From positions 1-64,000 of the forward strand of contig NZ_AZCZ01000005.1 of assembly GCF_001434055.1 (NCBI RefSeq): 64,000 bases of DNA, given 5' to 3'. Below, in pieces: positions 1 to 64,000 of this stretch (the stretch's first letter is position 1; each line of letters starts with the position of its first letter). This stretch comes from Levilactobacillus parabrevis ATCC 53295 (GTDB taxonomy: Bacteria > Bacillota > Bacilli > Lactobacillales > Lactobacillaceae). The translations under genes were made by a program, and so were the position numbers. The notes under the pieces are model-generated. The model had not been told where the DNA came from and made no database searches. It saw nothing but the letters and a program-made list of their open reading frames with translations.

Positions 1-46
1 CACTTCAATTTTAAATCGAGGAATGAATATTGTTGGTTGAAGCTGT

Positions 47-1228
47 TTAATTTTTAATCATGCCGCGTCGGTGGACGATGATTCCCGTGGTGGTCAGTGC
101 CGTGGCAAAGATGACCAGCAGCCAGATCACCGGCATCCAGGAGCCGCTGAACTGTTGCAGGTAACCAAAGAGAATCGGGCCGACCGCAGCCAGCAGGTAA
201 CCGGCAGACTGGGCCATCCCCGAGATGGCGGCTGTTTGGTAAGGGTTCGTCGTCTTCTCCGTAAAGAACATAATAGCGAGGTTAAAGGCCACTCCGGACC
301 CCAGACCAGTGACTAACGAGACGATAGTGAGAAAGGGAACGGAGTTGGTATCGATCAGCCACGTGAGCGGAGCGACGACATATCCTAGTGTCATGATACT
401 CAGTAGGATGCTGACGCCGTGGCGTTTGTTGAAGAGAAGCGGCACCATAAATGAGAGCGGTAGGCCACTGATTTGGAGCAATGTCAGGAGATTACTGGAC
501 GTGATGGTCGAGACGCCGTGAACGGCTAGAATCGATGGCATCCAGGTAATAATTGCATAGTAGACTAATGACTGGAGCCCGAAGAATAAGGTAATCAACC
601 ACCCTAGGGGCTGGTGCCAGACACTCTGGTAGTGAGGAATGTGGGAACGTTGCTCGTCGGTCAGTGGTTCCTGACGTTTCGTACGAATGTTTGGAAACCA
701 GACAAAGATGGCGATGATGCTGATGATTCCGAGATAGGCTTGAGTCGCAGCAAGACTGGTTCGAGAGATCAGGATTCCCGAAACGGCGGTTCCAATCGCC
801 CCGACGAGAAGCATCGACAGGGTGTACAGGCTCGTTCCCAGGCGAATCTTGTAAGGCATATGTTCCTTGATCAAAGCGGGGACCAGAACGTTACCGCTGT
901 CGATCCCAATGCCGACCAGAAATGTCCCAAAGAGCAGGGCTGGTAAGGTGGGGATGATTCGGAGGTAGGTTCCGATGATCAGTAGCAAAAAGAGGCCAAA
1001 GACGGTGCGCTCGTTGCCCCACCGTTGCGCTAATTTCACGATGATCGGTGAAAAGATAGCGAAGGTCACTAGCGGAATCGACGTAATCAGTCCAGCCATC
1101 GAACTGGGAAGATTCAGAGATTTTTCAATGCTGGGGAGTAAGGGTGGAATAATAGTGATGGGTAAACGGAGGTTGGCGGCGATCAGCATCATGCCAATCA
1201 AGAACCAACGAGGTTGGGTTTGTTTCAA
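47..1228 (-). CDS. MFS transporter, CynX/NimT-like
   Basis: A 393-residue major facilitator with about twelve hydrophobic segments. The N-terminal ANLR motif followed by a proline-rich first helix and a LAQRWGNER loop between helices 2 and 3 resembles the CynX/NimT branch (cyanate and nitroimidazole type exporters); the substrate cannot be read from the sequence. The start is TTG at 1228, chosen because AGGAGG lies eight bases upstream; no ATG is placed as well. It stands alone at the window edge, transcribed away from the usp gene. Membrane protein by composition; family assignment fairly sure, function not. Confidence 0.85.
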   Translation of the reverse strand: MKQTQPRWFLIGMMLIAANLRLPITIIPPLLPSIEKSLNLPSSMAGLITSIPLVTFAIFSPIIVKLAQRWGNERTVFGLFLLLIIGTYLRIIPTLPALLFGTFLVGIGIDSGNVLVPALIKEHMPYKIRLGTSLYTLSMLLVGAIGTAVSGILISRTSLAATQAYLGIISIIAIFVWFPNIRTKRQEPLTDEQRSHIPHYQSVWHQPLGWLITLFFGLQSLVYYAIITWMPSILAVHGVSTITSSNLLTLLQISGLPLSFMVPLLFNKRHGVSILLSIMTLGYVVAPLTWLIDTNSVPFLTIVSLVTGLGSGVAFNLAIMFFTEKTTNPYQTAAISGMAQSAGYLLAAVGPILFGYLQQFSGSWMPVIWLLVIFATALTTTGIIVHRRGMIKN

Positions 1229-1363
1229 AGTAAGTGCCTCCTATGAATTGTTCGTCAGTCCATTATAGCCCGGGCGGCGGATGGAAGAAAAGGGGCTTGG
1301 CGTGATTTCTTTCATGAAAGCAAAATTAAATATAATGTTTTTAGTGTAAAGCTTCTGAAACAC

Positions 1364-1393
1364 AAAAAAGCAGAGAGGGGAGGACCTCTCTGC
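1364..1393 (-). terminator. Intrinsic terminator of the usp gene
   Basis: A perfect 9 bp stem (1370-1378 with 1385-1393, six-base loop) followed on the minus strand by six T residues. It lies 35 bases beyond the usp stop codon. Confidence 0.85.
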
Positions 1394-1427
1394 AAACTTT
1401 AGTTGACAACTTAAGGCTGAATCGACA

Positions 1428-1880
1428 CTACTCGTGCGGTTCGGGTAGGTCGTTGACGACGATAACGTTGGGTTCAGCGTGCTGGACCACGTAATTCGTC
1501 GTGGAACCCACGATCATGCGGGAGAACGCGTTGGTCCCAGACTTACCCATGACGATGAGGTCGATTTGACTATCTGCGGCGTTAGCAATTTCTACAATAA
1601 CCTGTTTGGGCGCGCCTTCGCGTACCAGCATCGCGACTTCCAGATTCGCTTCTTCAGCGTGATCACGAGCCGCTTCTAAAATTTCTTGGCTGGTATCGCG
1701 GAGACTCTTGATTACGGCTGCGTAGCCACCACCCAGGCCTTGCGCGGAGAACTGGGTAATGTCGATGACCTGCAGAAGAATCAATTTGGCATGCCAGTCC
1801 TGAGCCAAGTCAATCGCGGTCTTGAGCGCTTCATTAGCGTTACTGGAGCCATCGAGTGGAACGAGTAGGCGTTTATACAT
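1428..1880 (-). CDS. Universal stress protein (UspA family)
   Basis: A 150-residue single-domain Usp. It begins with MYKRLLVPLDGSSNANEAL, the typical first strand and aspartate of the fold, and carries the ATP-binding signature GxxGxNxF.RxxxGSTTNYVV around residues 112-130 (GKSGTNAFSRMIVGSTTNYV). That glycine-rich loop suggests an ATP-binding Usp. ATG start with AAGGAGG twelve bases upstream. Monocistronic, with its own terminator. A possible promoter (1958-1986) and a palindrome (1994-2020) lie upstream. Usp proteins are cytoplasmic stress and energy-state proteins; the exact role is unknown. Confidence 0.93.
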   Translation of the reverse strand: MYKRLLVPLDGSSNANEALKTAIDLAQDWHAKLILLQVIDITQFSAQGLGGGYAAVIKSLRDTSQEILEAARDHAEEANLEVAMLVREGAPKQVIVEIANAADSQIDLIVMGKSGTNAFSRMIVGSTTNYVVQHAEPNVIVVNDLPEPHE

Positions 1881-1957
1881 GGGTGTTACCTCCTTCGATA
1901 TGGTCGGGGGCAGCAGGCAATATGTGGTGACGCTAGTCGATTAACGCTAATCCACTG

Positions 1958-1986
1958 ACGATAAAAGTACCTGGGAGTAACGTCAA
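1958..1986 (-). promoter_or_regulatory. Candidate promoter of the usp gene
   Basis: On the minus strand, TTGACG (1986-1981) and TATCGT (1963-1958) are separated by 17 bases, about 80 bases before the usp start. The -35 box is good and the -10 box matches four of six. Confidence 0.5.
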
Positions 1987-1993
1987 TGGATTG

Positions 1994-2020
1994 ATTAACT
2001 AATGGATTAGATTAGTTAAT
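1994..2020. promoter_or_regulatory. Palindrome just upstream of the usp promoter
   Basis: ATTAACTAAT and its exact complement ATTAGTTAAT flank a seven-base centre. It sits seven bases upstream of the candidate -35 box, the place expected for an activator site. Related half sites (ATTAACGCTAATCC around 1940, GGATTGATTAACT) recur close by. The binding protein is unknown. Confidence 0.5.
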
Positions 2021-2079
2021 GATTATATTATGCATTAAAATGATTAGCTTGGCAAGCAAAAAATGGTAAAAAATAAAAA

Positions 2080-2253
2080 AAGAGACTGGGACAAAATCCC
2101 AGACCTCTTTGCTTATCTCAATATTATATGGTTGAAACGTGCGCCAAAAGGCAGCTGGTTCCGCTTAAAACCGCTAACCAAACAATCCAAGTTCGGGATT
2201 ATTCGGTTAGCGGCCTTAATGCTTGCCAGCTAACCGCCTTTTGTCCCACTCTC
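2080..2253. repeat. Structured intergenic element with terminal inverted repeats
   Basis: GAGACTGGGACAAAA (2082-2096) is complementary to TTTTGTCCCACTCTC (2239-2253) with one mismatch. The left arm can also form a local hairpin, CTGGGA-CAAAA-TCCCAG (2086-2102). Inside lies a long hairpin with CCGCTAACC and GGTTAGCGG stems. The GACTGGGACAAAA motif is, from memory, common in intergenic DNA of Firmicutes. It could be a small RNA, a double terminator or a MITE-like element. I see no coding capacity. Confidence 0.6.
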
Positions 2254-2274
2254 GGGGGTGATGAATGCCTGAAT

Positions 2275-2361
2275 CTATTGATTATGTCTGGCAAGAAAAT
2301 AACTGTAGAGGGCAATTCCTAAGGCAATGATGATGAGGATCAGGCCGATGAGTTTGAACAT
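2275..2361 (-). CDS. Small single-span membrane peptide (28 aa)
   Basis: A 28-codon reading frame, too short for ordinary gene calling, starts with ATG at 2361 and begins MFKLIGLILIIIALGIAL; the strongly hydrophobic stretch is followed by YSYFLARHNQ and a TAG stop. An AGAAAGAAG purine tract upstream is a weak ribosome binding site. The clean one-helix topology with a short polar tail makes it credible as a membrane peptide. No family recognised. It lies between the structured element at 2080-2253 and the tRNA gene. Confidence 0.5.
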   Translation of the reverse strand: MFKLIGLILIIIALGIALYSYFLARHNQ

Positions 2362-2446
2362 GAAAATTCTTCTTTCTAAATGAAATGATTATTATTTAGT
2401 ATAATATACTTTTTCGGGTGGTGTCTAATCTGATTAATTTTCGGCA

Positions 2447-2483
2447 AAAAAAAGGGAATTTCAAGGACAAACTTGAAGTTCCC
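2447..2483 (-). terminator. Terminator downstream of tRNA-Ser
   Basis: A 12-base arm pair (2454-2465 with 2472-2483, one mismatch) is followed on the minus strand by a run of seven or more T residues. It lies about 20 bases past the tRNA 3' end. Confidence 0.8.
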
Positions 2484-2501
2484 AAAAACGTTATTTAGGT
2501 A

Positions 2502-2589
2502 AGGAGAGTACAGGATTTGAACCTGCGCGCCGGTATTAGCCGGTTCGACGGATTTCGAGTCCGTTGCATTACCACTCTGCCAACTCTCC
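2502..2589 (-). tRNA. tRNA-Ser (anticodon CGA)
   Basis: The minus strand folds as a class II tRNA. The acceptor stem is GGAGAGT with ACTCTCC, the anticodon stem ACGGA/TCCGT closes the loop CTCGAAA (anticodon CGA), and a long variable arm (CGAACCGGC..) precedes the GGTTCAAATCC T-arm. The long variable arm and anticodon identify serine, decoding UCG. The CCA end is not encoded. It is the only tRNA seen in the window and has its own terminator. Confidence 0.95.
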
Positions 2590-2641
2590 AAGTCACTACT
2601 CATATATTTTACCAATAATGACCATAATTGCAAGCGTATTT

Positions 2642-3040
2642 TTAAATTACGCCATCCGCTAAAACTTTGGGATCAAATGGGTCAATCCATGCGGGGGCAG
2701 TCTCTAACAGACTGAGCGGTGAGATATTGGTACTATCCAACTTGGCTGCCAAAACTTGCTTATCTTCTTGACGGGCCGTAGCAATCTCCCAATCGGTCCA
2801 TTCCGATTGCCAGGTCTCTCGACTAATGATGACTAGAAGCCGGTGGGAACGTTTAATTTCTTTTCTGAGCTGGCGTTTGATGGCTGCAGCGTGCAACCCA
2901 GTAAACTTAGCGGACAAGTGCTGTTCATGAAAACTGATGGTGGGAAACGCCCAATCGCGTTGGGTCCACTCGCAGAGTTGCTCGTAAAACGAATGGGCTA
3001 GTGGATCGGCTGACTGGTAGCTGATAAATAGATCACTCAT
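2642..3040 (-). CDS. Orphan TIR-like domain protein (DUF1863/ThsB-like)
   Basis: A 132-residue protein consisting of one TIR-like domain. It opens with the strand LFISYQSADPLA and has the middle strand HRLLVIISRETWQSEW followed by WTDWEIATA. The WxxxE arrangement places a glutamate where NAD-cleaving TIR domains keep their catalytic residue. Known relatives include ThsB of the Thoeris anti-phage system, which makes a cyclic ADP-ribose type signal. No ThsA, SLOG or other effector gene lies alongside; the neighbours are tRNA-Ser and ndk. ATG start with AAAGGAG upstream. The fold is likely; a defence role is inference. Confidence 0.75.
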   Translation of the reverse strand: MSDLFISYQSADPLAHSFYEQLCEWTQRDWAFPTISFHEQHLSAKFTGLHAAAIKRQLRKEIKRSHRLLVIISRETWQSEWTDWEIATARQEDKQVLAAKLDSTNISPLSLLETAPAWIDPFDPKVLADGVI

Positions 3041-3264
3041 AGGGCTAACTCCTTTCTGATTACCAACAGTGTAGTCCGTTAAGAAGTCAAAACCATTACA
3101 GATATATTTATTTCTTATGAATCCTATATAACAGAACTAATTTATAAGTAAAGATTTTGCCTAGTTGTCGTAATTTAAGTATAACCGGTTACTGGTGATA
3201 GGTAGCAGAGAAGCATCTTGAAAAGGCGTGTTCGTAAAAAGGATGTCGTTAGGTGTGTGGGCAA

Positions 3265-3297
3265 GAAAAAACGCTTGGCAAACTTTACCAAGCGTTT
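3265..3297. terminator. Terminator downstream of ndk
   Basis: A perfect 10 bp stem, AAACGCTTGG (3269-3278) with CCAAGCGTTT (3288-3297), has an A-run before it and so gives a T-run on the minus strand, 27 bases after the ndk stop. Confidence 0.85.
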
Positions 3298-3323
3298 ACA
3301 TTAATCATTCAATTATGGTGTGC

Positions 3324-3800
3324 TTACTTTGCCCCAACTTTTTCCTTAGTCGTCACTTTTTGGTGAGCAGCTACGGCGAGTTCTGGGAACCAGATCGCAA
3401 TCTCATGGTGCGCGTTTTCCCGACTGTCAGCGGTGTGCACGATGTTTCTCAGAATGCCATCTGGGTATTCGTGGGCAAAGTCGCCCCGAATCGTTCCGGG
3501 TTGGGCGTCGTTAGGCCGCGTCTTACCCGCTAAATTGTGAACAGCTTTAACCACGTCAGTCCCGGTCACAATGATCGCAACGAGGGGACCTTCCTGCATG
3601 TAGGTCTCGATTTCCTTGAAGTAAGGCTTTTCGACTTGCTCCCTGTAGTGCCGCTTTAATTGGTCAGTTGTTGCGTTGACCACCTTGAACGCAGTGATTT
3701 GGTAGCGCTTTCTTTCGAGCCGTGAAATAATATCTCCGATATGTCCTTCCGCAACACCATCCGGTTTAACTAATACTAAAGTTTTTTCTGAATTTGCCAT
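3324..3800 (-). CDS. ndk: Nucleoside diphosphate kinase
   Basis: Transfers the gamma-phosphate of ATP to nucleoside diphosphates, keeping NTP and dNTP pools balanced. The 158-residue protein shows TLVLVKPDGV at the start and the active-site segment LRNIVHTADS, with the phospho-acceptor histidine near residue 122. NDK is usually about 135-155 residues; the extra C-terminal tail (HQKVTTKEKVGAK) is short and charged. ATG start with AAGGAGG upstream. Single gene with its own terminator. Identification is certain. Confidence 0.97.
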   Translation of the reverse strand: MANSEKTLVLVKPDGVAEGHIGDIISRLERKRYQITAFKVVNATTDQLKRHYREQVEKPYFKEIETYMQEGPLVAIIVTGTDVVKAVHNLAGKTRPNDAQPGTIRGDFAHEYPDGILRNIVHTADSRENAHHEIAIWFPELAVAAHQKVTTKEKVGAK

Positions 3801-3948
3801 GGTAGAGAACCTCCTTGAGTTTTTTAAAGCGTCCAGGTTATAACGGGTATAACGAGTTGTTAATTCAAATTGTAGACTAACCTTTCCGCAACGTCAATCG
3901 AATTGTGAATATTTTGATAGCGTTTTCATTATTTTATTTTTAAGCATG

Positions 3949-3976
3949 AAAAAAGCCCGAATTTACTCGGACTTTT
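3949..3976. terminator. Terminator downstream of the PspC gene
   Basis: AAAAGCCCGA (3951-3960) pairs with TCGGACTTTT (3967-3976), one mismatch, giving a T-rich end in either direction. Confidence 0.7.
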
Positions 3977-3982
3977 GGTCGA

Positions 3983-4168
3983 TTATTCGGGATCACCCAT
4001 GACCATCCACAGGATCAAGTAAACGATGATTCCCGGGAAGATAGGGGTAATTGCCAGTAAGAAGAAAATTAGGCGGGCAATACCGGGATTCCAGTCGAAG
4101 TGATCGGCAATTCCACCGATGACGCCGGCGAAGACCCGGTTACTCATAGAACGATGAATATTTTTCAT
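3983..4168 (-). CDS. PspC domain membrane protein
   Basis: A 61-residue protein that is one PspC domain: HRSMSNRVFAGVIGGIADHF with the conserved GV.GG.A.yf core near residues 15-22, then a hydrophobic helix ending LILWMVMGDPE. PspC family proteins sit in the membrane and take part in envelope stress sensing; short stand-alone versions are common in lactobacilli and have no defined partner. ATG start with GAGGAGG upstream. It lies 23 bases downstream of the phosphatase gene on the same strand, so co-transcription is likely. Confidence 0.9.
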   Translation of the reverse strand: MKNIHRSMSNRVFAGVIGGIADHFDWNPGIARLIFFLLAITPIFPGIIVYLILWMVMGDPE

Positions 4169-4191
4169 GACGTCGTCCTCCTCTAATTAAT

Positions 4192-4854
4192 TTAGGATTG
4201 AAAATCAGTTTTGTTGAAGAAATCCACGTGAATGTCATCATCGGTGATTTCTAGCTTGGTAATACTCCCATTGATCGTCGCAATGCCTTCATCCAAATCG
4301 GGGGCGTAGCGGTCAATGATTGACCGAATTGTCATTCCGTGAGAAACGACCATGACCTGATCGCCATCTTTGGAGTTTTCCCGTAGCTTGTTAAAGCCGC
4401 GGTCGAGTCGTTCCCAGAACATGTCGTTACTTTCAGCTTCACCGTACAAGTCCGCTTGGTGAATCAGGTCCCGCGCTTTTTCCAAGCCGTAAGTGCCGAG
4501 CACCTTTGATTCGGAAGTCAGGCCAACCTGGGCGCCAACGAATTGCCACATCTGATTCAAGTCATTGCCTTCAAAGTAGCCGTGACACTGTTCACGAAAT
4601 TCGGGGTACTGGTAAGTCACAATGTTCATGTTATCTGGATTTTCCCTGAGTGCGATTCGTGCCGTCTCAATGGCCCGCCCAGAGTCACTGCTGTAGGCAG
4701 CGGCGAGAGGGATGTTGCTGAGCTGTTGACCAGCACGCTTGGCATCGGCCCGCCCCTTAGCTGTAAGGGGGGAGTCAATCCAGCCCTGAACCTTGTTGTA
4801 GTGATTCAACATCGTTTGACCATGACGCACAAAATATGCCGTAAATTTCTTCAT
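4192..4854 (-). CDS. Histidine phosphatase (phosphoglycerate mutase-like)
   Basis: A 220-residue member of the histidine phosphatase superfamily. The phospho-acceptor motif YFVRHGQTMLNH is near residues 6-17, an acid/base region with AYSSDSGRAIETA follows, and the second catalytic histidine lies in VVSHGMTIRSI. The ATG at 4854 was chosen over the upstream ATG at 4878 because GGAGG sits about ten bases before it, inside the longer frame. The substrate is unknown; lactobacilli carry several such paralogues and cofactor-dependent glycolytic mutases are better conserved. Probably co-transcribed with the PspC gene. Confidence 0.9.
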   Translation of the reverse strand: MKKFTAYFVRHGQTMLNHYNKVQGWIDSPLTAKGRADAKRAGQQLSNIPLAAAYSSDSGRAIETARIALRENPDNMNIVTYQYPEFREQCHGYFEGNDLNQMWQFVGAQVGLTSESKVLGTYGLEKARDLIHQADLYGEAESNDMFWERLDRGFNKLRENSKDGDQVMVVSHGMTIRSIIDRYAPDLDEGIATINGSITKLEITDDDIHVDFFNKTDFQS

Positions 4855-5018
4855 TTCTTCTAGGCCTCCGTTGATCAAGTAAGTGTTTACATCCTCAGTA
4901 TATCAAGCTTGAAAATAGAACGCGAAGATTTTGCCGCAACTTTTGCAAAAAGTGTGTGTGTTCGCTGGAATCCGTTAGGCAAGCATGCTAAGGTGAAAGA
5001 TATTAGGAGATGATGTGC

Positions 5019-5900
5019 ATGAGTACTGAGAGCAGTTATCGTTATACGGGTGAGAAATCGATTGATTTAGCGCAGTTGGCAACGCACGTTGAGAAGGGGC
5101 CAGATCAGGCCGTTATCAACAGTGCATTGGACGCCAACGTGGCGACACTGAGTGACTTGCAGTCCCGGCTATATTCTCAGAAGCAGCACGGGGTTATCGT
5201 GATCCTGCAAGGGATGGATACCGCCGGGAAAGACGGCTTGATTCGACACGTCTTTAGCGGGCTGAATCCCTCTGGGACGAGCGTGGTCAGCTTCAAAGAG
5301 CCGACTCACGTGCAATTAGCCCATGACTTTCTGTGGCGGGTTAACCAAGCCCTGCCTTCACGAGGAGAGATTCGGATTTTTAACCGCTCCCAGTACGAAG
5401 ACGTCTTGATCAGTCACGTCCATCCAGAGATGCTAACCACACAACATTTACCAGGCATCAATTCAGTGGCGGATGTTGATGATAAATTCTGGGATCATCG
5501 GTACCATGATTTGAAGAATTATGAAAAATACTTACGACACCAAGGCTTTGAAGTCATCAAAATTTTCTTGCATCTGTCCAAGGATGAACAGACACACCGG
5601 TTCGAACGACGCATCGAAGTGCCTAGCAAGAACTGGAAATTTGTCCCGAGCGATATGCAAGAACGGGCCTTCTGGGATGATTATCAGGATGCCTATACCA
5701 AGATGCTGGAAAACACGGCAACTAAGAAGAGTCCGTGGTATTTGATCCCAGCCGATGACAAGGGTGTGGCCCGGCTGATTGTGTCCAATATCCTGATCGA
5801 TCGGCTACAGGGCCTGAACCCCCAATATCCTAAAGTTAGTTCAGAGACGAAGCAAAAGTTGCGGTCTGTCCTTCAAGAGCTAAAGGATCATAAATTATAA
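5019..5900 (+). CDS. ppk2: Polyphosphate kinase 2 family protein
   Basis: PPK2 enzymes move phosphate between inorganic polyphosphate and nucleotides. This 293-residue protein has the Walker A motif GMDTAGKDG at about residues 65-73, the FNRSQYEDVL segment that forms the Walker B side, and the lid motif RRIEVPSKNWKF, all in family order. Three ATGs are clustered (5010, 5013, 5019); 5019 is chosen because AGGAG ends nine bases before it while the others overlap the ribosome binding site. Whether it prefers AMP, ADP or GDP cannot be told. Monocistronic. Confidence 0.93.
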   Translation: MSTESSYRYTGEKSIDLAQLATHVEKGPDQAVINSALDANVATLSDLQSRLYSQKQHGVIVILQGMDTAGKDGLIRHVFSGLNPSGTSVVSFKEPTHVQLAHDFLWRVNQALPSRGEIRIFNRSQYEDVLISHVHPEMLTTQHLPGINSVADVDDKFWDHRYHDLKNYEKYLRHQGFEVIKIFLHLSKDEQTHRFERRIEVPSKNWKFVPSDMQERAFWDDYQDAYTKMLENTATKKSPWYLIPADDKGVARLIVSNILIDRLQGLNPQYPKVSSETKQKLRSVLQELKDHKL

Positions 5901-6238
5901 GATATTGTTAGATACAAGAAGCTACTGTAAAGGCTGTAGTGGTAGACTAGAATACGTGAGATTGTAACATACAAATACTGATATTTGTGCTGAAAACACC
6001 CCCTAAATTTAGGCAATGTTCAGCGTGGATGTCAGTATTTTTGCGTCGAATAGGTTAAGACTTTTTAGAGATTCGATTGGGGAGCGTCGGTGAACGACCA
6101 TGGTGTAGTACAATGAGAGTTAGCGAAATGGTGGGGGTTGTTCACTAATCTGACACTAGACGTCATGAACACTCCTGAACGACGATGTAACACCAAAGTT
6201 GTATAATACATAAAGCCTAACGTAGGAGGAAATAACTG
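5901..6238. other. Intergenic region ppk2-mvaS
   Basis: 338 bases without a convincing gene. It holds a long imperfect hairpin (AAATACTGA.. at 5973 with ..CAGTATTT ending 6040) running into a T-rich stretch, probably the ppk2 terminator, and a TATAAT box at 6202-6207 that likely serves mvaS. No -35 hexamer at a normal distance is convincing. Confidence 0.5.
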
Positions 6239-7408
6239 ATGACTGTGAGTGTTGGTATTGATAAAATCGGGTTCTACACGCCAGACTTGTATCTAGATAT
6301 GGCCGAATTGGCCACTGTGCGGGGAGAGGACCCCAATAAATATTTGATTGGAATCGGTCAATCGAAGCAGGCTGTTATTCCGCCGACACAAGACATCGTG
6401 ACGATGGCTGCCAATGCCGCCAGTCAGATTCTGACGTCCAATCTAAAGGCTGAGGTGGCAATGGTTCTGTTTGGGACGGAGTCGGGTATCGATAACTCTA
6501 AAGCCAGTGCGGTCTACCTCGCACATCTACTTGGGTTGTCACCACAGACGCGAGCGATTGAATTGAAGCAGGCTTGTTACGGAGCCACAGCTGGCTTGCA
6601 ACTAGCCGCCGATTACGTTCGAGTCCATCCCCAGGCCAAAGTGTTGGTTATCGGGGCCGATGTGGCGCGGTACGGTCTGCGTACGGCAGGTGAAGTGACT
6701 CAGGGTGGTGGCGCGGTTGCTATGTTGGTGACGGCCAATCCGCAAATCTTGGCGTTGGATGGGGTTAGCAGTTATCACACCGAAGACGTGATGGACTTCT
6801 GGCGGCCAACCTACCGAACCGAAGCTCTGGTTGATGGTAAATACTCCACCAACGTTTACCTCGACTTCTTCAAGACAGTCTGGGCTGATTATCAGCAGCA
6901 AACCGATCGCACCATCGCAGACTTTAACGCCTTTGTTTTTCATTTACCATTTACTAAGATGGGGCGCAAGGGCCTTCGCCAGATCCTGCCCGAAGCCCAA
7001 CCAGACCAGCAGGAAAGCTTGAAAGCAGCCTTTGAGGCTAGCCAAGAAGATAACCGAAATGTGGGTAATCTTTACACTGGCTCACTGTATCTCAGCCTAT
7101 TGTCACTGCTTCGGCATGGGCAGTTGGCATCGGGAGCGCGTCTAGGATTCTTCAGTTATGGTTCCGGTGCCGAAGGGGAATTCTTTAGTGGCATACTCCA
7201 ACCCAACTATCAACAAGGATTTGATGATGTCGCCCTGACGACGTTACTTGCCCAGCGCAAACGGGTGAGTGTCGCTGAATATGAAGACATTTATCACGCC
7301 CAATTGAGCAATGACAGCCGCGATGTTCAACTGCCAGTGGGTGAAGAGACCGCCCAGTACTACCTCGCTGGTCGGCAAAACCAGCAGCGTCAATACCGCG
7401 AACAATAG
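6239..7408 (+). CDS. mvaS: Hydroxymethylglutaryl-CoA synthase
   Basis: Condenses acetyl-CoA and acetoacetyl-CoA to HMG-CoA, the first committed step of the mevalonate route to isoprenoids used by lactobacilli. The 389-residue protein has the catalytic triad in place: Glu near 81 (FGTESGIDNS), the acyl-carrying Cys near 113 (ELKQACYGATAG) and a His in FHLPFTKMGRKG. ATG start with TAGGAGG upstream and TATAAT at 6202. No other mevalonate gene is adjacent; the product feeds undecaprenyl synthesis by UppS, encoded at 23 kb. Certain. Confidence 0.97.
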   Translation: MTVSVGIDKIGFYTPDLYLDMAELATVRGEDPNKYLIGIGQSKQAVIPPTQDIVTMAANAASQILTSNLKAEVAMVLFGTESGIDNSKASAVYLAHLLGLSPQTRAIELKQACYGATAGLQLAADYVRVHPQAKVLVIGADVARYGLRTAGEVTQGGGAVAMLVTANPQILALDGVSSYHTEDVMDFWRPTYRTEALVDGKYSTNVYLDFFKTVWADYQQQTDRTIADFNAFVFHLPFTKMGRKGLRQILPEAQPDQQESLKAAFEASQEDNRNVGNLYTGSLYLSLLSLLRHGQLASGARLGFFSYGSGAEGEFFSGILQPNYQQGFDDVALTTLLAQRKRVSVAEYEDIYHAQLSNDSRDVQLPVGEETAQYYLAGRQNQQRQYREQ

Positions 7409-7427
7409 CATTTTGTATGACCCAATT

Positions 7428-7469
7428 AAAAAAGCGCTCCACACCTTTCTTAAGATGCGGAGCGTTTGG
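7428..7469. terminator. Bidirectional terminator mvaS / 7471 gene
   Basis: AAAAAAGCGCTCC (7428-7440) pairs with GGAGCGTTT (7459-7467). It lies between convergent genes and can serve both. Confidence 0.8.
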
Positions 7470-7470
7470 T

Positions 7471-8052
7471 TTATTCAAATTGATTTTTAACGACGTACCC
7501 ATCCTTAAACACCAGGACAGGAGATTGCTTGCCCACTCTGATTTGCAAGGTGTAGCCCTTACCCAGTGACTTCTCCAACGAGCCACTAGTCTTAGTGAAG
7601 TTCGTGACGAAGCGGGGCCACTTGGCTTGCTTGGCCAAGCTCGGCTTCTTATTCAGCGCCGCGATCGTCTGCTTCAGATCACTGTTGGTGACCGTCAGTG
7701 TGTAGGTCTTGCTGGACTTGTCAAAGGTAACGTCCCCCAACTTTGTCAGGGCCTTTGCCAACTGTTGCTTAACACTTTGTTCATTGTCGGCCTGAGTCAC
7801 ACCACTTGAACTGGCTGAGAAGGCTTTGCCCGACTGCGAACTGATCTGACTCTGCATAGCCGTGTGAGTCGCCGGTGTGTTGTCCTGAGACCAGTAGGGC
7901 AACTTCCAAATGGCGAAGACGGTTCCCAAGAGGGCCAGCGTCATTAGGATAATCGAGCCAACTTTTGAGTCACCGTGTTGAATTGCCGTGGCGAGTGAAA
8001 ACGCCGCAATTATTGTGATTAGACCGCCCATAATGGCAAATCCAAGAATCAT
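7471..8052 (-). CDS. Membrane-anchored protein of unknown function
   Basis: Not recognised. The 193-residue protein starts with two hydrophobic segments (about residues 2-20 and 31-46), then a Ser/Thr/Gln-rich linker and a soluble domain of about 110 residues (from KQQLAKALTKLGDVTF onward) with a repeated strand-helix look and the ending VLVFKDGYVVKNQFE. The soluble part probably lies outside the membrane. The ATG at 8052 is preferred to an upstream TTG at 8067 because GGGGGG lies seven bases before it. Convergent with mvaS and sharing its terminator. Confidence 0.75.
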   Translation of the reverse strand: MILGFAIMGGLITIIAAFSLATAIQHGDSKVGSIILMTLALLGTVFAIWKLPYWSQDNTPATHTAMQSQISSQSGKAFSASSSGVTQADNEQSVKQQLAKALTKLGDVTFDKSSKTYTLTVTNSDLKQTIAALNKKPSLAKQAKWPRFVTNFTKTSGSLEKSLGKGYTLQIRVGKQSPVLVFKDGYVVKNQFE

Positions 8053-8230
8053 GATGAATCCCCCCAATTTCTGTTGCTTTCAGTATAGCATGAAACAATT
8101 ATATCGTGAAAGGGGTTACCTGAAACCGTTAAACTCGAATAATATTAATAAATTAATTAAATTAGGGACCCACAACGTTTTATAACCGAATATTAATTAA
8201 AATGTAGTCGCTAATGGTTAACCTTTCCGG

Positions 8231-8236
8231 TATAAT
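8231..8236 (+). promoter_or_regulatory. -10 box upstream of the deoxyribosyltransferase gene
   Basis: A perfect TATAAT 35 bases before the GTG start. The -35 region is poor, so only the -10 box is claimed. Confidence 0.5.
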
Positions 8237-8270
8237 ATAAAACACATAAGATAGAAATGAGGAGATTAGT

Positions 8271-8711
8271 GTGACCAACGTTTATTTAGCAGGACCATTC
8301 TTTGATGATGAGCAGATTTCACGGATTGAACGGGTGGAACAGGCCTTAGCCGCTAACCCCCGCGTGACAAACTTCTTCAGCCCCCGGAAGAGCGAAATTC
8401 CTGGATTAACAATGGGGACACCTGAATGGGCAACGCAAACATTCCAAATGGACGTGAGCCAGATTGATCAAGCCGACGTTGTGGTTGGCATGGTCGACTT
8501 TGTTGATGACCAGGTGGACTCTGGAACGGCATTCGAAATTGGCTACGCTTTTCACAGCAAGAAGCCAGTAGTGATTCTTCACGAGAAAGATACCACGTTG
8601 AACCTGATGATTGCTGAGGGCCTGCACGCTTACGTTCAGGAGGCTGAAGCTCTGGCGGCCTACGACTTTTCAACCTTGCCCGAAAGTCATTACCACGGTA
8701 AAGTGATCTAA
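8271..8711 (+). CDS. Nucleoside 2-deoxyribosyltransferase
   Basis: Swaps the base on 2'-deoxyribonucleosides, a purine and pyrimidine salvage activity typical of lactobacilli. The 146-residue protein begins with NVYLAGPFFDDEQ, the substrate-binding first strand, and carries VDSGTAFEIGYA near residues 82-93, in which the glutamate is the catalytic nucleophile of the family. The GTG start has GAGGAG about eight bases upstream. Whether it is type I (purine only) or type II cannot be read safely. Convergent with lexA, sharing a terminator. Confidence 0.92.
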   Translation: MTNVYLAGPFFDDEQISRIERVEQALAANPRVTNFFSPRKSEIPGLTMGTPEWATQTFQMDVSQIDQADVVVGMVDFVDDQVDSGTAFEIGYAFHSKKPVVILHEKDTTLNLMIAEGLHAYVQEAEALAAYDFSTLPESHYHGKVI

Positions 8712-8738
8712 AGCACACTTAAATAAGCTGAACAAATA

Positions 8739-8775
8739 AAAACGGCTCCCTAGTCAGTGACGGGGAGCCGTTTTA
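8739..8775. terminator. Bidirectional terminator deoxyribosyltransferase / lexA
   Basis: AAAACGGCTCCC (8740-8751) pairs with GGGAGCCGTTTT ending at 8775; A-run on one side and T-run on the other. Confidence 0.88.
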
Positions 8776-8784
8776 AGTCTAAAG

Positions 8785-9414
8785 TTAGTGGACGTCATCG
8801 CGGAACAGGCCAACAACTTTACCTAAGATGCTAACGTTGTTGAGGATGATTGGTGCCATGGTATCATTTTCTGGTTGTAGCCGGAAGTGATCGGCCTCTT
8901 TGAAGAAACGCTTGCACGTTGCTTCATTTTCTTCCGTCATGGCAATCACAATATCGCCATTATCGGCATTTTGTTGCCGGCGGACAATAACCTGATCGCC
9001 ATTAAGAATGCCAATGTTGATCATACTCTCGCCGCGAATGGTCAACATGAAGAGTTGATCGTCGTCGCGCTCGAATTCTGGGGGAACCGGGAAGTAGTCG
9101 GTCGCTTCCTGAACCGCCAGGATGGGTTCTCCGGCCGTAACCGTACCCAAAACGGGAATTCGAGTCTGTTGTTCGTGGACACCCAGTTCTTCTAATCCGG
9201 CGGGGGTAACTTCTAAGGCCCGTGGTTTTGTCGGGTCCTTCGTCAACAGGCCCTTCTTTTCTAGGCGGGCGATGTGGCCGTGCACCGTAGAGGTTGAGGA
9301 GAGAGAGACGGCTTCGCCAATCTCACGGACAGTCGGCGGATACCCTTTTTCGTTGACCCGTTCCCAAATGAAGCGTAGGACGGCTAACTGTTTACTTTCA
9401 GAAGCTTTACTCAT
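8785..9414 (-). CDS. lexA: LexA repressor
   Basis: SOS regulator. The 209-residue protein has an N-terminal winged helix ([22 protein letters not shown], about residues 26-46), the self-cleavage site Ala94-Gly95 (TVTAGEPIL), nucleophile Ser130 (RGESMI) and base Lys168 (ATCKRFF). All residues for RecA-stimulated autocleavage are present. Start at 9414 chosen because GAGGTGG lies about eight bases upstream; an in-frame ATG at 9438 would add eight residues. A LexA-type box at 9485-9498 suggests autoregulation. Divergent from the ynzC-like gene, as in Bacillus. Confidence 0.97.
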
Positions 9415-9484
9415 TTTTTCTGCCACCTCGTTCGTCATTCGTAGTATAGTTTAACCATAGTGTAGCATAGGTTTCCGGCGTTTT

Positions 9485-9498
9485 CAAACAGATGTTCG
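9485..9498. promoter_or_regulatory. LexA (DinR-type) operator
   Basis: CAAACAGATGTTCG matches the Gram-positive SOS box CGAAC-N4-GTTCG at all but one position. It lies between lexA and the divergent genes, so LexA could repress both directions. Confidence 0.7.
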
Positions 9499-9531
9499 GG
9501 TAAATTCAGACATTAATATATTTGTGACGCT

Positions 9532-9675
9532 ATGGGTTGGCAAGATTATGCAGATGGTCAATCGACAAACGTTGCTGTTACGGGATTACTAGCTAATCAG
9601 TTATCGCTAGTGTTGCGGCGAACAGAGGTGCTGGCGGAGGTTGATTATTTTGGACAGCATCTTTTTTTCGCCTAA
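9532..9675 (+). CDS. Candidate 47-residue SOS-linked ORF
   Basis: An ATG-to-TAA frame of 47 codons starting MGWQDYADGQ begins 34 bases after the LexA box and reads toward the ynzC-like gene, the place held by yneA in Bacillus. No ribosome binding site is visible and there is no LysM or transmembrane segment, so it is not a normal YneA. It may be a remnant or chance frame. The rest of the 477-base gap (to 9891) holds a TTGAAATTTGAAATT repeat-like stretch and nothing else I can name. Confidence 0.25.
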   Translation: MGWQDYADGQSTNVAVTGLLANQLSLVLRRTEVLAEVDYFGQHLFFA

Positions 9676-9891
9676 AGGCGCAATCAATTCGCTAAAATCG
9701 TGTTGTTTGCGGCCGGATAATTGAAATTTGAAATTAACCCTGATATGATAGGGCTTGTCTTGAAATGGCGACGGCAATGATCGTCAAAGTTTCATTTGGA
9801 ATGTGACGTGGGAATCAAGTGGTCGTGCGATGTTGAAATCGCGGCTGCGTAATGACCCAAATTCAAAAATAAACTTAAAGGAGGATTGTTC

Positions 9892-10143
9892 ATGGCTGAA
9901 GAAACGATGGACACCTTATTAGTTCGCATCAACGAACTGGCCCACAAGGCCAAAACAAGTGAAGGCCTCACCCCTGCTGAAACGGCGGAACGGGCAACCT
10001 TACGGAAGAAGTACCTGAAGTTATTCCGGGCCAGCTTTAAGAGTCAGGTCGAAATGATGCAGGTTTACGATAAAAGCGGTAAGGAAGTTACGCCAGAAAA
10101 GGTCCGTAATATCCAACGTGAAAAGGGTTTACGGGACAATTAA
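9892..10143 (+). CDS. DUF896 (YnzC/UPF0291) family protein
   Basis: A cytoplasmic protein of 83 residues with LVRINELAHKAKTSEGLTPAE followed by ERATLRKKYLKLFRASFK, the two-helix hairpin diagnostic of DUF896. In Bacillus the relative YnzC is in the LexA-controlled yneA-yneB-ynzC operon; here it is again divergent from lexA, so SOS control is plausible. ATG start at 9892 with AAGGAGG seven bases upstream. The molecular function of the family is unknown. Confidence 0.93.
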   Translation: MAEETMDTLLVRINELAHKAKTSEGLTPAETAERATLRKKYLKLFRASFKSQVEMMQVYDKSGKEVTPEKVRNIQREKGLRDN

Positions 10144-10148
10144 TTGCG

Positions 10149-10183
10149 AGAGCGAGTCTTTTTAATGGATTCGCTCTTTTATT
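10149..10183 (+). terminator. Terminator downstream of the DUF896 gene
   Basis: AGAGCGA (10149-10155) pairs with TCGCTCT (10171-10177), followed by TTTATTTT. Confidence 0.75.
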
Positions 10184-10241
10184 TTGCGTTAAGTTTGTGT
10201 AAAATTGTAAACTGAATGACTTTATAAAGGAGGGGAATACC

Positions 10242-10469
10242 TTGTCAACTTGGATCTGGATCATTATCGTCATCGTTGTCGGCCTTGGCTGTGCTGCTGG
10301 AGGCTTCTTCGGTGCCCGTAAGTACATGGAAAACTACCTGAAAGACAATCCGCCAATTAACGAAGATCAACTGCGTGCTATGATGTTGCAAATGGGACAA
10401 AAACCATCTCAACGGAAGTTACATCAAATGATGAATGCGATGCAACAACAATCACACAACAAAAAGTAG
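10242..10469 (+). CDS. YneF family (UPF0154) membrane protein
   Basis: A 75-residue protein with one N-terminal transmembrane helix (about residues 4-23) containing glycine-rich AAGGFFGARKYM, then a conserved cytoplasmic segment NPPINEDQLRAMMLQMGQKPS. These are the hallmarks of the YneF family. TTG start with AAGGAGG upstream; no better start exists. In Bacillus yneF is also close to lexA and ynzC, so this is a conserved neighbourhood. Function unknown. Confidence 0.93.
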   Translation: MSTWIWIIIVIVVGLGCAAGGFFGARKYMENYLKDNPPINEDQLRAMMLQMGQKPSQRKLHQMMNAMQQQSHNKK

Positions 10470-10486
10470 ATCGGGTTTTACTGACG

Positions 10487-10520
10487 ACTCGCTTCCAGTT
10501 TCCATGGGGGCGAGTTTTTT
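10487..10520 (+). terminator. Terminator downstream of the yneF-like gene
   Basis: ACTCGC (10487-10492) pairs with GCGAGT (10510-10515), followed by six T residues. Confidence 0.75.
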
Positions 10521-10602
10521 GTTTGCATTTTTATTTAATTTCTGTAAAATTGGAAAGTCTGTTACAATTTAATCATATTTTAATCTTAAAGGAGGGACGT
10601 TC

Positions 10603-12360
10603 GTGAGTATCTTTCGTAAATTGGCTTGGTACTTTCGTCTAGAATGGCGAACGTATCTGGTCGGCATCATTGGCTTGATTCTAACGGCCATCATTGCTAT
10701 TATTCCGCCGCGAATCATTGGGAACATGGTTGACGGCATTCACGGGCAGACCATGACCGGGCGGCTCTTAGCCATCGATTTGGGTTTGGTTACCCTAGCT
10801 GCCTTGGGGCAGTATGCCACGCGTTATATGTGGCGTAACGCCATCTGGAGGGGCGCTGCTCACCTGGAACAACTTTTACGGAATCGGCTGTTCAGTCACT
10901 TTATGGTGATGGATCGTGAATTCTACCAACATTACCGGACGGGGGATCTAATGGCCCACGCGACCAATGACTTGGAAGCCGTGCAACGGGTGGCTGGTGG
11001 GGGCATTCTCCAGTTCGCTGATGCCATCATTACTGGGGGCACGACCCTGATCGCCATGATGGCGTTGATCGATTGGCGGCTCACCCTGATTGCCATCATT
11101 CCATTTCCCTTTCTTGCCGTCATCTCGTGGTTCCTCGGACAACGGATTCACCGGGCCTTTGGATCGTCACAGGCGGCTTTCTCACGTCTGAACAACAAGG
11201 CTCAGGAAAGTATCAGCGGCATCAAGGTCATTAAGGCCTTGGGACAAGAGGATGCCGACGTGGCTGATTTCGATAGTCAGGTTGCGCGGACGATTAAGAT
11301 CAACCGGCGTGTGAACCGGTTAGACTCGTTGTTTGATCCGGCAATTACGTTGGTGATCTCATTATCCTACGTGGCGACCATCGTGCTCGGTGGCTTGTTT
11401 GTGACCCACAACGTTATTACCATTGGAAACTTGGTCTCCTTTATCAGCTATTTAGCGATGATGGTCTGGCCGATGTTTGCCGTGGGGATGCTGTTCAACA
11501 CCATGGAACGGGGGAACGCCAGTTATGACCGAGTCATGGAACTGTTGAACCAGAAGACTCACATTATTGACCGAGTCAACGGTTTGAAGACGCGCCCAAC
11601 CGGGACGTTAAGTTACCACGTCAATCGTTTTGATTATCCCGATGATGCCGGAGCCAGTCTCCAACGGATTGACTTTGACTTGCAGGCGGGCAAGACCCTT
11701 GGAATCGTGGGGCGGGTCGGCGCTGGGAAATCAACGATTATGAAATTGATTCTGCGGGAGTTTGACGCCTACGATGGTGAGATTCAATTCGGCGGCCATC
11801 CCATCAAGGATTATGCGCTGGATAGTTACTTACCTGCTATCGGCTACGTCCCTCAGGAGAGTTTCCTCTTCTCCTCAAACATTTTCGAAAACATTCGCTT
11901 TGCCCGACCAGAAGCGACTCAAGCAGAGGTCGAAGCGGCCGCAGCTAAGAGCGATTTGTCAGGTCAGATTGCGCAGTTACCTGAGGGCTACGATACCCAA
12001 GTGGGTGAGGAAGGGATTTCCTTATCTGGTGGGCAACGGCAACGAATGGCCATTGCGCGCGCCCTCCTGATCAATCCGGAACTGCTGATTTTGGACGATG
12101 CCTTGTCAGCTGTCGATGCTGAGACCGAGGCTGAAATTTTGGCGAACCTGAAGGCCGAACGGGCCAACAAGACGACCATCATTTCCGCGCACCGGTTGAG
12201 CTCCGTAATGGGGGCCGATGAAATCTTGGTACTCGATCACGGTGAGGTCGTCGAACGCGGCACTCACGCGCAATTAATGGCGGCTCACGGATGGTACCAA
12301 CGGATGTTTGATCAACAACAATTAGAGACGCAAGTGAAGGGAGGCGTTAGTGATGACTGA
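10603..12360 (+). CDS. Heterodimeric ABC exporter, subunit 1 (YheI/LmrC-like)
   Basis: A half-transporter of 585 residues: six membrane helices in the first 300, then an ATPase domain with Walker A GRVGAGKST (about 369-377), signature LSGGQRQR (about 474-481) and Walker B LLILDDALSAVD (about 494-505). The residue after Walker B is Asp rather than the catalytic Glu, the mark of the degenerate-site subunit in LmrCD, TM287/288 and YheIH type exporters. GTG start with AAAGGAGG upstream. Its end overlaps the start of the partner gene, so translation is likely coupled. Probably a multidrug or lipid exporter. Confidence 0.93.
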   Translation: MSIFRKLAWYFRLEWRTYLVGIIGLILTAIIAIIPPRIIGNMVDGIHGQTMTGRLLAIDLGLVTLAALGQYATRYMWRNAIWRGAAHLEQLLRNRLFSHFMVMDREFYQHYRTGDLMAHATNDLEAVQRVAGGGILQFADAIITGGTTLIAMMALIDWRLTLIAIIPFPFLAVISWFLGQRIHRAFGSSQAAFSRLNNKAQESISGIKVIKALGQEDADVADFDSQVARTIKINRRVNRLDSLFDPAITLVISLSYVATIVLGGLFVTHNVITIGNLVSFISYLAMMVWPMFAVGMLFNTMERGNASYDRVMELLNQKTHIIDRVNGLKTRPTGTLSYHVNRFDYPDDAGASLQRIDFDLQAGKTLGIVGRVGAGKSTIMKLILREFDAYDGEIQFGGHPIKDYALDSYLPAIGYVPQESFLFSSNIFENIRFARPEATQAEVEAAAAKSDLSGQIAQLPEGYDTQVGEEGISLSGGQRQRMAIARALLINPELLILDDALSAVDAETEAEILANLKAERANKTTIISAHRLSSVMGADEILVLDHGEVVERGTHAQLMAAHGWYQRMFDQQQLETQVKGGVSDD

Positions 12361-14143
12361 TAAGCACGAATCTGCATGGGCCCATAGCATGACGACCAGG
12401 GAGCAGTGGACGGTCATCAAACGCCTGCTGAAGTTTGCGGCACCGTATAAGTGGTTCTTCATTGGGTCGATTGTCTTGTCGGCGGTCATCAGTGGGATCA
12501 ACGTTTTCCTACCGTGGCTGTTGCAGACGTACATGGACCGCTATCTGCGGACCAGTAACGCGACAATTGCGATTATGTGGATGTTCGCCGGGCTATACTT
12601 CTTCGGTATGGTGACACGGGCGCTCATGCAGTTCTGGCAGAACTATACCAGTACCATGGGTGCGGAGTACATGCTGGAAAATGTCCGCCGCAAGCTCTTT
12701 AGTCAACTCCACCAAAAGGGGATGCGCTACTTCGACCAGACGCCGGGGGGCTCGATTCTCTCACGGTTGATGAACGACACCATGACGTTCTCTAACTTCT
12801 GGGCGTTGCTCAACACACTGATCTTAGCTATCTTTGCGGTTATTTCGTCCTTTGCGGCGATGTACTTCACCGATGTGACGGTAGCGCTGTGGACACTAGT
12901 GTTGGTACCGTTTTTGGGTGTGACGATCTGGTATTACCAGCGTTATAGCTCCAAGGTGTACCGGCGGATGCGGGAACGACTGAGTGAATTGAATACCAAG
13001 CTGGCCGAGGCCATTACCGGGATCAGTGTCATTCAGGAATTCCGGCAAGAACGGCGAACCGCAGCTAACTTTGAAACGACTAACCAGGCTTACTACGATA
13101 CCCGTAAGGCCATGATTCGGACGAACTCCTTACTGTTGAGTCCCATCATTAATCTGTTCTATGCGTTGGGTACCGTAATTGTGTTGGGAATGTTTGGGAT
13201 GCGCGGTCTGCACGAAGTCGTTGCTGCCGGGGTTATTTACGCGTTCATCACGTACCTGAATAACTTTTACAGTCCAATGAGTAACATGATGGACAGCCTG
13301 AGCGACTTTCAAAACGGAATGGTGGCTGGTTCACGGGTCCTACGCGTGGTCGATGATCAAACGTTAGCGCCTGCGCAACATCCCGTAGCGGACGCTAAGA
13401 TCACTCGTGGTAAGGTTGAATTTCGCCACGTGACCTTTGCTTATGACGAAGAGCATCCCGTCCTGCGAGACGTGTCGTTCGTCGTTGAACCCGGCCAGAC
13501 GGTAGCGTTGGTTGGCCAAACCGGATCTGGGAAAACGTCAACGATCAACGTGTTGATGCGCTTCTACGAATTCCAGTCTGGTCAGGTCCTAATCGATGAC
13601 CGTGACATTCGCGAGTATCCCGCCGAAGAGTTACGGACGAAGATGGGGTTAGTGCTCCAGGAACCACAGCTGTTTTACGGGGATATTCAGACCAACATTC
13701 GGATGTTCAATCCGGATATTTCGGACGATCAAGTGCAACGTGCGGCCCACTTTGTGCAGGCTGACGAGTTCATCGATCAGTTGCCAGAAGGCTACGCAAC
13801 GCCAGTCCTGGAGCGGGGAACGGAATACTCTGCTGGACAACGGCAACTGATTACGTTTGCCCGCACGGTGGTGACCGACCCTAAGATCCTGATCTTGGAT
13901 GAAGCCACAGCCAACGTGGATACCGAAACGGAAACCATGATTCAGACGGGACTCTCCCGGATTCAGGAAAACCGGACGACGATTGCGATTGCCCACCGGT
14001 TGTCGACGATTCAAAATGCCGATCTGATTCTGGTGTTGAACCGCGGTAAGATTGTGGAACGTGGAACCAACGATTCGCTGATGCAACAACACGGGTACTA
14101 TTACGACATGATTCAGCTGCAGAACGCGGCGCACGTCGACTAG
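12353..14143 (+). CDS. Heterodimeric ABC exporter, subunit 2 (YheH/LmrD-like)
   Basis: The partner half-transporter, 596 residues: an N-terminal extension of about 30 residues, six membrane helices, then Walker A GQTGSGKTS (about 387-395), an altered signature YSAGQRQL (about 492-499) and a normal Walker B with catalytic Glu (ILDEATANVD). Thus Walker A/B of subunit 1 faces the altered signature here (degenerate site), while this Walker A/B faces the normal LSGGQ of subunit 1 (active site). ATG at 12353 is preferred to GTG at 12350 for its eight-base spacing from GGGAGG. It overlaps the upstream gene by eight bases. Confidence 0.93.
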   Translation: MTDKHESAWAHSMTTREQWTVIKRLLKFAAPYKWFFIGSIVLSAVISGINVFLPWLLQTYMDRYLRTSNATIAIMWMFAGLYFFGMVTRALMQFWQNYTSTMGAEYMLENVRRKLFSQLHQKGMRYFDQTPGGSILSRLMNDTMTFSNFWALLNTLILAIFAVISSFAAMYFTDVTVALWTLVLVPFLGVTIWYYQRYSSKVYRRMRERLSELNTKLAEAITGISVIQEFRQERRTAANFETTNQAYYDTRKAMIRTNSLLLSPIINLFYALGTVIVLGMFGMRGLHEVVAAGVIYAFITYLNNFYSPMSNMMDSLSDFQNGMVAGSRVLRVVDDQTLAPAQHPVADAKITRGKVEFRHVTFAYDEEHPVLRDVSFVVEPGQTVALVGQTGSGKTSTINVLMRFYEFQSGQVLIDDRDIREYPAEELRTKMGLVLQEPQLFYGDIQTNIRMFNPDISDDQVQRAAHFVQADEFIDQLPEGYATPVLERGTEYSAGQRQLITFARTVVTDPKILILDEATANVDTETETMIQTGLSRIQENRTTIAIAHRLSTIQNADLILVLNRGKIVERGTNDSLMQQHGYYYDMIQLQNAAHVD

Positions 14144-14169
14144 TTGTCGTCAATTTAATCGTCACTATT

Positions 14170-14205
14170 GGCAGCCAACTCGCTTCTGAGTTGGCTGCCT
14201 TTTTT
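14170..14205 (+). terminator. Terminator of the ABC exporter operon
   Basis: GGCAGCCAACTC (14170-14181) pairs perfectly with GAGTTGGCTGCC (14188-14199), followed by TTTTTT. Confidence 0.92.
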
Positions 14206-14235
14206 AGACTGTTCGAAAGCAGCTGGTTGAATAGA

Positions 14236-14330
14236 GCCCCTCACTTAGTACTAATGTAATTTTCCCGGAATTTGTCTCATGATTTAGAGTAATAGGCCAA
14301 AGATTCGTTTTAATGGGCAATTAGTTTCAG
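14236..14330 (+). repeat. Diverged intergenic repeat, copy 1
   Basis: About 95 bases similar to 33308-33400. The shared core runs CTTAGTACTAATGTAATT, a GGAATTTGTCTCAT block and an ATTCGTTTTA block at near-equal spacing. It is non-coding and lies between the exporter and acyltransferase terminators. Its nature is unknown. Confidence 0.6.
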
Positions 14331-14383
14331 ATGGAATCTAAAATACGTGGCTTGAGTCGGTCTATTGCTTAAGCAACGGTAGC

Positions 14384-14426
14384 AAAAAAAGCCATCATGA
14401 CTAGCAACGTCCTAGTCATGATGGCT
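14384..14426 (-). terminator. Terminator of the acyltransferase gene
   Basis: A perfect 15 bp stem (14390-14404 with 14412-14426) followed by seven T residues on the minus strand. Confidence 0.9.
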
Positions 14427-14432
14427 TTCAAT

Positions 14433-15080
14433 TTAATCTTGGTGGTCTTCTTTTTCCTTTTCACCAGAAACATCCACGTACTCGAAGTTCGGATTGATCT
14501 GCTTGTCCAGTGCGTTGAAGGCGGCCTGCATCTGTTGCTCGATGTCAGCTTGACCGGCTTCATCCAGCTTCAGCTTGCGGTCGATGGTGATTGGATCGCC
14601 AAAGGCCACCGTCACGCGCTTTCTGGAGAACAGTCGCTTGAAGGTCAGGGGACCTTGATAGACAGCGGGGACGAGTGGCACTTTTGCCATCTTAGCGATG
14701 ACGGCCGCGCCCCCCTTGAGTTCCTGCGAATGGCGGGAACCTGAGGGAAACATGATCAGGGATAGGTCACCTTTCCGTAGAATTCGGACTGGCGTTTTGA
14801 TCGCCGAGGGGCCCGGATGGTCACGATTTACCGAAAAACCATTGACATGGTAGAGCAGCCATCGGAAAATGGAATTTTGGAACAACTCTTCCTTGGCCAT
14901 GAAACTAAACTTCCGGGGACTGGCGGCCAGCGCAAAGTAGACAGGATCAAACCAGGTCCGGTGGGGCCCCACTAGGACATAGGGGCCATCTGGTAATTTT
15001 TCACGGTTGAGATATTTAGCTTTTCCATTTACGATGAATAAGATAACGCGGATGACATTCCGCAGAAACGAATAAAACAT
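14433..15080 (-). CDS. plsC: 1-acyl-sn-glycerol-3-phosphate acyltransferase
   Basis: Adds the second acyl chain in phosphatidic acid synthesis at the membrane. The 215-residue protein has an N-terminal hydrophobic segment, the catalytic HX4D motif HRTWFD at about residues 48-53, a substrate-binding FPSGSRHS motif and the later VPLVPAVYQG strand, all typical of the PlsC/LPLAT family. The C-terminus is charged (SGEKEKEDHQD). ATG start with GAGAGGAG upstream. Monocistronic, ends at a strong terminator. It provides substrate for CdsA, encoded at 23.8 kb. Confidence 0.93.
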   Translation of the reverse strand: MFYSFLRNVIRVILFIVNGKAKYLNREKLPDGPYVLVGPHRTWFDPVYFALAASPRKFSFMAKEELFQNSIFRWLLYHVNGFSVNRDHPGPSAIKTPVRILRKGDLSLIMFPSGSRHSQELKGGAAVIAKMAKVPLVPAVYQGPLTFKRLFSRKRVTVAFGDPITIDRKLKLDEAGQADIEQQMQAAFNALDKQINPNFEYVDVSGEKEKEDHQD

Positions 15081-15182
15081 AAGTCGTGCTCCTCTCGCAG
15101 CGAATCTTCAATGAATCTAGTATGCAAAAAAACTGCCGGGGTTGCAAGTAATCTTAACCAAAAATGAAAGAAGGTGGCAGTC

Positions 15183-15938
15183 ATGACCACGCCAGAATTA
15201 CAGGCCGGTGAACGAATCGACCAGCTTTATAGCCAAGATATTCAAATTATCCAGAGTCCAGAGGTCTTCGCCTTTTCGTTGGATGCAGTCCTTCTAGCCG
15301 ACTTTGCCAAGCTCCCACCGCGCCAGTCCAGTCAGACCGTGGACTTGTGTGCCGGTAACGGGGCCGTGGGACTCTTCATGAGCAGTAAGACCAGGGGCAA
15401 GATTGCCGAAGTCGAGATTCAACCGCGGCTGGCGGATATGGCCCGGCGCAGCGTGGCGTTGAACGACCTCACGGAACGGGTCACCGTTTACGAGGGCGAC
15501 TTGGCCCAGGTCAATCAGTGGATTCCTAAGGATTCGGTGGACGTGGTGACCTGCAATCCACCGTACTTTGAGGACCTGCCAGATAGTCAGAAAAACCCCA
15601 ATCGCTATCTAGCAATCGCACGGCATGAAATCACGACAACACTCGCCACGGTGGTCCAGACGACCAGTGGCCTGTTGAAGATGAATGGCAAAGTCTATTT
15701 CGTCCACCGACCAGACCGCTTGCTTCAGCTCCTAGACCTGATGACGGCCCACCGGTTGGCACCGAAACGGATTCGTCTGGTTCATCCCAAACCGGGGAAG
15801 GAAGCCAACATGGTCCTGGTCGAAGCCATCAAGGACGGTAAGCCAGGGGGATTACGCTTCTTAGACCCTCTGATCGTGTATGACGGGCACGGCGAATATT
15901 CTCCAGAAGTGAAGGCGTTACTCTATGGAACCGACTAA
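15183..15938 (+). CDS. tRNA1(Val)-type adenine N6-methyltransferase family
   Basis: A 251-residue SAM-dependent methyltransferase of the TrmN6/YabB type. The SAM loop [13 protein letters not shown] lies near residues 51-63 and the catalytic NPPYF motif of N6-adenine methyltransferases near 128-132. In relatives the substrate is A37 of tRNA; the actual RNA here is inferred. The ATG at 15183 is chosen over the upstream GTG at 15174 because AAGGTGG is six bases before it. The end overlaps the GIY-YIG gene by 14 bases, the same pairing (yabB-yazA) seen in Bacillus. Confidence 0.9.
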
Positions 15939-16224
15939 GGAAACAAGCGAAGAACCGACAAAAAAATATTACTTTTACGTCTTGCTCTGTGCGGACAACT
16001 CTCTTTACGGCGGATTCACCACTGACGTTGCCAAGCGCTTTGCCACCCACGTTGCCGGTAAGGGCGCTAAGTATACAAAGGTCCACCGACCACTGAAGGT
16101 GCTATTTAGCCAGTCCTTCGATAGCAAACACGATGCGCTCCACGCCGAGTGGGCCTTCAAACACCAGTCCCGCCAACGGAAGCTAGCGTTCTTAAAGGCG
16201 CAGGGGATTTCCGTCGAAAAGTAG
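15925..16224 (+). CDS. GIY-YIG superfamily protein (YazA/UPF0213)
   Basis: A 99-residue single GIY-YIG domain: [18 protein letters not shown] stands for the GIY and YIG strands, followed by a conserved arginine (VAKRFATH), an [12 protein letters not shown] strand and a glutamate in [13 protein letters not shown]. This is the UPF0213 family, whose nuclease activity is not established. ATG start inside the end of the methyltransferase gene, so translation is coupled. Confidence 0.93.
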
Positions 16225-16313
16225 GCGTATTCCCCCTTTAATGGTAAGGACTATGGTACACTTGTGGCGGGTAGTAGATGTTATTTTTCAGACAAGCGAA
16301 GGAGGAACTTACT

Positions 16314-17309
16314 GTGAAAATTATTGCTTATGGCATCCGTGACGATGAACGACCTTACTTAGAAGAATGGTCCCAGGACCAGGGCATCGAAGTTAAAGCC
16401 GTGAGTGAATTACTAGACGAATCAACGGTTGATTTAGCCAAGGGTTATGACGGGGCAGTGGTTTACCAACAAAAGCCTTACACAGCGGCGGTCTTAGACC
16501 AATTAGCTGCCGATGGTATTACGAATTTATCTCTGCGAAATGTTGGGGTCGACAACGTTGATGCTGATGCGGTTAAACGCAACGGCTTCAAGGTAACCAA
16601 CGTTCCGGCATATTCACCGGAAGCCATCGCTGAATTTACGGTATCACAACTGATGCAGTTATTACGGCGGGCACCAACGTTTGCACGGAAGCAAGCCCAT
16701 GGTGACCTGCGTTGGGCACCGGACATTGCCGATGAACTCAACTCAATGACGGTGGGAGTTGTGGCGACTGGCCGGATCGGTCGAGCAGCCATGAAGATCT
16801 ACCAAGGCTTTGGCGCAAAAGTCATTGCTTACGATGTCTTCCACAATCCAGAGTTGGAAAAGCAGGGCATCTACGTGGATACCTTGGACGAACTGTACGC
16901 CCAAGCCGACGTGATCTCTCTGCACGCACCAGCTACCAAGGACAACAACCACATGCTGAATGATGAAAGCTTCGGCAAGATGAAGGACGGTGTGTGGATC
17001 TTGAACCCGGCTCGGGGCGCGCTGATTGACACGGATGCACTGATTCGGGCTCTGGATAGCGGTAAAGTTGCTGGGGCGGCGTTGGACGTTTACGAAGATG
17101 AAGTTGGTATTTTTAACGCCGACTTCGGTAGCTTTGACGCCATTCCAGACGAACGGCTGAAGAATTTGTTGAAACGTGAGAACGTTCTGGTTAGTCCGCA
17201 CATCGCGTTCTACACCCGGACGGCCGTTAAGAACATGGTCCAGTTTGCATTGAACAATAACAAACAATTGATTGAAACTGGCAAGGCTGAAAACGAGGTT
17301 GCTTTCTAA
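16314..17309 (+). CDS. ldhD: D-lactate dehydrogenase
   Basis: NAD-dependent reduction of pyruvate to D-lactate, an end step of fermentation. The 331-residue length is that of D-LDH. The NAD loop VVATGRIGRAA lies near residues 148-158, and the catalytic Arg (NPARGALIDTD), Glu (DVYEDEVG) and His (SPHIAFYT) are all present; the aromatic after the His favours lactate over other 2-hydroxyacids. GTG start with AAGGAGG eight bases upstream; a longer frame from 16278 has no ribosome binding site. Monocistronic, convergent with the HAD gene. Confidence 0.95.
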   Translation: MKIIAYGIRDDERPYLEEWSQDQGIEVKAVSELLDESTVDLAKGYDGAVVYQQKPYTAAVLDQLAADGITNLSLRNVGVDNVDADAVKRNGFKVTNVPAYSPEAIAEFTVSQLMQLLRRAPTFARKQAHGDLRWAPDIADELNSMTVGVVATGRIGRAAMKIYQGFGAKVIAYDVFHNPELEKQGIYVDTLDELYAQADVISLHAPATKDNNHMLNDESFGKMKDGVWILNPARGALIDTDALIRALDSGKVAGAALDVYEDEVGIFNADFGSFDAIPDERLKNLLKRENVLVSPHIAFYTRTAVKNMVQFALNNNKQLIETGKAENEVAF

Positions 17310-17322
17310 GCTTAGTTGGGCG

Positions 17323-17356
17323 AAAAAAGCGTCACGCAATTTGCGCGACGCTTTTA
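17323..17356. terminator. Bidirectional terminator D-LDH / HAD gene
   Basis: AAAAGCGTC (17325-17333) pairs with GACGCTTTT (17347-17355), with inner CGCAA/TTGCG pairs. Confidence 0.88.
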
Positions 17357-17368
17357 TAATGGAAACGT

Positions 17369-18091
17369 TTAGGCTTCCGAACAGGCAGCTGTGAGCGCCA
17401 GGAGTAAGTCCTGCAACTCGAACGAATCCGTCACCGTTTGGTCCGGAATCCACTGCCCGTCTGGAATCTCTAAGTTACGATGATTAAACCAGAAGGCGTG
17501 CCAGCCGGCCTGTTTGGCGGCTTTGACGTCCATGCTGTAATTATCGCCAACGTAGGCAACTTCACTCGCCCGCAGGTTAAGCTTGCGGTTCATCAACGTG
17601 AAGATCTGGGGATCAGGCTTGGCTAAGCCAGCTTCCTCCGAGGTGATGATGGCGTCCCTAGTCAACCATCGGTGCATCTGGAGCTGCATGACTTTGGCAA
17701 GCTGAGCGTCCGTATTGCCATTCGTAATAATACCCAATTGGTACTGCTCGCTGAGTTGATCGAGGGCTGTTTCCAGTCCGGGAAACAACTCGATTTGGCG
17801 AAGCCCAGTGGTATAGGCGCGTTGAAAATCAAGCGCTGACTGGACATCGACCGCGGGCAATTGCTGGGCTAAAAGCGCGGTGTTGAGCCGCTTAACGGCC
17901 ATTTCCTGTTGCGACCACCGGCCATCAGCAACCTGAGCGTAAGCCTGGTCACTTTGCTGGCGGTAAGTCTGGAAGGTCACATTAAGATCAAAATCTTGCG
18001 GCAGATTTAAAATCGGCGCAAGGGCGGCCTCGAAGGGCGCTTTTTGATCATAGAGCGTGTCATCGACATCGAAGACGACCGCTTTAATCAT
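17369..18091 (-). CDS. HAD family hydrolase (YjjG-like)
   Basis: A 240-residue HAD phosphatase. Motif I is DVDDTLYD (residues 8-15) with both aspartates, motif II lies in IITNGNTD, motif III is the lysine of GLAKPDPQIF and motif IV is YVGDNYSMDV. The cap is the helical type of YjjG/haloacid dehalogenase relatives, some of which clear odd nucleotides. Substrate not determinable here. ATG at 18091 chosen because GAGGAAACGAAT precedes it; the longer frame to 18148 lacks a ribosome binding site and its N-terminus is unlike the family. Confidence 0.9.
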   Translation of the reverse strand: MIKAVVFDVDDTLYDQKAPFEAALAPILNLPQDFDLNVTFQTYRQQSDQAYAQVADGRWSQQEMAVKRLNTALLAQQLPAVDVQSALDFQRAYTTGLRQIELFPGLETALDQLSEQYQLGIITNGNTDAQLAKVMQLQMHRWLTRDAIITSEEAGLAKPDPQIFTLMNRKLNLRASEVAYVGDNYSMDVKAAKQAGWHAFWFNHRNLEIPDGQWIPDQTVTDSFELQDLLLALTAACSEA

Positions 18092-18175
18092 ATTCGTTTC
18101 CTCCTCAGTTATGCCTAAGCAGTTTACCATAACTGGAAATAAAAGCAACGTAAGGTCTGAGATTGTTTTCTGCAG

Positions 18176-18350
18176 GCGCCTTGCCGGGTAGGTAAAATAG
18201 ACCGTGACGCGGTGGGCGGACGCCCGGAGCCACAGGGCAGTCTCCAGGCTTGACTTTGAACCTCTGAGAAACGAGTTTCAAGGTCACCAATTGCCTAAGC
18301 GGCAAGGTGCGCCACTACGGCAATTCCTTTGCCTACCCTCACGGCTGACA
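18176..18350 (+). repeat. Multi-hairpin element, subfamily I (copy A1)
   Basis: Begins GCGCCTTGCCGGG and ends CCCTCACGGCTGACA, ends shared with copies A3 and D. P1: GGGTAGGTAAA (18186-18196) with TTTGCCTACCC (18328-18338), one G-U pair. Three inner hairpins: P2 18226-18245 (weak), P3 18252-18284, P4 AATTGCC (18289) with GGCAATT (18319). It carries GACGCGGTGGGCGGACGCC, found reverse-complemented in A3. Confidence 0.8.
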
Positions 18351-18430
18351 GGGATGAATCTGAGACTTGGGTGGTATCCAGTTGGGACGCGGCTACGTTT
18401 GGGGAAAGCAAGTATTTAAGGCTTGTTGTC

Positions 18431-18620
18431 CACCTGCGGCCGTCAGGGGTTCTGCCGCTGTGGAGACCAGTAAAAGCCATAGGGCGGTCTTTTACCTCGA
18501 CTTGAAACCTCGAAAACACCGGCGAGTTTCCAAGATCGTCCCATGCCGTAAGAACGGGGAAGACCCACCCGTACTAACGCCATTGTCACGGCTGGCGCCA
18601 CCCCTGGCGGCCTCCGGTTA
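18431..18620 (+). repeat. Multi-hairpin element, subfamily II (copy A2)
   Basis: P1: CCGTCAGGGGT (18440-18450) with ACCCCTGGCGG (18600-18610). P2: GTAAAAG (18470) with CTTTTAC (ending 18495). P3: CTTGAAACCTCG (18501) with CGAGTTTCCAAG (ending 18534). P4: 16-base arms at 18543-18558 and 18567-18582. It ends CCTCCGGTTA, like the other subfamily II copies. Confidence 0.8.
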
Positions 18621-18808
18621 CCAAGTATTTCTGGTCGCACTGAGCTTTCCATTTTCAGTAAGAGTTTTGTTCTTACGACGAATTTACAAACCGATTAAGA
18701 CTTCCAGACTTTATTCAGGCGGAGATGGAAAAATGATATTTAAAAACTATGACGCTTATGTGGACTTACAATTGTATACAGCAGAGTGGATAGCGTGGGT
18801 TGGACTGA

Positions 18809-18992
18809 TGTTAGCCGTGAGGGAGAGGCAAATTGGCTCAGCCGTGGGACTTACCTTAGCGGCTCGCCGCTTAGATAAGTGGTGGGGCTAAGACTTGGTT
18901 CTCAGAGGCTTAGTCCCAAGCCTAAAGACCGATTTTTGGCTTTAGGCGTCCGCCCACCGCGTCCCGGCCGATTTGCCTCTCCCGGTAAGGCG
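18809..18992 (-). repeat. Multi-hairpin element, subfamily I (copy A3)
   Basis: Minus-strand copy, convergent with A2. P1: GGGAGAGGCAAATTGG (18821-18836) with CCGATTTGCCTCTCCC (18968-18983). P2: GCCTAAAG with CTTTAGGC. P3: a GGGGCTAAG/CTTAGTCCC hairpin. P4: CTTACCTTAGCGG with CCGCTTAGATAAG. Same end sequences as A1 and D. Confidence 0.8.
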
Positions 18993-19049
18993 CTGCTCCC
19001 ATCAGTTCAGCCCATCGGGGGATTAATCGCAGGAATTGTTAACTTTTGC

Positions 19050-19078
19050 TTGTGTTAGCGCCAGTAGTTTTGTATAAT
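19050..19078 (+). promoter_or_regulatory. rpsB promoter
   Basis: TTGTGT (19050-19055), a 17-base spacer and a perfect TATAAT (19073-19078), 123 bases before the rpsB start. Confidence 0.75.
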
Positions 19079-19084
19079 TACTTT

Positions 19085-19195
19085 CGGTGCGTATGCGCCA
19101 ATTCACACCTCGCGTGATGACCGGAGGGGTGCTCGCTTGCGAGTTCTCTAGTCAATTGATCGTGGGGGAGGAAATCAAAAACTATTTGGAGGCAT
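19085..19195 (+). ncRNA. Structured rpsB leader (candidate)
   Basis: The 5' untranslated region holds small GC hairpins, GGTGCG-TAT-GCGCC (about 19086-19099) and GCTCGC-TT-GCGAG (about 19133-19145), separated by a GGAGGGG stretch before the true ribosome binding site. Long leaders of rpsB often bind S2 for autoregulation; that role is inferred here from position only. Confidence 0.45.
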
Positions 19196-19201
19196 TTTAT
19201 C

Positions 19202-20005
19202 ATGGCTGTTATTTCAATGAAACAACTGCTCGAAGCCGGTGTCCACTTTGGTCACCAAACCCGTCGTTGGAACCCTAAGATGAAGCAATACATCTTTACG
19301 GAACGTAACGGTATCTACATCATCGACTTACAAAAGACGGTGAAGTTGATTGACGCTGCTTACAACTACATGAAGGACGAAGCTGCTAAGGGCGCCGTTG
19401 TTCTGTTTGTTGGGACTAAGAAGCAAGCTCAAGATTCTATCGAAGAAGAAGCTACCCGTGCTGGTCAATACTACGTTAACCACCGTTGGTTAGGTGGGAC
19501 TTTGACCAACTGGGAAACCATCCAAACTCGGATCAAGCGTCTTAAAGATTTGAAGAAGATGGCTACTGACGGTACTTTCGATGTTCTTCCTAAGAAGGAA
19601 GTTTCCTTACTTAAGAAGTCTCAAGACAAGTTGGAACGGTTCTTAGGCGGTATCGAAGATATGCCTAAGCTCCCTGACGTTATGTTCATTGTTGACCCTC
19701 GCAAGGAACAAATCGCTGTTCACGAAGCACAAAAGTTGAACATTCCGATCGTTGCTATGGTTGATACGAACACTGACCCAGACGAAATTGACGTGGTTAT
19801 CCCATCTAACGATGACGCTATCCGTGCCGTTCGTTTGATCACTTCTAAGATGGCTGACGCTATCGTTGAAGGCCGTCAAGGTGAAGACCAAGTCAACGAA
19901 AAGACGTTCGAAGGTAAGAAGTCAGCTGACAAGAAGGGCGACAAGCCTGCTTCTGACAACTCGATGGAAGACATCGTTAACGCCGTTGAAGGCGACAACA
20001 AGTAA
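19202..20005 (+). CDS. rpsB: 30S ribosomal protein S2
   Basis: A small-subunit protein of 267 residues that helps hold S1 and the platform. The N-terminal [20 protein letters not shown] is the S2 signature, and [15 protein letters not shown] and [13 protein letters not shown] follow in order. The C-terminus after residue 225 is a charged extension ([12 protein letters not shown]) slightly longer than in Bacillus. Codon use is strongly biased, fitting high expression. ATG start with TTGGAGG upstream. Leads the rpsB-tsf pair and is separated from tsf by a hairpin that may attenuate. Confidence 0.99.
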
Positions 20006-20059
20006 TTAAATGCAAGGTGTCACTCTGACACTTTCCAAATATAAGATTTAAAGCACCTT

Positions 20060-20115
20060 AGGCTGGCTTAATGTTTAGGACCGATAATGGCCTGAGATTG
20101 AGTCAGTCTTTTTTG
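20060..20115 (+). terminator. Terminator or attenuator between rpsB and tsf
   Basis: AGGCTGGCTTAAT (20060-20072) pairs with ATTGAGTCAGTCTT (20097-20110) using G-U pairs, then a run of T residues. tsf starts 36 bases later without an obvious promoter of its own, so partial read-through is likely. Confidence 0.7.
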
Positions 20116-20150
20116 CGGAATTAGATGAATTCAAAAGGAGGCCATTACAC

Positions 20151-21035
20151 ATGGCAAGCAAAATCACTGCAGCACAAGTTAAAGAATTACGGGACAAGAC
20201 CCAAGTTGGGATGATGGATGCTAAGAAGGCCCTCGTTGCTTCCGAAGGTGACATGGACAAAGCCATCGATTTCCTGCGTGAAAAGGGTATCGCTAAGGCA
20301 AAGAAGAAGAGCGGCAATGTTGCTGCTAACGGTTTAGCTCGGGTGAAGGTTAGTGGAAACACTGCTGCCATCATCGAAGTTAACTCTGAAACTGACTTCG
20401 TGGCCACTAACGACACGTTCAACGCTTTGGTTGACACGGTTGCTGACACGATTGCCGCACAACAACCAGCTGACTTGGATGCTGCTTTAGCATTGAAGAC
20501 GACTGATGGCGACACGTTAAACGACGCTATCGTTAAGACGACGCAAATCACCAGCGAAAACGTTCAATTACGTCGTTTCGCTGTTGTGAAGAAGACTGAC
20601 GGTCAAGTATTCGGTTCATACTTACACCAAGGTGGCCAAATCGCTGCCGTAGTTGTCTTGGAAGGTGCTGACGAAGCCACTGCCAAGGACGTTGCGATGC
20701 ACGTTGCTGCGATCAACCCAGAATTCGTTTCTAAGGACGACATTCCAGCTGACCGTTTGGCTCACGAACGTGAAGTCTTGAAGCAAGAAGCCTTGAACGA
20801 AGGCAAGCCTGAAAAGATCGTTGAAAAGATGGTCGAAGGCCGTCTGCACAAGTTCTTATCCGAAATCAGCTTAGCTGACCAACCATTCGTTAAGGATGGC
20901 GACCAAACTGTCAGCCAATTTGTTGCCAGCAAGGGTGGCAAGTTAGTTAACTTTGTACGTTACGAAGTTGGCGAAGGTATCGAAAAGCCTAAGAGTGACT
21001 TGGCCAAGGAAGTTAACGACCAAATCAACGGCTAA
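20151..21035 (+). CDS. tsf: Elongation factor Ts
   Basis: Nucleotide exchange factor for EF-Tu, 294 residues. The N-terminal UBA-like module [20 protein letters not shown] is followed by the EF-Tu contact motif [12 protein letters not shown] near residues 79-90. The length and final [14 protein letters not shown] match lactobacilli. ATG start with AAGGAGG upstream. Codon bias is strong, as for rpsB. Followed by a terminator. Confidence 0.99.
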
Positions 21036-21046
21036 TTTCAGTAAAG

Positions 21047-21080
21047 AAGCGTAGATTCCGGTTGGAGGCTACGCTTTTTT
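21047..21080 (+). terminator. tsf terminator
   Basis: AAGCGTAG (21047-21054) pairs with CTACGCTT (21069-21076) followed by TTTTTT. Confidence 0.88.
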
Positions 21081-21147
21081 CATATATTTTTAGCGAAATG
21101 TGGTAATTCGTAACCCCTGACTATCACTAGCCCGGGGAATATGATAG

Positions 21148-21903
<756 letters not shown>

Positions 21904-21905
21904 AT

Positions 21906-22463
21906 ATGGCAGATCAGATTATTACAGATGCACAAAGTCGGATGAAAAAAGCCGAAGAAGCTTTGAAGCGGGAACTCGGAACGATTCGTGCCGGCCGTGC
22001 CAATGCTAGCATTTTGAACCGGGTCACTGTGGATTACTATGGTGCCCAAACGCCATTGAACCAAGTGGCATCTATCACCATTCCGGAACCACGGGTACTC
22101 ATGGTGACACCTTACGACAAGTCCGCCCTCGAAGATATCGAAAAGGGTATCTTGGAATCTGACGTGGGGATCACGCCAGCTAACGACGGGACTGCACTGC
22201 GGTTAGTGATTCCACAACTGACCGAAGAACGGCGTAAGGAAATTGCCAAGCAAGTTAAGGCTACCGCTGAACAAGGCAAGGTCGCTGTCCGGAATGTCCG
22301 GCGCGATGCTATGGACAGCGTTAAGAAGGGCCACAAGAACGGCGATTACACCGACGATGACTTACACAACTTGGAGGACCAAGTCCAAAAAGCAACGGAT
22401 AAGGCTATCAAGGGTGTTGACGCAATTGCGGCTGACAAGGAAAAAGAAGTCTTAACGGACTAA
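21906..22463 (+). CDS. frr: Ribosome recycling factor
   Basis: Splits post-termination ribosomes with EF-G. The 185-residue protein has the three-helix bundle signature [17 protein letters not shown] and the head segment [16 protein letters not shown], then [23 protein letters not shown] start with AGGGGAAAA upstream, immediately after pyrH. Followed by an unrecognised gene rather than by uppS. Confidence 0.99.
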
Positions 22464-22489
22464 TCCAACTGAGTAAGGAGCGTTTAAAA

Positions 22490-22912
22490 ATGGCAGAAGA
22501 TAACCAAAATAACCAAGATAACGTTGAAATCACCCCCGGTACTGAGGAATTTGGGAAGATGGTTTTCCGTCTGAACAACCCAGTTAATGCTGAAAATATT
22601 TCCGTGTTGAACTACAACGGGGCCGAATTGGAACAGATTCAGGACGGCGTTTATGCCCAACCTGCATACGTTAGTGACGATTTCAACTTATTCTTCGTCG
22701 TTACGCAATTAATTGGGGACGACTGGATCGTAGCGTTCTCTAAGGCTACCATTACTAATGGTAACGAAATTACTGATCTTTCAGATCCACTGCCAACTGG
22801 GGAAGGCTTGAACCTCTTGGGTCAAACCAGTGCTGACGATGCCAACAATCTCTTGAGCTACTTCGGGACGTTGGTTGACGCTAAGCGCGGTGAATGGCGG
22901 TTAATCGAGTAA
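22490..22912 (+). CDS. Unrecognised 140-residue protein between frr and uppS
   Basis: Not recognised. A soluble, acidic 140-residue protein with no signal peptide or membrane helix. The N-terminus is Asn/Gln/Asp-rich (MAEDNQNNQDNVEITPG); the rest looks like alternating strands (VFRLNNPVNAENISVLNY, FNLFFVVTQLIGDDWIVAFS), perhaps a small beta-sandwich. It is well formed: ATG with AAGGAG, housekeeping-like codon use and a strong terminator. The frr-uppS spacing is usually short in Firmicutes, so this is an insertion into a conserved operon. Confidence 0.85.
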   Translation: MAEDNQNNQDNVEITPGTEEFGKMVFRLNNPVNAENISVLNYNGAELEQIQDGVYAQPAYVSDDFNLFFVVTQLIGDDWIVAFSKATITNGNEITDLSDPLPTGEGLNLLGQTSADDANNLLSYFGTLVDAKRGEWRLIE

Positions 22913-22946
22913 TTCCGGTCAAAAGCTAAAGATTTGCTCAATTTGG

Positions 22947-22977
22947 GGGCCGGGATAGTTTCCCGGCTCTTTTTTTG
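22947..22977 (+). terminator. Terminator after the 22490 gene
   Basis: GCCGGGA (22949-22955) pairs with TCCCGGC (22961-22967), followed by seven T residues. Confidence 0.9.
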
Positions 22978-23026
22978 TTATGATGAGAGGTTGTAGAGAT
23001 GAACCTAGAATCAACGGAGGTGCGCA

Positions 23027-23824
23027 GTGTTTTCATTTTTAAATAAAGATCAAGCCACGGGCGAGGTCACGGAGCGCCAGTTGGACGAACAAAATATTCC
23101 GGCCCACATCGCCATTATCATGGATGGTAACGGACGGTGGGCCCAGCAGCGACATTTACCCCGGATTGCCGGCCATAAGCAGGGGATGAATACGGTGAAG
23201 ACGGTTGCCAAGGCAGCCAGCCACTTGGGCGTCAAGGTGCTCACGCTGTATGCCTTCTCCACGGAGAATTGGAAGCGACCATCTACTGAGGTCAACTATC
23301 TCATGAAGTTACCGGTCGATTTCTTTGGCACATTCGTTCCCGATTTGGTGAAGAACAATATTCGGGTAAAGGTCATGGGTTACACGGATCAGTTGCCAGC
23401 GGCGACCCAAAAAGCAGTTCGCGATGCGATTGCGGATACGGCCGACTGTACCGGTATGGTGCTGAACTTCGCGTTGAACTATGGTGGTCGGGCCGAACTG
23501 GTCACGGCAACGCAGCAATTGGCGGCACAAGTACAGGCCGGCCAGTTGGCGCCCACGGATATTACGGCGGATATGCTCGGACAACAGTTGATGACCGGAG
23601 ACTTGGCCGAGTTAGCCGATCCCGATCTGTTGATTCGGACCAGTGGTGAAGAACGGTTGTCGAATTTCATGCTCTGGCAGGTCGCCTACAGCGAGTTTGT
23701 CTTCATGCAAGAACATTGGCCGGACTTCGATCAAGCAACGCTAGAACAAGCTATTTACACGTATCAGCAGCGTCATCGGCGCTTTGGCGGGCTTAACCCC
23801 GCGACTGATACGACTAAAAATTGA
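23027..23824 (+). CDS. uppS: Undecaprenyl diphosphate synthase (isoprenyl transferase)
   Basis: Makes the C55 lipid carrier for peptidoglycan and teichoic acids from farnesyl and isopentenyl diphosphate. The 265-residue protein shows the catalytic IMDGNGRWAQQRHLPR segment (Asp about residue 30), GHKQGM and the C-terminal RTSGEERLSNFMLWQ and YSEFVF signatures. GTG start with GGAGGTG five bases upstream. First gene of uppS-cdsA-rseP. Confidence 0.98.
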   Translation: MFSFLNKDQATGEVTERQLDEQNIPAHIAIIMDGNGRWAQQRHLPRIAGHKQGMNTVKTVAKAASHLGVKVLTLYAFSTENWKRPSTEVNYLMKLPVDFFGTFVPDLVKNNIRVKVMGYTDQLPAATQKAVRDAIADTADCTGMVLNFALNYGGRAELVTATQQLAAQVQAGQLAPTDITADMLGQQLMTGDLAELADPDLLIRTSGEERLSNFMLWQVAYSEFVFMQEHWPDFDQATLEQAIYTYQQRHRRFGGLNPATDTTKN

Positions 23825-23845
23825 GAACATTGAGGAGTTTGTAAT

Positions 23846-24634
23846 ATGAAACAACGGGTTATAACGGCGGTCGTTGCCCTGATTATTTTTATCCCCATCA
23901 TCGTTGAAGGGGGTATCTGGGTCGACATTGCTGCCTTTGCACTGGGTCTTGTGGCCTTGTCAGAAGTCTTAATTATGCGGAAAAAATTGTTAGTGAGTCC
24001 GGAGGCCTTTATTTCGGGTATCGGAATCTTATTGGTCATTGCACCACAAGGCTGGTGGGCAGATCTGCCCCATTTCCTAGATCCTTGGTACATCGTTTAT
24101 TTGTTTGTCCTGCTCTTATTGTTACGGACGGTGGTTTCCAAGAATCGTTTCTCATTTGACGATGCCGGGATGATTACCCTGAGTATGCTGTACATCGGGA
24201 TCGGTTTTCACTTCTTCATCGCAGCCCGGGCCGTTAGTCTCGTGGCGTTACTGTACGCGCTGTTCATCGTGTGGACCACGGACTCTGGAGCCTACATGAT
24301 CGGTCGGAAATTAGGGAAGCACAAGCTGGCACCGCATATCAGTCCCAATAAAACCTGGGAAGGATCGATTGGCGGCTCGTTGGTAGCCACGATTGTCGGG
24401 AGTGTCTTCTGGTACTTCTTCCCAATTGGCCACTACAGTCTGGTTGTCATGATCATCTTAACGCTGATTTTCTCCGTCGTTGGTCAGTTCGGTGACTTGG
24501 TGGAATCTGCCCTCAAACGGTACTACGGCGTTAAGGATTCCGGAAAGATTCTACCCGGGCACGGCGGCATTCTGGACCGGTTTGATAGCTTACTGTTAGT
24601 TCTGCCAGTCATTCATTTGTTTGGCCTGATTTAA
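23846..24634 (+). CDS. cdsA: Phosphatidate cytidylyltransferase
   Basis: Makes CDP-diacylglycerol from phosphatidic acid and CTP in the membrane. The 262-residue protein has about seven to eight membrane helices and the C-terminal CDS signature, GDLVESALKRYYGVKDSG followed by LPGHGGILDRFDS. ATG start, 21 bases after uppS, so the same transcript is expected. Confidence 0.98.
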   Translation: MKQRVITAVVALIIFIPIIVEGGIWVDIAAFALGLVALSEVLIMRKKLLVSPEAFISGIGILLVIAPQGWWADLPHFLDPWYIVYLFVLLLLLRTVVSKNRFSFDDAGMITLSMLYIGIGFHFFIAARAVSLVALLYALFIVWTTDSGAYMIGRKLGKHKLAPHISPNKTWEGSIGGSLVATIVGSVFWYFFPIGHYSLVVMIILTLIFSVVGQFGDLVESALKRYYGVKDSGKILPGHGGILDRFDSLLLVLPVIHLFGLI

Positions 24635-24733
24635 GTTTTGCTGTTCGCTTGCGCCCCTTGGGGTGGTTAAGGTATGCTATACAGCAGTTAAAAAAACGTA
24701 GGATTGCGTCGAACATTAGAAGGGACGACAGCT

Positions 24734-26011
24734 GTGATTACAACGATTATTACCTTTATTATCGTCTTTGGGATTCTGGTCATCGTTCACGAATTTGGGC
24801 ATTTTTACTTTGCCAAACGTGGTGGGATCTTGGTCCGAGAATTTTCTATTGGGATGGGTCCCAAGTTGTTTTACCGGCGCGGGAAGGATGGGACGACCTA
24901 TACCGTCCGTCTATTACCCGTCGGGGGGTACGTCCGCATGGCGGGTGCCGAGGACGACGAGGATGAAATTAAACCTGGGACACCGGTCAGCCTGTATTTA
25001 GGCAAGGATGATCAGGTCGAACGGATCAATGCTAGCAAAAAGTCGACGTTGTTTAACGGGATTCCAGTCGAAATCACCGGCTCTGATCTGGAGGATGAAC
25101 TCTGGATCGAGGGTTATGAAAATGGTGATGAGTCTGAGGTTAAACGTTACCCGGTCGCGCACAATGCGACCATTATTGAGACCGATGGTACCGAGCTGCA
25201 GATTGCGCCCAAGGATGTGCAATTCCAAGCAGCTTCGTTAGGTCGGCGTCTCATGACCAACTTCGCCGGGCCGATGAACAACATCATCTTGGCTATCGTG
25301 ACGTTCATGCTGATGTCATTTGTGCAAGGCGGGGTCGCCATGGGGACCAATCAAATCCAAGTGGCAAGCTCACCGGTGTCCATCGCCAAGAAGGCTGGTA
25401 TCCAAAACAATGATAAGATCCTGTCCGTGAATGGCAAACAGACCAGGGACTGGACATCATTGAGTACGGCCATTCAACCACGGGCCAACAAGGCCACCAA
25501 GGTTGTCATTCAACGCGGTAGCACGCAGAAAACGCTGACGTTGACACCAAAGGGCGAGCAGTCCAACGGTAAAACGGTTGGGATGATTGGGATTACCCAG
25601 GCACAGAACAAGCATATCGGGGCCATTTTAGCTTCCGGGTTCACACAGACCTGGACGATGACTAAGGCGCTCTTTGGGGCGCTCTGGAGTATGGTTTCCG
25701 GTCACTTTAGTCTGAACGATTTGGGTGGGCCAGTCGCGATCTTTGCAACGACCTCTCAAGCCACTAAATTTGGCCTGGTCGGCGTGTTGAACTTCCTGGC
25801 TTTCTTGTCGATCAACTTGGCAATTGTCAATTTAATACCAATTCCTGCCTTAGATGGTGGTAAAATATTATTGAACTTTATTGAAGCTATTCGGCGCAAG
25901 CCCCTTTCCGAAAACGTGGAAGCGGGGATTACGCTGGTCGGTGTCGGCTTCCTGGTGATTCTGATGTTACTGGTGACCTGGAACGATATCGAACGCTACT
26001 TTATTCACTAG
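24734..26011 (+). CDS. rseP: Site-2 intramembrane metalloprotease (RseP/RasP)
   Basis: A regulated intramembrane zinc protease of 425 residues. The zinc motif HEFGH is at about residues 18-22 in the first helix, a PDZ domain spans roughly 210-290 (NNDKILSVNGKQ), and the second active-site motif is NLIPIPALDGGKI near 360. GTG at 24734 is chosen since AAGGG lies nine bases upstream and the longer frame from 24704 adds a charged stretch before helix 1. Relatives cut anti-sigma factors and signal peptides; the substrate here is unknown. Confidence 0.96.
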   Translation: MITTIITFIIVFGILVIVHEFGHFYFAKRGGILVREFSIGMGPKLFYRRGKDGTTYTVRLLPVGGYVRMAGAEDDEDEIKPGTPVSLYLGKDDQVERINASKKSTLFNGIPVEITGSDLEDELWIEGYENGDESEVKRYPVAHNATIIETDGTELQIAPKDVQFQAASLGRRLMTNFAGPMNNIILAIVTFMLMSFVQGGVAMGTNQIQVASSPVSIAKKAGIQNNDKILSVNGKQTRDWTSLSTAIQPRANKATKVVIQRGSTQKTLTLTPKGEQSNGKTVGMIGITQAQNKHIGAILASGFTQTWTMTKALFGALWSMVSGHFSLNDLGGPVAIFATTSQATKFGLVGVLNFLAFLSINLAIVNLIPIPALDGGKILLNFIEAIRRKPLSENVEAGITLVGVGFLVILMLLVTWNDIERYFIH

Positions 26012-27760
<1,749 letters not shown>

Positions 27761-27766
27761 CTTACC

Positions 27767-27794
27767 GAAAGACCAGCTAGCAGCTGGTCTTTTT
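27767..27794 (+). terminator. proS terminator
   Basis: AAAGACCAGCT (27768-27778) pairs with AGCTGGTCTTT (27782-27792), followed by further T residues. Confidence 0.9.
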
Positions 27795-27826
27795 AGTCTT
27801 TTAGCTTAAAACAACGCGGGCATGTT

Positions 27827-28021
27827 CGCCTGTGGCTGTCAGGAGCTCCGCCTGCTGTGGGGACCGGTGAAATCCTGAGAAGCGGTATTTCACCTCGACT
27901 TGAAACCTCGCTGAAAGCCGCGAGTTTCCAAGCTCGTCCCATGGCGTAAGAACGGGAAGAAACAAGCGCCCGTCCTAACGCCATCGGCACGGCCGGCTAC
28001 GCTCCTGACAGCCTTCGGCTA
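27827..28021 (+). repeat. Multi-hairpin element, subfamily II (copy B)
   Basis: P1: GGCTGTCAGGAGC (27834-27846) with GCTCCTGACAGCC (28001-28013), perfect 13 bp. P2: GTGAAAT (27867) with ATTTCAC (ending 27893). P3: CTTGAAACCTCGC (27899-27911) with GCGAGTTTCCAAG (27920-27932). P4: ATGGCGTAAGAACGGG (27941-27956) with CCCGTCCTAACGCCAT (27969-27984). It follows proS and converges with copy C. The 210-base spacer between B and C shows no gene. Confidence 0.85.
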
Positions 28022-28231
28022 AGACTGGTCGTTGTTTTAGGCTACTAGTGGTCGGGTCAAGACCAGCAGCTGGCTGATACTTTACTGGTGGCTGGTACAG
28101 AGCTTAAATTTAGCCGAGTTTTGGAAGGCAAATTTGATTCGATGCTTTCAAACCAGTCAAAGTTTTGACCACCATTTTAAATGACAAAATGAGTTTTGGT
28201 ATTGGATTAATGTCATGGTTAAGAGCAAGCC

Positions 28232-28417
28232 TAGCCGGAGGAGGCCAGGGATGGAGCCAGCTGTGTCGATGGTCTTGGCTGACGTCTTTTGTCAGCCTAG
28301 TCCATGGGACGAGCTTGGAGACGTGTGGTTTTACGCGGCTTCAAGTCGAGCCGAAAGCCCGTTTTTGAGGGCTGAAGGCGGCCCCACAGCAGGTGTAATC
28401 CCTGGCAGCCGCAGGCG
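28232..28417 (-). repeat. Multi-hairpin element, subfamily II (copy C)
   Basis: Minus-strand copy. P1: GCCAGGGAT (28244-28252) with ATCCCTGGC (28398-28406). P4: TGGTCTTGGCTGAC with GTCAGCCTAGTCCA (about 28275-28309). P3 begins CTTGGAGACGTG and closes with CTTCAAG. P2: AGCCC/GGGCT hairpin. It ends 80 bases before polC. Confidence 0.8.
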
Positions 28418-28496
28418 AAAGCTTCTCGCAACCATCAGTAACCAATGAAAAAGTAGAAGTAAGAAGAGATTCAGACAGTGTGAAAGGAGTTCGCTT

Positions 28497-31400
28497 GTGG
28501 ACGAAGATCGCCATGCATTATTTGAAAAATTATTACAACAACTAGATTTGTCCGGTGCGGCCGACCAGCCGTACTACCAAACGGCCACGATCGACCGGTT
28601 GACCGTTCACGAACAGTCACGGCGCTGGCACTTTTTCCTTAAAATGCCTAGTATTTTACCCCTGACAGCCTTTGTGGAATTCCACAATCACCTTCAGATT
28701 GCATTTCGGGAGATTGCGACGGTGGAGGCTAGCATCGAGGTTGATCAGCCCGAATTGACTAACCGCCTCGTGGGTGATTATTGGGAATGGGTCGTGAAGA
28801 ACAGTGGCTTGACCAGTAATCTGGTTCAGGAACTCTGTCAATCTCAAGTGCCCCAGCTCGATCCGGATGGCCGGGTCCTGTTATACGCTCAAAATGAAGT
28901 TGTGAAGAACTTCTTGGCCAATCAGGCGTTGGGTCCCATTGAGGATACCTACCGCCAGGCCGGTTTTCCGAAATTTAACATCCACGTGATGGTCGATGAA
29001 TCCAAGTCACAAGCCAAGATCGACGAATTCAAAGCACGACAGGAAAAGACCGACGCTCAGTTAGCCCAACAGGCGGCTGTGGCGATTGAAAAGGCCAACC
29101 AAAAACGTGCCAGTCAAAGTAACGGTGACGTTCAAGCCGCCAGTGGTCCGACCCAGATTGGGAAGGCTATTAAGGGCGACCAACCGACGATGCGAATGGT
29201 CGATATCACCCAAGAAGAGCGGTCAGTCATTGTTGAAGGGTACATTTTCGACAAGGAAGTTCGAAAGTTACGTTCCGGTCGGCAACTGCTGACGATTAAG
29301 ATCACCGACTACACGTCTTCCATCGTCGTGAAGAAGTTCTCGCGCGGTGCCGAAGACGAGGCCCAATTTGCCGGGGTTGAAGAAGGTAGCTGGGTCAAGG
29401 TTCGTGGGAGCGTCCAAGAGGATAGCTTCATGCGTGATCTGGCTTTGAACGCCTACGACATTAACGAGGTCAAGCACGCGAGTCGGCAAGATACGGCACC
29501 CGCCGACCAAAAGCGGGTCGAACTGCATTTGCACACCACGATGAGTCAGATGGACGCAACCAACCCAATCGGGGATTACGTCAATCAGGCGAAAAAGTGG
29601 GGCATGCCCGCACTGGCCATCACGGATCACTCTGACCTTCAGGGGTTCCCAGCGGCATTTAACGCGGGAGCCAAGGCGGGTATCAAGATGCTCTACGGGG
29701 TCGAAGCGAACCTCGTGGACGATGGGGTGCCGATCGGCTACAACAGCGCTCACGTGCCACTAGATGGCGCCACGTACGTCGTATTTGACGTGGAAACCAC
29801 CGGACTGTCTGCCATCTACGACAAGGTGATCGAACTATCTGCCGTTAAGATGGAGCACAAGAACGTTATTGCACAGTTTGAAGAGTTCATCGATCCCGGA
29901 TTCCCATTGTCCGAACAGACGACGAATTTGACCAGTATCACCGATGATATGGTGGCGGGGTCCAAGTCTGAGGAAGAAGTCTTCAAGCTCTTCCGCGAAT
30001 TCTGTGGCGATGCGATTATCGTTGGGCATAACGTGACCTTCGATGTGGGGTTCATGAACACCGGCTACAAGCGTCACGGGATGTCAGAAATCAGCAATCC
30101 AATCATCGATACTCTGACGTTGGCGCGCTTCCTATACCCAACGTTGAAGAGTTACCGGTTGAATACGTTGGCTAAGCGGTTCCACGTCAGTCTGGAGCAC
30201 CATCACCGGGCCGTCTACGATGCCGAGTCTACGGGTCACTTGAACTACCTGTTCTTAAAGGACGCTGAGGACCGTTATGACATTCAGTATCACGACCAAC
30301 TCAATGACCATATGACCGATAACGATGCGTATAAACACGCGCGGCCGAGTCATGCCATTCTGATTGCGAAGACGCAGGCCGGCTTGAAAAACATGTTCAA
30401 ATTGGTCTCGGCTTCCAACGTGGATTATTTCTATCGGGTACCACGGGTGCCCCGAAGTGTGCTCGACCACTATCGGGAGGGAATTATCGTTGGATCAGCC
30501 TGTTCATCCGGTGAAGTCTTCACCGCGATGATGCAAAAGGGTCAGGTCGAAGCTGCGGCGAAGGCCAAGTACTACGACTATCTCGAAGTTCAGCCTAAGG
30601 CGGCCTATCAGCCGTTGATTGACTCGGGGCTGATTGCCGACGAGTCCAATTTGGAAGAGATCGTGGGCAACATGGTTCAACTCGGTCATGATCTAAACAA
30701 ACCGGTTGTCGCTACCGGGGATGTGCACTACCTGAACCCCGAGGACTATATTTACCGTAAGATTTTGATTCACTCACAAGGGGGGGCCAACCCACTCAAC
30801 CGTCAGGAGTTACCCGATGCGCACTTCATGACGACCAACGAGATGCTGGACGACTTCGCCTACCTGGGCGAGGATACGGCCAAGGAAATTGTGGTCACCA
30901 ATACGCAGAAGATTGCGAACGACGTTGATGAGGTTCACCCGTTAAAGGACAAGCTGTACACGCCGCGGATGGAAGGGGCCGAGGACGAAATTCGCCAACG
31001 GACCATGGACACTGCGCACGCGTGGTACGGTAATCCACTACCGGAATTGGTGCAACACCGAGTTGACCGGGAGTTGAAGTCGATCATTGGGAACGGGTTC
31101 TCCGTGATCTACCTGATTGCCCAACGGCTGGTAGCCAAGTCCAACAAGGACGGCTACTTAGTTGGGTCCCGGGGGTCCGTTGGGTCCAGTGTGGTCGCAA
31201 CATTCACCGGAATTACCGAAGTGAATCCGTTGCCGCCGCATTATCGGTGTCCGAACTGTCAGTATTCCAAGTTCTACACTAAGGGTGAATACAGTTCCGG
31301 TTACGATTTACCGGAAAAGAACTGCCCGAAGTGTGGCACATTGATGATCGGTGACGGTCATAACATTCCGTTCGAAACCTTCTTAGGGTTCAAGGGAAAC

Positions 31401-32840
31401 AAGGTTCCCGATATTGATTTGAACTTCTCCGGGGACTACCAACCAATCGCCCATAACTACACTAAGGTGTTGTTCGGCGAGAAGAACGTGTATCGGGCCG
31501 GAACGATTGGGACGGTTGCCGACAAGACGGCTTACGGTTACGTGAAGGCCTACGAACGGGACACGGAACAGACCTTTAGAGGTGCCGAAATCGATCGCTT
31601 GGCTAAGGGCGCGACTGGGGTCAAACGGACCACCGGACAACATCCGGCTGGGATTATTGTTGTGCCGGATTACATGGATATTTACGACTTTACGCCGATC
31701 CAGTACCCAGCCGATGACCAAAACGCCGCTTGGCAAACGACCCACTTTGATTTCCATTCGATTCACGATAATATTTTAAAGATTGATATTCTGGGACATG
31801 ATGATCCAACCATGATCCGGACGCTACAAGATTTGTCCGGGGTCGACCCGCAGACCATTCCAATGGATGATCCGGGCGTCATGGCACTGTTCTCCGGGAC
31901 GGATTCACTGGGCGTTACGCCGGAACAGATTCAGTCCAAGACGGGGACGCTGGGTGTGCCCGAATTCGGGACGCGCTTTGTCCGGGGGATGCTGGAAGAA
32001 ACGCACCCGAAGAACTACTCGCAACTACTCCAGATTTCCGGCCTGTCTCACGGGACCGATGTGTGGTTGGGGAACGCTGAAGAGTTGATTAAGGCCGGAA
32101 CCGCCACCATCGCCAACGTGATTGGGTGTCGTGATAACATCATGACCGACTTGATCAACTTCGGTCTCGATTCCGAAACGTCCTTCCAGGTCATGGAACA
32201 CGTGCGGAAGGGCCGGGGAATTCCAGACGAATGGCAGGAAAAGATGAAGGCAACGGATTGTCCCGACTGGTATATTGATTCTTGTCTGAAGATCAAGTAC
32301 ATGTTCCCGCGGGCCCATGCCGCTGCTTACGTGCTAATGGCATTGCGGGTGGCCTACTTCAAGGTCTACTTCCCAATCATTTACTATGCAGCGTACTTCT
32401 CCGTGCGGGCTGACGACTTCGATGTCGTAGCCATGTCACAGGGAAAATCTGCGGTTAAGGCGGCCATGAAGGCCATCAACGACCAGGGGATGGACGCTTC
32501 TACCAAGGATAAGAACCTCTTGACGGTGCTCGAACTCGCCAACGAAATGTTGGAACGGGGCTACGACTTCAAGATGATCGACCTCGAAAAGTCCGATGCT
32601 GCGGAATGGATCATTGACGGTAATACGTTGATTGCACCATTCAAGGCGGCTCCCGGACTGGGGTTGAACGTAGCCAAGCAGATTGTGGCGGCTCGAAACG
32701 ACCGGCCGTTCATTTCCAAGGAAGACCTCGCTAAACGGGGGAAGGTCTCAAAGACCTTGATCGACTTCATGACGGAAAACGGTGTGCTTGCTGGGTTACC
32801 AGACGAGAACCAACTCAGCTTATTCGACGATATGATGTAA
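28497..32840 (+). CDS. polC: DNA polymerase III alpha subunit, PolC type
   Basis: The main replicative polymerase of Gram-positive bacteria, 1447 residues. Order: N-terminal domain, OB fold ([17 protein letters not shown], about 245), split PHP domain ([13 protein letters not shown], about 341), inserted DEDD proofreading exonuclease ([12 protein letters not shown], about 426), zinc finger (CPNCQY and CPKCG, about 917-945), then the palm aspartates ([11 protein letters not shown], about 970) and a C-terminal helix-hairpin-helix. All catalytic motifs are intact. GTG start with AAAGGAG upstream. Flanked on both sides by the multi-hairpin elements, so it is probably transcribed alone. Confidence 0.99.
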
Positions 32841-32864
32841 GCCGCAACTGTTGGAGCGCTCGGT

Positions 32865-33050
32865 GCGCCTTACCGGGCGGTGTAAATCAACCGGAACGCT
32901 GAGGGCGGGCGTCCAGAGCCGAGAAGCGGTCTCTGGACTTGCCTTTGAACCTCTGAGAATCGAGTTTCAAAGGCACCAATTCTCTAAGCGGCATAGCCGC
33001 CAAGAGAATTCCCACAGCTGGGTTGATTTACACCGCCCTCACGGCTTACA
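32865..33050 (+). repeat. Multi-hairpin element, subfamily I (copy D)
   Basis: P1: GGGCGGTGTAAATCAACC (32875-32892) with GGTTGATTTACACCGCCC (33021-33038), perfect 18 bp. P2: GTCCAGAG with CTCTGGAC. P3: GCCTTTGAACCTC with GAGTTTCAAAGGC. P4: AATTCTC with GAGAATT. It starts 24 bases after the polC stop. End sequences match A1 and A3. Confidence 0.88.
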
Positions 33051-33240
33051 TGGTGTCACCCCACGTAATTGCAGTGACATCAAGTCTCATGTGTAGTTGG
33101 ACTACAAGTCGGCACTGCGATAATGCCTCCGGGCCGGTTAAATTGGGTAGCCCAAGGCTGATGATGACATCAAATGTGGGTCGTTTAACTGGTTGGTGAT
33201 ACTAAGAGTCATATTGTGCTAGCAAAAGTTAAAAATATGA

Positions 33241-33284
33241 GGTCCATCACTGTAGCCAAATGGCTGGGTGATGGGCCTTTTTTT
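33241..33284 (+). terminator. Strong intrinsic terminator after polC and copy D
   Basis: GGTCCATCAC (33241-33250) pairs with GGTGATGGGCC, with an inner AGCCA/TGGCT stem, followed by seven T residues. It lies 400 bases past polC, so polC transcripts may include copy D. Confidence 0.88.
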
Positions 33285-33307
33285 ATGATTATCCGTGCGC
33301 AATGAAA

Positions 33308-33400
33308 GGAGTCCCTTACTTACTACTAATGTAATTCTGAGGGAATTTGTCTCATTCTTTTGGCAATTAATTGAAAATTCGTTTTAGCTTTGAAGTTATT
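33308..33400 (+). repeat. Diverged intergenic repeat, copy 2
   Basis: Matches 14236-14330: CTTACTACTAATGTAATT, GGAATTTGTCTCAT and ATTCGTTTTA blocks at similar spacing. Non-coding. Lies between the polC terminator and element remnant H. Confidence 0.6.
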
Positions 33401-33470
33401 GTGGAGGGTGAAGAATCTGTAAATCCTTTTGAGGGGAAATTAGTGAATAGAGCCAGAGTGAAGCCTAGTT

Positions 33471-33530
33471 TAGCCGGAGAAAGCCGGTAGACAGCCTTCG
33501 AAATTTCAAAATCCTTGGCAGTTGCAGGCG
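33471..33530 (-). repeat. Collapsed copy of the multi-hairpin element (H)
   Basis: Holds only the two ends of a minus-strand subfamily II copy, TAGCCGGAGA and CCTTGGCAGTTGCAGGCG; the P2-P4 core is missing. It is placed where the convergent partner of copy D would be expected. Confidence 0.6.
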
Positions 33531-33613
33531 ACAGTCTGCAATTCAATTGCTCAATTAAGAACGCCGGTGAACTAACACAACGTTAAACCCGCTTTTATCA
33601 GGATTAATAACGT

Positions 33614-33650
33614 GGTAAGCGCTTACAGAATCGTTAAATTATGGTACAAT
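33614..33650 (+). promoter_or_regulatory. Candidate cre site overlapping a promoter
   Basis: GGTAAGCGCTTACA (33614-33627) matches the CcpA cre consensus except for the first base. It overlaps the -35 box TTACAG (33623-33628); TACAAT (33645-33650) follows after 16 bases. Catabolite repression of the downstream small gene is inferred. Confidence 0.6.
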
Positions 33651-33705
33651 AATGGTGAGGAATCAGAGAACCATTACTAAACTTTAACGAAAGCGGGTGT
33701 TCACC

Positions 33706-33981
33706 ATGCTACAGCGGTTTGCACGATTACCAGACGGTTGGATGTTTCTGGCAGGCTATTGTTTGATTGGTTTAGGCTATGTGTTGTTTGGCTTGGTATC
33801 AACTGTCGCGGCGGTGCCATTCTTGGCAGTCGTCATTGGCTACTTCCTAATTGCATTCATTTTGACCGTAATTAAGGCGATTAGCTTAAAGGAAATGGCA
33901 TTGAATCGGTTAAACTTATTGGTTTTTGAATTCATTACGATTGCGGGATTCATTTTGCTACTGTTCACCTGCGAACAGTAG
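33706..33981 (+). CDS. Small membrane protein with three helices
   Basis: Not recognised. A 91-residue protein with three hydrophobic spans (about residues 14-34, 36-58 and 70-88) and few charged residues. ATG at 33706 is chosen over an upstream GTG at 33697; the ribosome binding site (GCGGGTG) is weak in either case. It is preceded by a promoter overlapped by a possible cre site and followed by a terminator, so it is a separate, perhaps sugar-responsive, unit before the nusA operon. Confidence 0.75.
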   Translation: MLQRFARLPDGWMFLAGYCLIGLGYVLFGLVSTVAAVPFLAVVIGYFLIAFILTVIKAISLKEMALNRLNLLVFEFITIAGFILLLFTCEQ

Positions 33982-34052
33982 CTGGCACAATGGTTGCAAT
34001 CCCGCGTGAACTGTAGTAAAGTAGGCTTTGTAGTTAAACTCGTTTTTTAAAT

Positions 34053-34080
34053 GAGTGAGCAGTCCATGCTCACTCTTTTT
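34053..34080 (+). terminator. Terminator or attenuator before rimP
   Basis: GAGTGAGCA (34053-34061) pairs perfectly with TGCTCACTC (34067-34075) followed by TTTTT. It ends 28 bases before the rimP start, so it may attenuate the nusA operon as well as end the upstream gene. Confidence 0.8.
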
Positions 34081-34108
34081 AATGGAAAAATGTAGGAGGC
34101 GGAATTCT

Positions 34109-34582
34109 TTGAGTACAGTCGTTGAGACCGTGACGGACCTGGCCCGGCCAATCGTGGCGCATCATCAGTTTGAATTAGTTGACGTTGAATTTGTCAAGGA
34201 AGGTAAAGGCTGGTACCTGCGGGTCTACATTGACAAGCCCGGTGGTATTAACATTGAAGAATGTGCGATGGTGAGTGATGAGTTGTCCGAACAGCTGGAC
34301 GCGATCGATCCAGATCCCATTCCCCAAGCCTACTTCCTCGAAGTTTCTTCACCTGGTGCAGAACGGCCACTGAAGAAGCCGGAAGATTTTGAACGGGCCG
34401 TGGGTGAGTATATCCACGTTTCCCTATATCAAAAGATTGGTCAAAGTAAGGTTTACGAAGGTACGTTGGAAGAATTACGTGACGATGCCTTGGATTTAAC
34501 CGTTAATTTAAAGGGACGTATCAAGACGTTGACCATTCCACGCGATGCGATTGCCCAAGCCCGGTTAGCCATCAAGTTCTAA
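34109..34582 (+). CDS. rimP: Ribosome maturation factor RimP
   Basis: Assists 30S assembly. The 157-residue protein has the N-terminal [20 protein letters not shown] strand pair, the [20 protein letters not shown] signature and a C-terminal SH3-like domain. The start is TTG at 34109, set by AGGAGG about nine bases upstream; the longer frame from 34055 runs through the terminator hairpin and is not real. First gene of the rimP-nusA-ylxR-ylxQ-infB-rbfA operon. Confidence 0.96.
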
Positions 34583-34605
34583 CTAAATAAGGAGCGAAAC
34601 ACAAC

Positions 34606-35877
34606 ATGAGTAAAGAATTATTAGGTGCCCTTGACGTCCTTGAGACGGAGAAGGGTATCCAGAAATCAGTCGTTATCGACGCCTTGGAAGCGGCCTTAGT
34701 TTCTGCTTACAAGCGGAACTACGACCAAGCCCAAAACGTTGAAGTTCAGTTCGACCAAAAGAAGGGTGATATCCACGTCTTTGCCGTGAAGAAGGTCGTT
34801 GACCAAGTCTACGATTCACGTCTGGAAGTTAGTTTGGATGACGCCTTGGCCATCAGCAAGGGTTACGAAATTGGTGATGACATTAAGTTTGAAGTGACCC
34901 CCAAGAACTTTGGTCGGATCGCCGCGCAAACCGCTAAGCAAGTCATCTTGCAACGGGTTCGTGAAGCCGAACGGAACATCATCTACGATCAATACAGCCA
35001 GTATGAAAATGAAATCATTACCGGTGAAGTTGAACGTCAAGATTCCCGTTTCGTTTACGTGAGTTTAGGTAAGGTCGAGGCCGTTATGGGCCACCAAGAC
35101 CAAATGCCTAACGAAACGTACCGGATTCATGACCGGATCAAGGTCTACGTGACCCGGGTCGAAAATGCCACCAAGGGGCCTCAGGTCTTCGTTAGTCGGA
35201 CGCACGCTGACTTATTGAAGCGTTTGTTCGAACAAGAAGTGCCTGAAATCTTTGATGGGACCGTTGAAATCATGGCAATCGCTCGTGAAGCCGGCGACCG
35301 GGCCAAGGTGGCTGTTCGTTCGAACAACCCTGACATTGACCCCGTTGGGACCAGTGTTGGTCCTCGTGGGCAACGGGTCCAAACCATCGTCAATGAACTT
35401 GGCGGTGAAAACATGGATATCGTGGAATGGACGGATGACGAAGCCAAATTTATCGCCAACGCCCTGAACCCTGCCGAAGTTCTGGATGTCATCTTTGATC
35501 CAAACAACGAACGGGCTTGCCAAGTCATCGTGCCAGACTATCAACTGTCTCTGGCCATCGGTAAGCGGGGTCAAAATGCCCGGTTAGCCGCTAAGTTGAC
35601 CGGTTATAAGATCGATATTAAATCAGAATCCGAAGCATCTGCTATAATGGAAGCTGATCAGACTGCTGATGCACAACCAGCAGCTGACGATGATGCGCCC
35701 GTTGCCACTGATGACACCGCTACAGATACGTCTGTTGACGATGCCCCAGTGACGGAAGACGCACCAGTTAGCGATGAAGTCGCTGACGACGCGACCGATG
35801 TAGCTGTTAACGATGATGACGCCACAGATTCAGCAGCTAGTGAGTCAACCACTGACGATTCTTCGTCAGCTGAATAG
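34606..35877 (+). CDS. nusA: Transcription factor NusA
   Basis: Binds RNA polymerase and RNA to modulate pausing and termination. The 423-residue protein has the N-terminal polymerase-binding domain, an S1 domain (about 135-200), and two KH domains including NNPDIDPVGTSVGPRGQRVQ and LAIGKRGQNARLA. After residue 345 comes a tail of about 75 residues made almost only of Asp, Ala, Thr, Val and Ser; Bacillus NusA ends before this point. ATG start with AAGGAG. Confidence 0.98.
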   Translation: MSKELLGALDVLETEKGIQKSVVIDALEAALVSAYKRNYDQAQNVEVQFDQKKGDIHVFAVKKVVDQVYDSRLEVSLDDALAISKGYEIGDDIKFEVTPKNFGRIAAQTAKQVILQRVREAERNIIYDQYSQYENEIITGEVERQDSRFVYVSLGKVEAVMGHQDQMPNETYRIHDRIKVYVTRVENATKGPQVFVSRTHADLLKRLFEQEVPEIFDGTVEIMAIAREAGDRAKVAVRSNNPDIDPVGTSVGPRGQRVQTIVNELGGENMDIVEWTDDEAKFIANALNPAEVLDVIFDPNNERACQVIVPDYQLSLAIGKRGQNARLAAKLTGYKIDIKSESEASAIMEADQTADAQPAADDDAPVATDDTATDTSVDDAPVTEDAPVSDEVADDATDVAVNDDDATDSAASESTTDDSSSAE

Positions 35878-35903
35878 TACCCATCTAAAGGAGGTTTGGT
35901 CCC

Positions 35904-36200
35904 ATGAAACAACGGAAAGTCCCTATGCGCAAGGATATTGTGACTGGGGAAATGGCGCCTAAGAAGCAACTGGTTCGGGTTGTTCGCAACCAGGAACAGG
36001 AAGTTAGCGTTGACCCTACCGGTAAACAATCCGGTCGTGGTGCCTACATTGCTTTAGATGTGGACATTGCAAAGCGGGCTAAGAAGGAACGGACCTTCGA
36101 TCACGTCTTTGGCGTGAAGGTTCCGGATGACTTCTACGATGACTTGATTGCTTACGTGGATCATCAGCAAGCACGGCGGGAATTATTCGACAATGACTAA
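35904..36200 (+). CDS. ylxR: YlxR family RNA-binding protein (RnpM)
   Basis: A 98-residue basic protein with RKVPMRKDIVTGEMAPKKQL and the GRGAYI motif of the YlxR family. A Bacillus relative binds RNase P RNA. ATG start with AAAGGAGG upstream. Its last eight bases overlap the start of ylxQ, indicating coupled translation. Confidence 0.96.
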   Translation: MKQRKVPMRKDIVTGEMAPKKQLVRVVRNQEQEVSVDPTGKQSGRGAYIALDVDIAKRAKKERTFDHVFGVKVPDDFYDDLIAYVDHQQARRELFDND

Positions 36201-36498
36201 TCCCGAGCGCGCTTTACAACTTTTAGGATTGGTTCGGCGGGCAGGTAAACTGACCACCGGCGAATCCTTCGTTATGGCAGCGGTCAGAGACGGCTCAGCT
36301 AAGATGGTTTTAATGGCTAGTGATGCCGGCAAGACCAGTCAGAAGCAGTTTCGTGATAAGACGGCGAGCTATAACGTCCAATTAAACGAGGACTTTACGA
36401 AAGACCAGTTGAGCACGGCCATTGGGTCAGCGCGCACGGTCATCGCAATCACCGATCCGGGTTTCGTCCGGAAGTTACAACAATTACTTGCTAAGTAG
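36193..36498 (+). CDS. ylxQ: L7Ae-type RNA-binding protein YlxQ
   Basis: A protein of 101 residues of the L7Ae/L30e fold, with LLGLVRRAGKLTTGE near the N-terminus and a KMVLMASDAGKTSQK strand-loop that in relatives contacts kink-turn RNA. The start is ATG at 36193, inside the end of ylxR; a frame reaching 36148 is an extension without a ribosome binding site. The exact role is unknown. Confidence 0.94.
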   Translation: MTNPERALQLLGLVRRAGKLTTGESFVMAAVRDGSAKMVLMASDAGKTSQKQFRDKTASYNVQLNEDFTKDQLSTAIGSARTVIAITDPGFVRKLQQLLAK

Positions 36499-36545
36499 CC
36501 GCCTGACGTTCTCGTGATCGGCAGAATACAAAGGAGTGTGAAGAT

Positions 36546-39026
36546 ATGGGGAAAAAGCGAATTTATGAACTCGCCAAAGAAATTAATGTCTCCAGTAAAC
36601 AGATCATTGCGAAAGCCGAGTCAAAGGGCTTTCCGGTGAAAAACCACATGTCAACGCTCGGCGAGAACGAAGAACGTCAGCTCCGCGAAGCATTTAGCAA
36701 GAAGTCTGCTGGTAAGGCAACGACACCGAGTGCCAAGCCTGCTAAGCAACCTGCGACGATGCAAGCGGCCCGGCCTGCTAGTCAGAAGAGTGATCATCCC
36801 AAGACCACCAGCCACAAACCTGCTTCACAGGGGAATGGTAACCGGTCAAATGGGGGCAACCGTTCAACCAACAACGGTAACCACAGCAGCAATGGTGGGA
36901 ACCAGTCGGCTAACGGCGGCAATCGCACCTCTAACCAGCGGTCCAATAGTGGCAACAGCAATAATCGTAATCAACAACGTACGAACAATAACAATAATAA
37001 AAATAATAATGGCCAGTCCGGAAGTAATCACACTGAGCAACACAATTCCGGGACCGGCAGATTTGGTGGAAGCTTGAATAATAATACAAATAATAGCAAT
37101 GGCCGGCGTGGTAGCAGTAACGGAAACAGTCGTGGGGGCCGGAATAACCGGAACAACCGCAACAATCGCCGCCGTAATAATAACAATAACAACCGCTACA
37201 AGAAGAACCAACGGATCAAAGACACCAATCAGCACAAGGGTGCACCAGAACGGAAGAACAAGGCATTACCAGATGTATTAGTCTATACGGACGGCATGAA
37301 CGCTCAGGACTTAGCCAAGATCTTACACCGTTCTTCAGCCGAAATCGTGAAGAAGCTCTTCATGTTGGGCGTTATGGTTAACCAGAACCAATCCTTGGAC
37401 AAGGACACCATTGAAATCTTAGCCGATGACTATGGCATTCAAGCACAAGAAAAGGTTCAAGTTGACGTGACCGACCTCGACAAGTTCTTCGATGCTGAAA
37501 TGGCCAACACGGATCATTTGGAAACCCGGGCACCAGTCGTTACCATCATGGGACACGTTGACCACGGGAAGACGACGTTGTTGGATCACTTGCGTCACTC
37601 TCACATTACCGAGGGTGAAGCCGGTGGGATCACGCAGGCCATTGGTGCCTACCAAGTCCACTACAACGACAAGTCTATTACCTTCTTGGATACTCCAGGA
37701 CATGCGGCCTTTACTGAAATGCGGGCCCGTGGTGCTGAGATTACCGATATCACGGTCTTAGTGGTTGCCGCCGATGATGGTGTGATGCCACAAACCATCG
37801 AAGCCATTCACCATGCGAAGGCTGCTGGGACGCCAATCATCGTGGCTGTCAACAAGATTGATAAGCCAGGTGCTAACCCGAACCACGTTATGGAACAATT
37901 GACGGAATACGAATTAATTCCTGAAGACTGGGGTGGCGATACCATCTTCGTTGAGATTTCTGCGAAGTTTGGAAAGAACATCGACGAATTGCTCGACATG
38001 ATTCTCCTGCAATCCGAAGTGTTGGAATTAAAGGCTAACCCAGAACAAAACGGGGTTGGTTCCGTCATCGAAGCTAGTTTGGACCAAGGTCGTGGCTCCG
38101 TTGCCTCCTTGCTGGTTCAACAAGGGACGTTACGTGTAGGTGACCCAATCGTTGTTGGGAATACCTTTGGTAAGGTTCGGACGATGACCAACGAACGTGG
38201 CCGTCGGATCAAGGAAGCCAAGCCATCAACGCCAGTTGAAATCACTGGGTTGAGCGACGTGCCAGAAGCTGGGGATCGTTTCGTGGTCTTTGACGACGAA
38301 AAGACGGCCCGGGCCGCTGGTGAAGAACGGGCTAAGGAAGCCTTGGTTCAAGAACGTAAGAACACCAGTCACGTCACGTTGGACAACCTCTTCGACTCTC
38401 TCAAGGAAGGCGAAATGAAGGAAGTTGACGTGATCATCAAGGCTGACGTTCAAGGTTCCGTTGAAGCCTTGGCAGGTAGCTTACAAAAGATCGACGTCTC
38501 CGGTGTGCGGGTTAACATCATTCACTCCGCCGTGGGTGCCATTAACGAAAGTGATGTTACCTTGGCCGAAGCTTCAGACGCGATCATCATTGGGTTCAAC
38601 GTGCGGCCTACGCCACAAGCACGGGCCCAAGCCGATAGCGACAAGGTCGACATTCGCTTGCACAACGTCATCTACAATGCCATCGATGAAATCGAAACGG
38701 CGATGAAGGGGATGCTGGAACCTACCTACGAAGAAGAAGTTACTGGCCAAATCGAAGTTAAGAACATCTTCCATGCTTCTAAGGTCGGCACAATCGTCGG
38801 TGGGATGGTTACTGAAGGTTACGTAACGGCTGACGCCGACGTCCGGTTAATCCGTGACGGCGTGGTCATCTACGAAGGTAAGCTTGGTAGCTTGAAGCGT
38901 TTCAAGGACGACGTCAAGCAAGTTAAGATGGGTTATGAATTAGGATTAACTATCGAGAATTTCAATGATATTAAGGTGGACGATGTGATCGAAGCCTACA
39001 TCATGAAGGAAGTTCCCGTTAAATAA
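36546..39026 (+). CDS. infB: Translation initiation factor IF-2
   Basis: The GTPase that places initiator tRNA. Of 826 residues, the first 55 form an IF2N module ([20 protein letters not shown]); residues about 60-235 are a low-complexity linker rich in Asn, Gly, Ser and Arg with runs of up to five Asn; a second IF2N module follows ([18 protein letters not shown]). The G1 motif GHVDHGKTT is near 336, G3 DTPGHAAF and G4 NKID follow, and the C-terminal domains are complete. ATG with AAGGAG. Confidence 0.98.
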
Positions 39027-39044
39027 AAATCGGAGGCAAACGTC

Positions 39045-39395
39045 ATGGCACAATATCGAGTTGGCCGGTTGGAACAAGAAATCCAGCGGGAAGTTACGGA
39101 TATTCTCCTAAAACGTGTCCGCGATCCCCGGGTCGAGGGCGTCACCGTTACCGGCGTGGAAGTCACAGGTGACTTGCAGCAGGCAACGATTTACTACAGT
39201 ATTTTATCGGACAAGGCTTCTTCAGCGGAAAAGACACAGCAAGGTCTGAACAAGGCTACGGGTCTGATTCGGTCTGAACTGGGTTCACGCTTGAGCATCT
39301 ACAAGACGCCTGAGTTGAACTTTGAACAGGACTCTTCCGTGCGTTACGGAAGTCATATCGATGAACTGCTGAATGATCTACACCGCCGCGAGTAG
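39045..39395 (+). CDS. rbfA: Ribosome-binding factor A
   Basis: A cold-shock 30S maturation factor of 116 residues, single KH-like domain: GRLEQEIQREVTDILLKRVR, DPRVEGVTVTGVEVTGDL and a final VRYGSHIDELLNDL. ATG with CGGAGG upstream, 18 bases after infB. Last gene of the nusA operon, followed by a terminator; in many relatives truB follows directly, but here 655 bases with two structured elements intervene. Confidence 0.97.
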   Translation: MAQYRVGRLEQEIQREVTDILLKRVRDPRVEGVTVTGVEVTGDLQQATIYYSILSDKASSAEKTQQGLNKATGLIRSELGSRLSIYKTPELNFEQDSSVRYGSHIDELLNDLHRRE

Positions 39396-39414
39396 TTGCT
39401 CACGGTGTTTGAGG

Positions 39415-39449
39415 GAGGCGTTGGTCCAAGCGGATCAGCGCCTCTTTTT
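39415..39449 (+). terminator. rbfA / nusA operon terminator
   Basis: GAGGCG (39415-39420) pairs with CGCCTC (39439-39444), with an inner TGGTCC/GGATCA stem, then TTTTT. Confidence 0.8.
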
Positions 39450-39479
39450 CGTTACTACCGGCGAATGCTGGCAGCAAGA

Positions 39480-39664
39480 CGCCTGCGGCTGCCAGAGATT
39501 CTGCCGCTGTATGGACCGGAGCAAGCCAAAGAGCGGTCTTGCTCCTCGACTTGAAGCTTCGTAAAAGACAACGAATCTTCAAATCGTCCTGTCAGATAAA
39601 TTGGCCCAACACGCCAATTTATCTGACAACCACGGCTGGCGCCATCTCTGGCATCCTCCGGCTA
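39480..39664 (+). repeat. Multi-hairpin element, subfamily II (copy E)
   Basis: P1: GCCAGAGAT (39491-39499) with ATCTCTGGC (39644-39652). P2: GGAGCAAG (39518-39525) with CTTGCTCC (39538-39545). P3: TTGAAGCTTCGT with ACGAATCTTCAA. P4: GTCAGATAAATTGGC (39591-39605) with GCCAATTTATCTGAC (39613-39627), perfect 15 bp. P4 shares no sequence with P4 of copies A2, B or C, yet pairs perfectly. Convergent with copy F across a 155-base spacer. Confidence 0.87.
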
Positions 39665-39820
39665 TGGTACTGGCAGTATTCGTCGGTGGCACCAGTATTT
39701 TCGGTTTGACGATTTAATTAGAGACCGAATATGCCATCATTTAGTATGTAATCAACTAGTATGGGCGAATACTGACGTCCTGACGATATTAGAATCAATT
39801 TTATTGGCAAAGGATAGTCG

Positions 39821-40006
39821 TAACCGGAGGCGGCCAGAGGTGGAGGTAGCTGTGACGACGGTGTTAGCTGAGAATCAGCTTACAGCGTGGGACGTGTTTG
39901 GAGACTGACGGTTGGTTTGTGTCGGGCTTCAAACCGAGCCGCAGGACCGCTTCTCAGGCCGCAGGCGGTCCCCACAGACGCCGGAATCTCTGGCAGCCAC
40001 AGGTGG
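39821..40006 (-). repeat. Multi-hairpin element, subfamily II (copy F)
   Basis: Minus-strand copy. P1: GCCAGAGGT (39833-39841) with ATCTCTGGC (39986-39994), one wobble. P4: GTTAGCTGA/TCAGCTTAC hairpin. P2: GGACCGC with GCGGTCC, whose loop reads TGAGAAGCGG on the element strand, as in copies B and D. P3 is weaker. It ends 44 bases before truB. Confidence 0.78.
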
Positions 40007-40050
40007 TTGGATACAACTAAATTTTGCAACGCGAAACGGAGGAAACGAAG

Positions 40051-40959
40051 ATGGATGGGATTATCCCGCTTTATAAGGAACGCGGCCTCACGAGTTTTGA
40101 CTGTGTGGCGAAGTTGCGCCATATTCTGCATACGAAGAAGGTCGGCCATAGTGGTACGTTGGACCCGAGTGTGGATGGGGTCCTACCCATCTGTATTGGG
40201 AGTGCGACAAAGGTTGTGCCCTACCTCATGGCCTCTGGAAAGGTCTACAAGGGCACGGTTACACTGGGCTTGGCAACGACTACGGAGGATTTAGACGGTG
40301 AGGTCATTGACCGTCAGCCTTTGACAACGCCGTTTGATCGCGCTAAACTGCTTCAAGCAGCTGCAGCGTTGACTGGTACCATCCAACAGACGCCACCGAT
40401 GTTTTCGGCAGTGAAAGTGAACGGTCGGCGGCTCTATGAGTACGCACGAGCCGGGGAAACGGTTGAGCGGCCAACGCGGACGATTACCGTGTCCGCCTTT
40501 GATCTGGTCGACGATGGCCAGTTCGATGCTGAACAGGGCACCCAGACGATTGCGTTTGAGATTGCCTGCTCCAAAGGGACCTACGTGCGGACTCTCGCCG
40601 TCGATCTTGGTCGGCAGCTGGGCGTACCGGCAGTGATGGCCTCGTTGACACGGCTCAAGAGTGGTGGCTTTGACCTGGACCAGACGGTGACGTTGGACCA
40701 GGTGGCCGCTGCGATGGCCGCTGAGGACCTTTCCGAGATTCTTCGACCAATCGACTACGCCTTGCGAGATTACCCGCATGTGACGCTGTCAGAGCGGCTC
40801 TGGGGCCTCGTAAAGAATGGTGTCTTCCTGGATGAAGAACAGGTCGGTAGTACGGCTCCCGTCGTGGCTCTGACTTATCAGGACCAGACGAAGTGTCTGT
40901 ACCAGTACCTTCCCGAAAAAAAGCAATATAAGCCGTTGAAAATGTTTACGGTGAATTAA
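40051..40959 (+). CDS. truB: tRNA pseudouridine(55) synthase
   Basis: Makes pseudouridine 55 in the T-arm of tRNAs. The 302-residue protein contains the catalytic aspartate in GHSGTLDPSVDGVLP (about residue 40), the KVYKGTVTLG strand and the SKGTYVRTLAVDLG motif, all family hallmarks, plus a C-terminal PUA-like part. ATG at 40051 has GGAGG eight bases upstream; the frame from 40024 is longer but lacks one. Forms a pair with ribF, 24 bases downstream. Confidence 0.97.
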   Translation: MDGIIPLYKERGLTSFDCVAKLRHILHTKKVGHSGTLDPSVDGVLPICIGSATKVVPYLMASGKVYKGTVTLGLATTTEDLDGEVIDRQPLTTPFDRAKLLQAAAALTGTIQQTPPMFSAVKVNGRRLYEYARAGETVERPTRTITVSAFDLVDDGQFDAEQGTQTIAFEIACSKGTYVRTLAVDLGRQLGVPAVMASLTRLKSGGFDLDQTVTLDQVAAAMAAEDLSEILRPIDYALRDYPHVTLSERLWGLVKNGVFLDEEQVGSTAPVVALTYQDQTKCLYQYLPEKKQYKPLKMFTVN

Positions 40960-40983
40960 GCGTTAAGAAAGAGGCGTCTCGTA

Positions 40984-41934
40984 ATGGAAGTTATTCGCAT
41001 ACATCACCCGTTGGACCCCCGTCAGATTCCAGCAGATCCGGTCGTTTTGGCCATGGGATTCTTTGATGGTGTCCACCGGGGGCACCAGGCGGTCATTAGG
41101 CGGGCTAAGGCGCTCGCTGCGGCCAAACACGTCAAACTGGCGGTGTTAACCTATGATCATCATCCATCGCTGGTTTACCGGCCGTTAGAGGGTGATGATC
41201 GCAAATATCTAAGTACGCCCGAACGTAAGCTCCAACAGTTTGACCGGATGGGCGTAGACCGGGTCTTTCTAGTCAGTTATACGGGCGAGTTTGCTGCCCA
41301 GAAACCTCAGGAGTTCGTCGACAATTACCTGGTGGCGTTCCACACGGTGACGGCGGTGGCAGGCTTTGACCACACCTATGGTAAGAAAGACGTGGCCACG
41401 ATGGACCTGTTACCAGCCTATGCGCAGGGACGTTTTGAGGTGGAAACGGTCGCTAAGGAAACTGGTGGTCAGGAGAAAATCAGTTCGACGCGGATTCGCT
41501 CGGCCATGAAGGCGGGCGATGTCGATACGGCTAATGACCTCTTGGGTTATCTTTACCGGTCGACAGGGGTCGTTGTCCACGGTGAGGCGCGGGGCCGGAC
41601 TATCGGCTATCCAACCGCCAACGTCCTGACACCAGAGAATGAATGGTTACCAGGCATTGGGGTCTACACGGCACGATTGAAGGTTGGGGCCATTTGGTAT
41701 CCCGGCATGATCTCCGTGGGCCGCAACGATACCTTCGGCGATAACCGGCCAATCACGGTGGAGATGAATCTCCTGGATTATCAGGGGAATCTCTACGGCG
41801 AAAACGTTGAAGTTGAGTGGCATCACCGTTTGCGGGGACAAGTGAAGTTTGATTCCGCAGAGGGGCTGATCGTCCAACTCAAGAAAGACGAGACGGCCAC
41901 TAGAGATTATTTCTCTCAGGTCGCCGCAGATTAG
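40984..41934 (+). CDS. ribF: Bifunctional riboflavin kinase / FAD synthetase
   Basis: Converts riboflavin to FMN and FAD. The 316-residue protein has an N-terminal nucleotidyltransferase domain with GFFDGVHRGHQAV and the ISSTRIR motif (about 160), and a C-terminal kinase domain starting with GRTIGYPTANV (about 205). ATG with GAGGCG upstream. Paired with truB, as is common in Firmicutes, and ends at a terminator. Confidence 0.97.
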   Translation: MEVIRIHHPLDPRQIPADPVVLAMGFFDGVHRGHQAVIRRAKALAAAKHVKLAVLTYDHHPSLVYRPLEGDDRKYLSTPERKLQQFDRMGVDRVFLVSYTGEFAAQKPQEFVDNYLVAFHTVTAVAGFDHTYGKKDVATMDLLPAYAQGRFEVETVAKETGGQEKISSTRIRSAMKAGDVDTANDLLGYLYRSTGVVVHGEARGRTIGYPTANVLTPENEWLPGIGVYTARLKVGAIWYPGMISVGRNDTFGDNRPITVEMNLLDYQGNLYGENVEVEWHHRLRGQVKFDSAEGLIVQLKKDETATRDYFSQVAAD

Positions 41935-41955
41935 ACCATTAATTACAGCATAAAT

Positions 41956-41995
41956 AAAGAGCTTGGATAATTTTATCCGGGCTCTTTTGTTTTGA
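41956..41995 (+). terminator. truB-ribF terminator
   Basis: AAAGAGCTTGGATA (41956-41969) pairs with TATCCGGGCTCTTT (41974-41987) with wobbles, followed by a TGTTTT tract. Confidence 0.85.
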
Positions 41996-42171
41996 GAAAA
42001 TAATTGCAAGTCGGGTAATTTTTGATATGCTGGGGACTGGTTAGCAGGTATCTTGAGGTAAAAGACCCGTTTATTGTAGCTGAAATTCGGCTTGTAGGCA
42101 GTGAACGACCAGTTGATGGTAAAGGAAAGCTTGAATTTTTTCAGCCGATGGGTGGATAGCGCCGACAATCG

Positions 42172-42355
42172 TAGCCGGAGGAGGACAAGGGTGGCGCCGG
42201 CCGTGACGGCGGTGTTGTCTGACGTTTTTGGTCAGACTACAGCGCGGGACGAGCTTTAAGACGCGTGGATTTCGCGGCTTAAAGTCGAGGTGAAAGACGT
42301 TCTTCGGCTTTCACCGGTCCCCACAGCAGGCAGAACCCTTGGCAGCCGCAGGCGG
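42172..42355 (-). repeat. Multi-hairpin element, subfamily II (copy G)
   Basis: Minus-strand copy. P1: CAAGGGT (42186-42192) with ACCCTTG (42335-42341). P4: TGTCTGAC with GTCAGACTA. P3: CTTTAAGACGCG with CGCGGCTTAAAG. P2: GGTGAAAG with CTTTCACC. It ends about 80 bases before the hrcA promoter. No plus-strand partner is visible upstream; that 175-base stretch (41996-42171) shows nothing I can name. Confidence 0.82.
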
Positions 42356-42433
42356 AATTACAAGCAATCATCACAGCCAAGCCAAAAAATTAGCACTTAA
42401 TTGCAGAGATTGCTAAAAATCCTGCCAGATTTC

Positions 42434-42462
42434 TTGACTTCAAAACCCGGTTTTGCTACATT
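42434..42462 (+). promoter_or_regulatory. hrcA operon promoter
   Basis: TTGACT (42434-42439), 17-base spacer, TACATT (42457-42462). The CIRCE operator begins 11 bases downstream, so it covers the transcription start. Confidence 0.75.
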
Positions 42463-42473
42463 ATATATGTGTC

Positions 42474-42500
42474 TTAGCACTTGATTAGTTTGAGTGCTAA
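42474..42500. promoter_or_regulatory. CIRCE operator (HrcA binding site)
   Basis: TTAGCACTT-N9-GAGTGCTAA: the consensus TTAGCACTC-N9-GAGTGCTAA with a single change. HrcA binding here represses its own operon until heat shock. Only one CIRCE is seen for the four-gene operon. Confidence 0.97.
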
Positions 42501-42516
42501 AAAAGGGGTGATTGTG

Positions 42517-43554
42517 ATGCTTTCAGAAAGACAAATGATGATTCTGCGAGCCGTTGTCCGCGACTTCACCAATACCGGTGTTCCGGTGGGGTCCAAGGCA
42601 TTAGCCAAGCAGTTACCCATCCACGTAAGCTCAGCGACAATTCGTAACGAGATGGCAGCCTTAGAAGAGCAGGGCCTGATTAAGAAGACCCACTCATCTT
42701 CCGGCCGAATTCCTTCGGTCGAAGGCTACCGGTATTACGTTGATCATCTGGTTAAGCCCGATCCATTACGGCCCAACGATATCGATGTGATTCAGTCATC
42801 ACTAGGTGGCGATTTTCATAAGATTGACGAAATCATTTCGCAATCCGCGACGATTCTGTCTAACCTGACGAGTTACACGGCGTTCACGTTGAAGCCGGAA
42901 TTAAAGGATAGTCGCCTCAGCGGTTTTCGGTTAGTGCCTTTGGGCAAGCGGCAAATCATGGCCATTCTCGTCACCGATAGTGGTGATGTGGAGAACCAGA
43001 CGTTTGACGTGGCCGGAGACGTTGATGGTGAGCAGCTTGAAGCTGTGGTTCGCTTGATTAATGACCAACTGGTGGGACTGACTTTACCGGAAGTCTTACG
43101 GAAGTTGCAGGCTGATATTCCCGCAAAGATCGCACACTATCTTCAGAGTCCGCAGGGATTCTTGGATATCTTTGGCGATGTGCTGACGCGGGCCGCTCAG
43201 GAGCGGTTCTACGTTGGTGGGCGACTCAACCTACTGAACTTTTCTCAGGATAGCGACGTTGACTCACTGAAGTCCTTGTATTCGTTGATCGACAAGACCG
43301 ATGACATTGCGAGTGTGCTGGGGCAACCTAGCGATAAGATCTCCGTGCGTATCGGTAATGAAATGACCAACGATGCGTTGCGTAACTTCAGCCTGATCAC
43401 GGCGACCTATGACGTTGACCAACATGGTCAAGGGATGATCGCGATTCTGGGACCCACGCGGATGCCATATTCTCGGATGCTCGGTATCGTTGGAGCGTTT
43501 CGTGAAGAGCTCGCGAAGAAACTATTAGATTACTACCGGTTTTATGACGAGTAA
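42517..43554 (+). CDS. hrcA: Heat-inducible transcription repressor HrcA
   Basis: Repressor of class I heat-shock genes. The 345-residue protein has the N-terminal winged helix [17 protein letters not shown] through [18 protein letters not shown], followed by the [15 protein letters not shown] motif and a GAF-like effector domain. ATG at 42517 follows AAGGGGTG; the frame reaching 42481 starts inside the CIRCE operator and is not used. First gene of hrcA-grpE-dnaK-dnaJ. Confidence 0.97.
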
Positions 43555-43574
43555 AGAAAGGGAGGGTTTTTATC

Positions 43575-44162
43575 GTGGCTGACAAGCAACAAGCGTCCAC
43601 CGATGACCAAACTGCGGCAAAGGCCGCCACGACTAAGCCAGATTCAAAGACTGAATCGGCCGAAAAGGCAGCACCAAAGAAGCCAAAGTTATTTAAGAAG
43701 GTTGCGACCGCGGCTGAAGTCGATGAACTCAAGCGCAAGGCCAGTGACTTTGAAGATAAGTATTTACGTGCGGAGGCGGAAGTCCAAAACATGCAAGCGC
43801 GATTCCAAAAGGAACAGGCAACGCTTATCAAGTACGATGGCCAACAACTGGCTAAGGACGTGCTCCCCGTAATCGATAACTTGGAGCGCGCTCTAGCAGT
43901 CGAAGCAGCGGACGAGGCGGGGCAACAGCTAAAGAAGGGTGTTCAGATGACCTATGATCATTTGGAAGACGCCCTGAAGCGAAACCACGTCACGGAGATT
44001 GAAGCCATTGGGAAGACATTCGACCCAACGTTGCATCAAGCGGTTCAATCAGTACCCGCAGAGGATGGCCAAGCGGCCGAAACGATCGTCAAGGTCCTCC
44101 AAAAGGGTTACCAACTGAAAGATCGCGTTCTGCGACCAGCAATGGTTGTCGTTGCACAATAA
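43575..44162 (+). CDS. grpE: Co-chaperone GrpE
   Basis: Nucleotide exchange factor for DnaK, 195 residues. An Ala/Lys-rich disordered start (about 1-50) leads into a long coiled coil ([20 protein letters not shown]) and a beta domain with the signature around [16 protein letters not shown]. The GTG start has GGGAGGG upstream. 20 bases after hrcA and 36 before dnaK. Confidence 0.98.
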
Positions 44163-46076
<1,914 letters not shown>

Positions 46077-46108
46077 AGACTGATTGTCTAATCGCAAATG
46101 GTCATGGC

Positions 46109-46144
46109 AAAAAGTCAGAGTCCGTGGGGCTTTGGCTTTTTGTT
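46109..46144 (+). terminator. Terminator or attenuator between dnaK and dnaJ
   Basis: 15 bp stem with three G-U pairs, AAAAAGTCAGAGTCC (46109-46123) with GGGCTTTGGCTTTTT (46127-46141). dnaJ lies 59 bases on, so its level may be set lower than that of dnaK. Confidence 0.75.
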
Positions 46145-46202
46145 TCGAGTATGCTATTCTTACTAGTAGCGAAAAATTTCGGAATGGATTGGGAGGAAAA
46201 CG

Positions 46203-47354
46203 ATGGCGCAATCGGACTTATATGGCGTTTTAGGTGTCTCAAAGGATGCCAGCCAAGATGAAATTAAAAAGGCCTACCGGAAATTATCTAAGAAGTATCA
46301 CCCAGATTTGAACAAGGCCCCCGACGCGGCGGACAAGTTTAAAGAGGTTCAGGATGCTTACGATGTTTTAGGTGATAAGGATAAACGGGCTAATTACGAC
46401 CAGTACGGTTCAGCCGACGGTCCTCAAGGCTTTGGTGGCTTTGGCGGCGGTAATGCCGGCGGTGGCTTCGGCGGTTTTGGTGGCGGAGGCGGCTTCGACG
46501 ACATCTTCAATCAATTCTTTGGTGGTGGCGGAGGCGGTCAACGCAATCCTAACGCACCACGGCCGGGTCGTGATCTGCAGTACCAGATGGACTTGAAGTT
46601 TGAAGAGGCTATCTTTGGGAAGAAGACCAAGATCAAGTATACGCGTGAAGCCCAATGTCATACCTGTGGTGGGAACGGTGCTAAGCCGGGGACTTCACCA
46701 GTGACCTGTCACCAATGTGGCGGTTCTGGTTACGTCACGACGGAGACCAACACGCCACTGGGTCGGATGCGGAGTCAACAACCATGTCCTGTCTGCCACG
46801 GTACGGGTCAAGAAATCAAAGAAAAGTGCCCAACCTGTGGTGGCTCTGGTCACGAAGAAGAACAGCACGAAGTTGAAGTTTCCATCCCAGCTGGGGTCGA
46901 TGACGGTCAACAAATGCGGTTACAGGGTCAAGGTGAAGCCGGCATAAACGGCGGTGGCTACGGCGATCTGTTCATTATTTTCCAAGTGACGCCAAGCAAG
47001 GACTTCCGGCGTGACGGAACGGAAATCTACTTTGACCAACCAATTTCATTCGTCCAGGCAACGCTGGGGGATGATGTGACGGTTAAGACCGTTCACGGTG
47101 ATGTTAAATTAAAGGTGCCAGCCGGTACGCAAGCTGGGACGACTTTCCGGCTACGGGGCAAGGGTGCACCGCGCCTACGTGGTAATGGTAATGGTGATGA
47201 ACACGTCACTGTGAAGGTCATGACACCAAAGAACCTGAACAAGGGTCAACGGGATGCACTCCGCGACTTTGCTAAGGCCAGTGGTGAGACTGTTACAGGT
47301 ACGGGCAAAGGTAACTTATTTAACAAAATGCGCGATAAATTTAATGAAAATTAG
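46203..47354 (+). CDS. dnaJ: Chaperone DnaJ (Hsp40)
   Basis: DnaK partner, 383 residues. J domain with the HPD motif ([15 protein letters not shown], about 34), a Gly/Phe-rich region with a run of glycines (about 75-115), four CxxCxGxG zinc repeats ([32 protein letters not shown]; about 155-225) and the C-terminal substrate domains. ATG with GGGAGG upstream. Last gene of the hrcA operon. Confidence 0.99.
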
Positions 47355-47389
47355 CTTGCGGGCCAACGTGCTCAAATAGCTAATCTATC

Positions 47390-47419
47390 AAGGCTGCTGA
47401 AGATTTCGGTAGCCTTTTT
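47390..47419 (+). terminator. dnaJ terminator
   Basis: AAGGCTGCTGAA (47390-47401) pairs with TTCGGTAGCCTT (47405-47416) using wobble pairs, then TTTT. Confidence 0.85.
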
Positions 47420-47484
47420 ATTTATCATAAAATATAAGAATTTTTATAATTGCAAAAGAAACGCTTAAGCTTGAGTAAGGTTAA

Positions 47485-47513
47485 TTGCAATCCGGTTTTG
47501 GCAATGATACTCT
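47485..47513 (+). promoter_or_regulatory. dlt operon promoter
   Basis: TTGCAA (47485-47490), 17-base spacer, TACTCT (47508-47513). It gives a leader of about 135 bases before dltX. Confidence 0.5.
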
Positions 47514-47520
47514 CAAAACA

Positions 47521-47650
47521 TAGGGAGCGCGGCTTTGGCTGCGGAACTCCTCACCAATTCACTTGGATTCGTCGGGGAATATACGGGTGAATTGGCTGCG
47601 AACGGAAGCTGGTTTGGGGGACGAATCGACCAGCAAAACTTGGGGGTGAA
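47521..47650 (+). ncRNA. Structured dlt leader with possible pseudoknot
   Basis: Hairpin CCAATTCAC (47554-47562) with GTGAATTGG (47587-47595), perfect 9 bp. Its loop holds GATTCGTC (47566-47573), which is complementary to GACGAATC (47620-47627) just upstream of the dltX ribosome binding site. A third imperfect hairpin lies at 47522-47550. The nested loop pairing would make an H-type pseudoknot, which suggests control of dltX translation or transcription. Confidence 0.5.
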
Positions 47651-47654
47651 TTTC

Positions 47655-47804
47655 ATGAGAGCAAAGTGGCTGGCGTTATGGCATCAGCCGGTGGTGGCCT
47701 TCATTGGCTGGACCATGTTTTACTTTGTGATTTTGATGATTTTGGTTTATTTGTATGGTTACAGTGGTTTGAATAACTCGACGTTTATTTACAACGAGTT
47801 TTAG
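47655..47804 (+). CDS. dltX: DltX, small membrane protein of teichoic acid D-alanylation
   Basis: A 49-residue single-helix protein with the family ending LVYLYGY..NNSTFIYNEF; the C-terminal motif FIYNEF is the conserved part that acts with DltB and DltD in D-Ala transfer across the membrane. The helix is roughly residues 12-36. ATG at 47655 follows GGGGGTG; the open frame continues upstream to 47535 but that part is the structured leader, and DltX proteins are about 45-50 residues. First gene of dltXABCD. Confidence 0.95.
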   Translation: MRAKWLALWHQPVVAFIGWTMFYFVILMILVYLYGYSGLNNSTFIYNEF

Positions 47805-47854
47805 TTGCGGGGTCAACTAACCATTAGCCATGATTTCTTCGGGGGGGATATAGA

Positions 47855-49384
47855 ATGATAGAAAACATGATCACAGCGATTGATCAGTTTGCCACTAGTG
47901 ATCCGGATCGCATCGCTTACGATGATCTGGGGCACACGAACACGTACGGTGAGTTAAAACAGCGCTCGGATGCTTTGGCCGCTCATTTGGATGCCATGCA
48001 GCTACCAGCGCACGCGCCCATCCTAGTGTATGGGGGCCAGACGTTTGACATGATGGCGACCTTCTTAGGAATCGTCAAGAGTGGTCACGCCTATGCGCCA
48101 ATCGATACACATTCGCCGCTCGAGCGGATTACCACGATTAATGAAATTGCCCAACCCGCCGCAGCTATCGCTGTGAGCGCGTTACCCACGACTTTAGGTG
48201 AGACGCCGGTACTTACACCGGATAACCTACAGACCATCTTCAGCAGTCCCGTGGTGGACTACCAAGTGGATCATGCCGTGAGTGGGGACGAGAACTACTA
48301 TATTATCTTCACGTCCGGAACAACGGGGAAACCTAAGGGTGTGCAGATTTCACACAAGAACTTATTAAGCTATGTCAACTGGATGCTGAGCGCCGACTTC
48401 GTGTTGCCAACCGCACCGCGGACGCTGTCGCAAGCGCCATATTCGTTTGACCTGTCCGTCATGGATTGGGGGCCAACGCTGGCCAGTGGTGGGACACTCG
48501 TCGCGTTGCCGAAGACGGTGACGGATAACTTCAAGCAACTGTTCGAGACGCTACCGCAAATGGATCTGGATGTCTGGGTCTCTACGCCGTCGTTTGTGGA
48601 CATTTGCTTGTTGGAGCCCACTTTTGATGCCACACATTATCCACGCCTGAGTCGCTTCCTCTTCTGTGGGGAAGAATTGACCCACGCCACGGCACAGAAT
48701 TTACACCAGCGGTTTCCGGATGCTCGGATCTTCAACACTTACGGGCCAACGGAAACTACGGTGGCGGTGACGCAAGTGGAAATTACGGCAGAAATCTTAG
48801 CCGACTACCCACGGTTGCCCATTGGTTATGCCAAGGGTGATACCGAAATCACGGTGGTCGATGACCAACTGCAGCCGGTACCAGCGGGAACTGAAGGCGA
48901 GATCTTAATCAGTGGTCCATCGATGTCGAAGGGGTACCTAAATAACCCAGAGAAGACGGCCAAAGCCTTCGTCACTCTGAACGGTAAGACTGTTTACCGG
49001 TCCGGTGACCTGGGTGTGGCTATGGCGGATGGTCTGATTATGTATCGTGGGCGAACCGACTTCCAAATTAAGCTCCACGGTTACCGAATCGAATTGGAGG
49101 AGGTCAACCACTACTTGTCACAGGAAGACCACATTCAGGTCGGTGTTGCTGTGCCGCGGTATGACCGGAATCACAAGGTCAGCCAACTGATTGCTTGGGT
49201 GGTTCCGAGTGGTCATAATTTTGCCAGCGAGTTAGACCTGACCAAGGCGATCAAGGATAATTTGCAAGGTGGCGACATGATGGAATATATGATTCCGCAA
49301 CGCTTTGTGTACAAGGATAGCCTACCGATGACCCCCAACGGCAAGGTTGATATTAAATCTATTATTGCTGAGGTCAATCAATAA
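47855..49384 (+). CDS. dltA: D-alanine--D-alanyl carrier protein ligase
   Basis: Activates D-alanine with ATP and loads it onto DltC. The 509-residue adenylating enzyme has the P-loop-like core FTSGTTGKPKGVQISHKN (about 152-169), YSFDLSVMDWGPTLA, the NTYGPTETTVAVT motif, the hinge YRSGDLG and the late catalytic lysine in TPNGKVDIKSI. ATG with GGGGGGAT upstream. The stop overlaps the dltB start by one base (TAATG). Confidence 0.98.
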   Translation: MIENMITAIDQFATSDPDRIAYDDLGHTNTYGELKQRSDALAAHLDAMQLPAHAPILVYGGQTFDMMATFLGIVKSGHAYAPIDTHSPLERITTINEIAQPAAAIAVSALPTTLGETPVLTPDNLQTIFSSPVVDYQVDHAVSGDENYYIIFTSGTTGKPKGVQISHKNLLSYVNWMLSADFVLPTAPRTLSQAPYSFDLSVMDWGPTLASGGTLVALPKTVTDNFKQLFETLPQMDLDVWVSTPSFVDICLLEPTFDATHYPRLSRFLFCGEELTHATAQNLHQRFPDARIFNTYGPTETTVAVTQVEITAEILADYPRLPIGYAKGDTEITVVDDQLQPVPAGTEGEILISGPSMSKGYLNNPEKTAKAFVTLNGKTVYRSGDLGVAMADGLIMYRGRTDFQIKLHGYRIELEEVNHYLSQEDHIQVGVAVPRYDRNHKVSQLIAWVVPSGHNFASELDLTKAIKDNLQGGDMMEYMIPQRFVYKDSLPMTPNGKVDIKSIIAEVNQ

Positions 49385-50595
49385 TGTTGACTTTTGAACC
49401 GTACGGCAACCCAACGTATTTCGCCTTGTTGGGGGTGGCGTTATTGCCACTGATGATTGGTCTTCTGTACGGCAAACGGTCGCGCCTTTACGAAACGTTA
49501 GTGTCAATCTTCTTTCTGGTCTTAACCTTTGGGGGTTCTAAATGGACCCAAGGGGTGGCCTTGATAATCTACATTTTGTATGAGGTGGTCTTGACCTGGG
49601 GGTATGCCGTTTACCGGAGGAACCATAATTCGGGGCCGTTGTTTTACCTGATGGTGATTCTCGCCATCGCACCATTAACCATCGTCAAGGTGACGCCGGC
49701 TGTCGAGAACGGCCAGGCCTCACTGATTGGATTTCTGGGGGTCAGCTACCTGACCTTCAGAGCCGTGCAGACGATGATGGAAACACGGGATGGCACGCTG
49801 AAGAACTATAACATCATGACATTCTTACAGTTCATGCTGTTCTTCCCAACCATCTCTTCTGGTCCAATTGACCGGTATCGGCGATTTGAAGCCGATTATC
49901 GGTCGGTGCCGGATCGTGACAAGTATCTGGGGATGCTGCAAAAGGGAATTCGTTACCTGTTTGTCGGCTTTATGTACAAGTTTATCCTGGCGTACTATTT
50001 CGGGACGATCTTGATGCCGAAGTTGCAGCTGATGGCGATGCACTCGCGCGGTGGCTTCCTGGATATCTCGTGGCCGCTTATCGGCTACATGTACTGTTAC
50101 AGTGCAGACTTGTTCTTTGACTTTGCCGGGTATAGTTTGTTTGCCGTGGGGACGTCCTACATTATGGGAATCGCTACGCCAATGAACTTCAATCAACCCT
50201 GGCGGTCACCGAACATCAAGGATTTCTGGAATCGTTGGCACATTACGTTATCGTTCTGGTTCCGAGACTTTATCTACATGCGACTGGTCTTCTGGTTCAT
50301 GAAGCATAGGGTCTTCAAGAAGCCAACAACGACCGCCAACGTTACGTATATCATCAACATGCTGATCATGGGATTCTGGCATGGGGTGACCTGGTATTAC
50401 ATCACGTACGGCCTGTTCCACGGGGTTGCGCTAGTGATCAACGATACTTGGTTACGTTACAAGAAGAAGCACCGGCAGAGTGTTCCGCATAATAAGTTTA
50501 CGCAGATCTTTGCCATCTTCTTAACGGCCAACCTGGTCTGCTTTAGTTTCTTGATCTTCTCAGGGATTCTGGATAAAATTTGGTTTTTGAAGTAA
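49384..50595 (+). CDS. dltB: DltB, MBOAT family D-alanyl transfer protein
   Basis: Membrane-bound O-acyltransferase that passes D-Ala from DltC toward the outer surface. 403 residues, about 11 helices; the MBOAT motif with FWNRWHITLSFWFRDF and the catalytic histidine in IMGFWHGVTWYY (about 335) are present. ATG start shared with the dltA stop. Confidence 0.98.
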   Translation: MLTFEPYGNPTYFALLGVALLPLMIGLLYGKRSRLYETLVSIFFLVLTFGGSKWTQGVALIIYILYEVVLTWGYAVYRRNHNSGPLFYLMVILAIAPLTIVKVTPAVENGQASLIGFLGVSYLTFRAVQTMMETRDGTLKNYNIMTFLQFMLFFPTISSGPIDRYRRFEADYRSVPDRDKYLGMLQKGIRYLFVGFMYKFILAYYFGTILMPKLQLMAMHSRGGFLDISWPLIGYMYCYSADLFFDFAGYSLFAVGTSYIMGIATPMNFNQPWRSPNIKDFWNRWHITLSFWFRDFIYMRLVFWFMKHRVFKKPTTTANVTYIINMLIMGFWHGVTWYYITYGLFHGVALVINDTWLRYKKKHRQSVPHNKFTQIFAIFLTANLVCFSFLIFSGILDKIWFLK

Positions 50596-50632
50596 GCAGT
50601 AGAGGATGTATTTCATCGAGGGGGAAATAAAA

Positions 50633-50866
50633 ATGGATATCAAAGCAACTGTATTAGACATTTTAAACGATTTAACGGGTAACGATGTTAGTGGCGCAAT
50701 GGATGACAATCTGTTCGACAGCGGCATCATGGACTCCATGGCTTCTGTTCAATTATTATTATCACTGCAAAGCGAACTGGGTGTTAACGTACCCGTTTCC
50801 GAATTTGAGCGGTCAGAGTGGGACACGCCCAACAAAATCATTGCGAAAGTGGAAAGCCTGGCTTAG
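50633..50866 (+). CDS. dltC: D-alanyl carrier protein
   Basis: A 77-residue acyl-carrier-like protein. The phosphopantetheine serine is in [12 protein letters not shown] (about residue 35). ATG at 50633 with GAGGGGG upstream is used; a frame reaching 50606 would add nine residues before the normal start. dltD begins four bases after its stop. Confidence 0.98.
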
Positions 50867-50869
50867 CCA

Positions 50870-52156
50870 ATGGCAAAGCGATTACTACGGATTTTCGGTC
50901 CGTTAATTCTCGCAGCTATTCTGGTTTTTGCGGTACTCGCTTCGCCGGTCACTTTCGGGTTCAAGCACATCAGTACTACCCGAGAACGACAGGCAGCGGT
51001 GTCGCTGTCACCCAACGTTTTACGTGGTAAGCACATCAAGGAAGCGGCCTTAAGTGACGGTTACGTGCCATTCTTTGGGTCATCGGAGTGGTCACGAATC
51101 GATCCGATGCATCCCTCGGTTTTGGCGCAAAAGTATCACCGAGACTACCGGCCATTTCTATTAGGTGCGCGGGGAACCCAGTCGTTAACGCAATTCTTTG
51201 TGATGCAAAACATCCAGGGGCAATTGCGGAACAAGAAGGCGGTCTTCTTCGTTTCACCACAGTGGTTCGTGAAGGGCGGGACGCGTAAGGATGCCTTTGG
51301 CTTCTACTACTCACAATTACAGACGGCGGAGTGGTTGACCCACTACCGGCACGATGCAATTGATCAGTACGCTGCCAAGCGCCTCCTGCAGATGCCTGCC
51401 GCAAAGTCCGACCATTTCATCTATGCCGCACTACAACGGGTGGCGGCCGGTAAATCATTGACGAAGGATCAGCGGTTCTATCTGCAAACTAGAAAGAACA
51501 TGTTGACCCAAGAAGATCAATTCTTCTCCGGCATTAATTTACCATCGCAGAACTTGAGTCGTGTCAACCGGCAAGCCAAGAAGTTACCCACTCATTACTC
51601 CTATTCGGCGCTGGATCGACTCGGCGGTCAGTTAGGGAAGCAAGCAACGGGCAATAACCCGTTCCAGATCAGCGATAAGTTCTACAATCATGGGCTGAAG
51701 CAGGAGATTAAGACGGGGAATTTGAAGGATTTCCAAAAGAACCTGTCTTACCTGCAATCACCAGAGTATAGTGACTTCCAGCTGTGTTTGGATCAATTTG
51801 CTCGGCTGCATACCGACGTCTTGTTCATCATTCCACCAATTAATCAACGCTGGCAGAAATACACCGGCTTATCCGAAACGATGCTGAAGCAATTCGACCA
51901 AAAGATTCATTATCAATTACAGTCGCAAGGTTTCAACAATATCGTTGATTTATCGGATAAGGGCAACGTGCCGTACTTTATGACCGACACGATCCATCCG
52001 GGCTGGCGTGGCTGGTTGGCGATTGATAAGCGTGTGGACCCATTCTTAACCAAGAAGCAGGCCCAACCGCGTTATCACACCAGTGACAAATTCTATGAGA
52101 AGCAATGGCAACAGTTGGAACCATCTCAACTGAGCCAGTACGAAAACAACAAGTAA
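50870..52156 (+). CDS. dltD: DltD, D-alanine transfer to lipoteichoic acid
   Basis: Final transfer step on the outer membrane face. 428 residues with one N-terminal helix (about 6-26), then an SGNH-like extracellular domain: catalytic Ser in PFFGSSEWSRID (about 68) and the Asp-His pair in TDTIHPGWRGW (about 370). ATG start 3 bases after dltC. Last gene of the operon, followed by a terminator. Confidence 0.98.
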   Translation: MAKRLLRIFGPLILAAILVFAVLASPVTFGFKHISTTRERQAAVSLSPNVLRGKHIKEAALSDGYVPFFGSSEWSRIDPMHPSVLAQKYHRDYRPFLLGARGTQSLTQFFVMQNIQGQLRNKKAVFFVSPQWFVKGGTRKDAFGFYYSQLQTAEWLTHYRHDAIDQYAAKRLLQMPAAKSDHFIYAALQRVAAGKSLTKDQRFYLQTRKNMLTQEDQFFSGINLPSQNLSRVNRQAKKLPTHYSYSALDRLGGQLGKQATGNNPFQISDKFYNHGLKQEIKTGNLKDFQKNLSYLQSPEYSDFQLCLDQFARLHTDVLFIIPPINQRWQKYTGLSETMLKQFDQKIHYQLQSQGFNNIVDLSDKGNVPYFMTDTIHPGWRGWLAIDKRVDPFLTKKQAQPRYHTSDKFYEKQWQQLEPSQLSQYENNK

Positions 52157-52162
52157 TCTGAG

Positions 52163-52190
52163 AGGTCTGGGTTGATGCCCGGGCCTTTTG
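52163..52190 (+). terminator. dlt operon terminator
   Basis: AGGTCTGGG (52163-52171) pairs with CCCGGGCCT (52178-52186) with wobbles, then TTT. Confidence 0.8.
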
Positions 52191-52320
52191 TCATCTCTAT
52201 CGGCGCAAACGGGTTGGGGGCGAGCTGGCGATTGGTGCCGACTTACCTTTTAGTTTGTGATTAACGCTGATGGTTGGTATAATTGTCTGGACATGGTGTT
52301 TAAGAAAGTAGGAAATCAAC

Positions 52321-54153
52321 ATGGATCTTGAGAAATTAAAAAACCATCAAAAATATATTCGCAACTTTTCCATTGTGGCCCATATTGACCACGGGAAATC
52401 CACGATTGCGGACCGAATCTTGGAGTTAACGGATACCATCTCCAAGCGTGACATGCAAGATCAAGTGTTGGATAGCATGGACCTTGAACGGGAACGCGGA
52501 ATTACAATTAAGCTGAACGCGGTTGAATTGACGTATCACGCCAAGGATGGCCACGACTATGAGTTTCATTTGATCGATACTCCAGGGCACGTGGACTTCT
52601 CCTATGAGGTCTCACGGAGCCTAGCTGCCTGTGAAGGGGCCGTTTTGGTCGTTGACGCAGCGCAAGGGGTCGAAGCCCAAACGCTGGCCAACGTGTATCT
52701 GGCGTTGGATGACGATTTGGAAATCGTGCCGGTCGTGAACAAGATTGACTTGCCAGCGGCGGACCCAGAAAAGGTTAAGAAAGAAATCGAAGACGTCATT
52801 GGTTTGGATGCCTCCGATGCCGTGTTGGCTAGTGCCAAGCAAGGGGTCGGCATTCCAGAATTACTGGAACAGATCGTCCACAAGGTGCCAGCACCAACCG
52901 GTGATTTGGATGCGCCGTTGAAGGCCTTGGTCTTTGACTCCGTTTACGACGATTACCGTGGGGTTGTCATGAGTGTGCGGCTGTTCGAAGGAACGGTTCA
53001 ACCGGGCGATAAGATCTTACTGATGAATAGTGGTAGTGAATACGAAGTGACCGAGGTCGGGGTTAACTCGCCGAAGCCAATTTCACGTGACTACCTGATT
53101 GCCGGCGACGTGGGTTACATCACTGCCAGCATCAAGGATATTGCCGATACCCGGGTGGGTGACACGGTGACCAATGCCGCGAAGCCCGCAGAAAAGGCAC
53201 TGCCAGGCTACCGGGAAATGAACCCGATGGTCTACGCCGGGCTGTATCCGACTGACAATGCCAAGTTGAATGATTTACGGGAAGCGTTGGAAAAGCTGAA
53301 GCTGAACGATGCTGCGTTGGAATTCGAGCCGGAAGCCTCACAGGCGCTGGGCTTTGGGTTCCGGTGTGGGTTCCTGGGGATGCTCCACATGGATGTTATC
53401 CAGGAACGGTTGGAACGTGAATTCAACCTGGACTTGATCACGACGGCACCATCCGTTACGTACCACGCGTACTTGACGGACGGGACTATGAAGACGGTTG
53501 AGAATCCAGCAGAGATGCCGGAAGCCTCAGCCATCAAGCGGATTGAGGAACCAATTGTGAAGGCTACGATCATGGCGCCTAACGAGTACGTTGGGGCGGT
53601 CATGGACCTGTGCCAACACCGGCGGGGCCAATTCCTGACGATGGAATATTTAGATGATTATCGTGTAAATATCATCTATAACATGCCGTTGTCAGAAATC
53701 ATCTTCGATTTCTTTGATAAGTTGAAGTCGAGCACGCGGGGTTACGCATCGTTGGATTATGAACGGAGCGGTTACCAAGAGGCTGACTTGGTCAAGATTG
53801 ATATCCTGTTGAACGCGGACAAGGTCGATGCACTGAGCTTCATTGCCCACCGGACGTTCGCTGCCCAACGAGGTCGTGAGATTGCATCGCGGCTGAAGAA
53901 TATCATTCCACGCCAAAACTTTGAAATTCCTGTGCAGGCTGCCATCGGTGCCAAAATCATCGCGAGAACGACGATCAAGGCCTACCGGAAGGACGTGACC
54001 GCCAAACTCTATGGTGGTGACCGTACCCGGCGGATGAAGCTGCTGGAAAAGCAAAAGGTCGGAAAGAAACGGATGAAGGCTGTGGGGAAGGTTGATATTC
54101 CTCAGGAAGCGTTCATGGCCGTTTTGAAGACTGACGAGGACGAAACCAAATAG
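52321..54153 (+). CDS. lepA: Elongation factor 4 (LepA)
   Basis: A ribosome-associated GTPase thought to back-translocate or aid initiation and 30S biogenesis. 610 residues: G1 AHIDHGKST (about 21-29), G3 [12 protein letters not shown]4 NKIDLP, then EF-G like domains III and V and the LepA-specific C-terminal domain ([33 protein letters not shown]). ATG with AGGAAA upstream. Own transcription unit between dlt and the accessory patch. Confidence 0.99.
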
Positions 54154-54154
54154 A

Positions 54155-54223
54155 AAGCGTTGATATATCAACGCTTGTGCCACATGTTCGATGATTGAAC
54201 TTCACTGAACATGTGGCATTTTT
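54155..54223 (+). terminator. lepA terminator and preceding palindrome
   Basis: Two bases after the lepA stop there is a 22-base perfect palindrome (54155-54176, AAGCGTTGATA and its complement). The terminator proper follows: GCCACATGTTC (54179-54189) with GAACATGTGGC (54207-54217), then TTTTT. Confidence 0.9.
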
Positions 54224-54378
54224 AGAACTTTTCCCACATTCTTCCTACATTTTGGTGGCGACGGACATCGTCTCCTGAAGGAGTGGTGTATGTGCGTATG
54301 TGCATTGCTGAGAGTGAAAGGTAACAGAGAATTCAACTTAATTGGTCTTTTTTATCGATGGAAATGATAAGTTTATAA

Positions 54379-54603
54379 TCAGTTTGGGAGAGGATAATCA
54401 CGAGTCATGAAGATAATGAAGCCGAGAACATCAAACTAATGTTAGCCGGTAAACCATATACTCATGATGGTATAACAGAGTATGGTGGTTTGCCACCTAT
54501 GTTTATTCAGCCTAAAAGTCATAACTCTGGTAAACGACGTATGCCAGACAGTGAGTATCAAGCGCTTATTGATAAGTTTGTTGCATTGCAGAAGAAAAAG
54601 TAA
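54379..54603 (+). pseudogene. Small open frame without a usable start
   Basis: A frame open from 54379 to TAA at 54601 encodes a protein-like sequence (NEAENIKLMLAGKPYTHDG, then GGLPPMFIQPKSH and RRMPDSEYQALIDKFVALQ). GGGAGAGGA at 54386-54394 would suit a start near 54400-54407, but the only ATG there (54407) is in another frame. The first in-frame ATG is 54439, without a ribosome binding site (54 residues). Likely a gene with a frameshift just after its start, or a rare start codon. Family not recognised. Confidence 0.5.
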
Positions 54604-54677
54604 TCAGCACTATTTAGAGCCAGTTTGCAAATTACAAATTGAAGCTTTCTGATGGGGTGTTGATGAAGGGATTTGCA

Positions 54678-54711
54678 GAGGCTCAATTCACTTTCGAGTT
54701 GGACCTCTTTT
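54678..54711 (+). terminator. Terminator-like hairpin after the 54379 frame
   Basis: GAGGCTCAA (54678-54686) pairs with TTGGACCTC (54699-54707) with one mismatch, then TTTT. Confidence 0.5.
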
Positions 54712-54792
54712 CCGTATTCTGATTTTGAATTCGATCTGGGTGCGATAACTGAGGTTTATCTAATTTTGATAACCATAAGCAGTACGCTTTAT

Positions 54793-55011
54793 TTACTTGA
54801 TCTTATGAATGATACCTTCTATAAAACCAGAAAAAAATTGAACTAAATGAAAATTATCGGCGACAATAATGATATTAGGAAGTATTTCGTGAATAATTAA
54901 CTGATACTGAGAATTAAGATCCATTACGATGCGAGTGACGTTGCTTCGATTGGTTCGGGAATAGTGGTTTAAAAAGAATTCTTTGATGTTTATATTTCTT
55001 TGTCCTGACAA
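54793..55011 (-). pseudogene. ISL3-family transposase remnant
   Basis: A 72-residue fragment reading VTRIVMDLNSQYQLIIHEIL then PNIIIVADNFHLVQFF. In ISL3 transposases the first DDE aspartate lies in xMDMNxxY and the next in IIxDRFHxVQ, so this is the middle of such an enzyme; the normal Arg of DRFH is Asn here. Upstream codons remain similar for a few residues (DGLFTLLSGQ) and then hit a TGA. Both ends are missing and no inverted repeats were found. It indicates past insertion in this patch. Confidence 0.8.
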
Positions 55012-55064
55012 GAGAGTAAACAGGCCATCGTTCGGTCAGTAGTTACTGCATTTTAAACAACTCA

Positions 55065-55107
55065 AAAACCTCAACCACTAGATGTGAAATTTAGTAGTTG
55101 AGGCTTT
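55065..55107. terminator. Terminator downstream of the MFS pseudogene
   Basis: CCTCAACCACTA (55069-55080) pairs with TAGTAGTTGAGG (55092-55103), one mismatch, with A and T runs outside. Confidence 0.8.
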
Positions 55108-55145
55108 TGATATCTCATGACGATCAATTTTAAAGTAATACATTT

Positions 55146-56305
55146 TTAATTGTACTGTACCGCAGCATTAAGCTTACGACGATAACATAGATAAATAATT
55201 GCTGTTAAAGGAATGATCAGCAGCATCACTGGATAAAAGAACTTGAGTGGAAAAATAGTGGGTAGAATGCCACCAATGATGGGTCCAAGAGACATCCCAA
55301 TATCGCTGCCCAAATAGTAAGTCGCGTTAGCAAGTCCCTGTTCTTTCATGGGTGCCAATAAGAGGGCAGTTGATTGGGAAACAGAAACCATAACGCCAAA
55401 ACCGACCGCCATTAATCCAGCCGCCAAGATCATTTCGAAGTTGTTCTGCATTATAGTTAATAGGATGATGTAACCTATTGTTGCGATTATGCAGATAGAA
55501 AACCAAATGCCAAACGAAATCGTATCAAAATAATCTTTTAATAGAATTCGAATGACAATCAAAGCCAGTGAGTAGCATAAAAAGAAGAGACTTACGGTAA
55601 TATTCAAATGCCGTTCTTGAACGTACATGACAATGTCAGCTTGGGTCACAAAGTAGGGAATGGACAGCAGCGAAAAAATTAGTGCTACCGGTAGTGCGTC
55701 TCGTTGAATAATCTTAAAGTGGCGATCTTCTTTTAATTCGATTGAAGGTTTCGCATGGTTATGGATGAATTGGATGACAACGACCATGGCTATTGAACTC
55801 AAAACTGCCAGCATGATAACGAATTTGTATCCGAGAAGTTGATAGATGCCAATCGCTAGGGCGGGAGCAATCGCCATGGCAAGCGCGTTTAATAATCCGT
55901 AGTACCCCATCGCCGCCCCAAGATGTTGTCGCGGAACTAGAAAGGCCATCCAGGTTGCTAGACAAATGGTACATAGGACGAAGCCCAAGCCATTGACGAT
56001 TCTAAAAGTTATTAGCCAAGACACGTCGGCAGCAAACAGGTAGCCCAAGTCGCTAACTGCACACAGACTAATGCTAGACGATATTTAGAAACTTGATCGG
56101 TTAAATTTCCAGCAAAAGGTCTTAATAACATTGAAGTGATACTCATCGCACCCACAATGATACCAGCGAAAGTACTATTAATCCCTAAATTACGGGCATA
56201 GCCATTCATCAGGGGGTTAACGGCCTGAATACTAAATTGATAAAAGAATGTTGCCAACATGACGCAAATGATATCCCTTGAAAAAAACGAAAACTTCTCT
56301 GTCAA
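55146..56305 (-). pseudogene. MFS transporter gene broken by a frameshift
   Basis: Two minus-strand frames make one major facilitator. 56012-56305 encodes helices 1-3 (MTEKFSFFSRDI through RLALVCVQLATW), and 55146-56048 continues in another frame from GYLFAADVSWLITFRIVNG, the RxxxGxG helix 4 motif, to helix 12. The shift lies near 56040-56055, where reading phase changes within CAGTTAGCGACTTGGGC. Together they would give about 385 residues, the normal size. The start is TTG. Substrate unknown. Sits next to an equally damaged esterase gene with the same orientation. Confidence 0.85.
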
Positions 56306-56343
56306 AATTTATTCTTCTCTCTTAAAACCGATTTTGGCCAAAT

Positions 56344-56366
56344 AAAAAGGGTGCTATAAGCACCCT
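56344..56366 (-). terminator. Terminator of the carboxylesterase pseudogene
   Basis: AGGGTGC (56348-56354) pairs with GCACCCT (56360-56366); T-run on the minus strand. Confidence 0.8.
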
Positions 56367-56380
56367 CTTATGAATATTAA

Positions 56381-57808
56381 TTATGGACGAGAGATACCCT
56401 TAAATAGCTGGAGCACTGTTTTAGCATGTTCAACGCCGTTATAAGGCCGTTGACCAATATCTTTGATAATTATTTGGTCGACCTTCGTTGGTGACCATAG
56501 CTTTTCATGCTGATCAGTCGCAAAGTTAAGCAATGCTTGACTGATAAAGGCATCACGATCGAGTTGTTCTTGACTAGCATCGGGTGCGGCTTGACCGACA
56601 ATCCCATACATGTCGGTCCCAAGATAGGCGGGGGAACCTTCGGCTGGGCCAACGCTCAGCTGATATACGCGTCCACCAGCTTGAGCATGATCATGGGCTT
56701 CTCGAATAGCAGGTAAGGTAAAATTATAATCTGTAAAGAAGCGGGTCCTGACATTAAGGGGTGAATCCTTGCCAGCGCCACAATGTAGGGCGATGGCCTC
56801 AGCCTGTTTACGGGGAATATGGCAATCGTAAACCATTTCATCAATTACGGCTTCGATTGTTTTGGGATCAATATTATCTGGCATGTGAGCTGCATACCAG
56901 CTTGCTTCAGCCATTGTTGAGGTGATGATTAAGTCCACATCTTTATGGCTACCGCTTTTAATAACGTCAGCAGGATTAGCCTTTAAAACGCCATTTGGCA
57001 GAAATTCATCTTCAACAATGCCAATTGAAAGTGTATTTAAATTACCACGTTTCAAAACGTCGGTCGGTAAAACTTGATTAACGGCATTTGTCAGTGACTT
57101 GGCATCAACCGTTAATAATTGGTCTGGTGACGTTAAGTCTAATGTTTTTAAAACTTTATCTGCCAGTTCTTCGGCCCACCAAGCTGGGATATAGCGAGCG
57201 GCATAGCCAGAAAACGCAGCTAGTCTCTTATATAATCCGTCAGCTTCAGGCACAGCCAAAAGCGTTAACAGTGAGAATGAACCAGCACTGTGGCCCGTAA
57301 GCGTCACTTGGTTGGCGTCACCGCCGAATAATCCAATGTATTGGTGAATCCATTTTAGGGCGAGGATGATGTCTTGCAAGCCTAAGTTGCTGGCATCTTT
57401 AAACTTCCCACCATATTAGGATAATTCAAGCCAACCAAGTGCTCCTAACCGGTAATTAATGGAGACGCCGATTACCTTACCACTAGCGACTAAGCCGGAT
57501 AAATCCGACGTGTCTTGAGAGTTAGCGCCATAAGTCCAACCGCCTCCGTGGATATACACGACAACTGGCAGTTTTTCTTGAACATTGTCTGGCGCCCAGA
57601 TGTTAAGATTTAAGCAGTCTTCGCTTTCACCTTTGTCGGAAGTTAAAAAGGCGGGATCTGTAAATTGCACCGATGCTGGGCCGCTTTGACTATAGTCTTG
57701 ATTGGCTTCGAATGGGACCATTTGAGCTTTTTGGAACCGGTCAGCAGTACCATAGGGGACGCCAAGCCATTCCTGAACGTTATCAATTTTTTTGTTAGGA
57801 TGTGACAT
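56381..57808 (-). pseudogene. Type B carboxylesterase with an in-frame stop
   Basis: A para-nitrobenzyl esterase type alpha/beta hydrolase of 475 codons interrupted by one TAA at 57416-57418 (codon 131). Before it: ESEDCLNLNIWAPDN, the oxyanion loop VVYIHGGGWTYG and VIGVSINYRLGALGWLELS; after it, in the same frame: YGGKFKDASNLGLQD and the nucleophile elbow TLTGHSAGS. The family is open across this position. No base is lost or gained, so one substitution from a Lys, Gln or Glu codon explains it. Start at 57808 chosen because AAGGA lies nine bases upstream; the frame extends to 57907. Confidence 0.9.
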
Positions 57809-57992
57809 TTCAAATTCCTTCTTCCACATTTTTTGTATCGCTTGCTTTAGTATGTTTTTATCCACCAAAAGATGGCGGTTTATCGGCAATTGAAAGAAGA
57901 TCGTCATTAGATGGTCTGTTGTAAAATAGCGGTACTATCTATCAGAGATATCAATGATAGTTATAATTATTTTTAAGAGTGGAAGTGTAATA

Positions 57993-58232
57993 ATGAAAAG
58001 TAATCTAGGCCCCATGAAATATCATGTAGGTGATAATGTTATTTTTGATTTTAACGGTAAGATTCTTGAAGGCCGTATCTGGAATGCCGATTTCGGTGGG
58101 TCGCTTGAAATGCTGGGGAAATGTCATTCATACGATCTAGAAAGTCAGATTGATGGTGAAACGGTATTGTTAAAGCATGTTCCGGAGGCGTCGGTTTTTA
58201 GAATATTGTCAGCAAAGAATAAGCACTCATGA
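57993..58232 (+). CDS. Unrecognised 79-residue protein
   Basis: Not recognised. Short soluble protein with MKYHVGDNVIFDFNGKILEG, which looks like a small SH3- or Tudor-like barrel strand, then an acidic middle and a KHVPEASVFRIL end. ATG at 57993 is used with GGAAG upstream; the frame runs back to 57954. It lies next to the decayed esterase gene, diverging from it, and ends at a strong terminator. The DNA is AT-richer than the housekeeping block. Confidence 0.65.
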   Translation: MKSNLGPMKYHVGDNVIFDFNGKILEGRIWNADFGGSLEMLGKCHSYDLESQIDGETVLLKHVPEASVFRILSAKNKHS

Positions 58233-58244
58233 TTCGATTGCAAT

Positions 58245-58290
58245 CAAATAGCCCGCAAAGATGTTAGAAGGCATCCTTGCGGGCTATTTG
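58245..58290. terminator. Bidirectional terminator
   Basis: A perfect 14 bp stem, CAAATAGCCCGCAA (58245-58258) with TTGCGGGCTATTTG (58277-58290), serves the 57993 gene and perhaps the convergent DUF805 gene. Confidence 0.88.
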
Positions 58291-58326
58291 TGAAAGCTGG
58301 TTACTGTTCATAAAACGATATCGTTA

Positions 58327-59574
58327 TTACTGGTTCAATTGTAAAGTCGCATCAAAATCTTTGTAAGCATCATCGTCATCCATGTCGTCAGTATCGTAAT
58401 CTGCTGACCATTTCAAACGAATACTGGTTAAGTCAGACACGTCGTCCAGCTTCGGCAGTAAGAAGTAAATATTACCATCCGTTTGCGTCCCGGAGTCTAA
58501 TTCACCATCGAAGTCATCACTATCGGACATGTCGGCATCGACTTGTTGGCCATTACTGGTACTGAGCGTGGCTTGCGTGGGGTAGGCGTCAATATCGCGA
58601 CCAGCATCGATGGCCATATGGACTTTGACAATGCCATTGAAGGAAGTCTTATCGTGACCGCTCCCTTCAGAATACTCGCCATCAGTTTGGTAAACCGTGA
58701 CCTTGTCGATGCTAAATGTTGATTCAGACCAAGTTTCAGAATAATTCAGTGAGTAGCTTTGCTTATCAGCAATATCAATAGTGGAATCATCTAAGTCAAT
58801 TGAATCAGTGCTGGTGGAATCAGAATCGCTATCGGTGTCAGTATCATCACTCGTTGAGGAATCTTCCGAATTACTGCTGGTACTAGTCGTGTCATTGTAT
58901 GACGATAACTCACTGTCAGCAATAACCTGGGCCGAGTAGCCAAAGGTAATCGTAAGGACAATCGTCACAAGGGCCAGAATAACCCAGGTCCACCATTGCT
59001 TGACCCAGGGTTTGTGGGGCGTTGCTGATTCGAAACGGGTCCCGGCAGCGTTAGACTTTTGCGCGAGGAGAACGATGACCACGATCGAACCAACGATAGG
59101 AATCAAAAGCAACCATAGAAAATGGCCTGACCGATTTGTATCGTGAAGTCGCCGAATCTCAGCAGTGAATAGACCAATAGTCGTGAGCGCGTAGATGATT
59201 GCTAGTAAGAATAGAATTACTGGCCAGATAATGTTGGCAGAGTAGGCCATTTGTTTCAGAACGGGAGATAAACAAAGGTTTAAGATCACGCCGATAATAA
59301 AGATGTCCAGGTATAGCCACCAAAAGTCAGCTCGGTCTAGTCGTTTGGAGATGGTGAAAAGATCGCGCATACTTAGCTTGAGCGCTGTTAGCATATTAGG
59401 TTTATCTGGCTTGTCAGAGTGCGGCGCGTTGCGGTGGTCAGTTTCGACGGGTGTCGTCTCAGTAGCCATGTTTGAAACATTGGTTTGTTCCGTGCCACAG
59501 AATGGGCAGAATCTGACCCCAGCAGGAATCTCCTTGCCACAGTGAATACAGTACATTTTAGGCTTGTCAGTCAT
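58327..59574 (-). CDS. Zinc-ribbon / DUF805 membrane protein with acidic extracellular domain
   Basis: A 415-residue modular protein. Residues 8-30 form a zinc ribbon (CIHCGKEIPAGVRFCPFCG), about 65-165 are a DUF805 membrane unit with three helices (IRRLHDTNRSGHFLWL is diagnostic), a further helix lies near 185-205, then a linker of almost only Ser, Asp and Thr (about 225-255) and a beta-rich acidic domain ending ATLQLNQ. The last domain probably faces outside. ATG with GGAGG upstream. Function unknown. Confidence 0.88.
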   Translation of the reverse strand: MTDKPKMYCIHCGKEIPAGVRFCPFCGTEQTNVSNMATETTPVETDHRNAPHSDKPDKPNMLTALKLSMRDLFTISKRLDRADFWWLYLDIFIIGVILNLCLSPVLKQMAYSANIIWPVILFLLAIIYALTTIGLFTAEIRRLHDTNRSGHFLWLLLIPIVGSIVVIVLLAQKSNAAGTRFESATPHKPWVKQWWTWVILALVTIVLTITFGYSAQVIADSELSSYNDTTSTSSNSEDSSTSDDTDTDSDSDSTSTDSIDLDDSTIDIADKQSYSLNYSETWSESTFSIDKVTVYQTDGEYSEGSGHDKTSFNGIVKVHMAIDAGRDIDAYPTQATLSTSNGQQVDADMSDSDDFDGELDSGTQTDGNIYFLLPKLDDVSDLTSIRLKWSADYDTDDMDDDDAYKDFDATLQLNQ

Positions 59575-59971
59575 GAAAAATCCTCCAGTTATATGTATAC
59601 AGCTTTTAAGGTCTTCGGTATTTGGACGAAAATATTGCTAGTAAATCGGGGCCTCAGGTAATTTAAAGTTTAAGCATTAGCAGGTTTAGATTCAAAAATA
59701 GAGGATTTAAGGTTGGCAAAAAATACGACAATATTAAGAATACTACGGGATTTGGATAATTAAAAGTGATATTTGTATAAATATTCTAAATATTGGGGAT
59801 GTTACTGACTGTTATGGCAGTTATTTAACGCTTTGCCTGAATATAGCACGAAATAGTTTTGTTTCGTTCATAAACTGGCCTGCCCAGACAAGTCGACTTA
59901 TAGCCGTTTTCCGAACAACAATGGTAACCTACAAGCATACTAGACAACGTATCATCAAGGGGGAGTTTCCA
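59575..59971. other. AT-rich intergenic region
   Basis: 397 bases between divergent genes. AT-rich with several A and T runs (59690-59830) and no frame with a ribosome binding site. It must hold both promoters, but none is clear enough to claim. Confidence 0.5.
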
Positions 59972-60214
59972 ATGACGAAAGGATTAGCATTTCGGTTTCA
60001 CGGGGGTGCCACGGCCTTTATTGACCGGTTGGCAGTGGTGATCGATGATTTAGACGATGGGGACATTCAGTTGCTCGATCAGATTACGCAGTGGTCCTGG
60101 ACCAATGACTGTGTGATTCCCAATGGGGGCATTCAGTTGTCGGCCGAGGAAGTTGAACATCGTCTGGAAAAGTTCAGTCAGCTTGAATTGCTCGACTATG
60201 GCAGTCGGGTGTAA
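59972..60214 (+). CDS. Small winged-helix-like protein, paralogue 1
   Basis: An 80-residue protein not assigned to a named family. It is similar to the protein at 60801-61061: F-x-F-x2-G-x2-AF-x2-RL-x2-VID-x-LD-x3-I-x-L aligns without gaps, and both then carry a helix-turn-helix-like stretch (LSAEEVEHRLEKFSQLELLD here). This suggests small winged-helix proteins, perhaps regulators. ATG at 59972 with AGGGGGAG six bases upstream; the frame opens at 59921. Ends at a terminator. Confidence 0.75.
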   Translation: MTKGLAFRFHGGATAFIDRLAVVIDDLDDGDIQLLDQITQWSWTNDCVIPNGGIQLSAEEVEHRLEKFSQLELLDYGSRV

Positions 60215-60220
60215 ACAAAG

Positions 60221-60253
60221 AGGGACGCTACTCATGGCGAGTGGCGTCCCTTC
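60221..60253. terminator. Terminator after paralogue 1
   Basis: AGGGACGC (60221-60228) pairs with GCGTCCCT (60244-60251), inner ACTC/GAGT pairs. Possibly bidirectional. Confidence 0.8.
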
Positions 60254-60265
60254 TATCATTCATGA

Positions 60266-60373
60266 TTAATCTTCTGCACGTTCATCGTGGAGCGTCCGTA
60301 ATAGCACACAGATTGCAATGAGGTGCAAGATAATTGAAATAATATTCAAACACTTAGTTGTTTTCCGAATCAT
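60266..60373 (-). CDS. Small membrane peptide (35 aa)
   Basis: A 35-codon frame, MIRKTTKCLNIISIILHLIA then ICVLLRTLHDERAED, with one transmembrane helix (about residues 8-26), a basic start and a charged tail. AAGGGGG lies five to eight bases before the ATG, a strong ribosome binding site for so short a frame, and the stop falls 13 bases from a terminator hairpin. The topology recalls small hydrophobic type I toxins, but no family motif and no antisense RNA were identified. Confidence 0.6.
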   Translation of the reverse strand: MIRKTTKCLNIISIILHLIAICVLLRTLHDERAED

Positions 60374-60456
60374 GCAGAGACCCCCTTCGTGGCTACCTTC
60401 AGTGTAGCCGTTTTAGAGGCCGCTGCCTAGGCCTAATTGCTAAATGCAGCAAACGC

Positions 60457-60654
60457 CTAAGCTTGCGGATGAATCTCCAATACCGGGTGCCGTTTTGTCC
60501 CGGTCAATTCCACGTGGAGGTCATCGTGGGCGGCCAGTTTTTCCTGAATAGTTGCCACTTCTTCCTCGGTGAAACCCTCGACATCGTACATCAAGTTGCG
60601 CTTGGCCGGGAGCTTGGCAACCTTAGCTAGAATTGTCTTGATCAGTGTATCCAT
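60457..60654 (-). CDS. Unrecognised 65-residue protein
   Basis: Not recognised. A soluble protein with MDTLIKTILAKVAKLPAKRN, a helix rich in Glu (GFTEEEVATIQEKLAAHDD) and a final strand VELTGTKRHPVLEI, so likely alpha-beta. ATG start with AAAGGAG ten bases upstream. Same strand as the 35-residue peptide gene, 83 bases before it, so the two may share a transcript. Confidence 0.7.
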   Translation of the reverse strand: MDTLIKTILAKVAKLPAKRNLMYDVEGFTEEEVATIQEKLAAHDDLHVELTGTKRHPVLEIHPQA

Positions 60655-60800
60655 GATGCATCGTCTCCTTTATCATTATTATCAGTTGGTTGGTCAATCA
60701 CGCTATCATAGTCAGCGCTTCACAGCTCCAATTAGTTACCGCCGTGATAAGCTAAGGCTAAGCTATTTTGGGGTAATTAATCTTGGGGGAGATGAAATTG

Positions 60801-61061
60801 ATGGAATTTGAATTTAAGAATGGCGTTCACGCCTTCAGTCGGCGGTTGAATCAGGTCATTGATCATCTGGATGCAACGGAAATTGCGTTGATTGAAACAC
60901 TGCTAGACATTGCCGTTGCACCAGAACAACCCATGACGGTCAAGGCGCTTCGTGAAAAACTGGGGATTACCACCGCCGAGTTATCGTTTTACCTGTCGCG
61001 ACTGGTGCACCTGGATCTCATTACCTGGACGCCTGAAGAGTCCACCGTTGTTGCCAATTAA
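60801..61061 (+). CDS. Small winged-helix-like protein, paralogue 2
   Basis: An 86-residue paralogue of the protein at 59972. The first 34 residues align with it (FKNGVHAFSRRLNQVIDHLD); the second half is a clearer winged helix: PMTVKALREKLGITTAELSF followed by YLSRLVHLDLITW. This reads like a MarR/ArsR-type DNA-binding unit lacking extra helices. ATG at 60801 is nine bases after GGGGGAG; earlier starts at 60783 and 60792 overlap it. Ends at a terminator shared with the convergent gene. Confidence 0.75.
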   Translation: MEFEFKNGVHAFSRRLNQVIDHLDATEIALIETLLDIAVAPEQPMTVKALREKLGITTAELSFYLSRLVHLDLITWTPEESTVVAN

Positions 61062-61097
61062 GAAAGCGCGTAGGGCCACTGGTCTTACGCGCTTTTA
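61062..61097. terminator. Bidirectional terminator
   Basis: AAAGCGCGTAG (61063-61073) pairs with TTACGCGCTTT (61085-61095) with one wobble. Confidence 0.85.
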
Positions 61098-61103
61098 GCT
61101 GTC

Positions 61104-61466
61104 CTATTCCCGTTCGGCATCCTCTGCCAGCTCCAACCAAATCGTGAGTTGAGAGGGGATGTAGTCCGGCCACGCTTCCATCTTCTTCGCACAACGTTTG
61201 AGCAGATGACTCTGTCCATCGTTGGCGAGATCATCGAAGACGGTGAGCGCCTGTGAATTGTCTTCCAAGTCCGTGATCAACGTTGGTAGCTGATGCTTCC
61301 ACTCTTCAATCAAATCTTGATAGATCACAATCCGTCGTGCTAGTAGAATCGTATAGTCGACGCCCTCAACGTGTAATTGCTTGACGAAGCGGTCGTATTC
61401 ATTGAAGACGGCCGTTTGAGCGCGTTGCCAATCAGTCTTGGTAAGTTCAATTTTCTCATTTCTCAT
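61104..61466 (-). CDS. Unrecognised 120-residue helical protein
   Basis: Not recognised. Soluble, mostly helical, acidic, rich in Trp (WQRAQTAVFNEYDRF, IEEWKHQLPTLI, EAWPDYIPSQLTIWLE). No signal peptide or known catalytic motif. ATG at 61466 chosen because AGAGGA lies seven bases upstream; the frame extends to 61490. Alone on its strand between the two small paralogues and the nuclease pair. Confidence 0.7.
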   Translation of the reverse strand: MRNEKIELTKTDWQRAQTAVFNEYDRFVKQLHVEGVDYTILLARRIVIYQDLIEEWKHQLPTLITDLEDNSQALTVFDDLANDGQSHLLKRCAKKMEAWPDYIPSQLTIWLELAEDAERE

Positions 61467-61619
61467 ATGCTCATCCTCTTGTCGTTTCATAATTTATGTA
61501 ATGCCGATTTGTCGATGCAAATCAGATTGATTACGAAACCGTATCCCTCAAATAGTATAGCATTATCTCCAAGAATGGTAAGCAAACTTGCAAATTAATC
61601 GTACCCGCGGTCGAAGCCA

Positions 61620-62492
61620 TTAACTTACACGACTATATCCAATGGTGTAATCAATGGTATAACCGGGTTCGACATTGAAAATATAAACGTTAAAATGAAC
61701 CGCGTTGGAGCCAATGGACTGGGCACGCATCTGCACCCCTCGAGCGACGAGCTCATTACCCTTGAAGATTGGTGTCACTGCGTAGCGAACGTAGTGGCTC
61801 TTGCTCTCCTTGAGGTAGGTTGCCACGTCCATTTCGTTGTGGAGCATGCAGGGACTGTTCAGCGTTCGGGTTCCCGTCATCAGATTCTTAGGATTGTTAT
61901 TTTGCCCGGTAAATTGATAGCCGATCAAGTGGCTACGGTTATAGAGCCATCCGTGGCTGGTTCGCTTGTTATGCCAACCCGTTGGATCGACCGTCAGTGT
62001 TTCTCGTTTAGCGCTAGGCATCAGCGACTGATTCAGAAGGGCGGCTGCACCGGTGACCCGGTTCAAGCTGTCCAGGTTGTGATAGGTTGCCCAGGCACCA
62101 TTCTTCGTGGACAGTTCGGCCCGGCTGAATCCAGGTTTATTCTGGTTGACGGTAATTTCCTGTTGCCCGCTGTAGGTCAGACTAGAAAGGTTGACTCCGG
62201 ATGATTTAGTCGTCGCTGGCGCAGAGGTCGTTGACTTGTGGGCAGCGGCTTTGTTGGCTGCCTTGAGACTGGCCTGCTGACTGTTGAGCTTGGATTGGCG
62301 TTTATCCAGCCGGGCCTTTTCAGTGGAATTAGCCCGCTCCAAACTGCTGGCTTTCTTCTGTGGACCGTGGTCGTACATAACCTTGGTACTGGAGCTAGCC
62401 GACTTGGCGGTCGATTTTTGCTGACCGCAGCCACTGAGGCCAATTCCGAGAATGGCCAATAGACTGGCGGTGAGTGTAATTAATTTTTTCAT
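61620..62492 (-). CDS. Secreted DNA/RNA non-specific endonuclease (lipoprotein)
   Basis: A 290-residue nuclease of the EndA/NucA type. The N-terminus is a lipoprotein signal with lipobox LSGC (Cys22); residues about 23-100 form a Ser/Ala/Lys-rich stalk; the catalytic domain contains the DRGH-like motif NRSHLIGYQ (His188) and, downstream, NNNPKNLMTGTRTLN with the metal-binding asparagine. Relatives degrade DNA at the cell surface for nutrition or uptake. The start codon overlaps the stop of the preceding gene (TAATG), so the two are coupled. No terminator was seen. Confidence 0.9.
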   Translation of the reverse strand: MKKLITLTASLLAILGIGLSGCGQQKSTAKSASSSTKVMYDHGPQKKASSLERANSTEKARLDKRQSKLNSQQASLKAANKAAAHKSTTSAPATTKSSGVNLSSLTYSGQQEITVNQNKPGFSRAELSTKNGAWATYHNLDSLNRVTGAAALLNQSLMPSAKRETLTVDPTGWHNKRTSHGWLYNRSHLIGYQFTGQNNNPKNLMTGTRTLNSPCMLHNEMDVATYLKESKSHYVRYAVTPIFKGNELVARGVQMRAQSIGSNAVHFNVYIFNVEPGYTIDYTIGYSRVS

Positions 62493-63133
62493 TAGCGCAG
62501 CGCCTTTCTATAGCCCGCCGCCTTGGCCTGGGCTTCCGTACTGAAATAAACGGCATTGCTACTGTTCATGTGGTAGCCGGCTTGGTCGGGGGTATGGTAA
62601 ATTTTAGAATTGCGATTACCAACGATTTTCTTCGCCTTGTTGGTATCAAGATCGCCTTGCTTGTGGCTGGCACGGCTCGTCTGGGTCGCTTGACTACTGG
62701 CTGCAGCGGCAGCTTGCTTGGCGGCCTGTGCTTCAGCCTTGGACACGGATCGTGCACTCGCCTTCGAGCTGGCAACTGCTTCGCTAGCGCTATCCGCACG
62801 GGACTCGCTAGCTGACTCGGAATCGGCCACCTGACTGTCGACCACGGCAAAGGCCTTGGCCTGACGGCTGGACGAGGCAGCCAGCTGGCGGGACTCGCTC
62901 TGGGCAGCGGTCAAACGCTGTGTGCCGACCTTGACCGTCTTCGTTTGGACCGTGGGCTGGCTGGCACCCAGCGCGACCAGTCCGCCAAAGACAAAGAGCA
63001 CAGTGCTGAGGGCCACCAGCCATTTACGATGGTGGGTAAACGCCCAGTAGCCACCGCCAGCACAGGCGGCTAGCCAAATAAGTGTGAGAAAAATGATGAG
63101 CCACTCCTTTATGTAGATTGAAATTCCTAACAT
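62492..63133 (-). CDS. Membrane protein with C-terminal sunset-like domain
   Basis: A protein of about 200 residues: two membrane helices (WLIIFLTLIWLAACAGGGYW and VALSTVLFVFGGLVALGA), a long Ser/Ala/Glu coiled stalk (about 75-160), then KIVGNRNSKIYHTPDQAGY ending YFSTEAQAKAAGYRKAL. That last unit is like the small domain found after nuclease domains in other Gram-positive proteins. The start is unsure: ATG at 63133 follows a hairpin and no ribosome binding site, while AAAGGAG lies downstream, before in-frame ATC and ATT codons. Coupled to the nuclease gene. Confidence 0.75.
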   Translation of the reverse strand: MLGISIYIKEWLIIFLTLIWLAACAGGGYWAFTHHRKWLVALSTVLFVFGGLVALGASQPTVQTKTVKVGTQRLTAAQSESRQLAASSSRQAKAFAVVDSQVADSESASESRADSASEAVASSKASARSVSKAEAQAAKQAAAAASSQATQTSRASHKQGDLDTNKAKKIVGNRNSKIYHTPDQAGYHMNSSNAVYFSTEAQAKAAGYRKALR

Positions 63134-63332
63134 AGCGGCTTCAGCCGCTGCTAGGGTGAAGTTATGTTAAAACGTTCCCTCTAATTCTATGAGGTCAGTT
63201 GGCGGATTTCAAGCGAAACCTAGGCTTTTTGTTAAGTTTGGGGCCGACCAAGTTGAATTTAGTTTTAATTCCGTACAGGGAAAATAAAAAGGTCGCCACT
63301 AGGACGACCCACATTGTTACGGTATTAAACGG

Positions 63333-63710
63333 TTACTTTTCATCTTTCTTCAGCAACTCGACGATTTCCTTCAGGTATTTTTCCTCGCCGGTTGGTTCCG
63401 GTTCAGTCGTTTCTTCGGCTGGTTTTGGTAGCAGCTTATTCAATAGCTTGATCAGTAGGAAGACCACGAACGCGATAATTAAGAAATTGATGACGGAGTT
63501 GATGAATGCCCCGTAGCGGAAATGGGCCTTGCCGACCGTTAGGACCAAATCTGAAAAGTCAATGCTCCCGATGAAGATTCCCAGGAGGGGGTTGATCAGA
63601 TTTTCCACCAGCGAATTAACGATGGCCGTGAAGGCAGCCCCAACAATAACCCCAACGGCCAGGTCCATCACGTTGCCGCGGGCAATAAACTCTTTAAATT
63701 CCTTTATCAA
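63333..63710 (-). CDS. mscL: Large-conductance mechanosensitive channel
   Basis: Releases solutes during osmotic downshock. The 125-residue protein has the amphipathic N-terminal helix [20 protein letters not shown], the pore helix [20 protein letters not shown], a short loop and a second helix, then a charged C-terminal bundle ([17 protein letters not shown]). TTG start with GGGAGG upstream. Single gene. The 290 bases upstream to the window end are AT-rich and show no gene. Confidence 0.98.
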
Positions 63711-64000
63711 AATAATTTCCTCCCTCGCGACTCGGCGCCGCTTCGTTTACCCTCTATTTTTAACGATTTATTGATAAATTGCAACCGAAACGCGGCGGAG
63801 AGGTTTTTCGCTGGCTTTACCGATACTTTTACTTCGGTGGAAATAGTAAGGGGCGTTTGAGATTGTCAACTTCAATAGTCTAAAAATCTCCTACAATTTC
63901 ACGCTAAGTAATGGGAACAAAGACTACAGATTTTTAAAGATGCCTTAATACGGGCATTTCGGCCGATTTAAGGTTTCAATAAAACGCAAAAAATAGTATA

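Follow-up and report, generated by a model that had tools for sequence, protein, structure and literature searches.

The window, i.e. the whole 64-kb stretch of DNA that was analysed, carries dnaJ, dltX-dltA-dltB-dltC-dltD and lepA in this order in its list of open reading frames, with gene names assigned from the respective products. All features described below for the dltX region of the window are located on the + strand. The first gene of the dltX-A-B-C-D operon, dltX (47655..47804, ATG at 47655), was recognised from its open reading frame and its neighbours, and a homologue was present in all 35 Levilactobacillus genomes examined. The dnaJ transcript likely ends at a terminator-like hairpin followed by a T-run (47390..47416). 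The dltX promoter (47485..47513) is composed of TTGCAA (47485-47490), a 17-nt spacer and a TG preceding the -10 element TACTCT (47508-47513). A -35-like hexamer, the 17-nt spacer and the TG before the -10 element were found in 35/35 leaders, with the -35 hexamer being exactly TTGCAA in 33 of them. Based on promoter spacing and consensus match only, the 5' end of the dltX transcript is predicted at ~47519-47522, and the leader (~47519-47654) falls between this promoter pattern, common to the 35 leaders, and the start codon. It includes an extended Shine-Dalgarno sequence, GGGGGTGA (47642..47649), and GGGGGTG preceded dltX in 35/35 loci. Upstream of the promoter, a conserved TTAAGNTTGAG box (47465..47475; 35/35 genus leaders) constitutes a possible regulator site. 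In the form TTAAGNTT[AG][AG]G, it was positioned just 5' of the -35 hexamer in all 35 Levilactobacillus leaders, and a longer pattern combining box and promoter gave one exact match in the L. parabrevis genome, at the dltX locus, and one mismatched copy elsewhere. The box is perhaps bound by a response regulator. Compared by eye, it showed no clear fit to the ApsR/PsdR DNA-binding consensus AnnTTACnAnnnnGTnAG of Lacticaseibacillus paracasei (PMC10858260).

The dltX leader can form three successive hairpins, termed P1, P2 and P3. P1 (47524..47550) has a GGAG...CTCC base and an inner stem. P2 (47554..47595) has a long loop and is closed by a perfect 9-bp stem, in which CCAATTCAC (47554-47562) pairs with GTGAATTGG (47587-47595), and the 7-bp hairpin P3 (47608..47634) ends 7 nt before the Shine-Dalgarno sequence and 20 nt before the dltX ATG in the window. 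The P2 loop harbours the strand L2, GATTCGTC (47566..47573), which is complementary to the strand L3, GACGAATC (47620..47627), located 47 bases downstream in the P3 loop, and the two strands can form an 8-bp loop-loop (kissing) helix. L3 ends 14 bases before the Shine-Dalgarno sequence, and the P3 loop also carries a G-tract (47616..47620). The original prediction had described the perfect 9-bp hairpin and a complement of its loop 47 bases further on, near the dltX ribosome binding site, all of which was confirmed at these coordinates; P1 and the P3 hairpin around GACGAATC are features beyond it. As a separate observation, the P3 loop (47613-47626) resembles the Shine-Dalgarno region (47639-47652), as in leader L007 (CTTTGGGGGCGAAT vs CTTTGGGGGTGAAT), a likeness that might point to a mimic or decoy.

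To a first approximation, the chance occurrence of such features was estimated from the single sequence. Among 20,000 dinucleotide-shuffled versions of the leader, a perfect 9-bp hairpin (loop 3-40) arose in 141 and a hairpin of ≥6 bp with a 7-base downstream complement of its loop in 201. This corresponds to a frequency of ~1%, with criteria less strict than the values of 9 and 8 seen in the leader. For positions 47500-47680, RNAfold yielded a z-score of -2.73, and an equally low value was obtained in 1/200 shuffles. Judged by the sequences at hand, conservation across species is stronger evidence than shuffles of this kind.

The genus was assigned by sequence: in five of the genomes, the leader together with the initial 60 bases of dltX matches records of L. 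humaensis, L. yonginensis, L. tangyuanensis, L. senmaizukei and L. andaensis without a difference. For the comparative test, one dltX leader was taken from each of the 35 Levilactobacillus genomes, and the set was split by ATTCGTCG into 27 canonical and 8 variant leaders. A covariance model (R1) was constructed from 10 leaders with hand-drawn hairpins, and the 27 canonical leaders were realigned to R1, giving an alignment (A5) that favours P1, P2 and P3 because it was fitted to the R1 hairpins. In A5, the full architecture had standard pairs in 96.2% of 914 cells, and 22 of the 34 pairs were changed on both sides. Cells changed on both sides numbered 188, as opposed to 58.1 after shuffling, and values as high as those observed were reached by 0/500 shuffles for four of five pairing measures; the fifth, further pair types (52), was unexceptional, being reached by 107/500. 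When the partners were slid by 1-3 columns as a control, only 30-45% of the cells were paired. Pairing was seen in 98.1% and 95.6% of the cells of the two P1 helices, 91.1% of those of P2 and, among the 27 canonical leaders, 99.5% of those of P3. In the same 27 leaders, both-side changes affected 6/9 pairs of P1, 10/10 pairs of P2 and 5/7 pairs of P3. RNAalifold recovered P1, P2 and P3 from A5 with no structure supplied, although the model behind this alignment contains them, and the secondary structure was kept with compensatory changes in each hairpin. An R1 alignment of the 27 canonical and 7/8 variant leaders, with L037 missed, still had 94.2% of 828 cells paired. These compensatory changes, present in P1, P2 and P3 alike, lend strong support to the proposal that a structured cis element precedes dltX. 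The proposal had been made contingent on a transcription start no further downstream than 47595 and on conservation of the pairings; the promoter pattern, kept in 35/35 leaders, predicts a start near 47519-47522, and most members of the genus retain the pairings.

The kissing helix is absent from R1 and was counted separately. Its L2 strand contains ATTCGTCG in 27/35 leaders, a constancy that holds in part by definition because this motif defined the canonical class. A downstream complement in the form of GGGG..CGAAT accompanied ATTCGTCG in 27/27 leaders, and either partner was found in 0/8 variants. Among the 27 canonical leaders, L2 and L3 were paired in 99.1% of the cells, as against 18-60% when slid. 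Six of the eight pairs were invariant, one was either U-A or U-G, and one, the first, covaried (G-C in 19, C-G in 4, U-A in 2 and unpaired in 2 leaders, the broken pairs being those of L015 and L023). Shuffles reached the observed number of pairs with a double change in 378/500 cases and that of further pair types in 115/500. On a tree of dnaJ and dltX-dltA, the variable pair requires four changes, two of them compensatory (L016/L017/L019/L036 and L021/L022) and two disruptive (L015 and L023). The kissing helix is accordingly supported by comparative sequence less strongly than the three hairpins. Of the possible pseudoknot in the original prediction, the long-range pairing is kept in 27/35 leaders, and its geometry was revised from a hairpin with a paired tail to a kissing loop; covariation of this pairing amounts to the one covarying pair, with its two compensatory and two disruptive events.

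Single leaders were folded with RNAfold, either alone or with 57 additional coding bases, and a hairpin was scored if at least half of it was formed. In the minimum-free-energy (MFE) structures of the canonical leaders, P1 appeared in 22/27 cases, whereas P2 appeared in 18 when the leader was folded alone and in 19 when coding bases were added. P3 was formed by 14/27 leaders alone and by only 7/27 with coding sequence. This result counts against P3 even though RNAfold cannot represent the kissing helix that would keep this hairpin folded. The low count arises in part because the 3' strand of P3 (47628-47634) can pair with dltX codons: it paired over ≥5 bases with early codons in 15/27 local MFE structures, and this pairing was absent or weak in 12/27 leaders and is hence not a conserved feature. 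The resulting fold excludes P3 and encloses the Shine-Dalgarno sequence and the start codon, which makes it a candidate closed state in these models. The predicted accessibility of the Shine-Dalgarno sequence ranged from 0.13 to 0.62 among the canonical leaders. Reserving the kissing bases shifted it by ≤0.08 in 25/27 leaders (exceptions: L011 and L013), and therefore no switch or direction is visible in the predictions. RNAalifold also drew a 4-bp mini hairpin (47646-47656) between GTGA of the Shine-Dalgarno sequence and TCAT over the start codon, all four pairs of which are possible in 26/27 canonical leaders.

To determine its distribution, the element was searched for with covariance models. 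When R1 was run on the 35 genus genomes (E up to 10), the dltX leader was the best match in 27/27 genomes with canonical leaders (E ≤ 3.4e-16) and was matched in the variant genomes G404, G405, G279 and G402 (E 4.5e-6 to 0.019). It was not listed at this threshold for the variant genomes G111, G373, G397 and G401, and R2 matched it in G111 and G373. R1 matches away from dltX started at E 0.0166, a value belonging to a weak and probably fortuitous match (G401:C60:2422-2526) in an incomplete genome of the variant group. A family search with R2 matched 25/25 Levilactobacillus genomes (E ≤ 2.1e-5) and, weakly, 7/372 genomes from other genera (E 0.0024 to 0.033), which is about chance level given that E-values were computed for one genome; in three of these seven (G196, G230, G369), the match is on a different contig from dltX. 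An order search with R2 (E 0.01) matched 7/395 genomes, all Levilactobacillus, with family and order searches both using stricter filters that lose weak matches. A loose pattern scan of contigs returned at least 116 stretches, mostly chance matches. Among 115 of these listed stretches, R2 identified the element in six, all of them Levilactobacillus and including L156 (L. paucivorans), and gave three further matches at E 0.1 to 0.82. A match in L. wangkuiensis (L128) was dismissed as chance because it is situated inside a 1183-aa ORF resembling mfd. On visual inspection, no such element was apparent in five leaders of other genera (L027-L031). Strong covariance matches were found only before dltX in Levilactobacillus.

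At the gathering cut-offs, a search of the whole window against Rfam 15 returned only a tRNA (2502-2589). For 47440-47680, two matches were obtained at E up to 10, both far under the cut-offs, and 20 of the 35 genus loci gave no match at gathering. Among the literature matches listed, titles and abstract openings did not name an RNA element before dltX, with subscription papers and supplements outside the scope, and the main text of two RNA-motif surveys (PMC11109978, PMC6429828) contains no mention of dlt, lactobacilli, alanylation, teichoic acid or brevis. As far as sequence comparison can tell, the dltX leader is a new RNA family, namely a conserved structured leader that is orphan in function. 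It resembles orphan cis-regulatory motifs and riboswitch candidates in its promoter-to-start fold, covarying stems, conserved loops and single gene context, but differs from them in that it was found in one genus and one operon and had no Rfam 15 match.

Individual known systems share parts of this architecture. The guanidine-II riboswitch (mini-ykkC) consists of two tandem hairpins before a start codon, whose loops can kiss and both contain ACGR. The dltX leader likewise has tandem hairpins with kissing-capable loops before a start codon, but its loops are long, it has no Rfam match, and ACGR was present in only 4/27 L2 regions and 14/27 L3 regions. In IncI-alpha/IncB plasmids, the repZ pseudoknot couples replication control to a leader peptide and an antisense RNA. 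Common to both leaders is a hairpin loop that can pair with bases further downstream, close to the Shine-Dalgarno sequence; unlike repZ with its coupled leader peptide, however, the dltX leader shows no conserved in-frame leader ORF. The control of D-alanylation outside L. paracasei is mainly described as transcriptional and exerted by two-component systems. For teichoic-acid D-alanylation in L. paracasei, PMC10858260 describes the same, with dlt under Bce-type two-component control and its promoter induced by antimicrobial peptides. The operon is the same, but regulation there involves DNA binding by ApsR/PsdR, whereas the element in the dltX leader is an RNA positioned 3' of the promoter. 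A genus-wide structured leader would add RNA-level control to a system that influences how sensitive cells are to cationic peptides.

Taken together, the dltX leader very probably folds into an RNA structure that is preserved in shape across Levilactobacillus; it very likely acts in cis and may control the dlt operon. With respect to transcription attenuation, no terminator-like site was found in the window leader (+ strand, 47417 to 47683). An in-frame leader ORF of 89 aa, reaching from 47535 through dltX, was rejected because its length is not kept: the frame open with dltX spans 51 to 123 aa among the 35 genomes (dltX query, 49), and the lengths of 24 leaders (136-142) do not differ in steps of three; the listing of other reading frames covered the window. 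With no terminator-like site in the window leader and no in-frame extension of dltX retained among the genomes, the most natural reading is regulation at the level of translation or mRNA stability. The best explanation, whose prospects we regard as evenly balanced, is that the leader of the dltXABCD mRNA is a conserved cis-acting three-hairpin kissing RNA that acts at the initiation of dltX translation. P2 and P3 would be joined by the 8-bp loop-loop helix, and P3 lies just 5' of the Shine-Dalgarno sequence, close to where the 5' boundary of a ribosome at initiation would fall. P3 appears marginal on its own and would be held by kissing with P2; once P3 opened, its 3' strand could pair with early dltX codons in some species and enclose the Shine-Dalgarno sequence and the start. 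A signal (ligand, ion or protein) acting at the conserved loop bases might stabilise or open the kissing contact and so turn ribosome loading up or down, with the kissed state probably being the open state of the translational regulator.

The main rival to a translational regulator is a passive stabiliser or insulator, in which P1 blocks decay from the 5' end and the fold keeps upstream RNA off the Shine-Dalgarno sequence without any sensing. It is consistent with the position of P1, which starts a few nucleotides past the predicted transcript start, with the stability of the P2 segment alone (-11.8 to -22.9 kcal/mol), and with the RNAalifold result, in which the 4-bp start-codon mini hairpin was the sole structure at the ribosome binding site and no conserved pairing linked the Shine-Dalgarno sequence to the leader. 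Such a function requires no conserved loop letters, however, and GGGG and CGAAT are constant in 27 leaders despite freely changing stems; we consider it rather unlikely. The conservation of loop letters while the stems drift points to specific recognition. Recognition could also occur in trans if a protein or small RNA bound the G-rich, Shine-Dalgarno-like P3 loop and the fold merely served as a scaffold, an alternative that agrees with the presence of the loop GGGG in canonical and variant leaders alike but seems to us unlikely all the same.

Two further alternatives concern the L2 and L3 strands themselves. In a mutually exclusive switch, the P2 loop would pair with either the P3 loop or the Shine-Dalgarno region (ATTCGTC with GGTGAAT). 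An 8-bp pairing of the latter kind, including G-U, is predicted in 18/27 leaders, but it shrinks to 5 bp in six and to 4 bp in three others (L003, L005, L035), and ATTCGTC is absent from the 8 variant leaders. As a simple duplex, moreover, L2 with the Shine-Dalgarno region reaches only -1.6 to -4.1 kcal/mol, compared with -7.5 to -9.7 kcal/mol for L2 with L3, making this switch highly improbable. Since GATTCGTC and GACGAATC form a spaced inverted repeat with an invariant core, they might instead act in DNA as two half-sites of a regulator, or be an accident of common descent. The flanking stems change in sequence and nevertheless keep their pairing, which is not required for DNA binding, and this last reading is hardly credible.

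The 8/35 variant leaders lack both kissing partners, yet 35/35 leaders keep the G-tract that the model leaves unpaired in the P3 loop, as GGGG in 27/27 canonical and CGGGG in 8/8 variant ones; CGAAT, by contrast, occurs in 27/27 canonical and 0/8 variant leaders. In addition to CGGGG, the variants retain the promoter, GGGGGTG and P3. They fall on one side of a single branch (SH-aLRT 100) in a quick, unrooted tree without bootstrap, which is compatible with either gain or loss of kissing. RNAfold of the P3 segment returned a local hairpin after the G-tract in L026, L039, L040 and L041 and a shorter one in L037; for L024, L025 and L038, a local P3 hairpin was not in the RNAfold output and was drawn by eye only, with G-U pairs. 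The eight kissing-less leaders provide a natural comparison, in which the loop-loop helix and the local hairpin are possible stand-ins for each other. More speculatively, and with a low likelihood of being right in full, the translational regulator could be a genus-specific sensor RNA, in which an envelope-related signal (for instance, a divalent cation or a small molecule linked to teichoic-acid D-alanylation) directly sets P2-P3 kissing and thereby provides the dlt operon with RNA-level feedback on surface charge; the local hairpin of the variants would then replace the kissing helix, with the G-tract kept as the recognition element. By eye, the Shine-Dalgarno sequence itself is possibly located in a hairpin loop in two of the variants, as GAGTT-GGGGGTGA-AACTC in L040 (1517-1663) and as AATTT-GGGGGTGA-AAATT in L041 (1454-1593).
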